In this document: in pieces, positions 1-64,000 of the stretch | Position numbering within the stretch: position 1 is the stretch's first letter | Layout of the letters: every line of letters starts with the position of its first letter | NCBI RefSeq assembly: GCF_019134595.1 | Contig: NZ_CP077770.1 | Span: 1,136,001 to 1,200,000 of the forward strand | Direction of reading: 5' to 3' | Length of the DNA stretch: 64,000 bases | DNA from: Pseudoalteromonas shioyasakiensis | GTDB lineage: Bacteria; Pseudomonadota; Gammaproteobacteria; Enterobacterales; Alteromonadaceae | Program-made: the position numbers and the translations under genes | The notes under the pieces: generated by a model | The model's database searches: none | What the model saw: only the letters and a program-made list of their open reading frames with translations | What the model was told of the DNA's origin: nothing

Positions 1-199
1 AAAAAAATAACAGCAGAATTGCGACCGTTAGTGGCAAATAGCATGAACTTAGACTTTTTTACTGACTAAAACGGCTTATTTTTAGACTTTTTACTCCAGT
101 AAAAACGCTGGTTTTTGCCCTTTAAAGCGGCTTTATCATGCACTTTTAAATTTGCTTTGCTAATGTTGATGTCATTGCAGTACGTTGTCGTGATTAGGT
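1..199. other. Left-edge non-coding region with imperfect tandem repeat
   Basis: No convincing gene is visible. Two imperfect copies of a unit of about 34 bp, each opening with TTAGACTTTTT, lie head to tail from about 48 to 118. The second copy contains a short CCAG/CTGG hairpin. The small minus-strand open frame overlapping this stretch runs into the 5' end of the next gene and has no family resemblance, so it is not called. Any gene to the left ends outside the window or in the first few bases. Confidence 0.4.
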
Positions 200-1108
200 A
201 TGAATAAGCAAGCATCCCCCCCAGAAATAAAGGCTGAGTTAAACTCAGTACCACTTTTAGTAAAGCAGTTTTTTATTAGTTCTTTTGTCGCCTTTTTGTT
301 GCTGATAGTTATCACTTATCTGTATTACTTTAATCGACTAGAAAACGATATCTATTTAAATGGCGTGCTAAGTGACGCCATCAATTTGCTCATTTTGATT
401 TGTATTTTCGCGTTTGTGCAAACCTCGGTGGTTGCCAAGCGCAGTTACTTATTTTTAAGTGTGGGTATCTTCCTTTGGAGCGTTGGGCTTACATTTGATT
501 TTTTAGATGAGCTGGTATTTCAACCAATCTGGGTTGGCATTTATATTGAAGATATTACCCGCACCTTAGGAATGCTAGTGACTGGGTTTGGGCTTTATCT
601 TGCGCTTACTGATTTAGCGAAAACCCGCGAGCAGCTTGAAGAAGAGCTAAAAACCGATGTATTAACAAAGGCGTATAACCGTCGTTATTTTTATCATTAT
701 GTGCAGCAAAACCAAGATAAGCCACACAGCTTGGTGATAGCTGATATTGATCATTTTAAAGCGATTAATGATGAATATGGCCATGATGTTGGCGATCAGG
801 TATTGATAGATTTTGTATATCAGTGTCATCAAGCATTAGATGAAGACATTCTATTTGCGCGAATCGGTGGTGAGGAGTTTGCACTTTATGTAGCCACCGA
901 CGACGCAGATGAATTACGTGCTACCTGTGAGCAATTGCTCAGCCTTGCCAATAATGTGATGGTGACGCCTAGTAAAACGCTCAGCGTGAGTGTGGGTTCG
1001 GCTATAAAACGTGCCACAGAGACATTTAGCAACACCATGAAACGTGCCGACCAAGCGCTTTATTTGGCAAAAAATCAAGGCCGTAGCCGTTATATTCATA
1101 AACCGTAA
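200..1108 (+). CDS. Membrane-anchored diguanylate cyclase (GGDEF domain)
   Basis: Predicted to make cyclic di-GMP from two GTP at the inner membrane. Hydrophobic segments lie between about residues 22 and 135, followed by a short coiled linker (about 138-152) and a GGDEF domain starting at DVLTKAYNRR (153-162). The active-site loop is an intact GGEEF at 223-227, so catalysis is expected. The inhibitory RxxD site that should lie five residues before the loop is absent, so product inhibition through it is not expected. The membrane region resembles that of the protein at 8064-8981 (a shared LDxxDExxxQP-like stretch), so the two are probably paralogues. The ribosome binding site is weak (TTAGG close to the ATG). 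The signal sensed is unknown. Confidence 0.88.
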   Translation: MNKQASPPEIKAELNSVPLLVKQFFISSFVAFLLLIVITYLYYFNRLENDIYLNGVLSDAINLLILICIFAFVQTSVVAKRSYLFLSVGIFLWSVGLTFDFLDELVFQPIWVGIYIEDITRTLGMLVTGFGLYLALTDLAKTREQLEEELKTDVLTKAYNRRYFYHYVQQNQDKPHSLVIADIDHFKAINDEYGHDVGDQVLIDFVYQCHQALDEDILFARIGGEEFALYVATDDADELRATCEQLLSLANNVMVTPSKTLSVSVGSAIKRATETFSNTMKRADQALYLAKNQGRSRYIHKP

Positions 1109-1167
1109 GGGACGGTTAAGGGTTTTTGTTGTAACCTAAAGCGCAACAAAACTCCAAGGGATGAATA

Positions 1168-1752
1168 ATGGCAATTGCTAAAAAGTTAAAGCAAAAAACA
1201 CGGCAGTTTATCGACTCTAAACATATGCTAAAATCAATCACGGTGGCATCATTTTTAGAGTCAACCATAGTGCCTATTCCTCTTGAAGCTGTGCTTGTTC
1301 CGTTAATGCAGGCCCGCCGCGAAAAGATTTGGTTAATCGCATTAATGGCGACTATTGGTTGTATTATTGGTGCTATTTTTGGTTATGCCCTCGGCTATTA
1401 TCTATTTGATGTTGTAGGCGATTGGGTTATCAATACCTTCTCAAATCCTGAGCAGTTCGAGCAAGTTAAGCAAAAAATGCAGGCACAAGGCTTTTGGTTT
1501 GTATTAACGCTCGGTATTGTGCCCATTCCATTTCAAATTGCCATGCTGGCCGCTGGGGCAACTAAGTATTCAATTTTTCTATTTTTACTGGCAACGGTTA
1601 TTGCTCGTTCAATCCGCTACTTTGCCCTTGCCGCAGTTGTTTATTACGCGGGTAATCAGGCAGAGCGAGTTATTCAAAAGCACAAAACCAAAGCTTTAGT
1701 CGCTATTTCTGTGTTAGTACTGTTACTTTGGTGGCTCAGTACACTTATTTAA
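1168..1752 (+). CDS. DedA/YqaA-family inner membrane protein
   Basis: A 194-residue polytopic protein of the VTT/DedA superfamily, whose members are linked to membrane-lipid scrambling and proton-motive-force homeostasis. The diagnostic pair of reentrant-loop motifs is visible: ESTIVPIPLEAVLVP near residues 31-45 and GIVPIPFQIAML near 117-128. Four to five hydrophobic segments follow the family layout, with a short basic N-terminus. The gene follows the diguanylate cyclase by 59 bp with a purine-rich site (AAGGGATG) before the ATG, so co-transcription is possible. The specific substrate is unknown. It is closer in length and motif to YqaA than to the longer DedA proteins. Confidence 0.85.
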   Translation: MAIAKKLKQKTRQFIDSKHMLKSITVASFLESTIVPIPLEAVLVPLMQARREKIWLIALMATIGCIIGAIFGYALGYYLFDVVGDWVINTFSNPEQFEQVKQKMQAQGFWFVLTLGIVPIPFQIAMLAAGATKYSIFLFLLATVIARSIRYFALAAVVYYAGNQAERVIQKHKTKALVAISVLVLLLWWLSTLI

Positions 1753-1846
1753 TACACTCATTTAACAAATAAAAAATACTGATTATGGTTATCCTGTCTA
1801 TACTTTGAATTAAGGAAAGCGCTTAATAAAAACAACAGGATGACCC

Positions 1847-3433
1847 ATGAATACCCTAGTGGCTGCACTACCTATTTTGGTGCTGATCTGGATGATGGTA
1901 AAACGCAGCCCCATCGCTTCTTATATTGCCTTACCCATAACAGCGCTACTCGCTGCTTTACTGCAACTGTTTTACTTCCAAGCTGATTTAAGGCTGTTGC
2001 TTGCTAATTCGTTTGCTGGTGTGTTGTCTGTTATGACGCCCATTTCGATTATTGCAGGGGCTATTTTACTTAACCGCATGTTGGCAATATCTGGGGCCGA
2101 AACCACGATAAAACATTGGCTAGAATCAATTAGCAGTAATCAAGTTGCACAGTTGATGATCATTGGTTGGGCATTTGCATTTATGCTTGAAGGCGCATCG
2201 GGATTTGGCACGCCAGCTGCCATCGCTGCGCCTATTTTGGTCGGGCTTGGTTTCTCGCCTTTTAAAGTGATTATTTTCACTCTTATTTTAAACTCGATCC
2301 CCGTATCCTTTGGTGCAGTAGGCACACCAACATGGTTTGGCTTTTCGGCGCTAAACTTAGATGATGGGCAAGTGCTGGCTATCTCAAGATGGACGGCGCT
2401 TTGTCATGTTATTGCTGCTTTGGTTATTCCTATGATTGCGCTGTGTCTTGTTTTACCACTAAAAAAGGTGCGTCAAAATAGCGTATTCATTTATTTAAGT
2501 GTGTTTTCATGTGTCTTACCTTATTGGTTGTTTGCCCAGTGGAACTATGAATTTCCATCGTTGATAGGTGGTGCAGTGGGTCTATTAGTGACTATCTATT
2601 TAGCAAGTAGGGGAGTGGGGTTAGATAAGTCAGCTGTAAATGCACAAAGCACGAAAGGCAAAGCTGAGCTCACACCCAAAGCGCTATTTTTAGCATTATT
2701 CCCGTTATTACTTTTGATTGTTGTGCTGGTGATAACCCGTATTCATCAGTTGGGCATTAAAGCATTGCTTAACGACGAAACGCTCTGGCTGAGTATTCAT
2801 TTGGGCTTTGCACAATTTGAATTAAGCAAAGCACTGATCTTATCTTTACATGAGATATTTGGCACCTCAGTGGGGTGGTCGTATAAAACCTTGTTTGTAC
2901 CAGCGTTACTCCCGTTTGTATTAGTTGTGTTGATCTGTGTGCCGTTACTTAAAATGAGCAAGCCACAAGTAAAGCAAATGTGCTCCGACACCATAGGCCG
3001 TATTGCTATGCCATGTATCGCTTTAATCGGCGCGTTGGTGATGGTGAATGTTTTAATGCAAGGCGGCCATAATGCACCCATATTTTATATGGCGAGTACC
3101 TTTGCTGATTTAAGCGGTGAGCACTGGGTGTTATTTGCCTCGTACTTGGGGGCACTCGGCACTTTCTTTTCAGGCTCTGCAACGGTGTCTAATCTTACCT
3201 TTGGCGGTATTCAATATGGTATTGCACAGCAAGTGGGCTTATCAGAAACCTTAGTGCTTGCGCTTCAATCAACGGGTGCGGCGATGGGTAATATGATCTG
3301 CATTAGCAATATTATTGCTGTAGCCAGTATTGTTGGAGTGAATAATCAAGAAGGGCCAGTGCTTAAGAAAACCTTTTTGCCTATGCTAATTTACGGTGCA
3401 ATAGTTGGGTGTTTTAGTTATCTATTTTACTGA
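1847..3433 (+). CDS. L-lactate permease family transporter (LctP/GlcA type)
   Basis: A 528-residue polytopic transporter of the lactate/glycolate permease family (TC 2.A.14), which imports 2-hydroxymonocarboxylates with protons or sodium. The family signature GASGFGTPAAIAAPIL sits near residues 113-128, and a second conserved loop, SGSATVSNLTFG, lies in the C-terminal quarter. About 12-14 hydrophobic segments are present and the length is slightly under the usual 550. An AGGATGACCC ribosome binding region precedes the ATG. No lactate dehydrogenase gene is adjacent, so lactate rather than glycolate or another hydroxyacid is inferred only from the family. Confidence 0.88.
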   Translation: MNTLVAALPILVLIWMMVKRSPIASYIALPITALLAALLQLFYFQADLRLLLANSFAGVLSVMTPISIIAGAILLNRMLAISGAETTIKHWLESISSNQVAQLMIIGWAFAFMLEGASGFGTPAAIAAPILVGLGFSPFKVIIFTLILNSIPVSFGAVGTPTWFGFSALNLDDGQVLAISRWTALCHVIAALVIPMIALCLVLPLKKVRQNSVFIYLSVFSCVLPYWLFAQWNYEFPSLIGGAVGLLVTIYLASRGVGLDKSAVNAQSTKGKAELTPKALFLALFPLLLLIVVLVITRIHQLGIKALLNDETLWLSIHLGFAQFELSKALILSLHEIFGTSVGWSYKTLFVPALLPFVLVVLICVPLLKMSKPQVKQMCSDTIGRIAMPCIALIGALVMVNVLMQGGHNAPIFYMASTFADLSGEHWVLFASYLGALGTFFSGSATVSNLTFGGIQYGIAQQVGLSETLVLALQSTGAAMGNMICISNIIAVASIVGVNNQEGPVLKKTFLPMLIYGAIVGCFSYLFY

Positions 3434-3449
3434 TTAAGCATGTTCAGAT

Positions 3450-3482
3450 AAAAAAGGTGCCCAGATAAACCGAGCACCCTTA
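3450..3482. terminator. Weak bidirectional terminator hairpin
   Basis: An inverted repeat GGTGC (3456-3460) and GCACC (3474-3478), flanked by an A-run on the left, lies between two convergent genes. The stem is only five pairs, so it is called cautiously. Confidence 0.4.
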
Positions 3483-3491
3483 CGGAGTAAT

Positions 3492-5420
3492 TTATTGAAT
3501 AGCTTTTTTTACTTCGCGCCAGTCAATAATCTTAAAGTTTTGCGGTGCCTGTGGCATACGGTTGTAACCATCTTGCACAATTAGCACCCCTTCAGGGTAG
3601 CCCGGTAACGCAGCCGGTGTTACCGTTAGGCCATCAGTTTCTGATACGCCATCTATTGCTAACTCTAGGTTATTGCTGATTGCAAATTTACCCGCAAACT
3701 CTAGGCTAGGGGTATTGCCATCAATAATTTTATAAAGCACATAGCTGTAATCACCTTGGCTAGAAACCACTAAATAGCGGGCATCTTTTGCGTAGTAGAT
3801 TTCCATGCCTTCTACATCATCAACCAACATATCGTTCACGGTTTGCAGCATTACAGGTTTATTTCCTGCTGTTGGCTCAGCGCCAATAAACCAAATACCT
3901 TCGTCTTCTTCACCTAAAAATAGCTGTGCGGTTTTATCATCTGCACTGCAACCTTCTGGTTGGCTTGGAACACTAAACTCGCGCACTAGTTGTGCTGATA
4001 CGCTCTCATTATTACCAGTTAGTTTGTATTGCTGAAATAGGCCTGATTTGTCATTCATAAACACATAGTTGCCTGTGTTTGATGAATACATACACATACC
4101 GTAAATTTCTTTTAGAGTCGTTGGCAGCTCAGCAAGATGTTGCACCTGATTGTGAGTATCGACGCTGTAAACACTGATGCTGTTATGAGTACGGTTACTA
4201 CCTGTAATCCAGGTATTTGTTGCGTTGCTGATACTTGCATGTTGGCGCACATCAACATTATTTAAGCGGCCTGATTCTAGTGCTTGTAGCTCTTTGCCTG
4301 CAAGGTCATACACCATTAAACCGCGGCGTTTATCGGTACCTAAGATCAGGCTTTTTGCTGCATTTTTAGGGTTTACCCAAATAGCAGGGTCATCGGCGGC
4401 ATCACCAAAAGCACGTACTGCATCGGTTTGCGCTTGTGCATTGATGTAAGTAACAGCGGCTGTTTTAGCGCTATTATGTTGTTTAGCCTGCCCATCGATT
4501 TGACCTTTTACATAATGACCTGATTCATCATCGTACAACACGATATCAGCTTGCTTATTGTTAAAACGCACTGCGGCAGATTCAATTGCCAGTTCACCAG
4601 CAAACTGCCAGCTACTAAAACGTTTAGTACTCTTGTCGTAGCGATGTAATTGGTTATCTTCAGAGGTGGTAAACCATAAGCTACCATCATCTGTTGTGCT
4701 TAAACCGCCAACTTCAGGCGCTAAGCTGCCAAATGGCGACATCAACGCAACGGGCTTTTTATCTGCGCGCGATTCAGCATCTGCGTTAATTTGCCAAATG
4801 CCTAGCTCGCCTTCACTTAAATAAAGAGTTTTACTGTTATCATCAACCGCACAGCCTGATGTTTCACTTACGCCAGCAAACTCGCGTAATTCAAGGTTTA
4901 ATGCGCGTTTGTTTGCCATATCAAACACCAGTGTTTCGCGGATAAGACCACGAGCGTCTGCTACAAATGCCGAAACTGCCTGAGTGGTTGGGTTAGCAAA
5001 TAAACACACCGCCTCAGGTTTTGCTTTTGGTGGGCTGATACGGCTAATTTCAGTTAGCTGCCATTTAACTGCTTTTTGTAAACTAAAAATCACCGCTTGG
5101 TCAGCTTCGTTGTCGATGCTAGAAACAAGATAACTGTTTTTGTTGATCGCCTTAACAGATAACGCTTCGAAGTTACCTTTTTGTAATGCGTGCTGTTTAC
5201 CTGTGGCATCAATAAGTTGCAGGCCTTGGCTTTGTGAGCTTAATAGCCAAGCGTCATCAGCAAGGGCTGCTGCTTGTGAGCCTTGCATATTTTCAGTCGT
5301 GCCAAAGGCTGTTAATTGGTTTTTACTTGGTGTCTCGGTTGCCGTTGTTTGGCTACACGCAGCTAGGGTGCTTAGCATCACTGCACTGGCAACAAGATTA
5401 AGTGGTTTTTTAAAATTCAT
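3492..5420 (-). CDS. Two-domain beta-propeller phytase, lipoprotein
   Basis: Predicted calcium-dependent 3-phytase releasing phosphate from phytate at the cell envelope. The start is taken at the ATG at 5418-5420 because GGGGA lies just upstream and it opens a lipoprotein signal with lipobox LAAC (Cys about 22). The C-terminal half (about 330-640) is a canonical phytase propeller: FGDAADDPAIWVNP near 340, then GTDKRRGL, GRLNNVDVR and a conserved late stretch ending QDGYN. The N-terminal half (about 40-320) looks like a second, degenerate propeller, as in dual-domain phytases of Shewanella and Pseudoalteromonas. It lies 58 bp downstream of a TonB-dependent receptor, the usual partner of this family. 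A Pho box lies upstream of that receptor. Confidence 0.9.
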   Translation of the reverse strand: MNFKKPLNLVASAVMLSTLAACSQTTATETPSKNQLTAFGTTENMQGSQAAALADDAWLLSSQSQGLQLIDATGKQHALQKGNFEALSVKAINKNSYLVSSIDNEADQAVIFSLQKAVKWQLTEISRISPPKAKPEAVCLFANPTTQAVSAFVADARGLIRETLVFDMANKRALNLELREFAGVSETSGCAVDDNSKTLYLSEGELGIWQINADAESRADKKPVALMSPFGSLAPEVGGLSTTDDGSLWFTTSEDNQLHRYDKSTKRFSSWQFAGELAIESAAVRFNNKQADIVLYDDESGHYVKGQIDGQAKQHNSAKTAAVTYINAQAQTDAVRAFGDAADDPAIWVNPKNAAKSLILGTDKRRGLMVYDLAGKELQALESGRLNNVDVRQHASISNATNTWITGSNRTHNSISVYSVDTHNQVQHLAELPTTLKEIYGMCMYSSNTGNYVFMNDKSGLFQQYKLTGNNESVSAQLVREFSVPSQPEGCSADDKTAQLFLGEEDEGIWFIGAEPTAGNKPVMLQTVNDMLVDDVEGMEIYYAKDARYLVVSSQGDYSYVLYKIIDGNTPSLEFAGKFAISNNLELAIDGVSETDGLTVTPAALPGYPEGVLIVQDGYNRMPQAPQNFKIIDWREVKKAIQ

Positions 5421-5478
5421 GGGATCCCCAAATATACAACAAGGCAGCAATGGGCTGCCTTAATAACTCTTATGTGTA

Positions 5479-7779
5479 TTAAAACGCGTAGCGCAGCATT
5501 AACTGAATAACAGGGCCTGCTTCTTCAGACTCCAGTTCATACTCGTCAAAGTCGCGGTTGATTTGGTCATCAACCGTGTCGAACTTGTTAAAGGTTTCGT
5601 CTTTACTTGCATCAAGTAGGTTTGAGCCTACTAAACGAAGCGTGACGTCTTGCCAGCGTTTTTCTACGAATACTTCAAGGTCAGCACCGTAATGTGTGGT
5701 CACTTCTTCACCCACGATACGGCCATACGCATCACCTTGTTTTCGGTAAGTTGCACCGAACGAAGCGCCTAAATCAGGTAGGTCTTGAATAAAACCCACG
5801 TTAAACACGTAGTCAGATTGGTCGTTGAATTTACGGCTACCAAAGGTGTCATCTACTTCTGAATCAAGCCATGAGTAGTTAAAGAATACCCCGGTGTTTG
5901 GCATGCTAATGGCGCTTAGCGGCGTTGATAAATCAAGCTCGATACCTTGTACATTGCCATCACCGGTGTTGCGCGGTTGCAAAATAAAAGTACCATCACC
6001 TTCTGAGCCTTGTTGGCCTGTATTAGCTATTTCGATAAGGTCAGTAACATCACGGTAGAACACATTGATACCCACAACGCCGCTTTTACCTAAGCGATAC
6101 TCATAGCCTAAGTCCATACCCCACGATGATTCTGGTTGTAGGTCTGGGTTACCTAAAAAGTCATTATCGCCTAACTCTTTTTCAAGTAGAGCTGGGGTGA
6201 TGTAGTCAAAATCAGGGCGACGCAAGCTACGTGCTACAGATGCGCTGACGCGGCCGTTTTCTGAGACGTTGTAGCGTAAATGTGCCGATGGTAAGAAGAA
6301 GTCGTAATCGTTTTTAGCGCTCACGCCTTCTGCTTTGTCAGTAATGGTTGAGTCGGTTGTTTCGTAGCGTACACCTAACTCCCACGAGAAGTCTTGGTCT
6401 TCGTGCTTAACTAATGCAAATACATCAAGGCGGTCTTCTTCGAGTTTATTGACGCCACCAGCGGCTGCTTCAAACTCGTTGTTAAAGCCTGCCAGTGACA
6501 GTGGTGTTTTGCTGAACTGATCCCAGCTTGTAAAGCTTTGTTCGCTTTCATCTTCGGCTTGATATACCGCTGTATCGCGCTCTTTACCTTGCACAAAGGC
6601 ACCGAATTGAATCGTTTTGCTCTCGCCTGCAAATAAGCTATGTTGCCATTGTAATGACCATTCTTTGTCATCAAGGTCTACGGTTTCTTCTTCTTCCTCA
6701 AACACCATTGGTAGCTCAGAAGTATCGATTTCTACTTCTTGCTCGTAAACAGACTCCTCAAAGCTTGCAAAACCAAGCTTAAATTTACTGGTGCCACCAA
6801 AAAGGGGTAATTCATAACCCGAGTTGATGTTGTAGTTGGTTTGGTCGATGAAAGATACATTGGCGTTGTCGGTTTCAAGATTACCGCCTTCAACAATTGA
6901 GTTATTGATTGCTGTTGGGTCGTCATATTCGAATGAACGCTCATCTTCAGTACGGTCGGTATCAACCCAAATTGCGCTGATATCGAACTTGCTGCCATCA
7001 TCAAAGGCTACTTCGTAGCTGGCGTTTAGCGAGGTGTCGTCACCGTCACGAGTGTCTGATTGATCTTCGCGGTTATCGAATTCTTCGGTTTTGTAATTGG
7101 TGTTATTCTCTGGGCTGTCGCCATAGCGTAGGCTTGATTTTTGTTTTGGGTTATAACGACCTTGTAAGTTCGCACCAAGTAGTAGACGGCCACCAGCAAA
7201 CTCAGTGCCGTAAACACCGGCAAAGCTTTCTTTTAATTCGCCATCATCATAACGCAGGCCACCTGCACGTAAGTAACCACCATCTAGGCTGTAACCGTCA
7301 CGCAATACAATGTTCAGCGTACCGGCAATAGCATCGGCAGAGCGGTTTGCACTTGAAGCACGAATAATTTCTACACGCTCAATTAGCTCAGCAGGAATAC
7401 GGTCAACAAAGAATGAGCGGTCAGCACCTGCACCAGGTACTTCTTCACCGTTAATAAGAACCTTTGTATAAGCTGGGCTTAAACCACGCATACGCGCGCC
7501 ATCAGACTCTAAAACATCCGATAAAAACGTCACACTTGGTACGCGTTTTAATGCATCACCGGCAGTAAGCGGTTCAAAACGTTGAAAGTATTCTTGTGAG
7601 TATTCAAGCGTCGGTGCCAGCTCTTGTGAGCGGTTGCGATAACCAATCTCGCCATATACAACAAGCTCTTCAGAGACTTTTACTTTTTTCTCTTCGCTGT
7701 TTTGTTCGTCTTGTGCGTAAGCGGCAAATTGGCATAAGGCGAGGGCGCTTACTAACGCCTTCGTTTTAAATTGTTTCAT
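5479..7779 (-). CDS. TonB-dependent receptor paired with phytase
   Basis: Outer membrane active transporter of about 766 residues. The start at 7777-7779 (MKQFKTKAL) is chosen over the longer frame because AGGAG lies about nine bases upstream and it opens a clean Sec signal ending near AAYAQ. The plug domain follows (AGDALKRVPSV, RMRGLSPAYTKVLINGEEVPG, ELIERVEIIRASSANRSADAIAGTLNIVL), then a 22-strand barrel ending in the aromatic LMLRYAF. It is first in an operon with the phytase, so the likely cargo is phytate, a phytate-metal complex or a breakdown product. This is inferred from context. Transcription probably starts at a PhoB-type promoter (Pho box 7830-7847, -10 at 7814-7819). Confidence 0.92.
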   Translation of the reverse strand: MKQFKTKALVSALALCQFAAYAQDEQNSEEKKVKVSEELVVYGEIGYRNRSQELAPTLEYSQEYFQRFEPLTAGDALKRVPSVTFLSDVLESDGARMRGLSPAYTKVLINGEEVPGAGADRSFFVDRIPAELIERVEIIRASSANRSADAIAGTLNIVLRDGYSLDGGYLRAGGLRYDDGELKESFAGVYGTEFAGGRLLLGANLQGRYNPKQKSSLRYGDSPENNTNYKTEEFDNREDQSDTRDGDDTSLNASYEVAFDDGSKFDISAIWVDTDRTEDERSFEYDDPTAINNSIVEGGNLETDNANVSFIDQTNYNINSGYELPLFGGTSKFKLGFASFEESVYEQEVEIDTSELPMVFEEEEETVDLDDKEWSLQWQHSLFAGESKTIQFGAFVQGKERDTAVYQAEDESEQSFTSWDQFSKTPLSLAGFNNEFEAAAGGVNKLEEDRLDVFALVKHEDQDFSWELGVRYETTDSTITDKAEGVSAKNDYDFFLPSAHLRYNVSENGRVSASVARSLRRPDFDYITPALLEKELGDNDFLGNPDLQPESSWGMDLGYEYRLGKSGVVGINVFYRDVTDLIEIANTGQQGSEGDGTFILQPRNTGDGNVQGIELDLSTPLSAISMPNTGVFFNYSWLDSEVDDTFGSRKFNDQSDYVFNVGFIQDLPDLGASFGATYRKQGDAYGRIVGEEVTTHYGADLEVFVEKRWQDVTLRLVGSNLLDASKDETFNKFDTVDDQINRDFDEYELESEEAGPVIQLMLRYAF

Positions 7780-7813
7780 AGGTTTGCTCCTGGTTGTCCT
7801 TGGTTTGATGAGC

Positions 7814-7847
7814 AAAGTACGCAGCTTAAATGACGCAAATGTGACAG
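7814..7847 (-). promoter_or_regulatory. Pho box and -10 for the TonB receptor/phytase operon
   Basis: Read on the minus strand, 7847 to 7830 is CTGTCACATTTGCGTCAT, two seven-base direct repeats four bases apart matching the PhoB consensus (7/7-like first copy, about 5/7 second). Exactly ten bases further lies TACTTT (7819-7814) as a possible -10. This is the geometry of PhoB-activated promoters, in which the Pho box replaces the -35. The start codon is 34 bases beyond the -10. Confidence 0.7.
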
Positions 7848-7965
7848 AAAATCGCTAACAGCCAGTAAAAACAAGTGATTAGAGGGTTTTAAAAGTACTT
7901 TTGAGCTGCAATAACCCCATCTTTTTAAGGCAATTACAGTACTTAAAGGGTTTAACAAGGTTTGA

Positions 7966-7999
7966 CTGTCGTTTTGCTGTCACATCATTGAGCTAATAT
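7966..7999 (+). promoter_or_regulatory. Pho box and -10 for the GGDEF/AraC operon
   Basis: CTGTCGTTTTGCTGTCAC (7966-7983) is a close match to the PhoB consensus of two CTGTCAT-like repeats with a four-base spacer. Ten bases downstream lies TAATAT (7994-7999), a good -10. The next plus-strand start is at 8064. Together with the minus-strand box at 7830-7847 this makes a divergent pair. Confidence 0.72.
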
Positions 8000-8063
8000 G
8001 ACCCTGCTGCTTTAAACGCTAACGAGTTAGCATGGCAGCGTGAACTATTGTTAGGTACTGAGA

Positions 8064-8981
8064 ATGCGATATAACCCTTTTACTCATCATCGATTTTTAA
8101 CCAATGCCGTTATTGCTTTGTTTGTGATTGCGTTTTTGCTAAGCGCGCAAGCAGGAGAATTAAAGCCTTTTGCTGATATCGCATGGTTAGATATTTTAGG
8201 CGAGGGTGGCATTGTGCTTATGACCCTTACTTGGATAGCTGCGCTGCTTATTTCGAGGCCGCCCGGCAAAGTCACCAGCTTTTTAGTGCTTGGGCTTGGG
8301 CTTTTTATGTTTTCAGCTTCCCTTGATTTATTTGATGAGTGGTTACATCAACCAACCAATACTTGGCTTACTTGGATTGAATCATTGCCTGCGCCGATTG
8401 GTATGATTTTCACAAGCCTTGGGCTGTATCAATGGCACCAAGAGCAATATGTACTTAACAGGCAATTAAAGCGCCGTGAAGCACAGCATCGTGAGCATGA
8501 GTTAGTGTGCTCAATAACAGGGCTGTATAAGGCTGATTACTTACAAGCAGTGCTAAAAGAGCAATTAAGTGAGCCACAGCCTCTGCAACTAGCCGCCATT
8601 GATATTCGCGGTTTTGCTGATTTTAACGCTGAATTTGGTTTTATCGAAGGCGACCGCTTACTAGGTGAAGTGAGCGAGCTTTTATTGATGAATTGCCGCC
8701 TTAGCGATGTGGTGTGTCGCTATGCAGGAGACTGCTTTATGGTGCTAATGCCAAATACCAGCGCAGTACAAGCAAAAGAGCTGGTGGCGCAAATTACCTC
8801 GGCGCTGAGCCATTGTGCATTTAAGGTCGAAGGTGCAAAACACGCAAAGTTTCAAGATGTAACAGCGGCCTTAGTAGGCAGTATACAAGGCGATACACCA
8901 CAAAGTTTAAGCTCGCGTTTACACGCTAAGTTACAACAACAAAAACAACAAAGAGTCAGCCATTGTGAAGCAGTATCTTAA
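8064..8981 (+). CDS. Membrane protein with degenerate GGDEF domain (probable c-di-GMP receptor)
   Basis: A 305-residue protein with about four hydrophobic segments (about 12-125), a basic linker, and a GGDEF-fold domain. The active-site loop reads AGDCF (221-225) instead of GGDEF, and the usual D-x-L-T motif has become SITGLYKAD. Cyclase activity is therefore unlikely. The inhibitory-site motif RLSD (212-215) is intact at exactly the right distance, so binding of c-di-GMP as a signal is plausible, as in PelD-type receptors. The membrane region is similar to that of the cyclase at 200-1108. It overlaps the following AraC gene by 17 bp, implying coupled translation. The promoter region carries a Pho box. 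Confidence 0.82.
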   Translation: MRYNPFTHHRFLTNAVIALFVIAFLLSAQAGELKPFADIAWLDILGEGGIVLMTLTWIAALLISRPPGKVTSFLVLGLGLFMFSASLDLFDEWLHQPTNTWLTWIESLPAPIGMIFTSLGLYQWHQEQYVLNRQLKRREAQHREHELVCSITGLYKADYLQAVLKEQLSEPQPLQLAAIDIRGFADFNAEFGFIEGDRLLGEVSELLLMNCRLSDVVCRYAGDCFMVLMPNTSAVQAKELVAQITSALSHCAFKVEGAKHAKFQDVTAALVGSIQGDTPQSLSSRLHAKLQQQKQQRVSHCEAVS

Positions 8982-9963
8982 TCAAGATGACAAATACCTC
9001 ACCGCACAGGGACTGATCACCACGCTGGTGGAGCTGGCCTTAAGTCGCGGCATTGCACTGCATAAATTACTCAGAGGCACAGGGGTGTTTGAGCAAGACT
9101 TAATGAGTGTGCAGCATCAGTTTAGTATTTCGCAGCAAGTGCGTTTATTGACGCAGTTTAAGCAGTTGATGAAGTCCGCCGACAGCGGTTTTTTATTAGG
9201 CAGTCAACTGGCAAACGATACCTCTGTTGCCGCCCAAGGCGTGTTACATGCAGCGCACATTGGCCAAGCTTTAAAGCAGTTACACAATTTGCGCATGCAA
9301 CTGGCACCTTTGTTATTTAGTTACAGTTATGTGCATAACGAGCAGTATTACATTGTGCTGCAAAACGCAGTAGGCTTGGATGATGAAATAAGCCAGTACG
9401 TTATGGAAATTTACAGCGCCGCGTTTTACCAAGTTCTTAAAAAAGTGGCGGGTGAGCGAGTCCCTTGTCAGTTTGAGTTTGCCTATAAACGCGCCAGACA
9501 TAGCCAAGAATACGAGCAGCATTTGGGCCTTAAAGTCGCTTTTGAAAAGACTATAACCCGTTGGGTATTGAATAAACACACGCTTAGGCTCACTAACCCC
9601 GCGTTTAGTAGTTTTAGGTTTTCACAAATTAACTCGCAACTAGCGGCATTAAATTCTGAAAATAGCACCTTTGTTGAAGCCGTGAGCCGATTAATTTATC
9701 AAACTCCGGCGTTAAATTTAGACCAAGTAGCCAGTCAATTTGCCATGAGCCCTGCAACCTTCAAGCGCAAACTAAAAGCTCATGGCGTGCGTTTTTCTAC
9801 CTTGTATGATGAGCAAAGTAAGCGCAAAGCGATTTACCTGCTTGCCATGCGCGAACAATGCAATGAGCAAGTTGCCATGCGCTTATCATTTTATGATATT
9901 GCTAATTTCAGACGAGCGTTTAAACGCTGGACCGGTCTTACGCCAAGTCAATTGAAGGGGTAA
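8965..9963 (+). CDS. AraC-family transcriptional regulator (arabinose-binding-like N-domain)
   Basis: A 332-residue regulator with a GTG start at 8965, inside the end of the GGDEF-like gene, so translation is probably coupled. The N-terminal half (about 20-200, starting LLRGTGVFEQDL) matches the effector domain of OruR/GbdR-like AraC proteins. The C-terminal 100 residues carry two helix-turn-helix units: LDQVASQFAMSPATFKRKL, then YDIANFRRAFKRWTGLTPSQ, the classic AraC signature. Targets are unknown. Its co-transcription with a putative c-di-GMP-binding membrane protein, facing the phytase operon, suggests a role in phosphate-limited behaviour, by inference only. Confidence 0.85.
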   Translation: MKQYLNQDDKYLTAQGLITTLVELALSRGIALHKLLRGTGVFEQDLMSVQHQFSISQQVRLLTQFKQLMKSADSGFLLGSQLANDTSVAAQGVLHAAHIGQALKQLHNLRMQLAPLLFSYSYVHNEQYYIVLQNAVGLDDEISQYVMEIYSAAFYQVLKKVAGERVPCQFEFAYKRARHSQEYEQHLGLKVAFEKTITRWVLNKHTLRLTNPAFSSFRFSQINSQLAALNSENSTFVEAVSRLIYQTPALNLDQVASQFAMSPATFKRKLKAHGVRFSTLYDEQSKRKAIYLLAMREQCNEQVAMRLSFYDIANFRRAFKRWTGLTPSQLKG

Positions 9964-9970
9964 GAAAGCC

Positions 9971-9990
9971 CGCTCTTATCGCTAAGAGCG
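9971..9990. terminator. Bidirectional terminator hairpin
   Basis: Perfect eight-base inverted repeat CGCTCTTA (9971-9978) and TAAGAGCG (9983-9990) with a four-base loop between two convergent genes. The flanking T-runs are poor. Confidence 0.55.
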
Positions 9991-9999
9991 AGCGTGCAG

Positions 10000-11070
10000 T
10001 TAAAGGGTTTCTAAAAATGCGATGAGTGCATTTTTTTCATTCTTACTGAGCTCTAACTTATGCAGTAACTCAGTTGTCTGTGGGTAGTTTGGATCATCTT
10101 TAAATTTTTTTCTCGGTTTTGGCCTTGCTCCACCTGCGTTATAGAAGTTGACTATCCCTAGCAAACTTTGAAAGCCACCATGGTGCATCCAAGGCGTACT
10201 TTGTTGTAACGCTAAAAGAGAAGGGGTTCTAAACTTGCCAATATCAGCGGAGTCTTGGGTGGCATCAAAACGGCCTAAATCTTGAAGTTTTCTACCATAA
10301 AAATGTAGCCCCGTAACATGGAATTCATTGTCGCTGAGTAAAGCACCTTCATGACAAGTCATACACCTCGCCTTGGTTCTAAATAAATGTAAGCCTTCAA
10401 GTTGTTGATCGTCTAAAAGTGCGACAGCTTCACTAGGACTCGTTTGCGCTTTATCAATAAAGCGCGTGAATAATGACTCAGGTACATCAAAGGTGCGCTC
10501 AAAAGCAACAAGCGATAGAGCTAATAGCTCCTTATTAAGCGCTTCTTTGCCAAAGGCATTGAGTATTGGTTTTTTATAGTCCTCAGCCCTGTTTATTTTA
10601 TTAAGCACAAGCTCAACCGAACTGCCCATTTCTATTGGGTTTTCAATTGGCATTAATGCTTGCTGAGCTGCAGTTTTAGCTCTGCCATCCCAAAAGAAGC
10701 TTTGCCAATGATCAATACCAATAATGGCTTGGGTGTTTCGTGTGCCGACTTGACCGTCAATGCCGACAGCTAACTTTCGCCTGTCTGAAAACGCTAAACG
10801 AGACTCATGACAACTTGCGCAGCTTACCGTGTTATCTCGTGACAAGCGGGTATCGTTAAATAGTTTTTCACCTAATGCGATGATCTCATCATTTTGCTTA
10901 ATCGGCTTGGCTTTTAAAGGTTTGAGCGGTGCAGCTGGCACATCTTTACTGCTAATAATCGCTGGCCACTCATGCTGTGGCTTTGCGTATAACTCCCGTA
11001 ATGACTGCTCTTGCGCAAAGGCGCTCGCTGTAAAAATGCTGCACGTAAAGAGAAATAACCATTTATTCAT
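10000..11070 (-). CDS. Diheme cytochrome c peroxidase (CcpA/MauG superfamily)
   Basis: Periplasmic protein of 356 residues with a Sec signal (cleavage near AFAQ, residue 20) and two c-type heme sites, CASCH (84-88) and CMTCH (236-240). Other superfamily landmarks are FFWDGRA (about 126-132), the NPIEMG motif (about 144-149), RTPSLLAL and TPWMHHGG near the C-terminus. The superfamily includes hydrogen-peroxide-reducing peroxidases and MauG-like enzymes that oxidise tryptophan in partner proteins; sequence alone does not separate these here. Its ATG lies eight bases inside the end of the upstream TonB receptor gene, so translation is coupled. This pairing argues for a role tied to the receptor's cargo rather than general peroxide defence. 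Confidence 0.88.
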   Translation of the reverse strand: MNKWLFLFTCSIFTASAFAQEQSLRELYAKPQHEWPAIISSKDVPAAPLKPLKAKPIKQNDEIIALGEKLFNDTRLSRDNTVSCASCHESRLAFSDRRKLAVGIDGQVGTRNTQAIIGIDHWQSFFWDGRAKTAAQQALMPIENPIEMGSSVELVLNKINRAEDYKKPILNAFGKEALNKELLALSLVAFERTFDVPESLFTRFIDKAQTSPSEAVALLDDQQLEGLHLFRTKARCMTCHEGALLSDNEFHVTGLHFYGRKLQDLGRFDATQDSADIGKFRTPSLLALQQSTPWMHHGGFQSLLGIVNFYNAGGARPKPRKKFKDDPNYPQTTELLHKLELSKNEKNALIAFLETL

Positions 11071-13714
11071 AGTTATACGACACCCCTAACCAAAACATTC
11101 TACCGGGTTCAATCCCTGAGTTTCCTTCTGTAATAGCATGACTACGTGCGTTGAATAAGTTGCTGATATCAAGGCGAACTTCAACAGATTGAGATTGACT
11201 TATTTGATAATTCCAACGGCTACTTAAGGCAAACATAATGCGAGAGTCAAAGGTATGTGCTTCGTACTTTGGCACAAATATTTCAACTGCTTCACACGTA
11301 GTACACTCACTACCAATACCAATTCGTTGATCGCTACTAGACTTAATTGCAGTTGTGTAACTGCCGCTGTAAGTTGCTGTTAAACCAGTTGAAAAAGTAT
11401 CAGTCCAATCTGTATTCCAACCAAAGTTTGCAGTTACAGGGCGACCAAAATTCGCTTTAAGGGTATCTAATTCAGATAGGCTCATGAGCTCACCCTCATA
11501 GTAAACCAGTGACTCGATAGGGGTGTTGTCAGGTGTTGCAGTGTAGTCACTATTGCTTTCACTATTTTGGCTATAAGATGCATTGGCCCATATTGAATGG
11601 TCGCCAAATTTTGCATCCCAAGACAGCGAATAACGCTCGCTTTCGCCAGTACCATTATTATAAATAGTAATATATTGATAACCGTCGTTTTTTAGGTTGG
11701 TTTCTTTATTTCTAGATAACTGGTCTTTTTTGTCGCGATGTACGTATTTAACTGCAAAGTTACCGAAACTCTCGGTAGCATGGCGAAGACCTAAGGCAAT
11801 TTCATCATCGTAAGGGCTTTTCACATCGTCAAAAATATAAAGAAAGTTACCTGTGTAAGAAGAAGGAAGCCAAGCTTGTAAATAACCGTTTTGAATAGGG
11901 CGATACTCACGATACGCAAACTTTTGTTGCTCTTTAATTTTATAACCGAGTAGGCCTGCATCGTAATAACGGTTTAAACCCGCAGTCAATAGTGTATTGC
12001 CATCGTTAAATACGTCATAACCCATTGATAAGCGTGGCGCGATATTGTGATTTTTGAAAAAATCATCATAGTCGTATCTAACACCTAAATGAAAATCAAA
12101 CTGTTTCCAAGTGATCACATCGGTTGCATATAGTGCTGCTTTATTTAAGCTTACGTCTATTTGTTCACTGGGTGTGACCAAACGTGAGTTAAAATACTGA
12201 GCTGTTGTCGCTACGTTATTCGAGTAGGCAAGTAAGTGCTCTGGGTTATTAAAGTCGATACTGCCACCTAATTGCTCGGCAAGGGTATCTAAATCAACAT
12301 AAAAACTTTGTTCAACACAATCAAGGGTATAGCCACTGCAGTTTAGTTGTGCGCTGGTTGATGAGTATTGAATTGGCGAGTCGTATTTATAATAGTTTTG
12401 TTGGCGAGTGCGCTCATAATTTTGGTGGTTAAGTTCAGCGCCAACGCGAATTGCGTGTTCAGTATTGCCCCACTTTTTACGCTCAAGTGTTAAGGTATTT
12501 CGCCAATTAAAGCTGGTTTGCGTATTATCAAGATTGCCATAGCCGCCGTACTCTGAAACAGGAGTTGAGTCGGCGCTTTGGTCTGCTAATTGACCCCACT
12601 CTTTACCTTTTGCTTGAAGCCAAGTATAAAAATGCGCAGGCCCTGTACGGTTGTTATCACTTTGACTCATATTAAATTTGCTGCTGAAGTGACCAAAGCG
12701 AGTTTCTTCAGCTAAATTTGCAGTAAAACCAAAACTTCCCCCTTCAACTTGATAGTCACTATTGAGAACGTCTTTCAAGTACGAGTCTGAAGTATAAGGG
12801 GCATACATAACGCTTAAATCAAGTGAATCAACCCAGCCATCGCGATAGCTGTATTTCAGTAGGGCGTTGATGTTTTCTCTACTTTCTACCTTCTGCGCTG
12901 AGAGTGAAATATCCGAAATATCACTTTTTAAATAGCTTACGCTCATTAGTAAAGCATGCTGTTCATTTAACTTTTTTTGTATTGAAAAATCGATATTAGT
13001 TTTTTCATAGATTGGTGGCTCAAGATCGTCTTTGCCCTCTGCGGTGTCATCAGGCTCATCGTTATCGATTATATGGTACTCCCCCCAGTCGCTGCGGTTA
13101 CCACGAATACCAAAGCTCACACGAGTATCTGTAGAAAAAGGTGAAATAGTTTCGGCATCAACAACGCCACCAGAAAAGTCACCAAAGTCTGCTGGAATGT
13201 TATGATCGTAAACAGTAATCGACTCAACAATTTGACTGTTAATATTCATGCTCTGCACACCGCCTGACACCTCATTTTCAGAGGCTCCAATACGGCTCGC
13301 ACTGGCAGGATCAAGACGATTGTTATAATTCATGCCATCAATCATAAAGCCTGTTTGCCAAGGCTTTGCACCCGAGATACTTATTTCAGGGGCGCTAATT
13401 TCAGCAAGGTTATCAATTGAGTAGTAGTCTTCACTTAATTGCACGCCCGGTAGTAAGGCAATCAATTCGTTGATATCACCATTACCTTTGGGGGTTGCTT
13501 CGATAAAGTTTCTATCTAAATAGGCACGACCTATCACCTCAGGTACTTCAATCCCGATGTATTGCCCTTTAACAGTAATGCGCTCTATCTCTTTGCATTG
13601 CTTATTGTTCTTATCGTTACATTGAGGATATGTTGTTTGTTGCTTTACTTCATTAGCGTGTAAAGGGGCATTAAGTAAAAGCATCAAACACGCTGATAAG
13701 TAGCGCATTTGCAT
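11063..13714 (-). CDS. TonB-dependent receptor (peroxidase-linked)
   Basis: Outer membrane receptor of 883 residues. AGGAG sits about eight bases before the first ATG (13712-13714), supporting this start; a Sec signal ends near PLHANE. The plug region is recognisable (INELIALLPGVQL, ISISGAKPWQTGFMIDGMNYNN, VESITVYDHNIPADFGDFSGGVV), followed by a long barrel with acidic loops. The last residues are VSYNYE, so the usual terminal aromatic is replaced by glutamate, which is unusual for BAM recognition. It overlaps the diheme peroxidase downstream and lies 289 bp below a Fur-boxed lipoprotein gene. Cargo is unknown; an iron or heme compound is suggested by that upstream Fur-like site only. Confidence 0.9.
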   Translation of the reverse strand: MQMRYLSACLMLLLNAPLHANEVKQQTTYPQCNDKNNKQCKEIERITVKGQYIGIEVPEVIGRAYLDRNFIEATPKGNGDINELIALLPGVQLSEDYYSIDNLAEISAPEISISGAKPWQTGFMIDGMNYNNRLDPASASRIGASENEVSGGVQSMNINSQIVESITVYDHNIPADFGDFSGGVVDAETISPFSTDTRVSFGIRGNRSDWGEYHIIDNDEPDDTAEGKDDLEPPIYEKTNIDFSIQKKLNEQHALLMSVSYLKSDISDISLSAQKVESRENINALLKYSYRDGWVDSLDLSVMYAPYTSDSYLKDVLNSDYQVEGGSFGFTANLAEETRFGHFSSKFNMSQSDNNRTGPAHFYTWLQAKGKEWGQLADQSADSTPVSEYGGYGNLDNTQTSFNWRNTLTLERKKWGNTEHAIRVGAELNHQNYERTRQQNYYKYDSPIQYSSTSAQLNCSGYTLDCVEQSFYVDLDTLAEQLGGSIDFNNPEHLLAYSNNVATTAQYFNSRLVTPSEQIDVSLNKAALYATDVITWKQFDFHLGVRYDYDDFFKNHNIAPRLSMGYDVFNDGNTLLTAGLNRYYDAGLLGYKIKEQQKFAYREYRPIQNGYLQAWLPSSYTGNFLYIFDDVKSPYDDEIALGLRHATESFGNFAVKYVHRDKKDQLSRNKETNLKNDGYQYITIYNNGTGESERYSLSWDAKFGDHSIWANASYSQNSESNSDYTATPDNTPIESLVYYEGELMSLSELDTLKANFGRPVTANFGWNTDWTDTFSTGLTATYSGSYTTAIKSSSDQRIGIGSECTTCEAVEIFVPKYEAHTFDSRIMFALSSRWNYQISQSQSVEVRLDISNLFNARSHAITEGNSGIEPGRMFWLGVSYNYE

Positions 13715-13858
13715 GGTAAAACTCCTGAAATAGTACCAATTAGATTAAAGAGAAGGCCGCTTAAGAGCTGGCAATAGTTAATTACCTTTATTAAATAGCT
13801 TAATTTGTTGCATATTTTGCACAAAGGTAAGAGCGGGTGATTGTATCAATTAAAAATG

Positions 13859-13886
13859 CGAATAGAAATAGATCTCAATTGTATTT
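13859..13886. promoter_or_regulatory. 28-bp motif shared with the lipoprotein promoter region
   Basis: This stretch matches 16825-16852 at 22 of 28 positions, with the shared core AATAGATCT and AATTG. It lies about 145 bp upstream of the TonB receptor start, while its twin lies about 62 bp upstream of the lipoprotein start. A common regulator site is the simplest reading, but the regulator is not identified. Part of the twin overlaps the Fur-like palindrome. Confidence 0.45.
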
Positions 13887-13967
13887 GTTGGGTTTTTAAC
13901 TTTTTAAGGAATATTAAATTCTTTTTGTTTGTATTTTTTATGAATTTCTTGAGGTTTTAACTTGACG

Positions 13968-13989
13968 GGCGAGGCATAATTGCCTCGCC
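13968..13989. terminator. Strong hairpin downstream of the lipoprotein gene
   Basis: Perfect nine-base inverted repeat GGCGAGGCA (13968-13976) and TGCCTCGCC (13981-13989) with loop TAAT, starting 14 bases after the lipoprotein stop codon on the minus strand. It lacks a long T-run, so it may be an attenuating hairpin between lipoprotein and receptor rather than a full terminator. Confidence 0.6.
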
Positions 13990-14003
13990 GTGATATGAAC
14001 GTA

Positions 14004-16763
14004 CTACTCCCCTAAAGGAGTTAAATCGATACTGTCTTCAATACCATCATTGTCGGCATCGTTATCAGCAATTAAGCCTGAGTCGGCAATTGCTTGCTCT
14101 GATGCGCCTGATAAGAAGAAGTTGGGTTTGCCATCGTGATCAGTATCGATACTCGCAATCGAAGATGTAGGGAAGTCATCTCTTTGAGCTAGTAAGTTAG
14201 CATAAAGGGCTGTAAGTGATAGCTTATCAGCTTCTGCATTGACCGAGTGCTCAATTAACTCTTTTACCGCGGCATCATTGCCAAGTAGGGCTTGAAAAGT
14301 AAGCAATGTTTCAAGGTTGCTTTGTATAACTTTATCGTCTTGTAAGAGTATAAACGTATTTGCATTTGCTACAAATGGTTCTAACATTTCAATTGTTTCA
14401 GCATAAGCTGAAGCATATTGCTCGTTATTTACTTGGAATCTAACTAATGATGAGGTGAGAGAGTAGCTTTCGAATAGTCCACCACTTATTTCACCAGTGC
14501 TAAGTGTCGCGTAAAGTGCTTTAGTAAGTAGAGATTTATAGTCATTAATATCAAGGTTTGATTGTTCTGATTGAAGTGTGGTCAAGCTGATATCTAACCA
14601 ATTTAATGCCATATCAATTAGCCCAGCTTGCACAAGGTAACCGAGTGAACTTAATCGCCATTCTATTTGTGTTTGTTTTTTATCAAACAAATTAATTAGA
14701 GTGTTAAGTTTTTCTGCGGTGATAGCTATCGATTCAGGTTGAGATACGAGCCCGAAAGTAGCTAGCTGGTGATTCAATACATAAGCAGCTGCGTCGGTAG
14801 TGAAGTTAGTATTATTTTCAATAAAGTAAGTATCTATAATATCTGAACAGCGCTGTGCGTAATTTTTAGCTTGTTGCTCATTACCTAATGCTATTGCAAG
14901 ATCGACTAGACCAGCACAACCATACCGGTCAGTAATGTAAGTAATTCTAGTCTGGCTTAAAACATAGTCTTCAGAAAATAGTATATCTGCGGCGTAATCC
15001 GCCAGAATTAGGCCAAGTTCATTTTCACCTCGAACTCGAAGAATATCAGCTGCACCAGGTTGGCCTGATGAAGTTATAAGTGTTTGATAGAAGCTTGTTG
15101 CATTAGGTGATTCGCCACTCATAAAGTATTCTTTCGCGTTTTGTACTGCATCATCTATGGTGATACCTGCTTGTAGCTTGTTAGCTACTTCATAAGCAAA
15201 AGAAAATTCAACAGCATCATCTTTGTCATCTTGATCTGTGAGTAAAGCAAAAGCGGGATTATTTGAAAGCTCTACATCATATAAAGCTTTAATATTTGCT
15301 GTTAAAACTTCTAATGGATAGGTGTATGAAGCTAAAGTTGCTTCTGCATATGGGCTTGCAGTAAAGCTATATGTATTATCAAAACCAACAACACCATAAT
15401 ATGAAAGCGCTAAGTTCGTATAATATTTTGCCAAATCAACTTCATTGAGTTGTATAAAAGATTGAGCAGACCATGCAATGTAAAGTGCCCGCATACGCTC
15501 AGTTGCTTGGCCTTTGTAGTCACCTGACTTTTGTATAAAGTAACCGATTTTTTCACTTAATTCGGCCATGGCTTGAGTGACTTTTACTCCTTCATTTCTT
15601 AATGTTTCTTTGTGGGTTGCAGCATATTGCTCTTTAGAAGATTCAACGGTTTTTTTGATTGCAGATATGAACCTAATATAAGTCTTATTATATTCTTCTG
15701 TATAAACTTCATTTGCATAAAGTTTTAGTGTGTCTAACATGGCTTGAGCGGCCTCAGTTTGGCCAGCTGCGTTGTATTGATTCGTTAGAGTCAGATAAAA
15801 GCCCGGATCTGAGTTGCTGATATTATCCAGTCCTTTTTCAGCAAGGTATTGATTGTAAAGAGTTGCAGCATCTTGTCTAAATGTTAAAGCTTTTTCACTT
15901 AAATTTATTAAATCAAGAGATTTTGCTGCATCTAAATAGGCATTTGCTTTTGTGTCTATTGCTGTAATTTTGTTGAAGTGTTCGTCTGCTTTTTCAGCAA
16001 AGCCTGCAATAAGGTAACCAATAGCTAATTGTGTGTTTACTTCGTCCATGTAAATATCATCATTGATATTTTCACTAATCGCTTCAGCTTGTTTTAAATG
16101 AGACTTATCTGAGCTGTAGTAGTAATTGAGCTTATCTTCGTTCGTAACATACGACGGTTTTAATTCAATGGTTGCGCTGATAGGCGAGCTAATATTGCCA
16201 TCGGTAAATTCAATAACAAAACTATCGTTAATTTCTGACAGCGTTTCTGCGGTAAATGTAAATGCCCCTGTTTGTTCATCTAGAGTAAGGGTACCGTTGG
16301 CTGGAGGCGTTACTAAAGAGACAGTTACAGTGTCACCGTCGGCATCATTAAAAGTTAATGAACCTTCAGTTGTTGTTGAGGTGGTTACAGTGATTGACTG
16401 GCTCGTAAGCGTTGGTGCATCGTTAACGTTGTTAACTGTAAAAGTAAGTACTGCATCATTACTTAAGCTGCCGTCAGTGGCGGTAACGGTTACTGTGTCT
16501 TGGCCTGCAAAATTTTCTTTTGGGGTATAGGTAAATGTACCATCAGCATTTAAAGCAAATAGTCCGTTACTTGCTGCAGAGCCTAGGGTATAGCTAACAG
16601 CGTCATCATCTGCTGCCACAACTTGGCCCGTAATAGATGTGTCTTCATCTAATGTGAATGTTAAGTTGCTGGTGAACTCAGGTGCATCATTACTATCTGA
16701 ACCACCGCATCCAGTGAGAGCAAATGCAATCACAAGTGGTAAATACTTTATTCTGTTTTTCAT
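14004..16763 (-). CDS. Large lipoprotein: cadherin-like domains, helical repeats, calcium-type C-terminus
   Basis: Lipoprotein of 919 residues. The start is taken at 16761-16763 because the longer frame begins inside a Fur-like palindrome; MKNRIKYLPL then opens a lipoprotein signal with lipobox ALTGC (Cys 19). Residues about 30-215 hold two bacterial cadherin/VCBS-like domains (the phrase NADGTFTYTPKENFAG is typical; the second has NGTLTLDEQTGAFTF). Residues about 220-870 are alpha-helical and TPR-like, without a clear family. The last 50 residues carry DTDHDGKPNFF and DNDADNDGIEDSID, resembling thrombospondin-type-3 calcium loops. Its place before a TonB receptor and diheme peroxidase is reminiscent of SusD-type surface lipoproteins, but there is no sequence evidence of that homology. 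Confidence 0.75.
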   Translation of the reverse strand: MKNRIKYLPLVIAFALTGCGGSDSNDAPEFTSNLTFTLDEDTSITGQVVAADDDAVSYTLGSAASNGLFALNADGTFTYTPKENFAGQDTVTVTATDGSLSNDAVLTFTVNNVNDAPTLTSQSITVTTSTTTEGSLTFNDADGDTVTVSLVTPPANGTLTLDEQTGAFTFTAETLSEINDSFVIEFTDGNISSPISATIELKPSYVTNEDKLNYYYSSDKSHLKQAEAISENINDDIYMDEVNTQLAIGYLIAGFAEKADEHFNKITAIDTKANAYLDAAKSLDLINLSEKALTFRQDAATLYNQYLAEKGLDNISNSDPGFYLTLTNQYNAAGQTEAAQAMLDTLKLYANEVYTEEYNKTYIRFISAIKKTVESSKEQYAATHKETLRNEGVKVTQAMAELSEKIGYFIQKSGDYKGQATERMRALYIAWSAQSFIQLNEVDLAKYYTNLALSYYGVVGFDNTYSFTASPYAEATLASYTYPLEVLTANIKALYDVELSNNPAFALLTDQDDKDDAVEFSFAYEVANKLQAGITIDDAVQNAKEYFMSGESPNATSFYQTLITSSGQPGAADILRVRGENELGLILADYAADILFSEDYVLSQTRITYITDRYGCAGLVDLAIALGNEQQAKNYAQRCSDIIDTYFIENNTNFTTDAAAYVLNHQLATFGLVSQPESIAITAEKLNTLINLFDKKQTQIEWRLSSLGYLVQAGLIDMALNWLDISLTTLQSEQSNLDINDYKSLLTKALYATLSTGEISGGLFESYSLTSSLVRFQVNNEQYASAYAETIEMLEPFVANANTFILLQDDKVIQSNLETLLTFQALLGNDAAVKELIEHSVNAEADKLSLTALYANLLAQRDDFPTSSIASIDTDHDGKPNFFLSGASEQAIADSGLIADNDADNDGIEDSIDLTPLGE

Positions 16764-16808
16764 GCTGATACCTGTATTTATTATTGGGGAAGTTAAGGAG
16801 GGTTGAGA

Positions 16809-16836
16809 TATTATCATTATAATACGAATGATAATA
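16809..16836. promoter_or_regulatory. Fur-like operator palindrome
   Basis: Perfect ten-base inverted repeat TATTATCATT (16809-16818) and AATGATAATA (16827-16836) separated by eight bases, rich in the GATAAT/ATTATC hexamers of Fur sites. It lies 46-73 bases upstream of the lipoprotein start at 16763, the correct place for an iron-responsive operator. No other palindrome of this quality was seen in the window. Confidence 0.68.
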
Positions 16837-17024
16837 GATCTTAATTGCGTTTGGGTGTGCTTTTTTGTGCAATTGTGATTCTCTAGCTTGAAACAGTAAT
16901 TTAAAAACGATGTATTACAGCTGGGGATAATTGTTTGGTTTCAAAAAATATACCTTTTCAGAGCAGTTATTTTTCCCGAGCTGCGTTAGACTATTGTTAT
17001 TGATGTAATTAACCGAGGTCTCAA

Positions 17025-18377
17025 ATGATTGAGTATCCTGTTGACCAACTTCCCCAGTTAATTGATGACTTGCTTCAGTGTGATACCACAACACGCAAAA
17101 ATAAGTTACTTGCTGATGCTAAAGAGAAGCTTTCTACTGAACATTTATCGTTATTGTTTGAAGCATTACCTAAAGAACAGCGTTTAGAAATATGGCAATT
17201 ACTTGATGAAGATACGCAACATGAAATCTTCATTAACTTAGGTGGCGATAGCTGTCGTTGGTTATTGCAAAGCCTAGAAGAAGCCGAAGGCTTTAAGCTA
17301 CTTGACGAAGTGAGCGTAGAAGAGTTACTTGAACTTGAAGAAATTATTCCTGAGCGCTTTGTTGATTATGCACGCAGACAACTTGATGAAGTTCAAACAA
17401 AGCAGTACGACCTTGCACAGCAATATAACCCAGAGCAGTTAGGTCACTGGCTCGATTTTGATGCACTAAAAGTGTCAGAAAAACTCACCGTGGCAGGCGC
17501 GCGTAAAATTTTTCAAAAAGGCTTACCGCAATATACCGAGGTGATTTATTTAGTCAGCCGTAAGGGCACTCTCATTGGTGAAGTGGCTATCAATGCTTTA
17601 TTTAAAGCCAATGATAATGACAGCCTGCTGGATTACGCGAACCTTGATGTATCAGCTTTACATGCTGATGACGACCTATACGAGGCTGCTGAAGTGGTTA
17701 TTCACAGTGAACAAATGGCAATGCCAGTTGTTAATGCCGACAACAAACTATTAGGCCGTTTGTCGGTGTCATCAGCTTATGAATTGCGCCAAGAAGTGAC
17801 CGACGAAGCCGCTGCAAAAGCCGGTGGTCTACGTGAAGACGAAGATCTGTTCTCAAGCGTCACTAAGTCGGCAAAAAACCGCGGTATTTGGCTTGGTATT
17901 AATCTGGCAACGGCGTTTTTGGCCTCTTGGTTTATTGGTTTGTTTGGTGCAACTATTGAGCAAGTGGTTGCGCTGGCGGTATTAATGCCGGTTGTCGCTT
18001 CAATGGGTGGTATTGCAGGTAGTCAAACGTTAACGGTTATTGTGCGCGGTTTAGCGCTTGGTCAGGTTACCGACTCCAACCGTAGAGCACTGCTGAAAAA
18101 AGAGCTAAGAGTAGGGGCGTTAAATGGCTGTGTTTGGGCCTTTGTGATTGGTGTGCTCACTTATTTCTGGTTCAACGATGGCATGTTAAGTTTAACAATT
18201 ACTATCGCTATTTTACTTAACTTGGTTGCAGCTTCGTTATCAGGGGTAGTGATCCCATCGATTTTAGATAAGCTTAAAATCGATCCAGCTCTTTCAGGCT
18301 CTGTGATCCTGACCACTGTCACCGACATCGTTGGCTTTGTCACCTTCCTAGGTTTAGGTAGTTTACTCCTTCTTTAA
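17025..18377 (+). CDS. mgtE: Magnesium transporter MgtE
   Basis: Magnesium channel of the MgtE/SLC41 family, 450 residues. An N-terminal helical magnesium-sensing domain (about 1-130) is followed by two CBS domains (about 135-255), a plug helix, and five transmembrane helices from about 285 to the end. The pore signature ASMGGIAGSQ is near 323-333, and the late conserved stretch IDPALSGSVILTTVTDIVGF is complete. GAGG precedes the ATG by six bases. The length is normal. Its stop codon overlaps that of the convergent LysR gene by four bases through a TTAA. No riboswitch was recognised upstream. Confidence 0.95.
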   Translation: MIEYPVDQLPQLIDDLLQCDTTTRKNKLLADAKEKLSTEHLSLLFEALPKEQRLEIWQLLDEDTQHEIFINLGGDSCRWLLQSLEEAEGFKLLDEVSVEELLELEEIIPERFVDYARRQLDEVQTKQYDLAQQYNPEQLGHWLDFDALKVSEKLTVAGARKIFQKGLPQYTEVIYLVSRKGTLIGEVAINALFKANDNDSLLDYANLDVSALHADDDLYEAAEVVIHSEQMAMPVVNADNKLLGRLSVSSAYELRQEVTDEAAAKAGGLREDEDLFSSVTKSAKNRGIWLGINLATAFLASWFIGLFGATIEQVVALAVLMPVVASMGGIAGSQTLTVIVRGLALGQVTDSNRRALLKKELRVGALNGCVWAFVIGVLTYFWFNDGMLSLTITIAILLNLVAASLSGVVIPSILDKLKIDPALSGSVILTTVTDIVGFVTFLGLGSLLLL

Positions 18378-19273
18378 GGGATCGGATGCTGGCTAAAGTA
18401 GTGTTTAGCCAGCTCAACGAATGATTTCACCCTATTTGACAGCGCATACCTATGCGGATAAACCGCAGCAATCGTTAATGGTTTTAGGGTATGCTCTGCT
18501 AACACCTCGACTAATTCACCTGATTTTATATACGGGGCGACTGAATAACGAGGGGCTTGAATTATCCCATCACCCGCTGCCGCTGCTTCATTTAAAAATC
18601 GGCCATTATTAGAGGTCATTGCCCAGTTAAACTTGCGGCAAACATGCTGACCATCTAGCAAAAATATCCATTGGTCATGACGAATATGATGACTGAAAAA
18701 CAGTAACCTATGCTCCGATAAGGCTGCTATATCTATTGGCGTGCCATGCTTTTTTAAGTAGGCAGGACTTGCCCACAAAGATAATGATGAATGGCAAACT
18801 GTCTGCGCTATATGGCTGGCATCAGGTAATGAAGGAGCAACTCTAAATGCCAGATCAATTTGGCTATCAAATAAATCAACGGGCGTATTAGACAATACAA
18901 TATCTAATTTAACATCGGGAAAAGCATGCTGATATTGGCTGATCAAAGGTGTTAAATATTGGCAACCAAATTCAATACTGGCTGAAATAGCCAGCTTGCC
19001 GCTAGGCGCTTGACTAAGCCCGCTTATCTCTTCATCAACTTCATTAAACTTATTCAGTAAAGGCTTCATTTGCAGAACATAGTTTTGTCCTGCATCAGTT
19101 AAGCAAACTTTACGGGTGTTTCGTTTTAGCAGCAAGCAGCCTAAGTTTTGCTCTAACTGTTTAACATAGCGGCTTACCATGGTGGTAGACAGCTGCATTT
19201 GCTTAGCAGCCTGTGTAAAGCTTTGATATTCAGCGACTAAGCATAGGGCTCTAACGGCTTCTAGTTTGTTCAT
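18374..19273 (-). CDS. LysR-family transcriptional regulator
   Basis: A 299-residue LysR regulator. The winged helix occupies residues 1-60 (FTQAAKQMQLSTTMVSRYVKQLE), followed by a helical linker and a LysR substrate-binding domain to about 295. The wording resembles the CrgA/DmlR-like subgroup (KLAISASIEFGCQYLTPLI). It faces the amidohydrolase-RidA gene across about 107 bp, the classic arrangement for a regulator and its target, so it probably controls that gene. The ribosome binding site is weak. Confidence 0.88.
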   Translation of the reverse strand: MNKLEAVRALCLVAEYQSFTQAAKQMQLSTTMVSRYVKQLEQNLGCLLLKRNTRKVCLTDAGQNYVLQMKPLLNKFNEVDEEISGLSQAPSGKLAISASIEFGCQYLTPLISQYQHAFPDVKLDIVLSNTPVDLFDSQIDLAFRVAPSLPDASHIAQTVCHSSLSLWASPAYLKKHGTPIDIAALSEHRLLFFSHHIRHDQWIFLLDGQHVCRKFNWAMTSNNGRFLNEAAAAGDGIIQAPRYSVAPYIKSGELVEVLAEHTLKPLTIAAVYPHRYALSNRVKSFVELAKHYFSQHPIP

Positions 19274-19380
19274 TGTTGTTATTTTTAAACTATAAGTTCA
19301 TACACTATAAACTTTTGTGAGATGTAAAACCAAGTAATTCAGGTGTAAGTTGGGAGTTAAAACAAGAATAAGAGGTGATT

Positions 19381-21024
19381 ATGAAATCGGGCATCAACAC
19401 ATTACTTGCCAGCATTGCATTGGGCTTATCGTCGTCGGTGATGGCTCAAACCATTGCATTACAAAATGTGAACCTAATCGACGTCGAAGCCTTGTCGGTT
19501 AATAAAGCACAAACCATCATCATAGAAGATGACAAAATCAAACAAATTGTTCCTGCAAGCTCTCGTCGCTTTGCCGATGATGTCATTAAAATCGATTTAG
19601 CAGGTAAGTATGTAATACCCGGTTTAATTGATACTCATGTGCACCATGCTACTTCGCCTGATGATTCAGATAACGATGAAATCACGCGCACTCGCTTGCG
19701 TCAGCTTTTACAGGGGGGTGTGACAAGTGTGCGCGATATGGGCGGCGATACCCGTGCTTTGAGTTCACTTAAAAGGCGAGCCGATAACGATATTATTCAA
19801 TCACCGGATATTTATTATTCTGTGATTATTGGTGGTAAAGCGTTCTTTTCTGACCCCCGCACAGTCGCCTCTGCAAAAGGCGAAATTCCCGGTGCTGTGG
19901 ACTGGATGCGTGCCGTTGATGAACACAGTGACTTTGATGCCATTATGCTACGTAGCAAAGGGTTGGGGGCAACCGGCATCAAAATTTATGCAAATGTGCC
20001 AGGAACAGTGGTAGCAAAGCTATCTCAAGCTGCTAAAAAACATGACCTCAAGGTGTGGTCGCATGCTTTTATTGGCCCAGCAACACCGCTTGAAGCCGTT
20101 AATGGTGGGGTTGAAACAATTTCACATGCTGCCGATTTTGCCGCGCAAGTAATTGAAAATTTCTATGATATGCGCCGTAAAAATGTTGCCTTAACAGAGC
20201 AGCAAAAAAGCGATGCAAAGCAATTAGAAGCTTATCAAACACTCATAAAACAGATGAAAAATAAGGGCACAATTCTAGACTCAACCTTAACGGTCTTTGA
20301 TAAAACCAAAGCCTCTCGTGGTGAAAAAGGGTTATTGCTCAATGAGTGGGGCGGGCTGTTTACGCAATTGGCTCATCAAGCCGGTGTAACTATTGCAGCA
20401 GGTACCGATGTGACCAGTGATAGGTTTAATACTGTAACACCTATGGTGCACTATGAAATGCAATTATTAGTTGAGCGGGCAGGCTTAACACCTTTAGAGG
20501 CTTTACAGGCTGCAACCATTAATGGTGCAAAAGTGATTGGCATTGAGAAGCAAACAGGTTCAATAAAGGTAGGTAAAACGGCGAATCTTGTGGTACTTAA
20601 CAGTGATCCAAGTATTGAGATCACCAATAGTCAAAACATTGTTCATGTAATTAAAAATGGCCAATTTATCCAGTTGGGTGATAATGAAAAATTACCCTTT
20701 GTGATGGCGCGTGAAGCGGCTGGGTTATTATTTTTATCGGGGCAATTAGGTAATTTGCCAACTACTATGGCTTTGGCTGGCGGTGACATCAGCACCCAAA
20801 TGACGCAAGCAATGAAAAACATCGGCTTTGTTTTGCAAGATCACAATTTAGATTTTAACGATGTTGTTAAATGCACCCTTATGCTGGCAGATATAAAAGA
20901 CTGGCCTTTAGCCAATAAAGCTTACACGCCATTTTTTACTAAGTTACCCGCCAGAAGTGCTTTTGCAGCCAGTGGCTTGGCACTTGGCGCAAAGGTTGAA
21001 GTGGAGTGTATCGCTGCGTTGTAG
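19381..21024 (+). CDS. Secreted amidohydrolase fused to a RidA-like domain
   Basis: A 547-residue two-domain protein. ATG at 19381 is preferred over the GTG at 19375 because AGAGG lies five bases before it; a Sec signal follows (MKSGINTLLA to VMAQ). Residues about 24-430 are a metal-dependent amidohydrolase: DTHVHH (metal HxH), GIKIYANV, WSHAF, ISHAADF and AGTDVTSD are all present. Residues about 432-547 are a complete RidA/YjgF domain (FLSGQLGN, PARSAFAASGLALGAKVEVE, retaining the Arg of the imine-deaminase site). RidA proteins hydrolyse reactive enamines, so the fusion may hydrolyse an amide or imide and clear the product. Substrate unknown. Probably controlled by the divergent LysR gene. 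Confidence 0.85.
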   Translation: MKSGINTLLASIALGLSSSVMAQTIALQNVNLIDVEALSVNKAQTIIIEDDKIKQIVPASSRRFADDVIKIDLAGKYVIPGLIDTHVHHATSPDDSDNDEITRTRLRQLLQGGVTSVRDMGGDTRALSSLKRRADNDIIQSPDIYYSVIIGGKAFFSDPRTVASAKGEIPGAVDWMRAVDEHSDFDAIMLRSKGLGATGIKIYANVPGTVVAKLSQAAKKHDLKVWSHAFIGPATPLEAVNGGVETISHAADFAAQVIENFYDMRRKNVALTEQQKSDAKQLEAYQTLIKQMKNKGTILDSTLTVFDKTKASRGEKGLLLNEWGGLFTQLAHQAGVTIAAGTDVTSDRFNTVTPMVHYEMQLLVERAGLTPLEALQAATINGAKVIGIEKQTGSIKVGKTANLVVLNSDPSIEITNSQNIVHVIKNGQFIQLGDNEKLPFVMAREAAGLLFLSGQLGNLPTTMALAGGDISTQMTQAMKNIGFVLQDHNLDFNDVVKCTLMLADIKDWPLANKAYTPFFTKLPARSAFAASGLALGAKVEVECIAAL

Positions 21025-21118
21025 CTAAAATTGTAAGCGAACATAAAATAAACACTTTTATTTACCTAATACACAGTTATTATGAATTGTGACTCAGTCA
21101 AACTAAAAGGACGTTAAT

Positions 21119-21856
21119 ATGGTATTAGGTAAAAAAGCAGCACTGGCTGCTTTATCGGTAATGTCAGTGTTTAGTGCATCAGCAGCACAAAGCGCTTCGG
21201 GTGAACAAACTAAGCTGAGTGAAGATCCCACCAAGGTCGTCACTCAGTTTGGTGCAAGTTATTCAGATGAATTAAGGATCACCGGTTCGCTAAGTTTGGG
21301 AGCAGTTAAAAAGCTTAATGCTAGTGTGAGTGCTAATGGTGATGAATGGCGTATTGGTGGCTCGTGGCTATTTGATATTGGCATTGTTAATTTTAACTTT
21401 GGTAAGCAAAGTTATGATCAAGGAGCTGAGCGAACAACCTATAGTGTTGGCACCTTTATGCCACTGAGTTACTTTGATATTGCGCCCTATGGTTGGCAAA
21501 TTTTCGCTATGGGTGGTTATAGCCATGTTGATGGTGAAATTGCTTGTTTAGCAGGGCAAGGGGCGTGTTTAACAACAGAAATACCTGGCCCTGAAGGTTG
21601 GGTGCTTATTCCAAACAGTAGTGATGGTGGTTATTTAGGGGCGTTTGCTTTAAAGCCATTATCCGAAAAATGGACATTAATGACTGCCGCAGCGTATTCG
21701 GTTGGGTCTAACGATTATTCAGGTTATTTCGCAGCCATTGGTGCAAGTTATCAATTTGATAAACAACAAAGTTTCAAGCTATTTGCTGCAACAGAAGACA
21801 GTGATTATGGCTCAGATCAAAACTTAGTACTGGGTTACACTTATCAATTTAATTAA
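21119..21856 (+). CDS. Putative outer membrane beta-barrel protein, unknown function
   Basis: A 245-residue exported protein with a Sec signal ending near FSASAAQSA. After a short polar N-terminus the sequence alternates polar and hydrophobic residues with many Gly, Tyr and Trp, ending in LGYTYQFN, consistent with about eight beta strands of a small barrel. A loop at about 143-155 has two cysteines in CLAGQGACL that may form a disulfide. AAAAGGA lies eight bases before the ATG. No family is recognised. It stands alone between the amidohydrolase and a TPR protein. Confidence 0.65.
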   Translation: MVLGKKAALAALSVMSVFSASAAQSASGEQTKLSEDPTKVVTQFGASYSDELRITGSLSLGAVKKLNASVSANGDEWRIGGSWLFDIGIVNFNFGKQSYDQGAERTTYSVGTFMPLSYFDIAPYGWQIFAMGGYSHVDGEIACLAGQGACLTTEIPGPEGWVLIPNSSDGGYLGAFALKPLSEKWTLMTAAAYSVGSNDYSGYFAAIGASYQFDKQQSFKLFAATEDSDYGSDQNLVLGYTYQFN

Positions 21857-21923
21857 AAATTACTGTTATAAGCTGTTAAATTTTGTTAGTTTTCTGAGTG
21901 AGTTATCGCTGAGAAAATAGAGC

Positions 21924-22829
21924 ATGAAGAAAAAGTTAGCCTTGTTATTGTTAGGATTATCGAGCCTTAATGCCAATGCCTCTGAAAACTTTAGTGATCA
22001 TGAGATGTTTTGTGAGCAACAATCACAAATTAGTTGCTTAGATTACATTAATCAACAGCTAGCAAGCAGTGAGCTTGGCTCTGCGCGTTGGTATGAGATT
22101 AAATCTTATCAGTTTGATTATTTCTACGACAAATTGGAATATCAAATCCTGAAAGATAGCACTGAGCCTTTCATTAACAGTGAAGAATTACCTGTTGTCT
22201 TTCAAGTACAAGTTTATTTTTATTACGCAAAATCAATGCACTATTTAGGTGACTTTGAAACTGGTCGTAAATATGCCACAAAAGCATTTGAAAAACTGCA
22301 AGCAATCTTCGACTCTTTTGGTAACCCTATGCGTATGGTTGAATTGGCTAATTTGCAATACGTGTTTGGTAATAAAGAAACGGCATTGCAAATTCTTGAT
22401 AGGGCAGAGCGACGCTTTGGCAAAAGCAAAGATCCCATTTTTCACTTTGAATTGGCTTCGAATAAAGCGAATGTTTTTCACTCATTAGGTGATATAGACG
22501 GTGCACTTGCAAATCGAAAAACCGCCGCTGATTGGATTTTAAAAACCAACCATAACCGAAAAATCTCTGTTGCTTTAGGTAATTTAGCTCGTACCCACCA
22601 ACTTCTGGCAAATTATGAGCAAGCCGATGAAGTTTATGTACAGTCTCTTAAGTACATGGATACAGATTCAGATAGACATGTGATTGCTATTTATAAGTTA
22701 CGTCTTGCTGAAATCAATTGGCAAGCAGGAAAGCAAGATCAAGCATTAAAATGGTTTAAGCAAGTGCATAAAGAAGACATTCGGCAATCACATGCGAAAC
22801 TTTATGCACACCTAGGTAACGTGCTTTAG
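21924..22829 (+). CDS. Exported TPR-repeat protein
   Basis: A 301-residue protein with a Sec signal (ends near LNANASE). The mature part is almost all helical and contains TPR-like repeats in about residues 95-300 (YYAKSMHYLGDFETGRKYATKAFEKL, then repeats around LGNLARTHQLLANYEQADEVY and LRLAEINWQAGKQDQALKWF). No catalytic domain is seen, so it is probably a periplasmic scaffold or partner-binding protein. It follows the beta-barrel gene by 67 bp and may be co-transcribed with it. Its stop codon overlaps the convergent gene's stop by four bases. Confidence 0.7.
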   Translation: MKKKLALLLLGLSSLNANASENFSDHEMFCEQQSQISCLDYINQQLASSELGSARWYEIKSYQFDYFYDKLEYQILKDSTEPFINSEELPVVFQVQVYFYYAKSMHYLGDFETGRKYATKAFEKLQAIFDSFGNPMRMVELANLQYVFGNKETALQILDRAERRFGKSKDPIFHFELASNKANVFHSLGDIDGALANRKTAADWILKTNHNRKISVALGNLARTHQLLANYEQADEVYVQSLKYMDTDSDRHVIAIYKLRLAEINWQAGKQDQALKWFKQVHKEDIRQSHAKLYAHLGNVL

Positions 22830-23374
22830 ATAGTGTAAAAACACCCTGGTTTTTCGTCTTCACCCGGCGCTAAAATTTGTAGATGGGTTGACTCACCTTG
22901 TTCCATCAAAGGCTTCATAGTTTTATCAAACTGCTTAGCGGCATGTTCAATTAATTTTGCTTGCTGTTCCAGTGCTTTAAAATCAGCATCATGAGCAGCC
23001 ATAAGTTTATTAAGCTCTTTAGCCAGCTTATCTTGCTCTTTTAATAAACTTTTATTAATTCGCAAGTGGTTCTCGTCTTCAACAACTGCTTCTTCGGTGA
23101 TTGCTTCTATTTGCTCAGAGTACTCAGTAACTTGTAGCTCTATGTCATTAATTGGTTGCTCAAGTGCTTCAAGTTTTACTTGTTCACGCTCAAGCTCTAG
23201 GTATGCTGCAATTTGCTCGTTATTGAGGGGACTTTCGCTTACTTTTTTACAGTCTTTAAAAGTGATAACGCGATAATCACCCTGGTTGTTTGTTGTGCTG
23301 GCATTAGAGAGGCCAATACAAGCAGTAGTGGCCGTGATTAAGAGTGCACTTACGCTAATACGTACTAAATTCAT
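22826..23374 (-). CDS. Exported coiled-coil protein, unknown function
   Basis: A 182-residue protein with an N-terminal signal (ISVSALLITATTACIG). The Cys at about 19 might be lipidated, but the lipobox is poor (TTAC). Residues about 55-155 are strongly helical and charged with heptad-like spacing, suggesting a coiled coil. Cys42 and Cys178 flank it and could pair. AGGA precedes the ATG. It lies 59 bp downstream of the response regulator on the same strand and may belong to that operon as a periplasmic accessory protein; this rests on position only. Confidence 0.6.
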   Translation of the reverse strand: MNLVRISVSALLITATTACIGLSNASTTNNQGDYRVITFKDCKKVSESPLNNEQIAAYLELEREQVKLEALEQPINDIELQVTEYSEQIEAITEEAVVEDENHLRINKSLLKEQDKLAKELNKLMAAHDADFKALEQQAKLIEHAAKQFDKTMKPLMEQGESTHLQILAPGEDEKPGCFYTI

Positions 23375-23433
23375 AATGATGTCCTAATGGGTTATGTTAT
23401 TTAGTTAGTCGTCGCAAGTGTGAAAAAGGTTGT

Positions 23434-24129
23434 TTAAATTTTAAATTTATATCCCACGCCATAAATTGACTCAATGTAATGGCTATCAGGGTCGGCTTGA
23501 GTCAGCTTTTTACGCAAGTTTTTAATGTGCGAATCAATACTGCGCTCGTAGCTCTCAAAGTACTTACCTTGAGTCATGGTTAGTAAATCTTGGCGTGAAA
23601 AAACTTTATTAGGTGAGGCAATTAATATTTTTAACAAGCTAAATTCATTAATTGTTAGTTTCAGTTCTTCATTTTTTACCAACACTTTGTATTCGCTCGG
23701 ATCAACAATAATATTGCCTGCTTTGAATGTACTAGGTTTGCTACTTGGCATTCGGCGTCGTTTTAAAATAGCTTTCACACGCGCCATTAACTCTTTTGGT
23801 TTGAATGGTTTAGTAACATAGTCATCGGCACCCACATCAAAACCAATTAAGTGATCAATTTCTTCGACCCTTGCTGTAAGCATAATAATAGGCACATCAC
23901 TGTATTGTCTTATCTTGCTGCACAACTCGATGCCATTTGTGCCTGGCAGCATGATATCGAGAATAATCAAATCAGGGTTTAGCTCATTAACAGCATCCAG
24001 TGCGCAGTTGCCATCGTGAATTAGGCTTGTTTTAAACCCTTCAAGATATAAATACTTTTCTATTAATTCGGCAATTTTAACTTCATCTTCAATAACGAGA
24101 ATATGCTGTTTAGCTAAGGTTTCTGACAT
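23434..24129 (-). CDS. OmpR-family response regulator
   Basis: A 231-residue response regulator. The start is taken at 24127-24129 (MSETLAKQ), with AGAGG nine bases upstream, rather than an upstream TTG inside the kinase gene. The receiver domain has the phosphoacceptor Asp58 in LIILDIMLPG, acidic pair EDE at 14-16 and Lys in VTKPFKP. The C-terminal OmpR/PhoB winged helix ends SIYGVGYKFKI. One base separates it from the kinase stop codon, so the two form a tight operon. Similarity is greatest to BaeR/CpxR-like regulators; the regulon is unknown. Confidence 0.92.
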   Translation of the reverse strand: MSETLAKQHILVIEDEVKIAELIEKYLYLEGFKTSLIHDGNCALDAVNELNPDLIILDIMLPGTNGIELCSKIRQYSDVPIIMLTARVEEIDHLIGFDVGADDYVTKPFKPKELMARVKAILKRRRMPSSKPSTFKAGNIIVDPSEYKVLVKNEELKLTINEFSLLKILIASPNKVFSRQDLLTMTQGKYFESYERSIDSHIKNLRKKLTQADPDSHYIESIYGVGYKFKI

Positions 24130-24130
24130 A

Positions 24131-25711
24131 TTATTGCGCCTCTGCAAGCGGGAGTTTTAACGTTATACACAGACCGCCTAAACGGCTTTTAGTTGCATTA
24201 ATTTTTCCCAGATGGGCTTCAACAATTGTTTGGCAAATTGCCAAGCCTAAGCCAAAACCGCCGGTTTTTCTGTTACGAGAGCTATCGGTGCGATATAAAC
24301 GATCAAATAGTTTTTCAAGGGCCTCATCAGGAACACCGGGGCCTGAATCTTCTACCGACAAAAACACATGATGGTTAGACACGGTTAAATCTAACCAGAC
24401 TTTTTGCTGTTCATCGGTATAGCGTAAATTATTTTCTAAAATGTTTTGTAGAACTTGTGTAATACGATTTTGGTCGGCCAAAACCATCACCGTTTGCTCT
24501 GGTAAGGTGGCATTTAGCGTGATGTTTTTGGATTGAAATTTAAACGCATACTTATGCGCTTGTAGGGCCACCAAGGCATTAAAATCAATAGTTTCCATGT
24601 GATAGTTAAAGCTGTGTCTGTCGAGTGAGCTGACTTTATGTAAGTCGTTCACAAGTCGGCTTAACAGCGCCACTTCTTCTTGCAGTGAGCTTATTGCTTT
24701 TTGGTTTGGTTCGATAATGCCATCGTTAATAGCCTCTAGTTCACCCTCTAAAATAGTTAAAGGCGTGCGTAGTTCATGAGAAATATCCATGAGCCATTGG
24801 CTTTGCTGCGATTCAAAGCGTCTGAGCTCTGTGGCAATACGATTAAAATCATCCGCTAAGGTCGCAAATTCATCACTACTATTGACGGTTATTTTGGTCT
24901 CAAACTCTCGCTCTGCAAGGGCTTTTGCGCCTTTTTTCAGCTGCGAAATAGGGTTAGTAAAATGACGTGCGAGTAAGTAACTAAACAATAACGCAATTAA
25001 CAAACCAACCCCTGCTGTCCACAAACTGATATTAATTTGTGTATTAAGGTAATGCTGAGTCAGTGCGCTGACATGATTGCGGTTAGCATGCAGCTGAAGC
25101 ACCGCAACAACGTCGCCATTGTGGGTGATTTCTTGCTCGTTCACGACCTCAGTTTCGGTATTGCCTGCAATCAATATTTCGCCTTTTTCATCAAGCAAAC
25201 TTAGGCGTTTTTCAAAGGGCATGAAGTCATCAGCCATGGGTTTATTGTGAGGTGGCGGCTCATGCATGTCAGCAAAGTTTGCAGGCTCGTTAAACTCAGT
25301 TGATGGGTCAAATTCAGGTGGCTGGTCGAACGATGGTGGCACCCCAAAGTCATCGGGAGGTGGCATCGCCTTGTTTTGCATGCGCTTTTCAGGAGGCCCA
25401 TTTAATAGAAAAGGGCCGGACTCTCCTGGTTTTGGGCTATTGGGCGAAAACAATAAACGGCTTGAATGAAAATTACGGTTAATTAACTCATACCACAGGG
25501 CTTTAGAATCGATAAACATCCCAATCGAACCCGTTTGCTGATACTGCAGGCTAATTTCAGTGGCTATTCGGTTAAATGCTTCGTTATCTATATCTTCAAA
25601 TACATTATTGAGCATACGCTTATTGGAAATTGCATTCAGACCAAACATGGTCAGCACCAGTAGTAGCGTAATGATAAGATTGGTAATTAAGAGTTTGTGA
25701 ATTAACTTCAT
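24131..25711 (-). CDS. Sensor histidine kinase with proline-rich periplasmic insert
   Basis: A 526-residue BaeS-like kinase. A transmembrane helix (about 8-28) and a second (about 228-250) bracket a periplasmic domain of about 200 residues, followed by HAMP (about 250-305), HisKA with phosphoacceptor His in MDISHELRTPL, and HATPase boxes NILENNLRY (N), DSGPGVPD (G1) and GGFGLGLAI (G2). The periplasmic domain contains an unusual low-complexity insert at about 105-155, rich in Pro, Phe, Asp and Glu with repeats of the PPxFDxP type. This makes it longer than typical BaeS. It is divergent from the Tat-lipoprotein dioxygenase, which may be a target. Confidence 0.9.
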   Translation of the reverse strand: MKLIHKLLITNLIITLLLVLTMFGLNAISNKRMLNNVFEDIDNEAFNRIATEISLQYQQTGSIGMFIDSKALWYELINRNFHSSRLLFSPNSPKPGESGPFLLNGPPEKRMQNKAMPPPDDFGVPPSFDQPPEFDPSTEFNEPANFADMHEPPPHNKPMADDFMPFEKRLSLLDEKGEILIAGNTETEVVNEQEITHNGDVVAVLQLHANRNHVSALTQHYLNTQINISLWTAGVGLLIALLFSYLLARHFTNPISQLKKGAKALAEREFETKITVNSSDEFATLADDFNRIATELRRFESQQSQWLMDISHELRTPLTILEGELEAINDGIIEPNQKAISSLQEEVALLSRLVNDLHKVSSLDRHSFNYHMETIDFNALVALQAHKYAFKFQSKNITLNATLPEQTVMVLADQNRITQVLQNILENNLRYTDEQQKVWLDLTVSNHHVFLSVEDSGPGVPDEALEKLFDRLYRTDSSRNRKTGGFGLGLAICQTIVEAHLGKINATKSRLGGLCITLKLPLAEAQ

Positions 25712-25879
25712 AGATGTAATAGTAAAATGTAATAGCCAGAAATGAATATACTATAAATGTCTATTTTTTGGCATGTGCATCCTAGTCACTCTATAAAAGC
25801 ACCACTTTTTCTACACAAAGTCTCTACATTTGTTCTTTATACTCGACGTTAATTACTCATGTTAGCGAAGGGGCACAAG

Positions 25880-26761
25880 ATGACTTTAAAACCTGAACTT
25901 TATACTCGTAGAAAAATGCTTAAAACATTAGGTGTTTCAGTTGCTGCTGTGCCTATGTTGGCATTTTTAGGCTGTAACTCAGATACAGTATCGTCAACAG
26001 ATATAACATCAGACACCGATACATCAACAGATACAGACACCAGTACTGATACAGACGATACAACAACCACGAACGACAGTGATTATGTATCGGGCACAAC
26101 AGCACTTATTACCGATGACTTTCCTGATGACAGTATTTTTGAAACATCAACAGCATGTGTGTTAGCACTTACTGAGGCAACAACCGAAGGCCCGTGTTAC
26201 TTCCAAGCTGATTCAGACGAAGACATCTCTGATGGCCTAATGGGTTTACCTATGATGCTGTGCTTACAGTTAATCGATAGCGACTGTAACCCATTAGCAA
26301 ATTACGAAATCTCGGTTTGGCACTGTGATACCAGCGGTATTTATTCGGGCGATACTAGCAGTAGTTCTGATAGCTCACGTTTTGCGGGTGATTTCTGTAC
26401 TGATGGCGATGCCGAAGCTGAGGCAAGTACCTGGTATCGTGGTTCATTGATCACAGATAGCAGTGGTCGTGTGAACTTTAAAACGCATTTCCCAGGTTGG
26501 TACTCTGGCCGTACTATTCATATTCACTTTAAAGTAGCAAACAATAATAACGACTATGTAATTAGTCAGTTCTGTTTTACTGATGCGTTTGCAAAAGAAA
26601 TTTGTACCACTCATAGCGATTACAAATCACGTGGTGAACAAGATACAACACTTGCTAGCAACGACAACGTGTTTGGTAGTGATTATGAGCAGTTTATTTT
26701 AAACACAGCACAAAATAGTGATGGCACTTTATTGGCGTATCACACTATTCAAATTAGTTAA
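25880..26761 (+). CDS. Tat-exported lipoprotein, intradiol ring-cleavage dioxygenase-like
   Basis: A 293-residue protein starting at the ATG at 25880, with AAGGGG six bases upstream. The N-terminus has a twin-arginine motif (TRRKMLK, 9-15) and lipobox AFLGC (Cys 32), so a folded cofactor-bearing protein is probably exported and lipid-anchored. A linker of Asp/Ser/Thr repeats (about 35-68) follows. The catalytic domain matches intradiol dioxygenases such as protocatechuate 3,4-dioxygenase: possible iron ligands are Tyr in SGIYSG, Tyr in PGWYSGR and both His in IHIHF. These enzymes open catechol rings with non-heme Fe(III). Extracytoplasmic members of this family are poorly characterised; the substrate is unknown. 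Confidence 0.82.
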   Translation: MTLKPELYTRRKMLKTLGVSVAAVPMLAFLGCNSDTVSSTDITSDTDTSTDTDTSTDTDDTTTTNDSDYVSGTTALITDDFPDDSIFETSTACVLALTEATTEGPCYFQADSDEDISDGLMGLPMMLCLQLIDSDCNPLANYEISVWHCDTSGIYSGDTSSSSDSSRFAGDFCTDGDAEAEASTWYRGSLITDSSGRVNFKTHFPGWYSGRTIHIHFKVANNNNDYVISQFCFTDAFAKEICTTHSDYKSRGEQDTTLASNDNVFGSDYEQFILNTAQNSDGTLLAYHTIQIS

Positions 26762-26784
26762 TTTATTCACTCATCATTGTAGGT

Positions 26785-26826
26785 TAGGGCGTGTTAGCAA
26801 TTACTGCTTTCACGCCCTATTTTTTT
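26785..26826. terminator. Strong rho-independent terminator
   Basis: Stem TAGGGCGTG (26785-26793) and CACGCCCTA (26811-26819) followed by seven T residues. It serves the dioxygenase gene on the plus strand; the T-run overlaps the stop codon of the convergent TonB receptor gene. Confidence 0.85.
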
Positions 26827-29344
26827 AGAAGCTATAAGTGATGTTACCGTAAATAAAACGGCCATCTAAGCTGTATGGCGCAAAGCCACTATAAGGGAAA
26901 ATTTGGTTGAAATCGCTATAACCAATATTACTTACAGTATCTTGAGGATACTGATCAAACAGGTTATTAGCGCCTAATGCGAACTTCCACTGCTCATCAG
27001 GGCGGTAAGCCACTTCTAAGTCAGCAATCCATTTAGCGTCAAGTACTTCATCACCATCTTCACTGCTTGCAGTGTCAACTACTTCACCATAACGAGTTGC
27101 TCGTAATGTCGTTTGGAAGTTTTCATAATCCCATGTTGCAGATAGGTTCCATTTATCGGCTGGTGTGCCTTTTTCAAAGCGTGTGATTTCACGACGAGAA
27201 AAATACTCGTAGCTATCGCCAAGGGCTTCTAGCTCTGCTGGGTTTTCTTTAACATGTGTCACTTCTGTGTCGTTAAAGTTAACTGCTGCACTTAAGCGTA
27301 AATCACCATAGCTTTCTAAACCTAATGAGTAGGTCGCAACAATATCAACGCCTTGCGTACGTGAATCAATGGCATTAGTAAAGTAACGAACGCGCTGCGT
27401 ATTTACTTCGCCTGCTTCGGCTAAAATCGCTTCAACTTCTGGGCCGCTTAAGTTTTCAGACAATACGATACGGTCGTCAATTTCAATGCGATACGCATCA
27501 AGGGTTAAGCTAAAGCCGCCTTGCGTAAAGATGAAACCCGCCGTCATATTAACTGACTCTTCAGCGTCTAAATCACGAGCTCCCAGTGCTTGCGCTGCAG
27601 GTTCATCAACAGGGAATAAACCTACTTCATTTGGTACACCATTTTCAAAAACAGTGCTTACTGATTTATACGATGTTTGGGCCAGTGAAGGCGCTCTGAA
27701 ACCTGTGCTAATTGCACCACGTAATGACAGCGACTCGTTAATGCTGTAGCGCGAAGCAAGTTTTGAGGTAAAGGTACTACCAAAATCACTGTAATCTTCA
27801 AAACGACCTGCTAAAACAAGGTTCCAATCTGTCGTTAGGTAAGTATCAAACTCTGCAAATACCGCAATGTTATGACGGCTTTTATCTGTTGCACTTTCTG
27901 GTGAGAAACCAGGTAACACTTGCGCGCCACCGGCAGCAACTGGGTTGCCATCGTCATCTAATACAGTTAGGTAAGAGGCTGTTTCACCTGCTTTGATTTG
28001 GTAGTTTTCGTGACGATACTCAGCACCAATCGTAACAAACACATCATCAGGTAAACCTAAGTCTAGTGTGTTGCTAGCATCCATGTTCACCAAGTATTGT
28101 TCATAAACAAGCGAGCCATCATCAAATTCTGTTGGGCTGCTAACACCCATCGAGGTATTTAAGCTGTTGCTTACGCCAATACCAAAATCGTTGCGACCAT
28201 AATTGCTGCTTACATCCCAAGCCCAATCATTGGTTTCGCCATTTAAGCCAATTGCAAATGAGTAATCATCTACATCGGTATCAATTTGCGGTAAGAAACC
28301 GTCAGGATACACTTCAGTTAAGTTACGAGAATCTTTGGCGCGACGATAAAAACCACCTGAGTTACCTTTACGGTTTGAGTAACTTGCAAATGAGTAAAGC
28401 GACAGCGAGTTATCAAACTCATAACCTAGGTTATAAAAAAGCGCGAAGTCTTCGATATCGGCTTTACCAAAGCGGTGGTTATAGCGGTCAAAGTCAAATT
28501 CACGTGAATCTAAATCGCCATTCTCATCACGGCTATATTGCTCACGTGCATCAAAGCCAGAGCGGTTTGTTGGCTCGTTATTACGTGACTCAATCGACAC
28601 GTTAATAAAGCCATTATCGCCTAGTGCAAAGCCCGCATTAGCACTTGCTGTGCGCGTAATGCCGTCGTTTACTTCACGGTCGCTGCCAGTTTCAAAGCTT
28701 AAGTTGCCTTCGCTATCCGTTGTAGTGTTTAGTAGCTGAGGAGAGCCTGCCATTTGTGTGTCGTATTCACCGTATGTGTAGCTCACGCTACCGCCTTCAT
28801 CGGCATCTTTTAATACAATATTGATCACACCGGCAATCGCGTCAGAACCATATTGAGCTGCAGCGCCATCACGCAGAATTTCAACACGTTTAATTGCAGA
28901 AGTAGGAATATTATTTAGATCTACTGCCGTTGAACCACGGCCAACCGTACCATTTAAGTTTAATAATGCACCGGCATGGCGGCGTTTACCATTGATCAGC
29001 ACTAATGTGTGATCCGGAGCAAGGCCACGTAAAACAGCTGGTTTCGCGTGGTCAGTGCCATCAGCAATGGTGGCACTTGGGTAGTTAAAGCTTGGTAATT
29101 GTGATGCCAATACTTGGCTCATATCAAGCTGGCCTGTGCTTGATAGATCGCGGCTTGTTAATAAATCGACAGGCACGGTACTTTCAGAAATGCTACGAAG
29201 GCTACGGCGAGTACCTGTAACAGAAATAACTTCAACATCTTGAACGGTGTTGTCAGTTGTTTGCTCAGCAGCGATTGCAGTCACTGATGTAGCTAGCGTA
29301 CTTGCAATAGCGAGTTGCAAAGGTACTTTTTTAAAAATTGTCAT
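26825..29344 (-). CDS. TonB-dependent receptor, unknown cargo
   Basis: Outer membrane receptor of about 839 residues. The start at 29342-29344 has AAGGGA eight bases upstream and opens a signal sequence MTIFKKVPLQLAIAS ending near AIAAEQ. The TonB box region is VEVISVTGTRRS, followed by a plug domain (MSQVLASQLPSFNYP, VLRGLAPDHTLVLINGKRRH, IKRVEILRDGAAAQYGSDAIAGVINIVL) and a barrel ending in GNITYSF. This subgroup is common in marine Alteromonadales and often tied to carbohydrate, nucleoside or peptide uptake, but no uptake genes are adjacent. No Fur or Pho site was recognised upstream. Confidence 0.9.
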   Translation of the reverse strand: MTIFKKVPLQLAIASTLATSVTAIAAEQTTDNTVQDVEVISVTGTRRSLRSISESTVPVDLLTSRDLSSTGQLDMSQVLASQLPSFNYPSATIADGTDHAKPAVLRGLAPDHTLVLINGKRRHAGALLNLNGTVGRGSTAVDLNNIPTSAIKRVEILRDGAAAQYGSDAIAGVINIVLKDADEGGSVSYTYGEYDTQMAGSPQLLNTTTDSEGNLSFETGSDREVNDGITRTASANAGFALGDNGFINVSIESRNNEPTNRSGFDAREQYSRDENGDLDSREFDFDRYNHRFGKADIEDFALFYNLGYEFDNSLSLYSFASYSNRKGNSGGFYRRAKDSRNLTEVYPDGFLPQIDTDVDDYSFAIGLNGETNDWAWDVSSNYGRNDFGIGVSNSLNTSMGVSSPTEFDDGSLVYEQYLVNMDASNTLDLGLPDDVFVTIGAEYRHENYQIKAGETASYLTVLDDDGNPVAAGGAQVLPGFSPESATDKSRHNIAVFAEFDTYLTTDWNLVLAGRFEDYSDFGSTFTSKLASRYSINESLSLRGAISTGFRAPSLAQTSYKSVSTVFENGVPNEVGLFPVDEPAAQALGARDLDAEESVNMTAGFIFTQGGFSLTLDAYRIEIDDRIVLSENLSGPEVEAILAEAGEVNTQRVRYFTNAIDSRTQGVDIVATYSLGLESYGDLRLSAAVNFNDTEVTHVKENPAELEALGDSYEYFSRREITRFEKGTPADKWNLSATWDYENFQTTLRATRYGEVVDTASSEDGDEVLDAKWIADLEVAYRPDEQWKFALGANNLFDQYPQDTVSNIGYSDFNQIFPYSGFAPYSLDGRFIYGNITYSF

Positions 29345-29480
29345 TGTTGGATCCCTTCTGACGTTGATTTCGCTTCGCAGTTTATCAATAAAAAAGGAAC
29401 AAACAAATAACATAAAAGTATACTATATGATTATCTTAACAAGCTATTTAGCTCACGGTGTTTACATTATATTAACTTAG

Positions 29481-30461
29481 TTAAGCGCTAATGCTTATTT
29501 TATTTCTACCCTCTGTTTTTGCTCGGTATAAAGCAGTATCTGCTGCACAAATTAATGCCTCTGAAGTACGATATTGATTATTAAACTCACAGGCAATTCC
29601 TTGGCTTACACTTATTCTAAAATCACTTGGTAAACCTATATCAGTAAATGGCATGTTATTTACTTTTATTTGAATGTGTTTAGCAATGGCGGCGGCCGTG
29701 TCTTTTTGGCAGCGGGGTAATATAATGGCAAACTCTTCACCGCCATAACGGGATGCTAAACAATCGCGAGAAGGGAGTGATTCTGCGATTATACTTGCTA
29801 CTTTTTGTAAGCATTTATCGCCTTTTACATGACCGAATCGGTCATTGAATAATTTAAAGTAATCAATGTCGATTAATATAGTGCTAATAGCTTGGTTGGT
29901 TTGTACGCTTTCTTGCCAGTTTTCTTTTAATGACTCTTCAAGGGTTAATCTATTTGCAAGGCCGGTTAAATGGTCAGTAGTAGCCTGTTTAATTAAACGA
30001 TTATATTGCTCTTTGTGTGATGATAAATCATGTAATACACAAATAAATAAATTTTCTACAACGGCAATGTTTTTTGGTAGGCTCGATATACATAAATCCG
30101 CCTCAAGGGTTTTATTATCAGCGCGGTTTATTTTAACTTCGTTTGGCCCAAGGCTTATCGGCGAGTCTTTATGGTCTAACCAACTTAGTAGGGTATACAT
30201 GTATTTATCACGGTCGGTGTCGTGTAGGTAATGTAAAATGTTTTGCCCGATTAACGCTTCTTGATTGTCACCTAAAAGCTGTGCCGCCATCGGGTTTGCA
30301 AATTCAAACGTGCCTTGGCCATTAATGATAAACACTCCCTCAGGAATGTTCTGAAACATTTGGGCAATCAGCGCAAGTTGCTCTGAATTGATAGACTGCG
30401 CAAGTGCGCTTTTCGCTTCTGATTTATTAGTGCTTGGTTGTTCATTTTTATTAGTAGACAC
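29481..30461 (-). CDS. Cytosolic PAS-GGDEF diguanylate cyclase
   Basis: A 326-residue protein from a GTG start with AAGGA seven bases upstream. The first 25 residues are polar and disordered. A PAS domain (about 30-150, starting IPEGVFIINGQGTFEFANPMA) is followed by a GGDEF domain from TTDHLTGLANR (about 165). The active loop RYGGEEF is intact, so c-di-GMP synthesis is expected. No RxxD inhibitory site lies at the expected distance before it. There is no transmembrane segment. PAS domains of this type sense small ligands, redox state or cofactors; which one is unknown. Confidence 0.9.
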   Translation of the reverse strand: MSTNKNEQPSTNKSEAKSALAQSINSEQLALIAQMFQNIPEGVFIINGQGTFEFANPMAAQLLGDNQEALIGQNILHYLHDTDRDKYMYTLLSWLDHKDSPISLGPNEVKINRADNKTLEADLCISSLPKNIAVVENLFICVLHDLSSHKEQYNRLIKQATTDHLTGLANRLTLEESLKENWQESVQTNQAISTILIDIDYFKLFNDRFGHVKGDKCLQKVASIIAESLPSRDCLASRYGGEEFAIILPRCQKDTAAAIAKHIQIKVNNMPFTDIGLPSDFRISVSQGIACEFNNQYRTSEALICAADTALYRAKTEGRNKISISA

Positions 30462-30528
30462 GTTCGTTTCCTTTTTGCCGATGCAAACGATTTTGGTGTC
30501 TATAAAGTTACTTAAAAAAGTGCAAATT

Positions 30529-30550
30529 AACCTTCTGGTAACCTTCTGGT
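30529..30550. repeat. Perfect 11-bp tandem duplication upstream of the PAS-GGDEF gene
   Basis: AACCTTCTGGT occurs twice without a spacer at 30529-30539 and 30540-30550, 68 to 89 bases upstream of the PAS-GGDEF start. It could be a regulator site (one helical turn apart) or a chance duplication. Confidence 0.5.
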
Positions 30551-30572
30551 TTTAAGTTGTTGTTTTCAAATA

Positions 30573-30601
30573 AAAAAAGGACTCCTTGGTGGAGCCTTTT
30601 G
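30573..30601 (-). terminator. Rho-independent terminator after the STAND-ATPase operon
   Basis: On the minus strand AAAAGGCTCC pairs with GGAGTCCTTTT around a short loop, with one mismatch, and is followed by a T-run (the A-run at 30572-30578 on the plus strand). It lies about 20 bases after the stop of the small gene at 30621. Confidence 0.75.
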
Positions 30602-30620
30602 TAGGTGTTATTTCTATTAA

Positions 30621-30998
30621 CTACACTCGGTCTTTATTTTCGACTTGCGGGTCTTCGCTTTGATATTCTTCACCATTGCAGCTAACCGTGAAAATCATAC
30701 ATGCTGTGCCATTGTTTTCGTCGGTATCTGAAATATTGATTACCGTGCCAGCGTTTGTAACCTCGTAACTGAAATCTTTAGCACAGTCACCCTCATGATT
30801 ACTAAAAGTAGCGGCAGAAAATAAGAACCCTCTTTTTTGAGTTTCTTCATTTAGGGTGTAAATACCAAGACTATCTCTTTCTGTAACAACCCCACCACCA
30901 GATACTTGTTGACCATCTTGGAAGTATGTAAATACAGCTTTTTTGTTGCTATCTAATTCAATATTTACTGTGAAATTGTAAACTTTACCTTCACTCAT
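30621..30998 (-). CDS. Small acidic protein downstream of the STAND ATPase, unknown function
   Basis: A 125-residue protein without signal peptide or membrane segment. It begins SEGKVYNFTVNIELD and appears mainly beta-stranded, with four cysteines (DCAKDF, TACMIFTVSC). It resembles small DP-EP-type beta proteins of marine gammaproteobacteria, but this is a memory-based impression and not certain. AAGGA precedes the ATG. It starts 16 bp after the stop of the 1080-residue regulator-ATPase and shares its terminator, so it is very likely co-transcribed and may be its ligand, effector or regulator. Confidence 0.65.
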   Translation of the reverse strand: MSEGKVYNFTVNIELDSNKKAVFTYFQDGQQVSGGGVVTERDSLGIYTLNEETQKRGFLFSAATFSNHEGDCAKDFSYEVTNAGTVINISDTDENNGTACMIFTVSCNGEEYQSEDPQVENKDRV

Positions 30999-31014
30999 GT
31001 TTTTTCCTTTGCTT

Positions 31015-34000
31015 TTATAGTTGAAAATTAATTATTCCCAGTTTTTTTACCGGAACAATGGTTGCTTCTATTTCGTGTGATTTATTTAAACAGGTATATG
31101 CCTGAATTAATGGGAAAGTAAAATTTATACTTTTAGTTTTTTTACTTATTTTATTTAGAGTGGTTGCTGCATTTTCACATAAAGCATTCTTTTCTTGTTG
31201 TGATTTAGCTAAACGAGCTTTAATTAACAAGATTCTTGTATGAAGTCGTACATTTTCTATATCAAGCGCGCTGGGTAGTATATTATTTTCATCCAAGCTT
31301 TTTAGAATCACTAATGCCCTATTTATATTTTTTCTATTAATTAAATATTCTATTAAGCTGGTTTTTATACTGATAATTTGACTGTTCGATGACTTGTTAG
31401 TATCTAAAAACTCTATTATTTCACTAACTCTATTATCTATATTAGGGTTATCAGAGAGAGAAAGTTGATAAGCTAGAAACTGATAGTATGTTCTTTCAAT
31501 AGTTTTATTTTGAACATCTTGTAATCTTGCTTTGTTAATCGTTTCTGTTGCTTGCTTTGCTTTTTCGTAAGATTTTGATTTATCAGGGAAGTAACTTAGT
31601 AAGTAGCTTTGCTGGATATGTTTATATGCTAAGGATGTTAATACACTTGCATCGGCCGGATACTTAGTTAACATTTTATTTGTTTCATTTTCTGCATGTT
31701 CAAAAATCTTGAGAGCTTCATTGAAATGCCCTAAGTTTTCTTCTGTAGTTGCAATCCAACTGATGGTATCTGTCTTATCGCGTAATAAATTTTTGTTATT
31801 AGGTTTAAGCACAAGGGCTTGGTTTTTAAGTTTTAAAGACTCAGTAAAGCTTTGTTTTGCGAGCGCGTAATTAAACTGCTTTAAATACAATGAACCCAGT
31901 GAATTGTGCGAGTAAGATAGCTCCATAATCGAATTAAAGTCATTAGGGGCAAGCTGATACATTTTTTCGCTGTATTCTTGATACCGTTTAAACCAAGGTT
32001 CGGTCGCATAGTAGTCGCTGTTGTCATAATGTAATTGGCCAAGCCAAAATGCATTAGCCCCTGCGAGCATTAAAACATCAAGGTTGTTGGGTTGAATTTT
32101 TAGTAATGATTCTAGGCGCGTTCGCGCATTTTCAAAGGCGGTGAAGGCTTCGTCGGTTTTGCCGCGAGAGTAGGCGACTTCGCCCATGGCCTCTAAGGTT
32201 TGAGCGTATTGAAAACGGTTATTAAACTCGGCTTGTTTATCGCTAAAGTCAAACAACGAGGCTGCTTCTTCGTCTTGGTTGGAAAAATACTCAAGGGCTT
32301 TGTTGCTAATACCATCCAGTAAATCCATGCGCTTAACGCTTCTGAGTTTATCGGCAAATTCACCAACCATAAAGCCCAATAAACTTTCAGCCTCTTGGCG
32401 TTTTTGTTTTGCTACTTGCTCTGCATGGTAGCTACGCACGCTCATAAATGTAGCAATAAAGGTTAAGCACACAAGTGTTGCAGCCGTTATTTGTAACATG
32501 CGTTTTTTACGTTTGGCTTTATTGTTAGAAGCTTTAATTAACGCTTGTTCGTCGCTCGATAAGCTAAACATAGGGTTTTTAACTAGGCTTTGTGCTTCTT
32601 GCAGCGGTTTGCCTTGGGCTAATAAAAAGTCGCTGTGTTTATGTTCAAGCAGCCAGCGCTCGGTGGCTAGTTGCACACGACTTTGAATTGCTAAGCTTTG
32701 TTGGTGTTCTTGCACCCAATCTATGGCGCGTTGCCAATGGCGCAGCAGCGGTTCGTGGGCAAGGCTAAAGCAGGCTTGCTCATTTTTAAGGTGCGACACA
32801 AACAAGCGGCTATCGACCATAGCCTGAACAAGCTTGGTTGCAGCAGGGCTGGTTAATTCGCTCCAATGTGCTGCACGACTAGTGAGCGTTTCGCCATCTG
32901 GGTTTAAGGTGATCAGCTTAGAAAGAACTGCAGCAAGTTCAGTTTGTTGGTCTTTGGGTAATTGGCAAAATACCTGTTCGGCTTTTTGGCCGATGGCTCC
33001 TTCGATAGTGCCAAGGGCTTGGTATTCAGAAAACAATAATTCGTTGTCTGGGCTTCGCTGCAAGTAAAGCTGCTGCAAGGTGTATTGCAGCATTGGCAAT
33101 GCATCAGGGTTATTGGCAGTATCGTTACAAAGTTGTTCATCAAGCGGTGTGTGATGCTCTGGGTGATGTTGCCAACTTAAGCCTGCTGCAAGTGCTGGCA
33201 AACGGATCATTTGCTTAAGCTCAGAGCGAGTTGGCGCTAATAAATCAAAGTGTGCGCCATTGGCTTTACCTGCCATTAAACTTGGTTGACTCACTACTTG
33301 CGGGTAAAAGTCATTACGACAGGCACTAAAAATGATCATGCAGCCACTTGTTGCTAAGCGCTCAATAAGAGCTAACAGCTGGTTGCGCTCGTCATCGCTA
33401 AATAGCGGCGATGACAATAGTACTTCGAGCCGGTCGATAAATAAAAATAAATAGGGCGTAGTGTGCTCTGCATTTAGCATTGCAAGTGCTGCTTTACAGC
33501 GGGAAATAACCTGTTCTGGATCTGTTAATAACAATTCAGCCAACGCATCGGCGCTTATATCGCTAAGTACAGGTGCGTCGTTTATTTCTAAATCGAGCAA
33601 GGTTGAGGCTAAATCAAGCAGTAAGCGCTCTTTGCTGACATCGGCAAAGTCGAGTTGGCAGTAACTGTGTACTCTAATGCCATCGTAGCCATTACTCGAC
33701 ATTAAAGCGGGCAATACACCTGCGTTAACTAACGACGATTTACCTGAACCACTGGCGCCTAAAATTAAGCAAAAGGCGCGACCAAACTCAATTTGAGCCG
33801 ACACTCGCTGTAGCAAAGTGGCAATTTGTTTGTTACGACCAAAAAATACATCGGCTTGCTCTGGTGCAAACGCACTTAAGCCAACAAAGGGCGAATCACC
33901 TTGCCAACTGGTTTGGCTGGCTTTTTGTTCTTCGTTGAGTGGAAAGTTGATTTCGGCAATAACCCGATAACCACGTTTACGAATGGTTTCTATGTAATGC

Positions 34001-34257
34001 GGATCGCTTGCTTTATCGTCAAAGGCTTTACGTAATTGGGTGATCACTTTATGTAGGGGGTTGTCACCCAGCGCTACATTTGGCCAGCAATGGCTGATAA
34101 TTTCTTCACTTGTTAGTAGCTCACCTTGTTTTTCGCAAAGCAGCAGTAATACATCCATCGCCTTGGGTTCAAGATGCTTTGTTTGTTCACCGCGCCTGAT
34201 TGAATTAGTGGCCGGAGTAACTTGCCATTCGCCAACGAAAAACAGTGCCGTATTCAT
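31015..34257 (-). CDS. wHTH - STAND ATPase - transmembrane - TPR protein
   Basis: A 1080-residue multidomain protein. Residues 1-105 form a CadC/OmpR-type winged helix (LEPKAMDVLLLLCEKQGE, IRKRGYRVIAEI). Residues about 122-540 form a STAND NTPase of the nSTAND1 kind: SPFVGLSAF, Walker A GASGSGKSS (167-175), Walker B YLFLFIDRLE (269-278), and downstream ALPMLQYTLQQLY and HEPLLRHW. A single transmembrane helix (about 586-607) follows a basic patch, so the C-terminal 470 residues, rich in TPR repeats, should be periplasmic. The layout suggests a one-component membrane regulator in which an external signal drives ATP-dependent oligomerisation and DNA binding. Target genes and signal are unknown; the small downstream gene is the best candidate partner. 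Confidence 0.85.
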   Translation of the reverse strand: MNTALFFVGEWQVTPATNSIRRGEQTKHLEPKAMDVLLLLCEKQGELLTSEEIISHCWPNVALGDNPLHKVITQLRKAFDDKASDPHYIETIRKRGYRVIAEINFPLNEEQKASQTSWQGDSPFVGLSAFAPEQADVFFGRNKQIATLLQRVSAQIEFGRAFCLILGASGSGKSSLVNAGVLPALMSSNGYDGIRVHSYCQLDFADVSKERLLLDLASTLLDLEINDAPVLSDISADALAELLLTDPEQVISRCKAALAMLNAEHTTPYLFLFIDRLEVLLSSPLFSDDERNQLLALIERLATSGCMIIFSACRNDFYPQVVSQPSLMAGKANGAHFDLLAPTRSELKQMIRLPALAAGLSWQHHPEHHTPLDEQLCNDTANNPDALPMLQYTLQQLYLQRSPDNELLFSEYQALGTIEGAIGQKAEQVFCQLPKDQQTELAAVLSKLITLNPDGETLTSRAAHWSELTSPAATKLVQAMVDSRLFVSHLKNEQACFSLAHEPLLRHWQRAIDWVQEHQQSLAIQSRVQLATERWLLEHKHSDFLLAQGKPLQEAQSLVKNPMFSLSSDEQALIKASNNKAKRKKRMLQITAATLVCLTFIATFMSVRSYHAEQVAKQKRQEAESLLGFMVGEFADKLRSVKRMDLLDGISNKALEYFSNQDEEAASLFDFSDKQAEFNNRFQYAQTLEAMGEVAYSRGKTDEAFTAFENARTRLESLLKIQPNNLDVLMLAGANAFWLGQLHYDNSDYYATEPWFKRYQEYSEKMYQLAPNDFNSIMELSYSHNSLGSLYLKQFNYALAKQSFTESLKLKNQALVLKPNNKNLLRDKTDTISWIATTEENLGHFNEALKIFEHAENETNKMLTKYPADASVLTSLAYKHIQQSYLLSYFPDKSKSYEKAKQATETINKARLQDVQNKTIERTYYQFLAYQLSLSDNPNIDNRVSEIIEFLDTNKSSNSQIISIKTSLIEYLINRKNINRALVILKSLDENNILPSALDIENVRLHTRILLIKARLAKSQQEKNALCENAATTLNKISKKTKSINFTFPLIQAYTCLNKSHEIEATIVPVKKLGIINFQL

Positions 34258-34318
34258 AGTGTTTTCTTCATTGTTATTGTTAGAAACGCAGTCCGATTGG
34301 ACCCGTTTTTATAAGATC

Positions 34319-34480
34319 ATACCAACTTGCAATAATACTTAATCATTTTGAGGGATTAAACCTGTCGCTAACTGCGTTAAAAATTTTTCATTTATAACAA
34401 CTAAACAACGAAATTTTTGCCTTGTTTTCAACGAGGTTTTATTGCCTCAAAATAGCTCACTTAATTAAGCAAATTGGTAT
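34319..34480. mobile_element. 162-bp MITE-like palindromic element
   Basis: The ends ATACCAACTTGC (34319-34330) and GCAAATTGGTAT (34469-34480) are inverted repeats with one mismatch. Inside them TTTTGAGG and CCTCAAAA form a second nested pair. There is no coding capacity. Small elements with ATACCAA.../...TTGGTAT ends recur in genomes of marine gammaproteobacteria. No second copy was seen in this window. Confidence 0.5.
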
Positions 34481-34583
34481 TACGTGATACTCTGATTAAT
34501 ACAATATTATGAGATTAACAGCAAGCGCCTTGCCTTTTCTGACATTAAAAAATCATATTGATGTCGTGTATATAAAACTTTTT

Positions 34584-34641
34584 GTAAAGTTTATTTGACT
34601 TTTTGTGTTGCTAGGTTAATCTTTAGTCAAGTTTACTTTAC
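34584..34641 (+). promoter_or_regulatory. Promoter flanked by two inverted operator-like sites
   Basis: Site 1 (34584-34600, read on the minus strand AGTCAAATAAACTTTAC) and site 2 (34625-34641, AGTCAAGTTTACTTTAC) match at 14 of 17 positions in inverted orientation. A promoter lies between and within them: -35 TTGACT (34595-34600, inside site 1), 16-bp spacer, -10 TAATCT (34617-34622, ending just before site 2). Binding of both sites would occlude RNA polymerase. The XRE protein encoded 440 bp downstream is the likely ligand. Confidence 0.6.
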
Positions 34642-34657
34642 TTTTAAGGTGAGAATA

Positions 34658-35086
34658 ATGAATCAAACAGGATTAACCTTTAAACAACGTAATAAGCAGA
34701 ACACGCTAAACCTCGCTAAATGGACATCAGCATGGGTGATTACTTTAGCAATTGCCTCATTTGGGCCGCATTTTTTATGGCAAGAGCAGGCTGTTTTTAG
34801 TGTTGTAGCAATCTTAATTAATGTTGTAGTTGGTATCATGATGATTTTATCGAACAAACGACAACTACAAGGGATGGATGAGCTGCAGCAGCGTATGCAC
34901 CTTAATGCAATGGCGATTACCTTGGGTGCAAGCTTGGTATTTGGTTTAGCTTACTCGGTGGTGCAATCAAGCGGTTTAATTAGTTTTAAAGAAGATATAT
35001 CGCACCTCGTAATCTTTATGAGCTTAACCTATTTAGTGAGTCTTTTAATTATGAATAAGCAGTTAAACGACGAGGGCGAAGAATGA
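34658..35086 (+). CDS. Four-helix membrane protein paired with an XRE regulator
   Basis: A 142-residue protein starting at the ATG at 34658, with AAGGTGAG just upstream; the longer frame would cross the promoter and operator sites. About four transmembrane helices are predicted (about 18-37, 41-60, 80-100, 112-132), with a cytosolic basic N-terminus. No known transporter motif is seen. Its last codons overlap the start of the XRE gene as ATGA, so the two proteins are made together. Such small membrane-protein/XRE pairs are widespread, but their function is not established. Confidence 0.7.
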   Translation: MNQTGLTFKQRNKQNTLNLAKWTSAWVITLAIASFGPHFLWQEQAVFSVVAILINVVVGIMMILSNKRQLQGMDELQQRMHLNAMAITLGASLVFGLAYSVVQSSGLISFKEDISHLVIFMSLTYLVSLLIMNKQLNDEGEE

Positions 35087-35274
35087 AAAACCGCTTGAAA
35101 GTGCTCCGTGCTGAGCACAACTATACCCAAGCGAAACTCGCAGAGCTTTTGGATGTGTCTAGGCAAACCATTAATGCGATTGAAAAAGGTAAATTTGACC
35201 CAAGTTTGCCATTAGCATTTAAAGCCGCGCGTTTATTTAACCTGAGTATCGAAGAGATATTTCAGGATGAATAA
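35083..35274 (+). CDS. Small XRE-family transcriptional regulator (YozG-like)
   Basis: A 63-residue protein that is nearly all helix-turn-helix: YTQAKLAELLDVSRQTINAIEKGKFDPSLPLAFKAARLF is the standard Cro/C1-type motif, with a short tail LSIEEIFQDE typical of the YozG group. It starts in an ATGA overlap with the membrane-protein gene. It probably represses its own operon through the paired sites at 34584-34641, by inference from their position and symmetry. Confidence 0.88.
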   Translation: MKNRLKVLRAEHNYTQAKLAELLDVSRQTINAIEKGKFDPSLPLAFKAARLFNLSIEEIFQDE

Positions 35275-35284
35275 GTTTGATAGC

Positions 35285-35338
35285 GTAGGAGGCGTTTTAA
35301 CGCCGAATGTTAAATCATTCTGGTTAAACGCCTTTTTG
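35285..35338. terminator. Terminator hairpin between XRE gene and MFS gene
   Basis: GGCGTTTTAAC (from 35291) pairs with GTTAAACGCC (35323-35332) with one bulge, followed by TTTTT. GGCGTT/AACGCC also form a tight local hairpin. The flanking words GTAGGAGGCG and CGCGATATAAAATCGC belong to a palindromic repeat family seen again at about 40-43 kb. Confidence 0.7.
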
Positions 35339-35370
35339 CTACGCGATATAAAATCGCTGCTACATTTTTG

Positions 35371-36561
35371 CTAACTTTCGACTCGTAGTTTTTTCATCTG
35401 CATTGCACTTAACGACCACATTAAAAAGCCACCTAAGAATAGTGCCGCCGAAACATAGCCTGTTTGACTAGGGAGTGCACCTTCGGCAATAGCCATGCCG
35501 CCAAGCCAAGGGCCAATCGCATTGGCTGTATTAAACGCACACTGTACTAGCGCACCAATCATGGCATGCCCTTGTGGTGACACATCCATTAATAAAGATT
35601 GGATCACGGTACCTAAACCAACACTAAAACCAATAAAGAAAATCACCGCGTATAACAGCCAAATATTATGGCTTGCGCTTACATAACTGGCTGCAAATAC
35701 CACAGCAGCAATCAGCGCTGCGCCTGTGGTTTTCAGCGGTGAGTGGTCGGCGGCTTTACCTAATACATAGTTACCTAAAGTACAGCCAATACCGAACATG
35801 ATCATAGCAATAGAGATAGTGTAAGCAGGGGTATGGGTGACTTCTAAAATAGTGTCGGCAATGTAAGTGTAAACACAAAATACACCACCAAAACCAATAA
35901 TGATGATACCTAGAATGGTCCATACGAGCTTGTTCTTTAATACACTTAACTCATCGAGAATCGATGTTGGCGCGGTATTTTTTACGTTAGGTACGTATTT
36001 CACAATCAATACCAAGGCAACTAACGCAAGTACAGCGGTACCTGCCAAACAATAACGCCAGCTAAAGTTTTGCCCCACTAGGGTGACCATGGGCACACCA
36101 ACGATAGTAGCAATGGTTAAACCCATAAATACTTTTGACATAAAGCTTGCGCGTTTATCGGCAGGGGCAATGTCGGCAGCCAATAAAATAGCAGCGGCGA
36201 AGTAGGCACCGTGTGGTAAACCACTTAAAAATCGAAATAAAATAAGTTGCTCAAGTGAGTTTGCAAAAGCACTTAAGCCATTGAATAAAAACATCATGCT
36301 GACAAACATCAACAGTGCATTGCGCTTACGCATGTTGGCGGTTGTGATCATAAATAGCGGCGCACCGACGACTACGCCTATCGCGTAAGCACTGATGGCA
36401 TAACCACTTTGCGCTGGCGTAGACGAAAATGTTTCGCTGATCAGGGGCAACATTGGCATCATAGAAAACTCTGATAGGCCTAAAATGAATGTGCCTAAAG
36501 CCAATACTATCAGAATGGTAAACGTGCTTGCGTTGCCTTGGGAGTTGGCTACGTTAGTCAT
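35371..36561 (-). CDS. MFS transporter, DHA1 family (AraJ-like efflux)
   Basis: A 396-residue twelve-helix major facilitator. The N-terminal half has LGLSEFSMMPMLPLIS and the loop ANMRKRNALL, with FRFLSGLPHGAYFAAAILLAADIAP typical of the AraJ/YdhP drug and sugar exporter branch. AAGGA lies six bases before the ATG. The length is normal. The natural substrate cannot be deduced. It is a single-gene unit, convergent with the XRE pair. Confidence 0.88.
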   Translation of the reverse strand: MTNVANSQGNASTFTILIVLALGTFILGLSEFSMMPMLPLISETFSSTPAQSGYAISAYAIGVVVGAPLFMITTANMRKRNALLMFVSMMFLFNGLSAFANSLEQLILFRFLSGLPHGAYFAAAILLAADIAPADKRASFMSKVFMGLTIATIVGVPMVTLVGQNFSWRYCLAGTAVLALVALVLIVKYVPNVKNTAPTSILDELSVLKNKLVWTILGIIIIGFGGVFCVYTYIADTILEVTHTPAYTISIAMIMFGIGCTLGNYVLGKAADHSPLKTTGAALIAAVVFAASYVSASHNIWLLYAVIFFIGFSVGLGTVIQSLLMDVSPQGHAMIGALVQCAFNTANAIGPWLGGMAIAEGALPSQTGYVSAALFLGGFLMWSLSAMQMKKLRVES

Positions 36562-36828
36562 GTAATTCCTTTAAAATAAATTTAAAAACAAAATAGATTT
36601 TTGATAATTGAAAATGCCAGTAACAAATACTTTGTTCTGGACTAGAGATGTGTGCCCAGCGCTATTGTAATACAAATTGACGGGGTTGATACAGTACTTT
36701 TTGGAACGTTCTATATTTGTTTGCTATAAGAAAATAACCTGAACTTCTTAAGTCTTTGCTGTTCAAAATAAATACAGATAAAAAGCCAACTATACTTGGT
36801 TAACTAAATTGGTTTAAAGGAGAGCGCA

Positions 36829-37680
36829 ATGAAGAAGATATTTGCTTGTATCGACGGTTCATGCATGACCGATGCGGTGACAGAAGCGGCTATTTGGATA
36901 TCTAAGCGCTCCAGCCATCCAATTAATTTTCTGCATGCATTAGAGCCACCTTTGCCGCAGGGCAGTGATGATTTAACCGCAATTATTGGTTTAGGCTCGC
37001 AAACCTCATTGTTAGAGCAATTGGCAAAACTTGAACAAGAACGCAACAAAGTAGCGTCGCAGCATGGTCAATTATTGCTAGATGAAGCAATGAAAAAAGC
37101 CGAGCATGCAGGCCTAACCGAGATTGAGCAACAGCAACTTTCAATGAGTCTTGTTGATGCCTTACTTGAACATGAAGACAATGCCCGTGTGATGATTATT
37201 GGCCGCTCTGGTAAAGGCCATTACGATGATTTTAAAGTACTGGGCTCGCATATTGAAACGCTGATCCGTCAGGTGCATACCCCGGTTGCGATTGTGCCGC
37301 CGCAATTTCATGAGCCTACAAATTTTATGCTGGCTTATGATGGCAGCGAAAGTACCGACAAAGCGATTACACAAATTATCAATGGCGGGATTTTATCCGG
37401 CTTAGATTGCCACTTGGTGATGGTTGATAAACAAGACGGTCACTGCCAAGACAAACTTGATACTGCCTCAGCAAGGCTGGCAGAAAATGGCTTTAATGTG
37501 AGAGCGCGCATGCTCGATGGCGATGTTTACCAAGCGCTGTGGCGATATAAAAGTGACCACGCCGTTGACTTAATGGTGATGGGCGCATTTGGTCACTCTA
37601 AATGGCGGCAGTTCTTTTTAGGCAGCACGACCTTAAAAATGCTTGAAGATAGCCGTATTCCTTTAGTGGTGTTGCGCTAA
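36829..37680 (+). CDS. Universal stress protein with two Usp domains
   Basis: A 283-residue tandem UspA protein. Domain 1 spans about 1-155 (KKIFACIDGS at the start, IIGRSGKG later) and domain 2 about 160-283 (NFMLAYDGSES, VMGAFGHSKWRQFFLGSTTLKML). The second domain keeps the Gly-rich ATP-binding pattern G-x2-G-x9-G-S, while the first is only partly conserved there. GGAGAG sits upstream of the ATG. Usp proteins support survival in stasis and oxidative stress; a specific role is not shown. Confidence 0.92.
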   Translation: MKKIFACIDGSCMTDAVTEAAIWISKRSSHPINFLHALEPPLPQGSDDLTAIIGLGSQTSLLEQLAKLEQERNKVASQHGQLLLDEAMKKAEHAGLTEIEQQQLSMSLVDALLEHEDNARVMIIGRSGKGHYDDFKVLGSHIETLIRQVHTPVAIVPPQFHEPTNFMLAYDGSESTDKAITQIINGGILSGLDCHLVMVDKQDGHCQDKLDTASARLAENGFNVRARMLDGDVYQALWRYKSDHAVDLMVMGAFGHSKWRQFFLGSTTLKMLEDSRIPLVVLR

Positions 37681-37691
37681 GTTATTTACCT

Positions 37692-37716
37692 GTGACAGGG
37701 TGCGACAATATGTCAC
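37692..37716. promoter_or_regulatory. Inverted repeat upstream of the methionine-rich TonB receptor
   Basis: GTGACA (37692-37697) and TGTCAC (37711-37716) form an inverted repeat about 70 to 95 bases upstream of the receptor ATG. A TATAAT hexamer follows at 37741-37746. The spacing does not fit a Pho box. It may be a metal-responsive operator, but no regulator is recognised. Confidence 0.3.
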
Positions 37717-37784
37717 GTGTTCAGACTAATTAATGAGTTTTATAATCGGCGTCATTAATTATTTGCTTTGAATTTAAAAGAGTT

Positions 37785-39917
37785 ATGAACACGCAATCTT
37801 CTCGCCCTGGTTTTTTATTTTCTAAAATTGCTGCAGCACTCAGCTGTGTTTTAAGTATTTCGGCCTTTGCTGATGATTCTATTGAAGTGATAGAAGTACA
37901 AGGTCATGCCCAAAATAACCATCAATTAGTTGGCTCTGCAGACGCGTTACTAAAAGATTTAGGTGTTGATTTTTCAGCAGCCGGAGGGGTGTCTAACTTG
38001 CCGGTGATGAACGGCATGATGGGCGATAGAGTTAAAGTTTTAGTCGATGGTGCTGATGTCACAGCAGCGTGTGCTAACCAAATGAACCCGCCACTCTCTT
38101 ATGTGTCGGCAAACCAAATTGCCTCTTACAGTGTCGTTGCTGGTGTATCACCGGTAAGCAGTGGCGGTGATAATATTGCCGGTGTTATTAGAGTTAATAC
38201 GATTGCCCCTGAATTTAGTGATTCAGACTCAGTGAACTGGCGCGCAGGCTATGTTACCGCTCAGTACAAAAGCGTTAACGATAGTCAAGCATACGCGCTA
38301 GGTGCCAGCCTTGCGAGCAAACAGTTTAGCTTGTCTTACCAAGGCAGCTTTGAAGATGCGAACAGCTATGATGATGGGCATGGTGAGCGTGTACTAGATA
38401 CCTTATATCGAGTACAAAATCATGCGTTAACGGGCGCTATTCGTGATGAGAAACAACAACTTGTAGTTAAGCTGACACATCAAAAGATTCCTTACCAAGG
38501 CTTTGCAAATCAATACATGGATATGACCGATAACACCAGCTATGGTTTTGTTGCTCAGTATCAACGTGAGCTTGAAAATGGTGATTTGCAGGTGCAAGTG
38601 AATGCGCATGATGTAAAACACGAAATGGGTTTTTTCAGTAATGAGAAAACCGGCATGATGCCAATGAATACCGATGCACAAGATTACAGTTATCAAGTTC
38701 ATTGGCGCACTGATTTATCAAAACAGTCATCATTAATGCTAGGGCAAGAATATTACGGTTATCGAATAGATGATTGGTGGCCAGCGGTTGCAGGGTCAAT
38801 GATGATGGGCCCAAATGAATACGTAAATATTAACGATGGCAAACGTGACCGTCTTGCGGCATTTGCTGAGTACCAAAACCAAGTAAACAAAGCATGGTGG
38901 GTGTCGGCAGGTGTTCGTGTTGAGCAAGTCACCACAGATACTGGCGAAGTGCAGGCTTATAACGAAGGTGGCATGAGCGGTATGGCTAATATGGGCTCAA
39001 TGATGGATATGTCAAAAACCGACGCCCAAGCTGCGATGGAATTTAACCAATTAGACCGTAAACGTGACGACACCTTAGTTGATATTAGTTTACTAGCTCG
39101 CTATCAATTATCGAACAACGATGAGCTACAATTTGGTTTAGCTCGTAAAAACCGTGCTCCTAATTTATATGAGCGTTATAGCTGGGGTGTAGGTACGATG
39201 GCAACCACCATGATTGGTTGGTTTGGCGATGGTAATGGTTATATTGGTAACCCAGATTTAGAAGCCGAAACAGCTCATACGTTGAGCTCTAGCTACACCA
39301 AACTTGCCAAAGACGATAGCTGGCAAGTAACGGCAAATGTTTGGTACACGCAAGTAAATGATTATATTGATGCTGAAGTGACTAAAAGCTTTAATCGCAC
39401 TGACATGGCGCATACCAAGCGTAATATTCTTACTTTTACGAACCTAGATGCGACACTTTACGGTGCAAAACTGGCGGGCCTGGTAGAGCTTTACAACACA
39501 AAGCAAGCAGGAAAGTGGCAGTTAAAAGGCTCACTAACCAGTACTCATGGCGAGCGTGATGATAGCAATGAAGACTTATATCAAATTATGCCACTGCACA
39601 CTGAGCTGAGCCTAGAGCACGAATACAAAGGCTGGCAAAACGCACTGAGCTGGCAGTGGGTTGATAGTAAAACCCATGTTGATGAGCGCCGTTTAGAAAA
39701 CCAAACCGACAGCTATCAGCTATTGGCTATCTCAAGTCAGAAAACGTGGCAAAATTTAACCTTTAAGTTAGCAATTACCAACTTACTTGATGAATACTAC
39801 CAACAGCCACTTGGCGGTGTAAGCATTGCTAATTACAAGCAAGATATGAGCAATGGTTTTGAGCAACTTGCCGGACAAGGCCGCTCGTATAATGCCAGTG
39901 TGAGTTATAGGTTTTAG
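37785..39917 (+). CDS. TonB-dependent receptor, methionine-rich, possible copper receptor
   Basis: A 710-residue receptor with a signal peptide (ends near ISAFADD). The plug contains MNGMMGDRVKVLVDGADV, then a Cys and Met-rich stretch CANQMNPPLSYVSANQI, a pattern close to the OprC/NosA copper receptor subfamily, where a conserved Met-Asn/Asp-Pro-Pro follows a Cys. Surface loops are also rich in Met: GMMPMNTD (about 290), AGSMMMGP (about 344) and GGMSGMANMGSMMDMS (about 395-410). The barrel ends in SVSYRF. Copper import or release is inferred from these features only. It follows the Usp gene by 104 bp with its own promoter region. Confidence 0.85.
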   Translation: MNTQSSRPGFLFSKIAAALSCVLSISAFADDSIEVIEVQGHAQNNHQLVGSADALLKDLGVDFSAAGGVSNLPVMNGMMGDRVKVLVDGADVTAACANQMNPPLSYVSANQIASYSVVAGVSPVSSGGDNIAGVIRVNTIAPEFSDSDSVNWRAGYVTAQYKSVNDSQAYALGASLASKQFSLSYQGSFEDANSYDDGHGERVLDTLYRVQNHALTGAIRDEKQQLVVKLTHQKIPYQGFANQYMDMTDNTSYGFVAQYQRELENGDLQVQVNAHDVKHEMGFFSNEKTGMMPMNTDAQDYSYQVHWRTDLSKQSSLMLGQEYYGYRIDDWWPAVAGSMMMGPNEYVNINDGKRDRLAAFAEYQNQVNKAWWVSAGVRVEQVTTDTGEVQAYNEGGMSGMANMGSMMDMSKTDAQAAMEFNQLDRKRDDTLVDISLLARYQLSNNDELQFGLARKNRAPNLYERYSWGVGTMATTMIGWFGDGNGYIGNPDLEAETAHTLSSSYTKLAKDDSWQVTANVWYTQVNDYIDAEVTKSFNRTDMAHTKRNILTFTNLDATLYGAKLAGLVELYNTKQAGKWQLKGSLTSTHGERDDSNEDLYQIMPLHTELSLEHEYKGWQNALSWQWVDSKTHVDERRLENQTDSYQLLAISSQKTWQNLTFKLAITNLLDEYYQQPLGGVSIANYKQDMSNGFEQLAGQGRSYNASVSYRF

Positions 39918-40999
39918 AGAAAGCTATCAGCTTTCAGCTGTCAGTTTGAAGCTGAACGGTGTTGCTTACAGGCCTTTATCAAAGGCCTAGCTCGTAGGAG
40001 GTACTTTAGTGCCGAAAATATCTTCACAAAGAAAATGACGAGCCGTCAGCTTTCAGATTAAAAACCAGAGTTTCTAGTTACGAGAGTAAAGTTAGCGAGC
40101 CTGATCACGTGCCTGATACAAATGTGAATTGAGCTGTCGTAGGCGTGAAATTTATTTCGCGGTAAAACAAATTGCACAAAGAGAACAGAATGAGAAGACA
40201 ATGAGGGAAAACAATAGATTACTTATTGTATTCTCTAAAGCGCAGCGTCTCTTATCCTCTTTGTGAGTTAAAGATCTTTTTTCTAACCACAGAGGACACA
40301 GAGAGCACAGAGGAAGATAAGGAGAGACCATAATCTCTTTGTTAATATTATTTTCTCTGTGCAGCGCGAAGCGCCTCGGTGTTCTCTGTGGTTCAAATTG
40401 TCTTTTAACAAAGAGAAAAGAATGAGAAGACAATGAGGTAACCTTAGAAGTTAGTTTAGTCCTTTCCTCTAAAGCGCAGCGTCTCTTATCCTCTTTGTGA
40501 GTTAAAGATCTTTTTTCTAACCACAGAGGACACAGAGAGCACAGAGGAAGATAAGGAGAGACCATAATCTCTTTGTTAATATTATTTTCTCTGTGCAGCG
40601 CGAAGCGCCTCGGTGTTCTCTGTGGTTCAAATTGTCTTTTAACAAAGAGAAAAGAATGAGAAAACAATGAGGGAAAACAATAGATTACTTGTTGTATTCT
40701 CTTAAGCGCAGCGCCTCTTATCCTCTTTGTGAGTTAAAGATCTTTTTTCTAACCACAGAGGACACAGAGAGCGCAGAGGAAGAGACCATAAACTCTTTGT
40801 TAGTATTATTTTCTCTGTGCAGCGCGAAGCGCCTCGGTGTACTCTGTGGTTCAAATTGTCTTTTTCAAAATGTTTTCTCTAAAGCGAAGCGTCTCTTATC
40901 CTCTTTGTGAAAAAAATGTCTTTGACGTAGGCGTGAAATTTATTTTGCGTATTGCGCGATATAAAATCGCGCCTACAATCTTTGCCTCGAAACTCGCAA
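39918..40999. other. Gene-free repeat tract, left of the AraC/GyrI gene
   Basis: Contains no supported gene. It begins with hairpins (AGGCCTTT ATC AAAGGCCT at 39970-39988, a plausible terminator for the TonB receptor), then GTAGG-type palindromes, then repeat cluster A (40139-40980). Open frames of up to 171 codons inside are translations of the repeats, not genes. Confidence 0.8.
40139..40980. repeat. Repeat cluster A: alternating palindromic units
   Basis: Two related dyad elements alternate. Type 2 units begin (CA)CAAAGAG and end CTCTTTGTG: 40175-40265, about 40409-40500 and about 40642-40731. Type 1 units begin AACCACAGAG and end CTCTGTGGTT: 40285-40393 and 40519-40627 (109 bp each) and 40751-40851 (101 bp). 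A half type 2 unit follows at 40876-40910. The right arms of both types share GCGAAGCGCCTC-like sequence, so they are probably diverged versions of one element. At the edges lie GCGTGAAATTTATTTCGCG (about 40142-40161) and GCGCGATATAAAATCGCGC (40954-40972). Confidence 0.88.
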
Positions 41000-41857
41000 T
41001 CATTTTATCGGCAAATATATATCCGTTTGCAGATCACATTCGTCAACTTCATGGATGAGGTTGAGGTAATGAAAGAAGCAAGGGAAGTCTCTGACTTCTT
41101 CGCCGCTTTGCACCAGCCATTCACGGTATAAGTAGTAAACTGTATCGCTAATGGTGTCATGAGAGCCATTGTGCCGAACTACGGCGCAGCGTCCTGCTGG
41201 AATTTCACCATTTCGCACACCTTGCGGGTTTTCAGTAATCGGTGAGGTGATACTGCCTGCAAAGTCAAAACGAAATGCATGGTCTTCAGTGGTGGCCGGA
41301 TCGCTATACGGGATCCCATATGTGTTACTGGTTTTAACAGGTGAGAAGCCTGATTCTTTGCGCCACTCAATAAATTGTGCAGCGGTATTCATCAGGGTAT
41401 TAGCAGCGCCTTGGTGGGTTAATAAAGCCACCGGCTGTGCTTTAAAATCAACAATGTTTACATTCATAGGGCAAACCTTTTTGTCAGGTAATGAAAATTC
41501 AAACTGTGAGTGCCAATTAGGCCAGTTTGGTTTGCTTCTGAATTCGCTAGGCGACTGCGTAAAGGTGCGCTTAAAAGCACGGCTAAATGCTTCTGGGCTA
41601 TCAAATTGCGCTTCTAATGCAACATCAATAATTTTAAGTTGATGTTCAAATGCAAGTCGAAATGAGGCACGCTTTAAGCGCGCAAGCTGCGCATATTTGG
41701 TAACGCTTAGGCCAACTCCAGCGACAAATAAACGATGAAAATGATATTTCGAACAACATGCCACCTCACTGAGTGTCTCCAGTGATAAAGGTTCATCAAG
41801 ATGCTGGCTAATGTAGTCACAGACTAACTGAATGCGTTGTTGTTGCTTCGTTTTCAT
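41000..41857 (-). CDS. AraC-family regulator with GyrI-like effector domain
   Basis: A 285-residue regulator with the AraC double helix-turn-helix at the N-terminus (residues about 8-105: LETLSEVACCSKYHFHRLF and SPEAFSRAFKRTFTQSPSEF) and a GyrI/AraC-effector-binding domain at about 130-285 (MNVNIVDFKAQPVALLTHQG, IPAGRCAVVRHNGSHDTI). This order is that of Rob/SbmC-like multidrug or stress regulators, which bind small hydrophobic ligands through the GyrI fold. The ribosome binding site is weak. The gene is flanked on both sides by directly duplicated repeat clusters, so it could be lost or moved by recombination. Confidence 0.9.
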   Translation of the reverse strand: MKTKQQQRIQLVCDYISQHLDEPLSLETLSEVACCSKYHFHRLFVAGVGLSVTKYAQLARLKRASFRLAFEHQLKIIDVALEAQFDSPEAFSRAFKRTFTQSPSEFRSKPNWPNWHSQFEFSLPDKKVCPMNVNIVDFKAQPVALLTHQGAANTLMNTAAQFIEWRKESGFSPVKTSNTYGIPYSDPATTEDHAFRFDFAGSITSPITENPQGVRNGEIPAGRCAVVRHNGSHDTISDTVYYLYREWLVQSGEEVRDFPCFFHYLNLIHEVDECDLQTDIYLPIK

Positions 41858-43209
41858 GGTTACTCGTTAATGCTTTTCAGAAGTGGGGCCAGTTTGCCAT
41901 GGCCTCTAAGCCGTTACCTGATTGAAATTGCGCATTTTGCTTAACATTCACGAATTGTAGCAGCTGCTTTTAAGTCAGAGAAAGCGTTCGAAGTTTCTAG
42001 AAAAAATCAGTTTGGGATAGTTAAGTAAATACTTTTTGTTTTCCTCTAAAGCGAAGCGCCTCTTATCCTCTTTGTGCAGATACATGTCTTTGATGACTGC
42101 GTGAAATTTATTACGCGTTAAAACAAATTGCACAAAGAGAACATAATGAGAAGACAATAAGGGAAAACAATAGATTACTTGTTGTATTCTCTTAAGCGCA
42201 GCGCCTCTTATTCTCTTTGTGAAAATAAATGTCTCTGTCGTAAGCGTGAAATTTATTTCGCGTTAAAACAAATTGCACAAAGAGAAAAGAATGAGAAGAC
42301 AATGAGGGAAAACAATAGATTACTTATTGTATTCTCTAAAGCGCAGCGTCTCTTATCCTCTTTGTGAGTTAAAGATCTTTTTTCTAACCACAGAGGACAC
42401 AGAGAGCACAGAGGAAGATAAGGAGAGACCATAATCTCTTTGTTAATATTATTTTCTCTGTGCAGCGCGAAGCGCCTCGGTGTTCTCTGTGGTTCAAATT
42501 GTCTTTTAACAAAGAGGAAAGAATGAGAAGACAATGAGGGAAAACAATAGATTACTTGTTGTTTTCTCTAAATCCGCAGCGTCTCTTACCCTCATTGTGA
42601 GTTAAAGATCTTTTTTCTAACCACAGAGGACACAGAGAGCACAGAGGAAGAGAAGGAGAGACCATAATCTCTTTGTAAATATTATTTTCTCTGTGCAGCG
42701 CGAAGCGCCTCGGTGTACTCTGTGGTTCAAACTGTCTTTTACATAAAGAGAATAGAATGAGAAGAAAGTGATGAAAAACAATAGATTACTTTTTATTTTC
42801 TCTAAAGCGCAGCGCCTCTTACCCTCATTGTGAGTTAAAGATCTTTTTTCTAACCACAGAGGACACAGAGGACACAGAGGACACAGAGAGCGCAGAGGAA
42901 GAGACCATAAACTCTTTGTTAGTATTATTTTCTCTGTGCAGCGCGAAGCGCCTCGGTGTACTCTGTGGTTCAAATTGTCTTTTTCAAAATGTTTTCTCTA
43001 AAGCGAAGCGTCTCTTATCCTCTTTGTGAAAATAAATGTCTTTGACGTAGGCGTGAAATTTATTTTGCGCGAGGGTGTTTGTTTTGTGGTGGCGTTTGAG
43101 ACGCGCCAAGCAAGCTTGACGCCTACAGCTGGCAGCGGCGTGAAATTTCTTTTGCGTGTTGCGCGATATAAAATCGCGCCTGCAATCTTACCGCTGACCG
43201 CTAGGTATT
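41858..43209. other. Gene-free repeat tract, right of the AraC/GyrI gene
   Basis: About 1.35 kb without a supported gene. The first 170 bp are the AraC promoter side and unique sequence. Repeat cluster B occupies about 42040-43070. From 43070 to 43209 there are further GTGAAATTT and GCGCGATATAAAATCGCGC palindromes (43161-43179). Open frames of 62-118 codons here are repeat translations rich in Leu-Cys and His-Arg words and are not called. Confidence 0.8.
42040..43070. repeat. Repeat cluster B: direct duplication of cluster A
   Basis: Same alternating units as cluster A. A half type 2 unit (about 42040-42082) is followed by type 2 units at about 42131-42221, 42276-42366, 42510-42600 and 42744-42834, type 1 units at 42386-42494, 42619-42727 (109 bp) and 42852-42970 (119 bp, with GGACACAGA repeated three times), and a half type 2 unit at 42995-43029. 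The segment 42245-42530 is nearly identical to 40140-40430, offset 2101 bp, and the right ends of both clusters also match. Copies of GTGAAATTTATT palindromes lie at about 42098, 42240 and 43045. Confidence 0.88.
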
Positions 43210-43356
43210 TTAACTTTCCTGCTCAGCTTCTTGCTGTGCTAGTTTTTCGCGTTCTGCCTTTGAGATGTAGGCCGGTTTATTGCTTTTATGCAATTTTGCA
43301 TTGGCACGCTTATCTTTTTGCTTAAGTTTAGTGAAGATCTTTTTTCTGCGGTTCAT
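43210..43356 (-). CDS. DUF2986 small basic protein
   Basis: A 48-residue, strongly basic protein reading MNRRKKIFTKLKQKDKR at the start and ending EAEQES. This is the full length and characteristic N-terminus of the DUF2986 family found in Vibrio, Shewanella and Pseudoalteromonas. It is largely helical and charged, with no membrane segment. Function is unknown; nucleic acid or ribosome association is possible from its charge but not shown. It borders the repeat tract on its left and is divergent from the M20 dipeptidase. Confidence 0.82.
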   Translation of the reverse strand: MNRRKKIFTKLKQKDKRANAKLHKSNKPAYISKAEREKLAQQEAEQES

Positions 43357-43512
43357 GAGTCTAACAAACGAATTAATAGGGTGAGTGGCTATTGTACCTT
43401 GTTGGTATTTTTAAGCGATCTATTTTGCTTAAATTAGAGATGTTATGTCGGCGTTATAAGCGTTACAATCAAGGCGACTCTCTAAAAACCTTCTTAAACT
43501 CTGGAGCTTATC

Positions 43513-45003
43513 TTGAAACATTCATTACTTGCTGCATTTTTATTAACTGCTTTCTCTAGTCAGGCAGCTGTGTCTGAGCAAAGTGAAAAGCTGGCTAACT
43601 ACGCGGTAGAGCAATATCAACAAGCGCAAATTCATACCTTAGAGAATTTAGTTTCGTATCCAACGGTAAATAAAGAAGGTCTAGCGACTCCTGATAACCC
43701 AGATTTCATTGGCTTTAAGTCGTTCTTAAAAATGAAAGCGGCTCAGTTTGGTTTTGATTATCAAGATTTAGGCTACACAGTATTAATTGGCATGGGGAAC
43801 CAAGCTGACAAAGTAACCATAGTAACCCATGGTGATGTGCAACCTGCAGATGCCAGTAAATGGCAGCAAAGTCCATTTAAAATGGATAAAACCTCTGAGC
43901 CAGGAAAGCTAATTGCACGTGGTACAGAAGATGATAAAGGCGCAATTGCGACTGCACTGCATGCAATGAAGGCGATTAAAGACAAGGGTATTACATTAAA
44001 TAACCGTATTGAATTAATGGTTTACCTTGCAGAAGAGTCTGACTGGGCACCACTCGAAGAGTTCATGAAAACCTATCAGCAACCAAAATACGCTGTCACT
44101 ATTGATGCTTCATACCCTGTGGTTGTTGCAGAAAAAGGCTGGAGCTTAATTGCCCCGACTTTCTCTGCGACCTCAGCACAAACAGGCTTATATGTTAGTG
44201 ACTTAAAAGGCGGCGCCTTTGTTAGCCAAATCCCTGAAGATGCCAGCGTGTTAGTACATAATGCTGATGCGGCGACAGTGGCTAAATTACACGACAATGT
44301 CGCTAAGCTTAAAAACGTCAAAGTGGCGATGACAGAGCAAGACAATGGCTTGTTAGTCCAAGTGAAGGGGATTTCAGCGCATTCATCTGAACCAGAAGCG
44401 GGTGAAAATGCCATCGCGCATCTTGCAGAAATCTTTAAAGGTATTGATCTTGAGAACAATAGTGATGGTCAAGCAATTGAGTTTATCAATCAGCTAATTG
44501 GTCTTGATTTATACGGCGCACAATTCGGTGAAATTGGTTACAAGCATGACTTTATGGGCCCGATGACTGTTTCGCCAACCTTATTAAGCCGTGACGGTAA
44601 CGACATTAAATTGTCGATTAATATGCGTCGTCCGGTAGGTAAACAAGAAGCGGTGCTTAAGCAGCAAATTAATGAAGCGCTTAGCGCTTGGCAAACCACT
44701 AATGGTGTTACGTTAAAAGACACTAAAGTGGTGATTGGTACGCCAATGCTGTTAGATGGTGCGCCTCATGCAGAGGCGTTACTCGATATCTTTAAGCACT
44801 TTACTGGCGATAAAGACGCGGGCTTTGTGTCAATTGGTGGTGGCACAAATGCTAAGTTATTTGATAATGCGGTGTCATTCGGCCCATCAATGCCAGGTAA
44901 AAAGTACACAGGCCACTCAGAGCATGAGTTTATTACTGAAGAGCAGTTAGCACTGAATTTAAAAATGTACACTGCAATGATGATTAAGCTAGGTAATATG
45001 TAA
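43513..45003 (+). CDS. Secreted M20-family dipeptidase (PepV-like)
   Basis: A 496-residue zinc peptidase starting from TTG, with CTGGAG upstream; no in-frame ATG gives the signal peptide MKHSLLAAFLLTAFSSQAA. Metal-site motifs are IVTHGDVQP (about 101-109), GTEDDKG (about 136-142), LAEESDW (about 171-177) and ATIDASYP-like DASY, plus a C-terminal His in GHSEHEFI. These match M20A dipeptidases of the PepV/carnosinase branch. Export to the periplasm suggests hydrolysis of imported peptides. Single-gene unit with its own terminator. Confidence 0.9.
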   Translation: MKHSLLAAFLLTAFSSQAAVSEQSEKLANYAVEQYQQAQIHTLENLVSYPTVNKEGLATPDNPDFIGFKSFLKMKAAQFGFDYQDLGYTVLIGMGNQADKVTIVTHGDVQPADASKWQQSPFKMDKTSEPGKLIARGTEDDKGAIATALHAMKAIKDKGITLNNRIELMVYLAEESDWAPLEEFMKTYQQPKYAVTIDASYPVVVAEKGWSLIAPTFSATSAQTGLYVSDLKGGAFVSQIPEDASVLVHNADAATVAKLHDNVAKLKNVKVAMTEQDNGLLVQVKGISAHSSEPEAGENAIAHLAEIFKGIDLENNSDGQAIEFINQLIGLDLYGAQFGEIGYKHDFMGPMTVSPTLLSRDGNDIKLSINMRRPVGKQEAVLKQQINEALSAWQTTNGVTLKDTKVVIGTPMLLDGAPHAEALLDIFKHFTGDKDAGFVSIGGGTNAKLFDNAVSFGPSMPGKKYTGHSEHEFITEEQLALNLKMYTAMMIKLGNM

Positions 45004-45017
45004 TTCTATAAACTGAA

Positions 45018-45043
45018 AACGCCACTTTATAGTGGCGTTTTTT
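45018..45043 (+). terminator. Rho-independent terminator after the dipeptidase
   Basis: Stem AACGCCACT (45018-45026), loop TTAT, AGTGGCGTT (45031-45039), then a T-run. Confidence 0.9.
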
Positions 45044-45069
45044 GTTTAAAGCTGTTGGCTCATTTCAGT

Positions 45070-45861
45070 TTAAAACTGGGCAACAAACTTAAGGTTGTAA
45101 AGTTCAGCAGAGCCGCTTTCAGTGTAATTAGCGGTTAAATAGTATTTATCATTAATAAAGTACTTACCTTGTAAAACGAGTTCAGAATCATCCAAACCTG
45201 CGCCTATGGCATAGTGTTCGCCGAAGTAGTAGTTGATCATGGCATTACTTGCTGAATTATTAAGACTGTCTTGGTGGCCAACATCAACAGTAATGTAATG
45301 GCTGCCGCTTAAATGATTAAAGTATCTAGCAGAGACATTCCAAACGTCAAGTTCATCATCTGTTTCTGCGCTAAAACCAAGGTAATCCTTATCGTTGATT
45401 TGGAGGTTATACTGGGCTTTTAAGCGGAAATAATCATCACCATATTCACGCACATCCCTATTTACAGAGACTTTTATGGCATCGGCAAATAAGTAGCCTA
45501 TTCCTAGGGTATAGTCATCAGCATCATCAACATCGTAAATTTCACCTGTAACAAACCAGTTTTTATAATACCCTTCACCAAACATGCCGAGATAATCAGT
45601 GTAATCGCTATTAAAGTAATTCACTCGAATGTTTGAATCTGTATCTAGGTAGCCATAATCATCAAGTACCCCAGAGCTTTGCTGCTCCTCAAAGTAGTAA
45701 TGACTCACTAATTGGTAAGCATTAAAACTATATCTGTGATTCTCTATGTGCGTATAGTCGATACTATTGAACCATTGTTTACTCACCAGTTGTTCTGTTG
45801 CGATTGAGCAGCTTGAATAAGCAAGTGTTGCCAGAGCAATAGGGGCTAGTTGTTTAAACAT
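45070..45861 (-). CDS. Putative outer membrane porin
   Basis: A 263-residue exported protein starting at 45859-45861 (MFKQLAPIALATLAYSSCSIATEQ), with AAGGAT seven bases upstream; the longer frame has no ribosome binding site. The mature region alternates beta strands rich in Tyr and Asp with short turns (NYFNSDYTDYLGMFGEGYYKNW, YTLGIGYLFADAIKVSV, INYYFGEHYAIGAG) and ends LYNLKFVAQF with a terminal Phe, the standard signal for barrel assembly. It fits the putative porin families of Alteromonadales. Specificity is unknown. Confidence 0.72.
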   Translation of the reverse strand: MFKQLAPIALATLAYSSCSIATEQLVSKQWFNSIDYTHIENHRYSFNAYQLVSHYYFEEQQSSGVLDDYGYLDTDSNIRVNYFNSDYTDYLGMFGEGYYKNWFVTGEIYDVDDADDYTLGIGYLFADAIKVSVNRDVREYGDDYFRLKAQYNLQINDKDYLGFSAETDDELDVWNVSARYFNHLSGSHYITVDVGHQDSLNNSASNAMINYYFGEHYAIGAGLDDSELVLQGKYFINDKYYLTANYTESGSAELYNLKFVAQF

Positions 45862-45987
45862 ACATATCCTTGTTGTATTTGGTTTTGTTTCATAAAGATA
45901 ATACAACAAGCTGGTATATACATTGTAATAAAGTGTTGTGGGTCTGTTAGAATATGAAGAGGCCAAGCAGCGCTTGGCCTACAGAGA

Positions 45988-46416
45988 TTAATTGAGCGTT
46001 GTGGTGAGTGATATTTCGGCATTCATCAGTTTAGAAATAGGGCAGCCTTGCTTAGTTTGCTCACAAAGTTGCTCAAATTTTTCGCTCGAAATTTCAGTTA
46101 TTTTTGCACTAACATCAAGTGCAATGTGGCTCACTTCGAAGCCGTCATCAACTTCATCAAGGTTCACTGTTGCTTTGGTCGTTATGTCGTCAGCGACAAA
46201 GCCTGCTTCAGTTAGTGCAAGCGATAGCGCCATGCTAAAACAGCTACTGTGTGCCGCTGCAACCAGCTCTTCAGGGTTAGTGCCCGGCTTATCTTCAAAG
46301 CGAGTGTTAAAGCCAAATGGCTGTTTCTCAAGCGCGCCACTTTGACTAGAAATATAGCCTTTGCCAGATTTAATATCACCAGACCAACTCGTATGTGCAG
46401 ATTTTTTAATCGTCAT
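45988..46416 (-). CDS. OsmC-family peroxiredoxin
   Basis: A 142-residue thiol peroxidase of the OsmC/Ohr superfamily, reducing organic hydroperoxides. The start is the second of two ATGs six bases apart (46414-46416), because GGAG abuts the first and is six bases from the second. The two redox cysteines are Cys59 (HSSCF) and Cys125 (GCPISK), with Arg39 and Glu49/50 in the expected places (TRFED, NPEEL). The subgroup is OsmC, not Ohr, by the spacing and the SWSGD-like N-terminus. Single gene. Confidence 0.92.
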   Translation of the reverse strand: MTIKKSAHTSWSGDIKSGKGYISSQSGALEKQPFGFNTRFEDKPGTNPEELVAAAHSSCFSMALSLALTEAGFVADDITTKATVNLDEVDDGFEVSHIALDVSAKITEISSEKFEQLCEQTKQGCPISKLMNAEISLTTTLN

Positions 46417-46505
46417 CGTCATCTCCTTTGTAAATTTTTTCGACAACCGTGAAAGGCTTTCAGGGTTTTGTGCCGAAAACTGTGAGTTAACGATATAAGT
46501 GCAAC

Positions 46506-46658
46506 TTAAACGCCAATATTTCTTTTCGCTTCGCGCTTGCAACGCTCTGAGCAGTACTTTACATGCTCCCAGTCACGTTGCCATTTTTTACGCCACATAA
46601 ATGGCCTGTCGCAAACGGGGCAGGTTTTGCTGGGTAAATTAAGTTTTTTATGAGCCAT
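46506..46658 (-). CDS. DUF2256 zinc-ribbon-like protein, coupled to photolyase
   Basis: A 50-residue protein ([20 protein letters not shown] at the start, then [19 protein letters not shown]) with four cysteines in two pairs, CPVC and CSERC, suggesting one zinc site. It is a complete DUF2256 protein. Its ATG lies 11 bases inside the 3' end of the photolyase/cryptochrome gene, so translation is coupled. DUF2256 genes are often found next to this photolyase branch; the function is unknown. The C-terminus is basic, which would suit DNA or RNA contact. Confidence 0.85.
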
Positions 46659-48144
46659 GGCGTTGTCTTTTAAGGCTTATCACATGCTTATTCAGTACGG
46701 CTTTTGTGCCACGTTTTACATCATCACGTTCTCGAAATGACCATAATCGCTCACGTGCCTGCTTTGCTGCGTGTTCTATATCGACCATGGGCTCAGGGTA
46801 GTCTTCGCTAAGTTTAAAGTTATTAAACAAGGCCTCCATTGGCGGCTGTTGCCATGGCTGGTGGAGATCTTCGATGGGTAGGCTTTTAAGTTCAGGGCAC
46901 CATGTTTTTATAAATATACCATCTGAGTCTTTATCTTCAGATTGCTTTATTGGGTTATACAAACGAATCGTGTTGGTTCCTGTGACAGATGCTTGCATTT
47001 GGATTTGTGGGTAGTGAATACCCGGCTCAAAATCTAAAAAATAACGCGATAAAATAAAGCTGACGGATTGCCAATGAATGTTCATATGATGAGTCATAAA
47101 ACTGACTAACATAGCGCGCATTCGAAAGTTAATGTAACCCGTTGCTGCTAGGCAGCGCATGCACGCATCAATAATGGGAATACCTGTTTGACCTTGCTCA
47201 AAGCGCTTTAGGTGCTCAGCAACATGTTCATCATTACGATAAGGGTAGTGCTTATAGCCCGCATTTTGTGGTGCAAACTCCATGCTGCATTGAGTTTCGA
47301 ATTTTTGCATAAAATGGCAATGCCAATGTAATCGTGACTCAAATGCATGCAATGAACGTCGCCAACTTTTAGGTTGTTTTGGTAGATAGTATCTTAATGT
47401 TTGATAAACCTGCCTTAGGCTTAAATTTCCCCACGCTAAATATGGAGAGAGCCTTGAGCATGAGTCTCTGCTTTTTGATGGGCTTGAAATACCGCTTTGG
47501 TAGTTTTTCGCACGTTCTTCTATAAAGCTCTGAAGGCAAGCTCTGGCTGCATGAGGGCCGCCATATTGAAACTGCGGGTCGTGCTTAAGAAAATCATCAA
47601 CACAGGTTGCTGCTTGGTAATTATGAGGCTGCACTGCATTAAAGGCTTGCCAATTTGGCGTTACAAGACGTTGGTTCATCACACCATGCCAATGTGTTTG
47701 CCAATCAAACTGTTTTGGTCGCGCTCGTTTTACACCTCCAAGTGGCGTTTCGTGCCATGGAATTGCTTTGTTGTTTAGCCAGCGTTTGACCTGTTTATCT
47801 CGCTCAAAGGTATTGTAAAGACCTATTTCTTCATGACTATAAACCCCTGCAATATCAAAATCTTCACTAAGGGTTTCTAACAAGGTAATCATTTCTAAAT
47901 TATAAATGGCGATTCCAGCGTTATATTTTTCGAGCTGTTGGTTGATGTCTTTAAGTGACTGAGCAACAAAACGCCAGTGCCTAAAGCTGTAATGGGGGTC
48001 TTCGAGTACCAGTGGCTCAAAGTTGTAAATAAGTAAGCAAGGCAGCTCTGATGCAATTGCACTGGCAAGTGGCTGATGATCAGATAGTCGTAGGTCACGT
48101 TTAAACCAAACAAGATTTACTTTTTGTTTTTTTGAGCCTGCCAT
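46648..48144 (-). CDS. Photolyase/cryptochrome-family flavoprotein
   Basis: A 498-residue protein starting at 48142-48144 ([22 protein letters not shown]); the ribosome binding site is poor and the longer frame has no signal of its own. Residues about 8-170 form the alpha/beta antenna domain. The FAD domain shows [48 protein letters not shown] and [20 protein letters not shown], all family landmarks. At the position where CPD photolyases have a WQW-type lesion contact, this protein reads PQIQMQAS, so the substrate or function may differ. It is coupled to a DUF2256 gene. Repair of UV lesions or light signalling are both possible. Confidence 0.85.
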
Positions 48145-48312
48145 AAACGTGGAGTTGAAAATTGCTTTGATGATTATACGTAGCAAGTCACAACTTAGAT
48201 TAATTACTAAAGCAATCCACAAAGTTTCCACATTTGTAGCATATTGCCCACACACTTTTGGATGGTATTCAGATTATGCTTACGGTCAATTGAATGACAT
48301 AAGAGGCTCGCT

Positions 48313-48600
48313 ATGAAGCAATTATCTGCACTTTCTGTTTTAGCTATTTCGTTGTTAGCCACAGCGCCCGCTTGCTTTGCTCGCGACCATCAAGGCGGTC
48401 CACCCCAGCGACCTGACTTTGCATCGATTGATATTGATGGCAATGGGGCGATTGATTTTACTGAGTTTAGTGAACAGCCTATGCCTGAAGATATGCTGCA
48501 AACCATTTTTAATGACATGGATGCTGATCAAAATGGTGAAGTAACTGAAGACGAGTTCAACAACCATAAACCACCAAAACGTAAGGAAAATCAACGATGA
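48313..48600 (+). CDS. Exported EF-hand calcium-binding protein
   Basis: A 95-residue protein with a Sec signal (ends near CFARDH). Two EF-hand loops are visible: DIDGNGAIDFTEF (about 40-52) and DMDADQNGEVTEDEF (about 68-82), both with Asp/Asn at calcium positions 1, 3 and 5 and an acidic residue at 12. The tail is basic and proline-rich (KPPKRKENQR). It overlaps the next gene as ATGA. It may be a periplasmic calcium buffer or sensor; role unknown. Confidence 0.8.
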   Translation: MKQLSALSVLAISLLATAPACFARDHQGGPPQRPDFASIDIDGNGAIDFTEFSEQPMPEDMLQTIFNDMDADQNGEVTEDEFNNHKPPKRKENQR

Positions 48601-49064
48601 TCAACAGTGTTTCATCGGGTGCGAATTTTCAGCCCATGCAACGACCTCAAGCAGAGCCGTTGACCAGTGAACAAACAGAGTTAATGAATGAGACCTTAGC
48701 TCAGTTTGATCCTGAAAACTTAACTGCAGAAGATGCACAATCTATTATGCAAACATTTATGGATGCGGGTATTCAACCGGGTCAAGAAATGGAAGCAATT
48801 ATGGCTGAAGCTGGCTTTGATGCCGCTGAAGTCGGTGAATTAGGTCGTCCTGAAGGTGAGCGTCCGCCTGGTCCGCCACCACCGCCGCCAAGTGGTAATT
48901 CACTTGAGCAGGTTGATAGCGAAGAAGTTGTCAGTTATTTAGATGAGTTGTTAGCGCAATATTCTGATCAACTGGGAGAAGAAGATAAAGAAGCGATTCT
49001 AGCCTCTGTGCAAGAAAAGTTTGGTTTATCTGAAGGTGATTCGCTGTTATCGGTCACAGCGTAA
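48597..49064 (+). CDS. Acidic helical protein with polyproline linker, co-translated with EF-hand protein
   Basis: A 155-residue protein with no signal peptide or transmembrane segment, starting in an ATGA overlap with the EF-hand gene. It has an acidic helical N-terminal half (about 20-85), a linker ERPPGPPPPPPSGN (about 87-100), and a second acidic helical part (about 100-155, VSYLDELLAQYSDQLGEEDKEAI). The helices resemble degenerate EF-hand pairs without recognisable calcium loops. Function unknown. The tight coupling suggests it acts with the upstream protein, although one is predicted exported and the other not. Confidence 0.65.
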   Translation: MINSVSSGANFQPMQRPQAEPLTSEQTELMNETLAQFDPENLTAEDAQSIMQTFMDAGIQPGQEMEAIMAEAGFDAAEVGELGRPEGERPPGPPPPPPSGNSLEQVDSEEVVSYLDELLAQYSDQLGEEDKEAILASVQEKFGLSEGDSLLSVTA

Positions 49065-49068
49065 ATCA

Positions 49069-49095
49069 CAAAGCGGTCATGATGACCGCTTTTTT
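49069..49095. terminator. Strong terminator hairpin
   Basis: Perfect 11-base inverted repeat AAAGCGGTCAT (49069-49079) and ATGACCGCTTT (49081-49091) followed by more T residues, downstream of the EF-hand gene pair and also serving the convergent azoreductase gene. Confidence 0.9.
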
Positions 49096-49118
49096 ATATT
49101 TAACTTATTAGTCACTTA

Positions 49119-49718
49119 TTAAAGTGCTGCAGCAAAAGCATTGATTTCGTTTTGTGCTGTTTCTAAGCTTTGCTCCGCGCCCGGCATCGCAAGGCCCTCT
49201 GCATAAATAAAGTTAACGTCAGTCATACCCACAAAACCAAGTACACCTTTTAAGTATGTAGTTTGGGTATCCGTGTCGGTGCCTTGATATACACCACCAC
49301 GCGCAGCAAGTATCACTACTTTTTTGTCTTTAATTAAACCTACAGCGCCTTGCTCTGTGTATTTAAATGTAATACCAGCACGAGCAATACGATCAATCCA
49401 AGCTTTAAATGTTGATGGAATACCAAAGTTGTACATTGGCATACCAATAACAATCAGGTCGTTATCGTTAAGTTCAGCAATTAAATCGTCAGAAATTGCA
49501 GCAAGTGCTTTTTGCTCATCGCTGCGTTCGTTTGCATCAGTCATCCAAGCAGCCATTTCTGTCTGCGTTAAGTGAGCAATCGCATTGTCGCTTAAATCGC
49601 GAGTTGTTACTGAAATTTGTTGGTTGTTAGCAAGCTGCTCAACAAATTGTTGGCTAAGTTTGGTTGAATTACCTTGTTCACCATTTAAAGATGAATTTAA
49701 CACAAGTACTTTTTTCAT
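49119..49718 (-). CDS. azoR: FMN-dependent NADH-azoreductase
   Basis: A 199-residue flavodoxin-fold quinone/azo reductase. Of two adjacent ATGs the second (49716-49718) has the better spacing to AGGTG. Family motifs are NSSLNGEQGNSTKLS at the N-terminus (FMN phosphate), PMYNFGIPSTFKAWIDRI at about 95-113 (FMN ring) and AARGGVY near 140. These enzymes carry out two-electron reduction of quinones and azo compounds with NADH, protecting against electrophiles. Single-gene unit. Confidence 0.93.
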   Translation of the reverse strand: MKKVLVLNSSLNGEQGNSTKLSQQFVEQLANNQQISVTTRDLSDNAIAHLTQTEMAAWMTDANERSDEQKALAAISDDLIAELNDNDLIVIGMPMYNFGIPSTFKAWIDRIARAGITFKYTEQGAVGLIKDKKVVILAARGGVYQGTDTDTQTTYLKGVLGFVGMTDVNFIYAEGLAMPGAEQSLETAQNEINAFAAAL

Positions 49719-49905
49719 CATGTCACCTAAGAAAACTGAAGTTGTGCAGCCATTATAATTAGCAAAAAATAAATTAATAATGCTATTAATCGAGTGTTAT
49801 GTTCGCTTTAAACGAATATGATAGGTACCTAGATTTGCCTGCTGTTCTTCCTTTTTAATTTAATGTTATTATTGTAGGAACAATAAAAATGAAATGGACT
49901 TTATT

Positions 49906-51828
49906 ATGAAGTACTTACTGCTTACTCTTTTTGCAGTGCTGAGCTTAATGCCCCGTGCTGCTGAAAACACGCAACTCCCTGTTGAATCATTTGCCTCTTT
50001 ACGCGCTTTTAGCCAAGTAAAATTTTCGCCTAGTGGCGAATATATATCGTTTATTCGAAATGTGAATGGTGAGTTGGTTTTAATGGTTTATAACCGTAAA
50101 ACTAAAGAAGCCGATTCTATTATTCGCTCAGATAATCACACTATTTTCTTCGATTGGTATGAGTGGGCTAATGATGAAGTACTGCTTCTAGGTGCGCGCT
50201 ACATTCAACGTCAATTTGGCGGCCCTAAATATACCTCTACGCGTTTATATGCATACAACATAAATGGTGATGGTAAGGCAAAACTAGCTATAAAGCCTAA
50301 CTTTAATCGTGATGAACGCCAACCGCAATTTGGTGATCAGGTCATCAGCTTTTTAACCGATAAAAAAGATAAAATCTTAGTTCAAGGTGACTTTGATGTT
50401 GCCAATGCCCCTGGCGTGTATGAACTTGATTTAAGTACACTTCGTAAGAAAAAAATTCAGCGCTCACGTAGTAAAGTTATTGATTGGACAGCAGATCGCC
50501 AAGGTAATGTGCGTATTGCCCTAAAAATGGATGAAGACGAATTTGAATATATTCTTTATGACGAAGATCGAGATAACCGTAAAACGTTATTCAAATATAA
50601 AGCATTTAGCCCTGATGTAGTGACTGTTTTGGGCTTCGATAAAGACCCTAATATTCTTTACTTCAAAGCTCTTAAAGATGGCTATGATGCGCTTTATAAA
50701 ATGGACCTAACGACCATGAAAAAAGAGTTAGTGTTCAGCGATGATAACTATGACTTCGATGGTCATATATTCTATTCATCTCTTACAGGTGAAGTAGCAG
50801 GGTTTACGCACTCTCAATTAGATGAGGGGATCCGTTACTGGGATGAGGATTTAAATAAGCTCTATACAGGTTTGCGCGCTGTTTTACCTAAAGATAAATT
50901 TGATATTGATATTATTGATACCAGTAAAGAACAGCGTCAATATGTGGTTTACGTTTCAGGTGAGCAAATCCCTGGTACCTATATGTTGGGTGACCGGGAT
51001 TCTAACGAATTAACTGCATTTGCCTCGGCATTTCCAGATGTTGATGAAACTGTTTTCAGCGGTAAAAAGAAAATTAGTTATAAAGCCCGTGATGGCTTAA
51101 CTATTGAAGGGTATTTAACTCTACCTGTGGGTTACAAAGAAGGTGATAAGTTACCAACTATAGTGTTCCCTCATGGCGGGCCAATGGCTCGTGATTACGC
51201 TGGCTTTGACTATTGGACTGCGTTACTTGCTTATAATGGTTATGCAGTACTGCAACCAAACTTCCGTGGTTCAAGTGGCTATGGGCATGAATTTGAGATG
51301 GCTGCAGTTCAAGGCTTTGGTAAAGAAATGCAAGATGATTTGCAAGATGCGGCGAATTGGCTTGTTGAAGAAGGTATCGCTAATAAAGATAAAATTTGTA
51401 TTGGCGGGGCAAGTTATGGTGGCTATGCCGCATTAATGGCAGTGGTTAAACACCCTGAAACATTCAAATGTGCAGCAAGTTTTGCTGGCGTTACTGATCT
51501 TGAGCGCATTGTTAGTAAGGCGCGTTATTTTACTAATAAAGAAATTGTGCGTAAGCAGTTTGGGACTGATGGCGACAAACTAGAAAAAGTGTCGCCTGTT
51601 AATTTTGCAAAGCAAATTAATCGTCCGGTGCTATTGGTTCATGGCTCTGATGATAACGTGGTGCCTGTTTATCACAGCCGTGAAATGGATGATGAACTTA
51701 AAGACGAAGGCAAAGATGTTACTTACATTGAGCTCAAAGACGGCGACCATTACTTATCGCACCAGCCATATAGAATTAAAACGTTGAAAGCGTTTTTAGA
51801 GTTCTTTGATAAGAACTTGAAAAACTAG
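49906..51828 (+). CDS. Secreted S9-family peptidase (acylaminoacyl-peptidase/DPP type)
   Basis: A 640-residue exported serine peptidase. The start at 49906 (MKYLLLTLFAVLSLM) opens a Sec signal; an ATG at 49894 is possible. A seven-bladed propeller (about 30-370) precedes an alpha/beta-hydrolase domain: oxyanion region HGGPMARD, nucleophile Ser in GGASYGGYAAL (about 503), Asp in HGSDDNVVP (about 582) and His in DGDHYLS (about 614). A six-codon open frame from 49889 ends in TGA overlapping the 49906 ATG. The stop codon TAG at 51826-51828 is the first three bases of a 268-bp repeat element, so the original C-terminus may have differed. Likely digests oligopeptides in the periplasm. Confidence 0.9.
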   Translation: MKYLLLTLFAVLSLMPRAAENTQLPVESFASLRAFSQVKFSPSGEYISFIRNVNGELVLMVYNRKTKEADSIIRSDNHTIFFDWYEWANDEVLLLGARYIQRQFGGPKYTSTRLYAYNINGDGKAKLAIKPNFNRDERQPQFGDQVISFLTDKKDKILVQGDFDVANAPGVYELDLSTLRKKKIQRSRSKVIDWTADRQGNVRIALKMDEDEFEYILYDEDRDNRKTLFKYKAFSPDVVTVLGFDKDPNILYFKALKDGYDALYKMDLTTMKKELVFSDDNYDFDGHIFYSSLTGEVAGFTHSQLDEGIRYWDEDLNKLYTGLRAVLPKDKFDIDIIDTSKEQRQYVVYVSGEQIPGTYMLGDRDSNELTAFASAFPDVDETVFSGKKKISYKARDGLTIEGYLTLPVGYKEGDKLPTIVFPHGGPMARDYAGFDYWTALLAYNGYAVLQPNFRGSSGYGHEFEMAAVQGFGKEMQDDLQDAANWLVEEGIANKDKICIGGASYGGYAALMAVVKHPETFKCAASFAGVTDLERIVSKARYFTNKEIVRKQFGTDGDKLEKVSPVNFAKQINRPVLLVHGSDDNVVPVYHSREMDDELKDEGKDVTYIELKDGDHYLSHQPYRIKTLKAFLEFFDKNLKN

Positions 51829-52093
51829 GGCGTGTTGGCCTTTGTGGATTGAAATTTGTTCACTCTAGGTGCGATTTAATCGCGGCGCGAGATTTGTAAC
51901 CTAGTGGGCTAAGTAAAAATCGAGCAACAAAGAGTTAATCGCCCCTAGAAAGAACCCGAAGGGCAGCGCGTGTTTGGCATTAATGCTGCATTATCGCCTA
52001 TTTATGTGGAACAACCACACTACATAGGCTCTGCCTTGCCTAAATACCAAACACACTGCTGCAAAATCAATCATAAAAGGTCAACACGCCCTA
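51826..52093. mobile_element. 268-bp MITE-like element with 18-bp terminal inverted repeats
   Basis: Ends TAGGGCGTGTTGGCCTTT (51826-51843) and AAAGGTCAACACGCCCTA (52076-52093) are inverted repeats with one mismatch. Nested pairs inside include GCAGC/GCTGC-flanked GTGTTTGG and CCAAACAC, and GCCTAT/ATAGGC around a central CCACA hairpin, so the whole element can fold into a long imperfect hairpin. There is no coding capacity. No target-site duplication is evident. A solo end-like sequence, CTAGGGCATGTTGACC, occurs at about 56972. This explains the 313-bp gene-free stretch after the S9 peptidase. Confidence 0.8.
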
Positions 52094-52095
52094 TT

Positions 52096-52120
52096 AAAGG
52101 CGACCTAGGTCGCCTTTTTT
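52096..52120. terminator. Bidirectional terminator
   Basis: AAAGGCGACC (52096-52105) pairs perfectly with GGTCGCCTTT (52108-52117), followed by T residues. It probably served the S9 peptidase gene before the repeat element came to lie between them, and it serves the convergent lipoprotein gene. Confidence 0.88.
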
Positions 52121-52142
52121 AATACCTGATTCTGCGTCAATT

Positions 52143-52529
52143 TTATTTATAGGCTAATTCAGCATCAATATTGCGCATTAAGTTGGTAACCCAATTGATA
52201 TATTGGCGGTGAATTTTTTTGCCATTGTAATCAAGGTTTATCGAATCTTTGTAATTAATAGAGTATTCTTGCTCGTTAAACGTAATATCAACGCGTAATT
52301 GGTGTTTACGAATATCTAGTTTTCCTAAGATTTGACCTTCGGCATTTGAACGACACGTCCAGCCTAGTTTCATACATGCTTTTAAAATATTAGTTTTGAT
52401 ACTTTCAAGGTCATGTTGGCCAGACGCCATTTGCGGTACAGGGTTTGCGTCAAAGTTACGAATAGGCACACTGGTACTACAAGCAGAAAGTGTAAGTAGC
52501 GTAAGAAGTGCAAGCGCTGCCTTTTTCAT
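52143..52529 (-). CDS. Small conserved lipoprotein, unknown function
   Basis: A 128-residue lipoprotein (MKKAALALLTLLTLSACS, lipobox LSAC, Cys 17). The mature part has two cysteines (ACMKLGWTC) and a beta-rich domain (QLRVDITFNEQEYSINYKDS, DYNGKKIHRQYINWV). Similar small lipoproteins with ACxxxGW and a terminal NWVxxL motif are widespread in gammaproteobacteria, without known function. AAGGA precedes the ATG. Single-gene unit. Confidence 0.78.
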   Translation of the reverse strand: MKKAALALLTLLTLSACSTSVPIRNFDANPVPQMASGQHDLESIKTNILKACMKLGWTCRSNAEGQILGKLDIRKHQLRVDITFNEQEYSINYKDSINLDYNGKKIHRQYINWVTNLMRNIDAELAYK

Positions 52530-52589
52530 AGTAAATCCTTTTTATGGGAACAAAATCAGCGCGATTATGCGCTTTTTTTACTGCGGGGT

Positions 52590-53888
52590 CTAGGCATCGG
52601 GTAAAAACCACGCACTAATTGCACCAAGTAAGCCTAAGATACTGTAGAAAAAAATTAACTCAGCAGTCGTTAAGTAAGTATTTAGTAAGCCGACGCTACC
52701 TAGCAGTAATAATATAACTCCGATCACCGTATTACTAACAGAGACATAGTCTGTGCGCTTGTTTCCTTCAGCCATATCAACAAGGTAGGTCTTACGACCA
52801 AGGCGAACCCCTTGATGAGCTACGGTGAGTAAAAAATAACATAGCGGTAATAGCCAAAATTCATTGAGCGTTTGTGGGCTCAAATAAGCAACTAAATAAA
52901 CGGCGAAACCGTTGAGGGTGACGAGCATTGCAGCAAACACTAATACCTTTCGGCTCGATAAGTCACTTAGTCGACCCCAGATAGGCGCAGACACTAAGCT
53001 GGCAAGCCCCGAAAGCGCCATAAAGGTAGCAAGTAGTGAAAAGTCGAAAGCCTGTTCACTAGCAAGAACGATATAAAACGGGGCGCTCAAAGCAGAACAT
53101 AGCAACAACGCACGAGTGATAATAAAGTGAGCAAATTGTTTATCTTGGTAAAGCAGTTTTAATTTTGATAAAGCATGCAAAAAGCCGTTTTCAGCGCCCT
53201 CGGTTGCGCCCTTGTATTCTTGAATGCGGCTATAACTGAGCGCTGCAAACAGCCACATTAAAGCAGCCAGCATTAAAGCAACATACACCCCATTTTCATA
53301 GCCAAGGCTTTGTAGATACCATAAACCAAGACCAAAGGTGAGCGTTGCAAATCCGGCAAAACTAGCAGCAAGACCGCTAATGCTGCCTCGTTGTTGTTTA
53401 GGTATGACCTTGCCTAATACATCTTTTGCAGCAATGGAATTAAAGCCACGAGCAAGGCTAAAGATAATCAAAATAGCGATGATAGCAAAACCTGCCGTTG
53501 CACCTTGGAGTGTTAAAGCACAAATAAGCATGCCAACAATACACAAGGCTTGCACTATGGCGCCAATCACCCAAACCCACTTTCTGACAGGCAGCCTACG
53601 AATAGCACTGGCGATGGCTAGTTGTGGCAGCATTGAGCCTGACTCACGAATAGGCACAAGCCAAGCAATAAAACTACTTGGTACATTAATGCTCTGTAAA
53701 AGCCACGGTAGGGTCACTTTAGGGTTTAACAGGGCATCTGCAAACTTACTAAATAGTTGGCTTACTAATAAGGTAAGAAAATTGCCGGGCACCACTTTAC
53801 AAGCAGCTTCATCAATCGCTTTGCAGGCACGAGCATCCTCGGTGTTACTAAGGCGTTGGTAGATATCTTCTTTACTGAGCTTTTGCAT
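52590..53888 (-). CDS. Major facilitator superfamily transporter
   Basis: A 432-residue protein with about twelve transmembrane helices. A cytosolic N-terminus of 30 residues (KLSKEDIYQRLSNTEDARACKAID) precedes the first helix. The loop SIAAKDVLGKVIPKQQRGSISGL and the second-half SAPIWGRLSDLSSRKVL match MFS loop motifs. The start is set at 53886-53888; a GTG at 53913-53915 also has AAGGG upstream and would add nine residues. It lies 35 bp after the GST gene on the same strand and may be co-transcribed. The substrate is not predictable. Confidence 0.85.
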   Translation of the reverse strand: MQKLSKEDIYQRLSNTEDARACKAIDEAACKVVPGNFLTLLVSQLFSKFADALLNPKVTLPWLLQSINVPSSFIAWLVPIRESGSMLPQLAIASAIRRLPVRKWVWVIGAIVQALCIVGMLICALTLQGATAGFAIIAILIIFSLARGFNSIAAKDVLGKVIPKQQRGSISGLAASFAGFATLTFGLGLWYLQSLGYENGVYVALMLAALMWLFAALSYSRIQEYKGATEGAENGFLHALSKLKLLYQDKQFAHFIITRALLLCSALSAPFYIVLASEQAFDFSLLATFMALSGLASLVSAPIWGRLSDLSSRKVLVFAAMLVTLNGFAVYLVAYLSPQTLNEFWLLPLCYFLLTVAHQGVRLGRKTYLVDMAEGNKRTDYVSVSNTVIGVILLLLGSVGLLNTYLTTAELIFFYSILGLLGAISAWFLPDA

Positions 53889-53891
53889 ACT

Positions 53892-53914
53892 TTTTATTTT
53901 TATGAAAAAGGGCA
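53892..53914 (-). terminator. Possible weak hairpin between GST and MFS genes
   Basis: On the minus strand AAGGGC and GCCCTT pair around a six-base loop and are followed by TTT, immediately after the GST stop codon. The six-pair stem suggests attenuation or weak termination; it overlaps the alternative GTG start of the MFS gene. Confidence 0.4.
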
Positions 53915-53923
53915 CTTAAGCCC

Positions 53924-54763
53924 TTAAAAATCTTCCTTAGAGTGGCGCTCTGCTAACTGCTCAGCTTCATCACCCCATGTTTTGTTAACTCTGCGACCTC
54001 GTTTTACTGCAGGGCGGCGCTCAATTTGTTTTGCCCAGCGCATCACATGACTATATGACTCAACATCTAAGAACTCTGCTGCATCATATAAATTGCCAAG
54101 TACCAAGCTGCCATACCAAGGCCAAATAGCGATATCGGCAATTGAATATTCGCTACCAGCCATGTAGTCATGGTCGCTTAAATGGCGGTTTAATACGTCT
54201 AACTGGCGTTTTACTTCCATGGTGAAGCGATCAATTGGGTACTGCATTTTGAAAGGGGCATAACTATAAAAGTGACCGAAGCCTCCACCTAAGTATGGGG
54301 CCGAGCCCATTTGCCAAAATAGCCAATTACGACATTCTGTTTTACTGGCGTGATCGCTTGGGATCAGCGCATCAAACTTTTCTGCCAGGTATTGTAAAAT
54401 TGCACCTGACTCAAACACGCGAGTAACGGGCGTGGTACTGTGATCCATTAAGGCTGGGATTTTTGAATTTGGGTTAACACTGACAAACCCTGAAGAGAAT
54501 TGGTCACCATCGCCAATTTTAATTAAAAATGCATCGTAGTCGGCTTCATCAATACCAAGCTCTAATAGCTCTTCGAGCATGATAGTCACTTTTTGGCCGT
54601 TTGGTGTCGCAAGCGAGTAGAGTTGTAGGTCATGTTTACCAACGGGCAAGTCTTGCTCGTGGGTTGCACCTGAGACCGGACGATTCGTCTTCGCCCATTC
54701 ACCACCGTTTTCTGCATCCCATTGCCACACTTTAGGTGGCGTATAACTGTCGGTATTACTCAT
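53924..54763 (-). CDS. yghU: Glutathione S-transferase family disulfide reductase, YghU type
   Basis: A 279-residue protein matching YghU of E. coli in length and motifs: YTPPKVWQWD at the N-terminus, LYSLATPNGQKVTIMLEELLELG, NPNSKIPALMD and GSAPYLGGGFGHFYSYAP. The N-terminal thioredoxin-fold domain spans about 45-130 and the helical domain about 140-265. YghU-type proteins bind two glutathione molecules and reduce disulfides of small organic compounds. AGGAG lies six bases before the ATG. Same strand as the MFS gene downstream. Confidence 0.92.
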   Translation of the reverse strand: MSNTDSYTPPKVWQWDAENGGEWAKTNRPVSGATHEQDLPVGKHDLQLYSLATPNGQKVTIMLEELLELGIDEADYDAFLIKIGDGDQFSSGFVSVNPNSKIPALMDHSTTPVTRVFESGAILQYLAEKFDALIPSDHASKTECRNWLFWQMGSAPYLGGGFGHFYSYAPFKMQYPIDRFTMEVKRQLDVLNRHLSDHDYMAGSEYSIADIAIWPWYGSLVLGNLYDAAEFLDVESYSHVMRWAKQIERRPAVKRGRRVNKTWGDEAEQLAERHSKEDF

Positions 54764-54874
54764 TGAAACTCCTAAATTGTGCTTTAATGAATGTCATTAC
54801 GAGACTACCATCCTAGTTGATCAGATAGAGCAAGGGAAGTACAGTTATTAATTATGAATAACAAGGAGGATGAC

Positions 54875-55249
54875 ATGAAAAAGCATGGTTTAGCCATTGG
54901 CCTTGAGCGTACTGGCACGACTTTTTATCTCACAATTAAAGTAGTTGGAAAGCTCACCCACGACGATTACAAAACTCTCACTCCTCTTATAGATAATGCT
55001 GTAGCAGCAGTTCCGAGTGCAAAAATAAGAGCCTATGTTGATATTACTGAGTTAGAAGGCTGGGAGTTACAAGCGGCGTGGGATGACTTTAAGTTAGGCC
55101 TTAAACATAACAAAGAGTTTTGCCGGATAGCAGTACTTGGTAACAAAAACTGGCAACAAGTGGCAAGCAAAGTGGGTAACTGGTTTATCAGTGGCGAAGT
55201 GAAATACTTTGAAGACCCGAACATTGCCACTGAGTGGTTAAACGAATAA
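54875..55249 (+). CDS. SpoIIAA/STAS-like protein
   Basis: A 124-residue cytosolic protein starting at 54875, with the strong site AAGGAGGA four bases upstream. The sequence (ITELEGWELQAAWDDFKLGLKH, IAVLGNKNWQQVASKVGNWF, VKYFEDPNIATEWL) is that of the SpoIIAA-like/SEC14-STAS family, whose members bind lipids or partner proteins at membranes. The usual phosphorylatable Ser of true anti-sigma antagonists is not evident. It precedes an EEP-family hydrolase by eight bases and is co-transcribed with it. Role unknown. Confidence 0.88.
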   Translation: MKKHGLAIGLERTGTTFYLTIKVVGKLTHDDYKTLTPLIDNAVAAVPSAKIRAYVDITELEGWELQAAWDDFKLGLKHNKEFCRIAVLGNKNWQQVASKVGNWFISGEVKYFEDPNIATEWLNE

Positions 55250-55257
55250 GGAATTAA

Positions 55258-56277
55258 GTGATAGAAAACAGTCAAATAAAGGTGGCGACGTTTAATTTAT
55301 ATAATTATTTAGCGCCACCTGACGCATTTTATGATTTTCAGCGCATTTATAGCGCTGAGCAGTGGGCCAAAAAGCAGCGCTGGTTGGCCGATTACCTTAA
55401 AAATCAGCAGCCAGATATTATTGGCTTTCAAGAAGTGTTCAGCATCAATGAACTAAAACAGCAAGTTAACGCACAGGGTTACCCCTATTTTGCGGTAGTT
55501 GATGAGCCAACGGTGATTGATGACTTTATTTATCGCGATCCGGTTGTGGCCATTGCCTCACGCTATAAAATTGTTGCTGTCAGTCAGGTTGAGGCAGAAC
55601 AAGATGATATTTTAGCGATGGGCTTGAGCGCTAATTTTAACTTTAGCCGCAGTATTATTCGCGCGACACTTGAAGTACCTCACTTAGGACACGTCGATTG
55701 CTATGTAGTGCACTTTAAATCAAAGCGCAGCATGCTCCATCACCAAGATGATGAAAGCCACAGCGAACAGCAAAACTTAGTTATGCAGTTAAAATCACAA
55801 GCCCTTGGGCGCTGGGCATCAAGCATGCAGCGTGGCAGTGAAGCAGCGCTGTTACTCGTTGAAATCATTAAGCGCAGAGCAAATTCCAATAACCCTGTGA
55901 TTGTGATGGGGGACTTTAATAATGAGTTACACGATGGTGTGCTTAACCATTTAATCGCTGACCACCTTCGTTTTAGCGGTCATAGGCAAAATAGCCCATC
56001 TCGTTCAGAGTTCAAACTACAAGATAGTTGGCAACTCTATCAGCGCCATGTTGTCACCGAGAACGACAGAGAAGCCACCCACTATTTTGGTAGTAGTAGC
56101 TCAGTATTTGATTATATTTTGTTATCCCGTGAGTTTGATGCCGGATTTCAGGGCAGCTTTTTTGAGGTGGTTGATTATCACACCTATGATCAGCACTTAA
56201 TCAACCCACAGTTTGCCTATGATGATCAAAGTACCGACCATGGCGTTGTGATGGTGACAATGAAGCTGAGAAGCTAG
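55258..56277 (+). CDS. Endonuclease/exonuclease/phosphatase (EEP) family protein
   Basis: A 339-residue cytosolic protein from a GTG start with AAGGA five bases upstream, eight bases after the STAS-like gene. The EEP metal and catalytic motifs are present in order: VATFNLYNYL (Asn), IIGFQEVF (Glu), VVHFKSKR (His region), VMGDFNNEL (Asp and Asn) and STDHGVV (Asp-His). The family includes nucleases, inositol phosphatases and sphingomyelinases, and no feature here picks one. There is no signal peptide, so the substrate is likely intracellular. Confidence 0.88.
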   Translation: MIENSQIKVATFNLYNYLAPPDAFYDFQRIYSAEQWAKKQRWLADYLKNQQPDIIGFQEVFSINELKQQVNAQGYPYFAVVDEPTVIDDFIYRDPVVAIASRYKIVAVSQVEAEQDDILAMGLSANFNFSRSIIRATLEVPHLGHVDCYVVHFKSKRSMLHHQDDESHSEQQNLVMQLKSQALGRWASSMQRGSEAALLLVEIIKRRANSNNPVIVMGDFNNELHDGVLNHLIADHLRFSGHRQNSPSRSEFKLQDSWQLYQRHVVTENDREATHYFGSSSSVFDYILLSREFDAGFQGSFFEVVDYHTYDQHLINPQFAYDDQSTDHGVVMVTMKLRS

Positions 56278-56298
56278 AAGCTTTAAGTTTAAAGCTTC
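56277..56298. terminator. Bidirectional hairpin spanning two stop codons
   Basis: GAAGCTTTAA (56277-56286), two-base loop, TTAAAGCTTC (56289-56298): a perfect ten-pair palindrome. It starts at the last base of the EEP gene and its right arm contains the stop codon of the convergent rhomboid gene. Confidence 0.65.
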
Positions 56299-56879
56299 AG
56301 ATTCTTTTGTTTATCACGCTTTGCCATAATATAGCCGATGAATGCGCCGCTAATTGCGCCGAATAAATGGCTTTCGAATGAAATATGAATGCGCTGCGGA
56401 AAGACACCCCAAATCAGGCCGCTGTATAACACAACAACTGCAATACTGATTAAAATGGCTTTGAATGAGCGGTGCATAATGCCGTAGCTAATTAGGTAGC
56501 CCCATAAACCGTAGATAACACCACTTAGCCCTACATGAATATTGCTGCGGCCAAATAGCCATACTAGTAATCCACCAATGAGCGCTGTGCCTGCAAACAC
56601 CAGCCAAAAGCGTTTTACGCTAAATTGGCAAACTAGCCAGCCGAGAATAGCAAATGGCACTAGGTTACTAAAAAGGTGTGCCCAGCCACCATGTAAAAAT
56701 GGCGCAAAAAACACCCCCGATAAACCAGATATCTGTCTTGGCAAAATACCTAAACCGTTTAAGTTTATGCCGGGTAGGGTATTAATTATTTGCAGTACCA
56801 AGCACACCAGCATAATGCCTAAAATTGCGAATCGCTTACTACTGATAGGAGGAATTTTGACAGCTTTTTTTTCAGTCAT
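56289..56879 (-). CDS. Rhomboid-family intramembrane serine protease
   Basis: A 196-residue protein with about six transmembrane helices. The catalytic dyad is present: Ser119 in GLSGVIYG (GxSG motif) and His171 in FESHLFGAISG. The conserved HxxxN of helix 2 is also intact (HLFSN, 68-72). Rhomboids cut transmembrane segments of other proteins within the bilayer. The length is short but complete for the bacterial core form without an extra N-terminal cytosolic domain. The substrate is unknown. Confidence 0.92.
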   Translation of the reverse strand: MTEKKAVKIPPISSKRFAILGIMLVCLVLQIINTLPGINLNGLGILPRQISGLSGVFFAPFLHGGWAHLFSNLVPFAILGWLVCQFSVKRFWLVFAGTALIGGLLVWLFGRSNIHVGLSGVIYGLWGYLISYGIMHRSFKAILISIAVVVLYSGLIWGVFPQRIHISFESHLFGAISGAFIGYIMAKRDKQKNLKL

Positions 56880-56937
56880 GATGAGAAGCTCTTAAATCAA
56901 TGTGACCGAATGAGTATAACTTATTAAAAGTGAAGGT

Positions 56938-56962
56938 AAACACCTTGATATGCAAGGTGTTT
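56938..56962. terminator. Terminator hairpin after the DJ-1/PfpI gene
   Basis: AAACACCTTG (56938-56947) and CAAGGTGTTT (56953-56962) form a perfect ten-pair stem with a five-base loop, about 30 bases beyond the stop codon of the DJ-1/PfpI gene. A sequence resembling one end of the 268-bp element, CTAGGGCATGTTGACC, lies between. Confidence 0.75.
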
Positions 56963-56991
56963 ACTAAAGGTCTAGGGCATGTTGACCTAGT

Positions 56992-57678
56992 TTAACCTAA
57001 TTTGGTTAGTAGTTTTTTCGCAGCAAGCTCAGAACTTGCAGGGTTTTGCCCTGTGATTAGTAGGCCATCTTCAATCGCAAGCTCGCCCCAATCATCGGTT
57101 TTTTGATACTGACCACCTTGTTTGATTAGCTCATCTTCAACAAGTAATGGCACGACATTGGTAAGTTGTACGGCATCCTCTTCTGAGTTACTAAAGCCGG
57201 TTACTTTTTTATCAAATACCACAGATTTACCAGCTGCATTTTTCGCATTCAGTAATACGGCACTGGCGTGACATACTGCACCCACTGGCTTCTCTGAGTT
57301 AAGAAATTGCTCTATCAAGCTAATTGAATCTTGGTTATCAACTAAGTCCCATAACGGACCATGGCCGCCAGGGTAAAATACCGCATCAAAATCATCGGCT
57401 TTAACTTCAGCCAGAGGTTTAGTATTAGCCATTAAAGTTTTTGCTGCACTGTCTTGCTCAAAACGTTTTGTGGCATCGGTTGCTGCATCAGGGGCTGCAC
57501 TATTTGGATCAACCGGAGGTTGGCCACCTTTAACAGAAGCTAAAGTTACCTCAGCACCGGCATCAATAAAGGCGTAGTAGGGCGCCGCAAATTCTTCGAC
57601 CCAAAAGCCCGTTTTATGGCCGGTATCGCCAAGTTCATCGTGTGAAGTGAGTACCATTAAAATTTTCTTAGCTGACAT
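56992..57678 (-). CDS. DJ-1/PfpI-family protein (type 1 glutamine amidotransferase-like)
   Basis: A 228-residue protein. The nucleophile elbow Cys136 is in VGAVCHAS with His137 beside it, and Glu28/29 in GFWVEEF is the acidic partner. Further motifs are FYPGGHGPLWD and GQNPASS. This places it in the Hsp31/YajL-related branch, whose members act as glyoxalase III or handle methylglyoxal damage; protease activity is doubtful. AAGGGA precedes the ATG. It is divergent from a LysR gene across 134 bp, which probably controls it. Confidence 0.9.
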   Translation of the reverse strand: MSAKKILMVLTSHDELGDTGHKTGFWVEEFAAPYYAFIDAGAEVTLASVKGGQPPVDPNSAAPDAATDATKRFEQDSAAKTLMANTKPLAEVKADDFDAVFYPGGHGPLWDLVDNQDSISLIEQFLNSEKPVGAVCHASAVLLNAKNAAGKSVVFDKKVTGFSNSEEDAVQLTNVVPLLVEDELIKQGGQYQKTDDWGELAIEDGLLITGQNPASSELAAKKLLTKLG

Positions 57679-57812
57679 AGTGAATCCCTTTTTGTGTATT
57701 AAACATCGTTAATAACACTATAGGGGTGAAAACCGAGTTAAACAACGCAGATAAATTTGACTTCATTGGTTTAATTATTGATACAATTATTCAGGTTAGA
57801 TTAGGAGTTTGT

Positions 57813-58724
57813 ATGAAAGTATCGTTTGAGCAATTAAAAAGCATGGTGGTGTTTGCCCACATTGTGCAGCAAGGCAGCTTAACTAAAGCGGCTCAACAAC
57901 TTGGTTTATCAAGGGCCGTAGTTAGTTATCACTTAAAGAAATTAGAACAGCAATTAAAGCTCACGTTACTTAACCGCTCAACGCGTACCATGACCCTTAC
58001 CGAAGCGGGTATGGCTTATTACGAACGTTGTCAGGCTATCACTGAGCACGCTGAGGCTGCTAACTTACACCTTGAGAACTTAAAGAGGGAACCGGTTGGG
58101 GTTATTAAATTGAGTTGTCCGGTTAATGTAGGCTTGCAACTTGTGGTACCGGCACTGGCTCAGTTTAAGCGTTTGTATCCGAAAATTGATATTGATTTAC
58201 AGCTTAGTGATGATGTGGTTGATATCATCAAACAGGGCTACGACTTAGCGATTAGAGGCGTGGCCCTTGAAAGCTCAAACTTACAAGCGACTAAACTTGC
58301 AAGTATGGCGACCTGCTTATGCGGTTCAGTCGATTACTTTACAAAATACCCTATACCAAAGAGCATTGCCGATTTAGCAGAGCATACATGGGTGGTGTAT
58401 CAACCAAGTAGTGCTGTTGTCACGCTCGAAAAAGATAAACGCCGTTTTGAAGTGGCTGTTAGTGGTGGCATAAGTACCAACAACGCTGCTGCACGAACTG
58501 CCTTTGTAGAAGCTGGGCATGGCTTAGCGAAAATCCCAGTTTATGATGCGCTACCCAGGATCAAAGCAGGATTGTTACGCACAATCTTAGATGATTACAA
58601 AACTGCTGATATTGAACTTTATGGCGTATTCCCGCCAGGGGCGGCGGGAAGTAAAAAGCTGCGGGTTTTACTTGATTACTTGAAGGATTATTTTACTAAT
58701 CAAGTAGCCACTATGACGATTTAA
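57813..58724 (+). CDS. LysR-family transcriptional regulator
   Basis: A 303-residue LysR regulator starting at 57813 with AGGAG six bases upstream. The helix-turn-helix is in residues 18-50 (LTKAAQQLGLSRAVVSYHLKKLEQQL) and the substrate-binding domain follows from about 90 (GVIKLSCPVNVGLQLVVPAL), of the CrgA/DmlR-like type. It is divergent from the DJ-1/PfpI gene and convergent with the dienelactone hydrolase gene, overlapping the latter's stop by four bases. Likely regulator of the DJ-1/PfpI gene; the effector is unknown. Confidence 0.9.
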   Translation: MKVSFEQLKSMVVFAHIVQQGSLTKAAQQLGLSRAVVSYHLKKLEQQLKLTLLNRSTRTMTLTEAGMAYYERCQAITEHAEAANLHLENLKREPVGVIKLSCPVNVGLQLVVPALAQFKRLYPKIDIDLQLSDDVVDIIKQGYDLAIRGVALESSNLQATKLASMATCLCGSVDYFTKYPIPKSIADLAEHTWVVYQPSSAVVTLEKDKRRFEVAVSGGISTNNAAARTAFVEAGHGLAKIPVYDALPRIKAGLLRTILDDYKTADIELYGVFPPGAAGSKKLRVLLDYLKDYFTNQVATMTI

Positions 58725-59458
58725 ACAAGCGTGCGATTAAATAAAGCGACTGCTTGTTGATACATGCTGATGGCAAGGGCTGGGTCGTATCGGTCGCCTT
58801 CGTCGCGCATAAACGCATGTTGGGCGTTCACTTCTTGCCACTGGTAATTAATTCTTGTTGCCACCGCTTGTTGGTAAATTTTAAGGCGGCCTTCTTTTGG
58901 TACATGTGGGTCTTGTTTACCCCAAACAAAGTGGATCTCACCTTTAATATCTGCCATGCGCTCAAATGAGTTATTACCCGCTTGCGCCGGTAAGGTATCG
59001 CTGTGTATATCTGTTGCGTATAAACAAAAAGCGGCTTTGATACTTGGGTTTAATGCAGCACGGTATGCAAGGTGACCACCAATACATACGCCCATCGCAC
59101 CTACATTTCCTGTGCAGTAATCTTGCTGACGTGCAAATGCAATTAAGGCGTTAGTATCTGAGTCATGGCTCTCAAGCGGTTTTGCCCATTTGTCGGCATT
59201 GCCTTTGTCTTTACCTGCATCGTCATAGGCAAGTACTGTCCCAATAGGATTTAACTCATGAAAAACTTCTGGCACTAACACGACAAAACCATGACCAGCA
59301 AGTATTGCCGCAGAGCGCGCAATAGGGGCTGTTTCTTGGAAAATCTCAGAATAGAAAATAACACATGGGTATTTACCTTCTTCTACAGGACGATAAATAC
59401 TGGTGCGCATTACACCTGTGTTGGTCGCTATGTCGTGGCTATGGTGCTGAATAATCAT
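58721..59458 (-). CDS. Dienelactone hydrolase-family protein
   Basis: A 245-residue alpha/beta hydrolase with the dienelactone hydrolase triad: Cys in GVCIGGH (about 124), Asp in WGKQDPHVP (about 182) and His in NAQHAFMRDEG (about 214). AAGGA is six bases upstream of the ATG. True dienelactone hydrolases act in chlorocatechol breakdown, but no such pathway is nearby, so a broader ester or lactone hydrolase role is more likely. Its stop codon overlaps that of the LysR gene through TTAA. Confidence 0.9.
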   Translation of the reverse strand: MIIQHHSHDIATNTGVMRTSIYRPVEEGKYPCVIFYSEIFQETAPIARSAAILAGHGFVVLVPEVFHELNPIGTVLAYDDAGKDKGNADKWAKPLESHDSDTNALIAFARQQDYCTGNVGAMGVCIGGHLAYRAALNPSIKAAFCLYATDIHSDTLPAQAGNNSFERMADIKGEIHFVWGKQDPHVPKEGRLKIYQQAVATRINYQWQEVNAQHAFMRDEGDRYDPALAISMYQQAVALFNRTLV

Positions 59459-59547
59459 GTTTATCCTTGTAAAAAACGGTTTAGCTAATAATACCTCAGC
59501 CCCACCTTTTGGACGAGTAAAAGCCCTTGAAATTTATTGATACTCAG

Positions 59548-60777
59548 TTAACTCTCTGAGGCAGGATACTGCATACAGCTTGCGTAATAGGTAAGAGTAG
59601 CAGGCCAGTCAGAGAAAATAGCCATCACACCCACTTGCTTAGCAAGGACGTCTACCACTTTCATCATTTGCCCATCTTGTTTAATCACAGGGGCAATCGA
59701 CTGGTAATAATAACCACCGCCATTATTTAATGGACCTGAGCGCTCTAAACTCCAAGTAATGATGTTCAGTCCGGCTTGTTTAGCTTTAATAGCATAAAGG
59801 GAAGGCACGATTACACCTGACTCACCAAGGCTCAAAAGCATCCACATTGGCGGTGCGATAATGCGTACTCCATCGTTATATAGAGCCTGCATTGATGGCT
59901 GCCAAGTTGTTTCATCCATGGCATTAAAGTCTGCTTGCTCATCTTGGCCATCAAGATAAATACTGTTGCTTGCAAATTCAGGGTGATTGTTTAGCCAATA
60001 CTTCACATCTTCAAGATTAAATGATTGCGGATAAACATCTTGGCTATTCACACCTAAAGCACGATACTCATCAAGCATTTTTTGCGCATAATCGTGCTGA
60101 CTAAAACCGTTAAATGGCATGCTGACTTGTGGGCTTTTTAGCTCGGGTGTCATTTTTACACCCAGTGATTTGAATAATTCAATGCTTTGCTGGTGGGTCA
60201 TTACGGTGCCACTGTTTGAGTATAAATCAGTGCGCCAGCTTGGTGTGCCTTGCATATACTCTGCGACCGTTTTGGCATTTGCATTGGCGCCATCCATTTT
60301 AGCTTTTAAGGTTAAAAACTCGGCTTGGGTGATATCGCTGGTGCAGCATTTAGCCTGAGCTGGTTGGCCGTCTTTGGCCGGAGTAAAAGGTTGGCTGCAT
60401 TTTGCAGCCAACTCAGGAATCGCTAAAATGTTGGTAGTGGTGTGTAAATCACACTGTGAATGGCGACACACGAGTTGTTTGTCTTTAGTAAAAGCGACGT
60501 CACATTCAAGCACGCCAGCGCCCATTCTTGCTGCGGCTAAATATGACTCTTTGCTGTGCTCAGGAAACTGCATAGGGGCACCGCGATGACCAATTACAAA
60601 ATCAGTTTTATAGAAAGGGCCATTACCGCATTCAGTAAGTTGCTGCTTTAAAGGCCCATCTGTCATCTTGTCGATTAAATAGTAAGGCCTTGCACCCACT
60701 TGCACTGCCTGATCCATAGGCAGATTCTTACAGCCTTGAATAACGAAAACTAAACAACATAAAACCAGTGCGCGCAT
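59548..60777 (-). CDS. Glycerophosphodiester phosphodiesterase, lipoprotein
   Basis: A 409-residue GDPD-family enzyme with a lipoprotein signal (LVFVIQGC, Cys 16). Catalytic motifs are [14 protein letters not shown] (about 63-76), [10 protein letters not shown] (about 90-99) and CRHSQCDLH (about 105-113), with a late APPMWML region. Besides the catalytic core it contains an insert with several cysteines ([18 protein letters not shown]) not seen in short GDPDs, probably disulfides. It would release glycerol-3-phosphate from deacylated phospholipids at the envelope. AGAGGG precedes the ATG; the EamA gene lies 35 bp upstream on the same strand. No Pho box was found here. Confidence 0.88.
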
Positions 60778-60812
60778 AACAGCATCCCTCTAATCGAATA
60801 GAGTTTAGCCTA

Positions 60813-61670
60813 TCATGACTCCGTGGCAGTTTTATTAAGTTTCTGATTTATAATAAGTGCTAATAAGATAATCGCTGCGCCGATGGCAAGCTTGATGATA
60901 TCGGCATCACGATTCCAAATCACAATGTTAACGATGATCCCTGCTGGGATCAGTAGGTTATTCATTACAGCCAAGGCACCTACATTGACAATAGTTGCGC
61001 CCTTATTCCAAGCGAAATAACCAAGCCCTGAAGCAATCGTGCCTAAGTAAATTAACACGCCCCATTGCGTCGTTGTGGTGGGCAGCTTACTGGTATCACC
61101 AAATAAACCGTAGCAAAGCAGTGCGACGATAAGGGCACCGATAAAGAACCAAGCAAACACCCGAGAGTGGGGTAGCTGCTCATCTTGCATTAAACGTTTG
61201 TAAGTTACTTGCCCGGTAGCAAAGCAAATATTGGCAGCCTGCACCATTAACATACCAATAAGGTAGTTCTCATCGACGCCTTCATAGCGAATAGCTACGG
61301 CGCCCAAAATAGCCAGCATTGCGGCGAATAAAAACTTGGGGTTAAAGCGCTTTTCAAGCAAATCGTTTAACAGGGTGATGTAAAGTGGCGTCATTACCGT
61401 GAATAGCAGTACCTCGGGCACGCTAAGGTACAAAAACGAATGGTAATAGAAGCTGTACATCACACCAAGTTGTACTGCGCCTATTGCCATGAGCTTTAAT
61501 GCTAAAGCTTTAGGGGTTTTACGCCAGTGTAAAAAGGGCAAAAACACGCAAGTTGCTAAGCCAATGCGCATTAAAACACTAAACCATGCATCCACTTGGC
61601 CTGCTAAATAAACACCAATAAGACTAAACGAAAAGGCCCAAAGCAGGGTTACAGCAAATAAGTAGGTCAT
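60813..61670 (-). CDS. EamA-family (DMT) transporter
   Basis: A 285-residue protein with ten predicted helices in two EamA repeats (about 3-130 and 142-275). The first repeat starts with LLWAFSFSLIGVYLAGQVDAW and contains RIGLATCVFLPFLHWR; the second ends IPAGIIVNIVIWNRDADIIKLAIGAAIILLAL. Members of this branch export amino acids, amines or carboxylates. The ribosome binding site is weak. It lies 35 bp upstream of the glycerophosphodiesterase gene and may share its transcript. Confidence 0.88.
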   Translation of the reverse strand: MTYLFAVTLLWAFSFSLIGVYLAGQVDAWFSVLMRIGLATCVFLPFLHWRKTPKALALKLMAIGAVQLGVMYSFYYHSFLYLSVPEVLLFTVMTPLYITLLNDLLEKRFNPKFLFAAMLAILGAVAIRYEGVDENYLIGMLMVQAANICFATGQVTYKRLMQDEQLPHSRVFAWFFIGALIVALLCYGLFGDTSKLPTTTTQWGVLIYLGTIASGLGYFAWNKGATIVNVGALAVMNNLLIPAGIIVNIVIWNRDADIIKLAIGAAIILLALIINQKLNKTATES

Positions 61671-61710
61671 GTTTGATTAATTTGTCATTTTAAAAATTGC
61701 ACTATAACAA

Positions 61711-61735
61711 AAAGCCCGCATTAATTGCGGGCTTT
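61711..61735. terminator. Rho-independent terminator after the M3 peptidase
   Basis: AAAGCCCGCA (61711-61720) and TGCGGGCTTT (61726-61735) form a perfect ten-pair stem with a five-base loop; on the minus strand it is followed by TTTTTG. Confidence 0.9.
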
Positions 61736-61759
61736 CATCATTTTGCGAATAATTTTAGA

Positions 61760-63898
61760 TTATTCAACTAAACCACGACGCTTTAATAGTGCGTCTGTTG
61801 TTGGTTTTTGACCACGGAACTCAATGTAGCTTTGCATTAAGTCGCGGCTGTTACCTTTAGATAAAATCTCTTTACGGAAATTATCACCGTTTTCACGTGT
61901 TAAACCACCTTCTTCGGTCATGTGTGCAAACGCATCTGCTGCGAATACTTCAGTCCAAAGGTATGCGTAGTAACCTGCTGAGTAACCACCGGCAAAGGTG
62001 TGGCTGAAGTAGCAAGACTTATAACGTGGTGGTACTGGGTAATAAGCAATACCGTGCTTGTCTAATGCATCATGTTCAAACTTTTGAACGTCTGTAATGT
62101 CAGCATCAACACCAAATGAGTGCCATTCCATATCAAGCAATGCCGCTGCTAAATACTCAGTTGTATCGAAGCCTTGGTTGAACTTTTGTGACTCAAGTAC
62201 TTTATTTAAAAGCGCTTTTGGAATTGGCTCACCCGTTTTGTAGTGCTTGGCATAGTTTGCAAGTACTGTTGGTTCAATATTCCAGTCTTCGTGTGCTTGT
62301 GAAGGGAACTCAACAAAGTCACGAGCAGTTGCTGTACCCGCTAAGCTTGGGTATTTAACATCAGAGAATAAACCGTGTGCAGCGTGACCAAACTCATGGA
62401 ACATCGTTGTAACTTCAGAGAAAGTCATGAGTGTAGGTTGACCTTCAGCTGGCTTAGGAATGTTCTGCGCGTTGTAGATCACAGGCATAGTGTCTTTAAG
62501 GCCGCTTTGGCTAACATAAGCACTCATCCATGCACCACCACGTTTACCTTCACGTGCGTAAGGGTCCATGTAGAATAGACCGATAGCGCTACCGTCTTCG
62601 TTAAATACTTCAAACACCATGACGTCTGCGTGATAAACCGGTAGGTCTTTACGCTCTTTAAAGGTAATGCCGTAAAGTTTATTCATCGCAAAGAATAAAC
62701 CGTCGTGGATCACTGACTGCATTTCAAAGTAAGGCTTAACTAAAGCTGGGTCTAAATCGTATTTCTCTTGGCGAACTTTTTCAGCGTAAAACGCCCAGTC
62801 CCAAGGTTGAAGCGCAAACGTTTCACCTGACTTTTTAATTACTTGTTGGATTTGCTCTGCTTCTGCTTCTGCTTTAGCAACCGCTTTCGGTGCTAAGTCA
62901 TCAAGGATGCCGTAAACATTTTCAGTTGTTTGCGCCATACGATTAGTCATTACATACGAAGCCCAATCTTTATAACCAAGTAATGCCGCTTTTTCTGCAC
63001 GTAGCTTAGTTTCTTTGATGATGATAGGGCTGTTTGTTGATTGTGCACGCGTTGAAGAAGTTGTCCAAATCTTTTCACGAAGCTTGCGGTTTTCAAGGCT
63101 TTGTAAGATAGGTTGGCGAGTCGTGTTCACCAGTGTGATCATGTAACCTTCTTTGCCTGCTTTTTTGGCAGCAGCTGCAAGGCTTGCAATTTCACCTTCA
63201 GATAAACCCGCTAGTTCGCTTTTATCTTTAACTAAAATCACATCTTCTTTAAATGATTTTAAGATATTTTGTGAAAACTCAGTTGAAAGCTTGGCAAGCT
63301 CTGCGTTGATTTCACGCATTTTTGCTTTTTCAGCTTCAGTTAGTTTTGCACCCGCGTTAACGAACTTTTTGTAGTAGTAATCAACAAGGCGTTGATCTTC
63401 AGCATTTAAAGACGCTTTGTTGTCGTAAATGCTTTGTACGCGAGCAAATAAAGCTTTGTTTAAGTAAATGTCATCAGTGTGAGCTGACATAATCGGCGCC
63501 ATTTTCGCGGCGATACGTTGGTACTCACTGTCAGAAATTAAACCCGATAAATTAAAAAATGCCGCAGACGTGCGGTCTAATAGCTCACCAGAGTACTCCA
63601 TTGCAACAAGGGTATTTTCAAATGTTGCTGGTTCTGGGTTGTTTGCAATCTTTGCAATTTCTGCTTTTTGCTGTGCGATGCCTGCTTCAAACGCTGGCTC
63701 GTAGTCTTTGGTCGAAATTTTATCAAACTCAGGGGCCATATATTGTAAAGGGCTTGGCTTGAAAAGAACGTTTTCAACATTAGCTGTTTGTGTTTCAGCG
63801 GCAGTTTCAACTTGAGTTTGAGTGTCGGCTTGTTGTGAACTACAAGCAGATAATAAAAGCACACTAGCAATCGTAGTTGCTACTAAGGTCTTACGCAT
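61760..63898 (-). CDS. dcp: M3-family peptidyl-dipeptidase, lipoprotein (Dcp)
   Basis: A 712-residue zinc metallopeptidase that removes dipeptides from C-termini of oligopeptides. The N-terminus is a lipoprotein signal (SVLLLSACS, Cys 19), so it is probably membrane-anchored in the periplasm. The zinc motif is HEFGHAAHGLFS (about 501), followed by the Glu ligand in ARDFVEFPSQAHEDW. The C-terminal substrate-binding stretch GGYSAGYYAYLW is complete. Length and motifs fit Dcp rather than the shorter oligopeptidase A. GGAG is six bases before the ATG. Single-gene unit with terminator. Confidence 0.94.
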   Translation of the reverse strand: MRKTLVATTIASVLLLSACSSQQADTQTQVETAAETQTANVENVLFKPSPLQYMAPEFDKISTKDYEPAFEAGIAQQKAEIAKIANNPEPATFENTLVAMEYSGELLDRTSAAFFNLSGLISDSEYQRIAAKMAPIMSAHTDDIYLNKALFARVQSIYDNKASLNAEDQRLVDYYYKKFVNAGAKLTEAEKAKMREINAELAKLSTEFSQNILKSFKEDVILVKDKSELAGLSEGEIASLAAAAKKAGKEGYMITLVNTTRQPILQSLENRKLREKIWTTSSTRAQSTNSPIIIKETKLRAEKAALLGYKDWASYVMTNRMAQTTENVYGILDDLAPKAVAKAEAEAEQIQQVIKKSGETFALQPWDWAFYAEKVRQEKYDLDPALVKPYFEMQSVIHDGLFFAMNKLYGITFKERKDLPVYHADVMVFEVFNEDGSAIGLFYMDPYAREGKRGGAWMSAYVSQSGLKDTMPVIYNAQNIPKPAEGQPTLMTFSEVTTMFHEFGHAAHGLFSDVKYPSLAGTATARDFVEFPSQAHEDWNIEPTVLANYAKHYKTGEPIPKALLNKVLESQKFNQGFDTTEYLAAALLDMEWHSFGVDADITDVQKFEHDALDKHGIAYYPVPPRYKSCYFSHTFAGGYSAGYYAYLWTEVFAADAFAHMTEEGGLTRENGDNFRKEILSKGNSRDLMQSYIEFRGQKPTTDALLKRRGLVE

Positions 63899-64000
63899 GA
63901 GAGCTCCAAAAATGTGGATAAATCTTTTCTAACTTATCAAATTTTTGGCTAGAAACAATCAAGTTTGTCGTTTGATTAGGGAATTTGAACGCAAATAATG
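63899..64000. other. Right-edge upstream region of dcp
   Basis: Only 102 bases, containing the ribosome binding site of dcp and an AT-rich promoter region. No other feature was recognised. Confidence 0.5.

Follow-up and report, generated by a model that had tools for sequence, protein, structure and literature searches.

A control region of many marine bacteria that appears to switch organic-phosphate scavenging through two inputs

Introduction

Organic phosphate is a major source of phosphorus in the sea, and systems that combine a TonB-dependent receptor with a phosphatase are common in marine Gammaproteobacteria. The 64,000-nucleotide stretch of Pseudoalteromonas shioyasakiensis DNA analyzed here (hereafter the window) carries such genes in a minus-strand operon, the first encoding a TonB-dependent receptor (5479..7779; PF00593 and PF07715, with a GGAG-type ribosome site before the ATG at 7779) and the second a beta-propeller phytase (3492..5420; PF02333, Pfam E 4e-79, with a longer open reading frame at 3492-5450). 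Across an intergenic region of 284 bp (7780-8063), which lies between the divergent start codons ATG 7779 and ATG 8064, a plus-strand operon encodes a probable membrane protein with a degenerate GGDEF domain (8064..8981) and an AraC-family regulator (8965..9963), the two open reading frames overlapping by 17 bp. Why should a scavenging operon and this pair of regulatory genes share one intergenic region? A sequence-only reading of the locus had proposed that divergent Pho boxes couple them, phosphate starvation switching on phytate scavenging and a c-di-GMP-responsive programme together.

A TonB receptor gene likewise adjoins a phytase gene in a marine bacterium for which phytic acid was proposed as substrate (PMC3400609); unlike the system described here, that neighbourhood is described in a passage with no mention of a regulator, Pho box or operator, and the terms Pho regulon and phosphatase are absent from its text. 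In the open-licence part of PubMed Central we found no published description of a unit combining receptor and phosphatase with a GGDEF-like/AraC pair, although one may be in print elsewhere.

Results

Two divergent PhoB-type promoters are conserved across the genus

PhoB-dependent promoters carry direct repeats of CTGTCAT-like heptamers, 11 bp apart, which end 10 bp before the -10 and stand in for the -35. Both promoters of the intergenic region display this architecture, with two such heptamers, a 4-bp linker and 10 bp before the -10. The Pho box of the receptor/phytase promoter on the minus strand (7830..7847, CTGTCACATTTGCGTCAT) reads, from 7847 to 7830, CTGTCAC and GCGTCAT around the linker ATTT; it matches 11/14 consensus positions and is separated by 10 bases from the -10-like hexamer TACTTT (7814..7819). 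On the plus strand, the Pho box of the GGDEF-like/AraC promoter (7966..7983, CTGTCGTTTTGCTGTCAC), with heptamers CTGTCGT and CTGTCAC around TTTG, matches 12/14 positions and precedes by 10 bases the -10-like hexamer TAATAT (7994..7999), which itself lies within an operator element described below. The sequence thus agrees with the sequence-only reading as to both boxes and to the spacing of exactly ten bases on each strand.

Counts of the Pho pattern in this single genome are weak proof, and the window shows no excess over chance, with 4 matches at up to three mismatches versus 5.1 expected from shuffles; the whole genome contains 343 versus 220 for the pattern read backwards. Among the 18 genomic sites with at most two mismatches, a recognizable Pho gene was found behind two only, that of phoB and the plus-strand one at 7966-7983, in a survey that took the first open reading frame in one direction only and in which not all loci were turned to the strand of the site. 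PhoB is encoded in this genome (C1:781153-781830), direct heptamer repeats of the Pho type precede its phoB and pstS genes, and the PhoB model TIGR02154 was matched in all 108 Pseudoalteromonas genomes that make up our genus comparison, in 107 of them above its cut-off.

An orthologue of the GGDEF-like gene is present in 86 of these 108 genomes (best matches E 6e-207 to 8e-44, the next one 4e-19), and in all 86 the following gene encodes the AraC regulator. In 15 chosen representatives of clade 1, the minus-strand box reaches a mean column identity of 0.93 and the plus-strand box one of 0.74, while the remainder of the region averages 0.58. When we searched the receptor side for a box matching at least 10/14 positions, with a 10-bp spacer and an obligatory TANNNT, 53 of 69 non-redundant regions contained this combination, the opposite strand contained none, and dinucleotide shuffles predicted 0.02. 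On the regulator side of the 69 regions, the mean Pho score has a single peak of 7.35 exactly 10 bp before the -10, other offsets giving 2.1-4.8; at the peak offset the score is at least 8 in 44 regions and at most 5 in the remaining 25. Both boxes are therefore conserved in orthologous regions, that of the regulator side in a position-locked manner, and because of this conservation we take them as real; it is conservation, and not the counts, that rules out a chance origin. Scoring with a PhoB position weight matrix across the genus, which had been suggested as a check, speaks against them in part: p≤0.05 per region was reached in only 48/86 regions for the plus-strand box and 43/86 for the minus-strand box, the rest missing it, and the window's own boxes scored p=0.06 (plus) and p=0.01 (minus), with a matrix that was trained on the pstS/phoB promoters of the genus, is dominated by pstS sites and over-fits pstS. 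Conservation supports the first half of the sequence-only reading, namely that divergent PhoB-type promoters join the two operons.

A doubled element lies between the two promoters

As in promoters of the Pho regulon, heptamer direct repeats lie here 10 bp before the -10; unlike in those promoters, a further, dedicated pair of sites is flanked by two divergent Pho promoters. This element, TGAGCY-N4-TGACCC, was absent from the sequence-only reading. In the aligned regulator-side promoters TGAGCT-N4-TGACCC is the best conserved stretch, above the Pho box, so that the latter was rejected as the most conserved plus-side element in the 15 clade-1 representatives. The window contains two plus-strand copies. 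The proximal copy (7989..8004, TGAGCTAATATGACCC) contains the -10 of the regulator promoter, with which it is fused as TGAGC-TAATAT-GACCC. The distal copy (7902..7917, TGAGCTGCAATAACCC), 87 bp from the proximal one and 54 bp behind the receptor-side Pho box, reads TAACCC in place of TGACCC. Exact TGAGCTNNNNTRACCC sites occur only twice in the 4.7-Mb genome, both times in this intergenic region.

In the 86 intergenic regions of the genus, at least one plus-strand copy matching at least 10/12 positions was found in 78 and at least two copies in 60, as compared to 0.35 and 0 in shuffles preserving base composition only. At a threshold of at least 11/12, there are 144 sites in the 35,232 bp of these intergenic regions versus 5 in 1,399,626 bp of flanking DNA. 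In the genus, 51 of the 108 genomes contain the exact doubled form, never more than once, and the control pattern gave none. A stricter doubled pattern, which requires TGACCC twice and consequently misses the window's own pair (found by the laxer genus pattern), occurs once each in 34 of 395 genomes of the family, its reversed control giving none; 31 of these sites lie 58-210 bp from a GGDEF-like match and the other 3 beside detached receptor-phosphoesterase operons. We read the element as a putative operator of the neighbouring AraC-family protein. The confinement of its exact doubled form to this system in 395 genomes (34 sites) would make the regulon mappable from sequence.

This protein carries the double helix-turn-helix domain of the AraC/XylS family (PF12833, E 1.8e-12, with which the structural model agrees) behind an arabinose-binding-type N-terminal domain (PF12625); the model (pLDDT 95) has CdpR and VirS as nearest solved structures. 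Below these, the N-terminal domain of the model (m5a62305c839a) also gave weak matches to H-NOX/soluble guanylate cyclase proteins (Foldseek E ≥0.005).

Could PhoB alone run both operons, the element being the site of another factor or a structural part of the promoter and the AraC pair acting elsewhere? The Pho boxes are indeed real and conserved, and since the proximal copy includes the -10, promoter constraint may explain part of its conservation. The distal copy, however, sits on neither promoter and is nearly as conserved as the proximal one (in 69 regions, chosen for having two copies). No element matching at least 11/12 positions was found in the 131,118 bp around pstS/phoB at 34 pst/pho loci. 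The exact doubled sites follow the regulatory pair: they are present in 51 of the 86 genomes that contain it and in none of the 22 that do not. Finally, conservation within the AraC protein is highest in its two recognition helices (mean identity 0.81 and 0.85, versus 0.37-0.56 in other segments). We consequently regard control by PhoB alone as improbable.

The element varies between lineages. In part of the clade that includes the window (L104-L118), only a weak distal copy is present, its best match being 10/12 and some falling below 9/12. In a clade in which the phytase gene is directly divergent from the pair (L144, L146-L148, L150-L154, L158 and L159), the operator is inverted, with a minus-strand copy of 11/12 in place of two direct copies, and several of these loci add a weaker plus-strand copy beside it. 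Vreelandella utahensis (L371) has no operator of at least 10/12 despite a pair, a divergent receptor and a 14/14 regulator-side Pho box, and is possibly a lineage with an altered operator. Downstream of the regulator promoter, the window also contains an inverted repeat with a two-base centre (8018-8031, GCTAACGAGTTAGC); most of the 15 aligned clade-1 relatives share the TAGCAT that overlaps its end.

The two copies are in helical phase

Of 185 regions, 142 have two operator copies. Their non-redundant copy-to-copy spacings in the range of 80 to 165 bp fall into clusters at 85-88, 96-100, 108-110, 118-120, 129-135, 138-144, 151-152 and 160 bp, which are sharp up to 128 bp and blurred beyond, and the 87 bp of the window belongs to this series of turn intervals. 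Of 73 non-redundant spacings, 69 remain when those of 10, 191, 299 and 358 bp are dropped. The Rayleigh analysis, which drops only the last two (71 values), gave R=0.69 at a period of 10.5 bp; the spacings being non-independent samples, it was also run on the 30 distinct values, with R=0.51 and p about 0.0005. The distal copy lies 53-54, 63-65, 73 or 84-85 bp from the receptor-side Pho box (R=0.92, n=53). The control measure, which runs from the proximal copy to the start codon, shows a periodicity too, but a weak one (R=0.28, n=69, p about 0.004). Seven loci (L155-L157, L160, L161, L164 and L166) have spacings of 131-134 bp, whereas their relative L163 has one of 87 bp; the shift of about 44 bp is near four helical turns.

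A mutual phase of the two copies is as expected for a DNA loop bridged by the AraC protein. In the AraC/araBAD system, the regulator gene lies beside its target with divergent promoters, and separated sites of the same orientation stand in helical phase and support looping. The present locus is alike in having an AraC-family gene beside its target, divergent promoters and two in-phase sites of the same orientation, looping being here a prediction from the spacing. It differs in that its regulator belongs to another subfamily (PF12625 N-terminal domain, with CdpR and VirS closest) and would act on top of PhoB. To our knowledge, the operator sequence is unlike those of AraC/araBAD-type systems.

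The regulatory pair accompanies exchangeable phosphatase modules

The divergent neighbour of the pair at the 86 genus loci is a TonB-receptor frame in 74 cases and a phytase frame in 12; three of these frames are broken (L153, L162 and L175). Phytase was detected in 50 of the 108 genomes (E≤1e-20) and a metallophosphoesterase of about 430 residues in 56 (E≤1e-60). Together, the genomes carrying one or the other are exactly the 86 that contain the pair, and none of the 22 genomes without the pair has either enzyme. Three main types of locus can be distinguished: a receptor of about 767 residues with a phytase, in some cases with a 324-residue metallophosphoesterase between them; a receptor of about 929 residues with the metallophosphoesterase of about 430 residues; and a phytase directly divergent from the pair. 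Representatives of the types were confirmed by Pfam (PF00149 for the metallophosphoesterase, PF02333 for the phytase). Because many genomes replace or supplement the phytase with a metallophosphoesterase, the substrate is predicted to be broader than phytate.

The arrangement extends beyond the genus. All 20 loci from 8 other genera of the family combine the pair with a divergent receptor and a phytase and/or metallophosphoesterase. A wider set of named loci was taken from the best 80 of 236 matches to the peptide pattern CR[YF][AT][SGA]D[RCK]F[IVA][VI], of which L362, where no gene was called, was left out. Among the resulting 79 (Alteromonas, Colwellia, Bowmanella, Catenovulum, Glaciecola, Oceanobacter, Oleispira, Thalassolituus and others), a divergent receptor is present in 76, and in 73 a recognized phosphatase lies behind it. 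The AraC gene follows in 78 of the 79 loci from these best 80 matches, or in 76 under a strict distance rule, since in L330 and L336 it stands at a larger offset, while L328 stops at the contig end. Where the receptor is adjacent, the operator is present at least once in 75 of 76 loci and twice in 61, again among the best 80 of the 236.

Just downstream of the AraC gene, the window carries on the minus strand (10000-13714) a gene for a MauG/MbnH-like dihaem enzyme overlapping that of a large TonB receptor; this gene pair is present in some close relatives and absent in others.

These distributions bear on the second half of the sequence-only reading, according to which phosphate starvation would induce a c-di-GMP-responsive programme along with phytate scavenging, when this is taken to mean a programme that is separate and independent. 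In its favour, both operons carry Pho boxes. Against it, the 86 of 108 genomes that have the pair are exactly those that have the phosphatases. Similarly, in the window's own genome the exact operator is confined to this intergenic region, so that a wider AraC programme would have to run without exact sites. An independent programme is accordingly very improbable in our judgement; the pair looks like a local regulator of the scavenging operon, with no second programme.

Putative operators remain at scavenging genes detached from the regulator

Some genomes provide natural separations, in which the operator remains with the scavenging genes while the regulator genes lie elsewhere. Twelve receptor-metallophosphoesterase operons have no pair nearby (in 11 genomes of the clade with directly divergent phytase, and in G017). 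All 12 keep two operator copies, spaced by 85, 96 or 97 bp, and in 10 of them a Pho box lies 54 or 63 bp from the nearer operator, the other two having no Pho box at the threshold used. Five of the 51 exact doubled operators mentioned above sit at such detached receptor operons. Likewise, all 10 detached phytase genes have at least one operator. Each also has a Pho box matching 10-11/14 positions and followed by the 10-bp spacer and the TANNNT that the search required. In six of them a single perfect operator lies 135-139 bp upstream of the Pho box, off the usual phase, and in four it lies 64 bp upstream, three of these having a second copy 96-97 bp further. Genus-wide co-occurrence, the doubled operator and its retention at detached targets are the reasons for which we read the pair as a dedicated regulator of scavenging.

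A proposed two-input switch for organic-phosphate scavenging

Many marine bacteria thus appear to share a control region that switches organic-phosphate scavenging through two inputs, and the comparative evidence makes it probable that these are PhoB and the local AraC protein. As a first input, phosphate starvation would act through PhoB, bound at the Pho box that each divergent promoter carries in place of a -35, as judged from the sites. As a second input, the AraC protein (8965-9963) would bind the two TGAGCY-N4-TGACCC operators of the same orientation, its two helix-turn-helix motifs contacting TGAGC and GACCC, one helical turn apart. At about -100 of the receptor/phytase promoter, the distal copy keeps a constant helical phase relative to the receptor-side Pho box behind which it lies, and would allow AraC to touch the PhoB-bound receptor promoter in phase. 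The regulator's own promoter has its -10 inside the proximal copy. We infer that AraC bridges both copies through a DNA loop. While so looped, AraC would keep its own promoter repressed and the receptor/phosphatase promoter held or tuned. The shift of AraC to activation, together with PhoB, would come from a signal that the co-encoded membrane protein most likely relays. If this scheme is right, the system would possess a named operator and a small regulon, and one regulator would serve exchangeable enzyme modules, phytase or metallophosphoesterase.

The membrane protein is a candidate c-di-GMP receptor

The GGDEF-like protein (PF00990) is, as judged from its sequence, probably located in the membrane; its structural model contains helices at residues 10-30, 41-64, 69-90 and 109-143. 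AGDCF replaces the GGDEF motif, whereas the RxxD I-site (R212/D215) is retained five residues before it. Position 224, that of the catalytic glutamate, is C, R, K, L or S and never E in the 86 genus orthologues, and position 221 is A or T. The degeneracy noticed in the sequence-only reading is thus borne out, and with no GG(D/E)EF active site an active diguanylate cyclase was rejected. R212 and D215 are invariant in all 86 orthologues and in the 79 named loci from the best 80 of 236; residues 218-227 are conserved in that named set by selection, while R212 and D215 lie outside the collecting pattern. D180 and D223 are also invariant in the 86. In its GGDEF part, the model (pLDDT 93) was best matched by Foldseek to PleD with c-di-GMP (155 columns, 1.7 A), matches that reflect the GGDEF fold as such.

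This suggests that the protein is a c-di-GMP receptor acting via its I-site, and a c-di-GMP input to the system is plausible. Most likely, it would bind c-di-GMP at RxxD and not synthesize it; it may in addition sense through its polar membrane helices, this being the least certain step of the scheme. The complete proposal, in which a receptor with a dead GGDEF domain and an intact I-site, together with a looping AraC protein, gates the PhoB-driven import and hydrolysis of organic phosphate in many bacteria, is tentative, and we place it just below an even chance. A scaffold role competes with it, in which the GGDEF-like domain serves for dimerization or for interaction with AraC without binding c-di-GMP, the signal coming from the membrane helices or from the ligand domain of AraC. 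Seven polar residues of the N-terminal half (D43, E47, R65, D88, D91, E92 and E106) are conserved in 86/86 orthologues, as such a role would allow, and the arabinose-binding-type domain retained by AraC may have a ligand of its own. On the other hand, an I-site of exact spacing has stayed invariant (86/86, and 79/79 of the loci from the best 80 of 236) despite a decayed active site, and the best structural matches are PleD/c-di-GMP complexes, albeit with the restriction on the fold given above. The scaffold is a serious possibility that we nevertheless hold to be somewhat less than evenly likely.

Should the c-di-GMP receptor reading be true, scavenging would require phosphate starvation plus the right c-di-GMP (lifestyle) state, and c-di-GMP would possibly be connected directly with phosphorus acquisition, bypassing adhesion. 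PelD and PopA are degenerate GGDEF receptors that rely on the I-site only. LapD, which has an adhesin under its control and binds c-di-GMP via a degenerate EAL domain, is the protein linking phosphate and c-di-GMP in Pseudomonas fluorescens. Like these three proteins, that of the window has a catalytically dead GGDEF domain; unlike LapD, it has no EAL domain, keeps the I-site and has an AraC regulator as the partner gene. For P. fluorescens, an inner-membrane protein is described that connects phosphate with c-di-GMP (PMC3032545). Other AraC-family regulators, CuxR and VfmE, are described as binding c-di-GMP themselves through an RxxxR motif (PMC9045272). In contrast, 43 aligned AraC proteins of the present system have a single RxxxR with conservation above 60% (R317-R321). 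It falls within the second helix-turn-helix motif, and with none conserved outside the DNA-binding domain a CuxR/VfmE-like binder of c-di-GMP through RxxxR was rejected.

A second GGDEF protein is encoded in the window on the plus strand (200-1108). It has an intact GGEEF motif and no RxxD I-site; its N-terminal half is somewhat similar to that of the GGDEF-like protein, with D-x-x-D-E kept, and it shares 27-29% identity with GGDEF-like relatives (tblastn, three loci: L104, L106 and L108).
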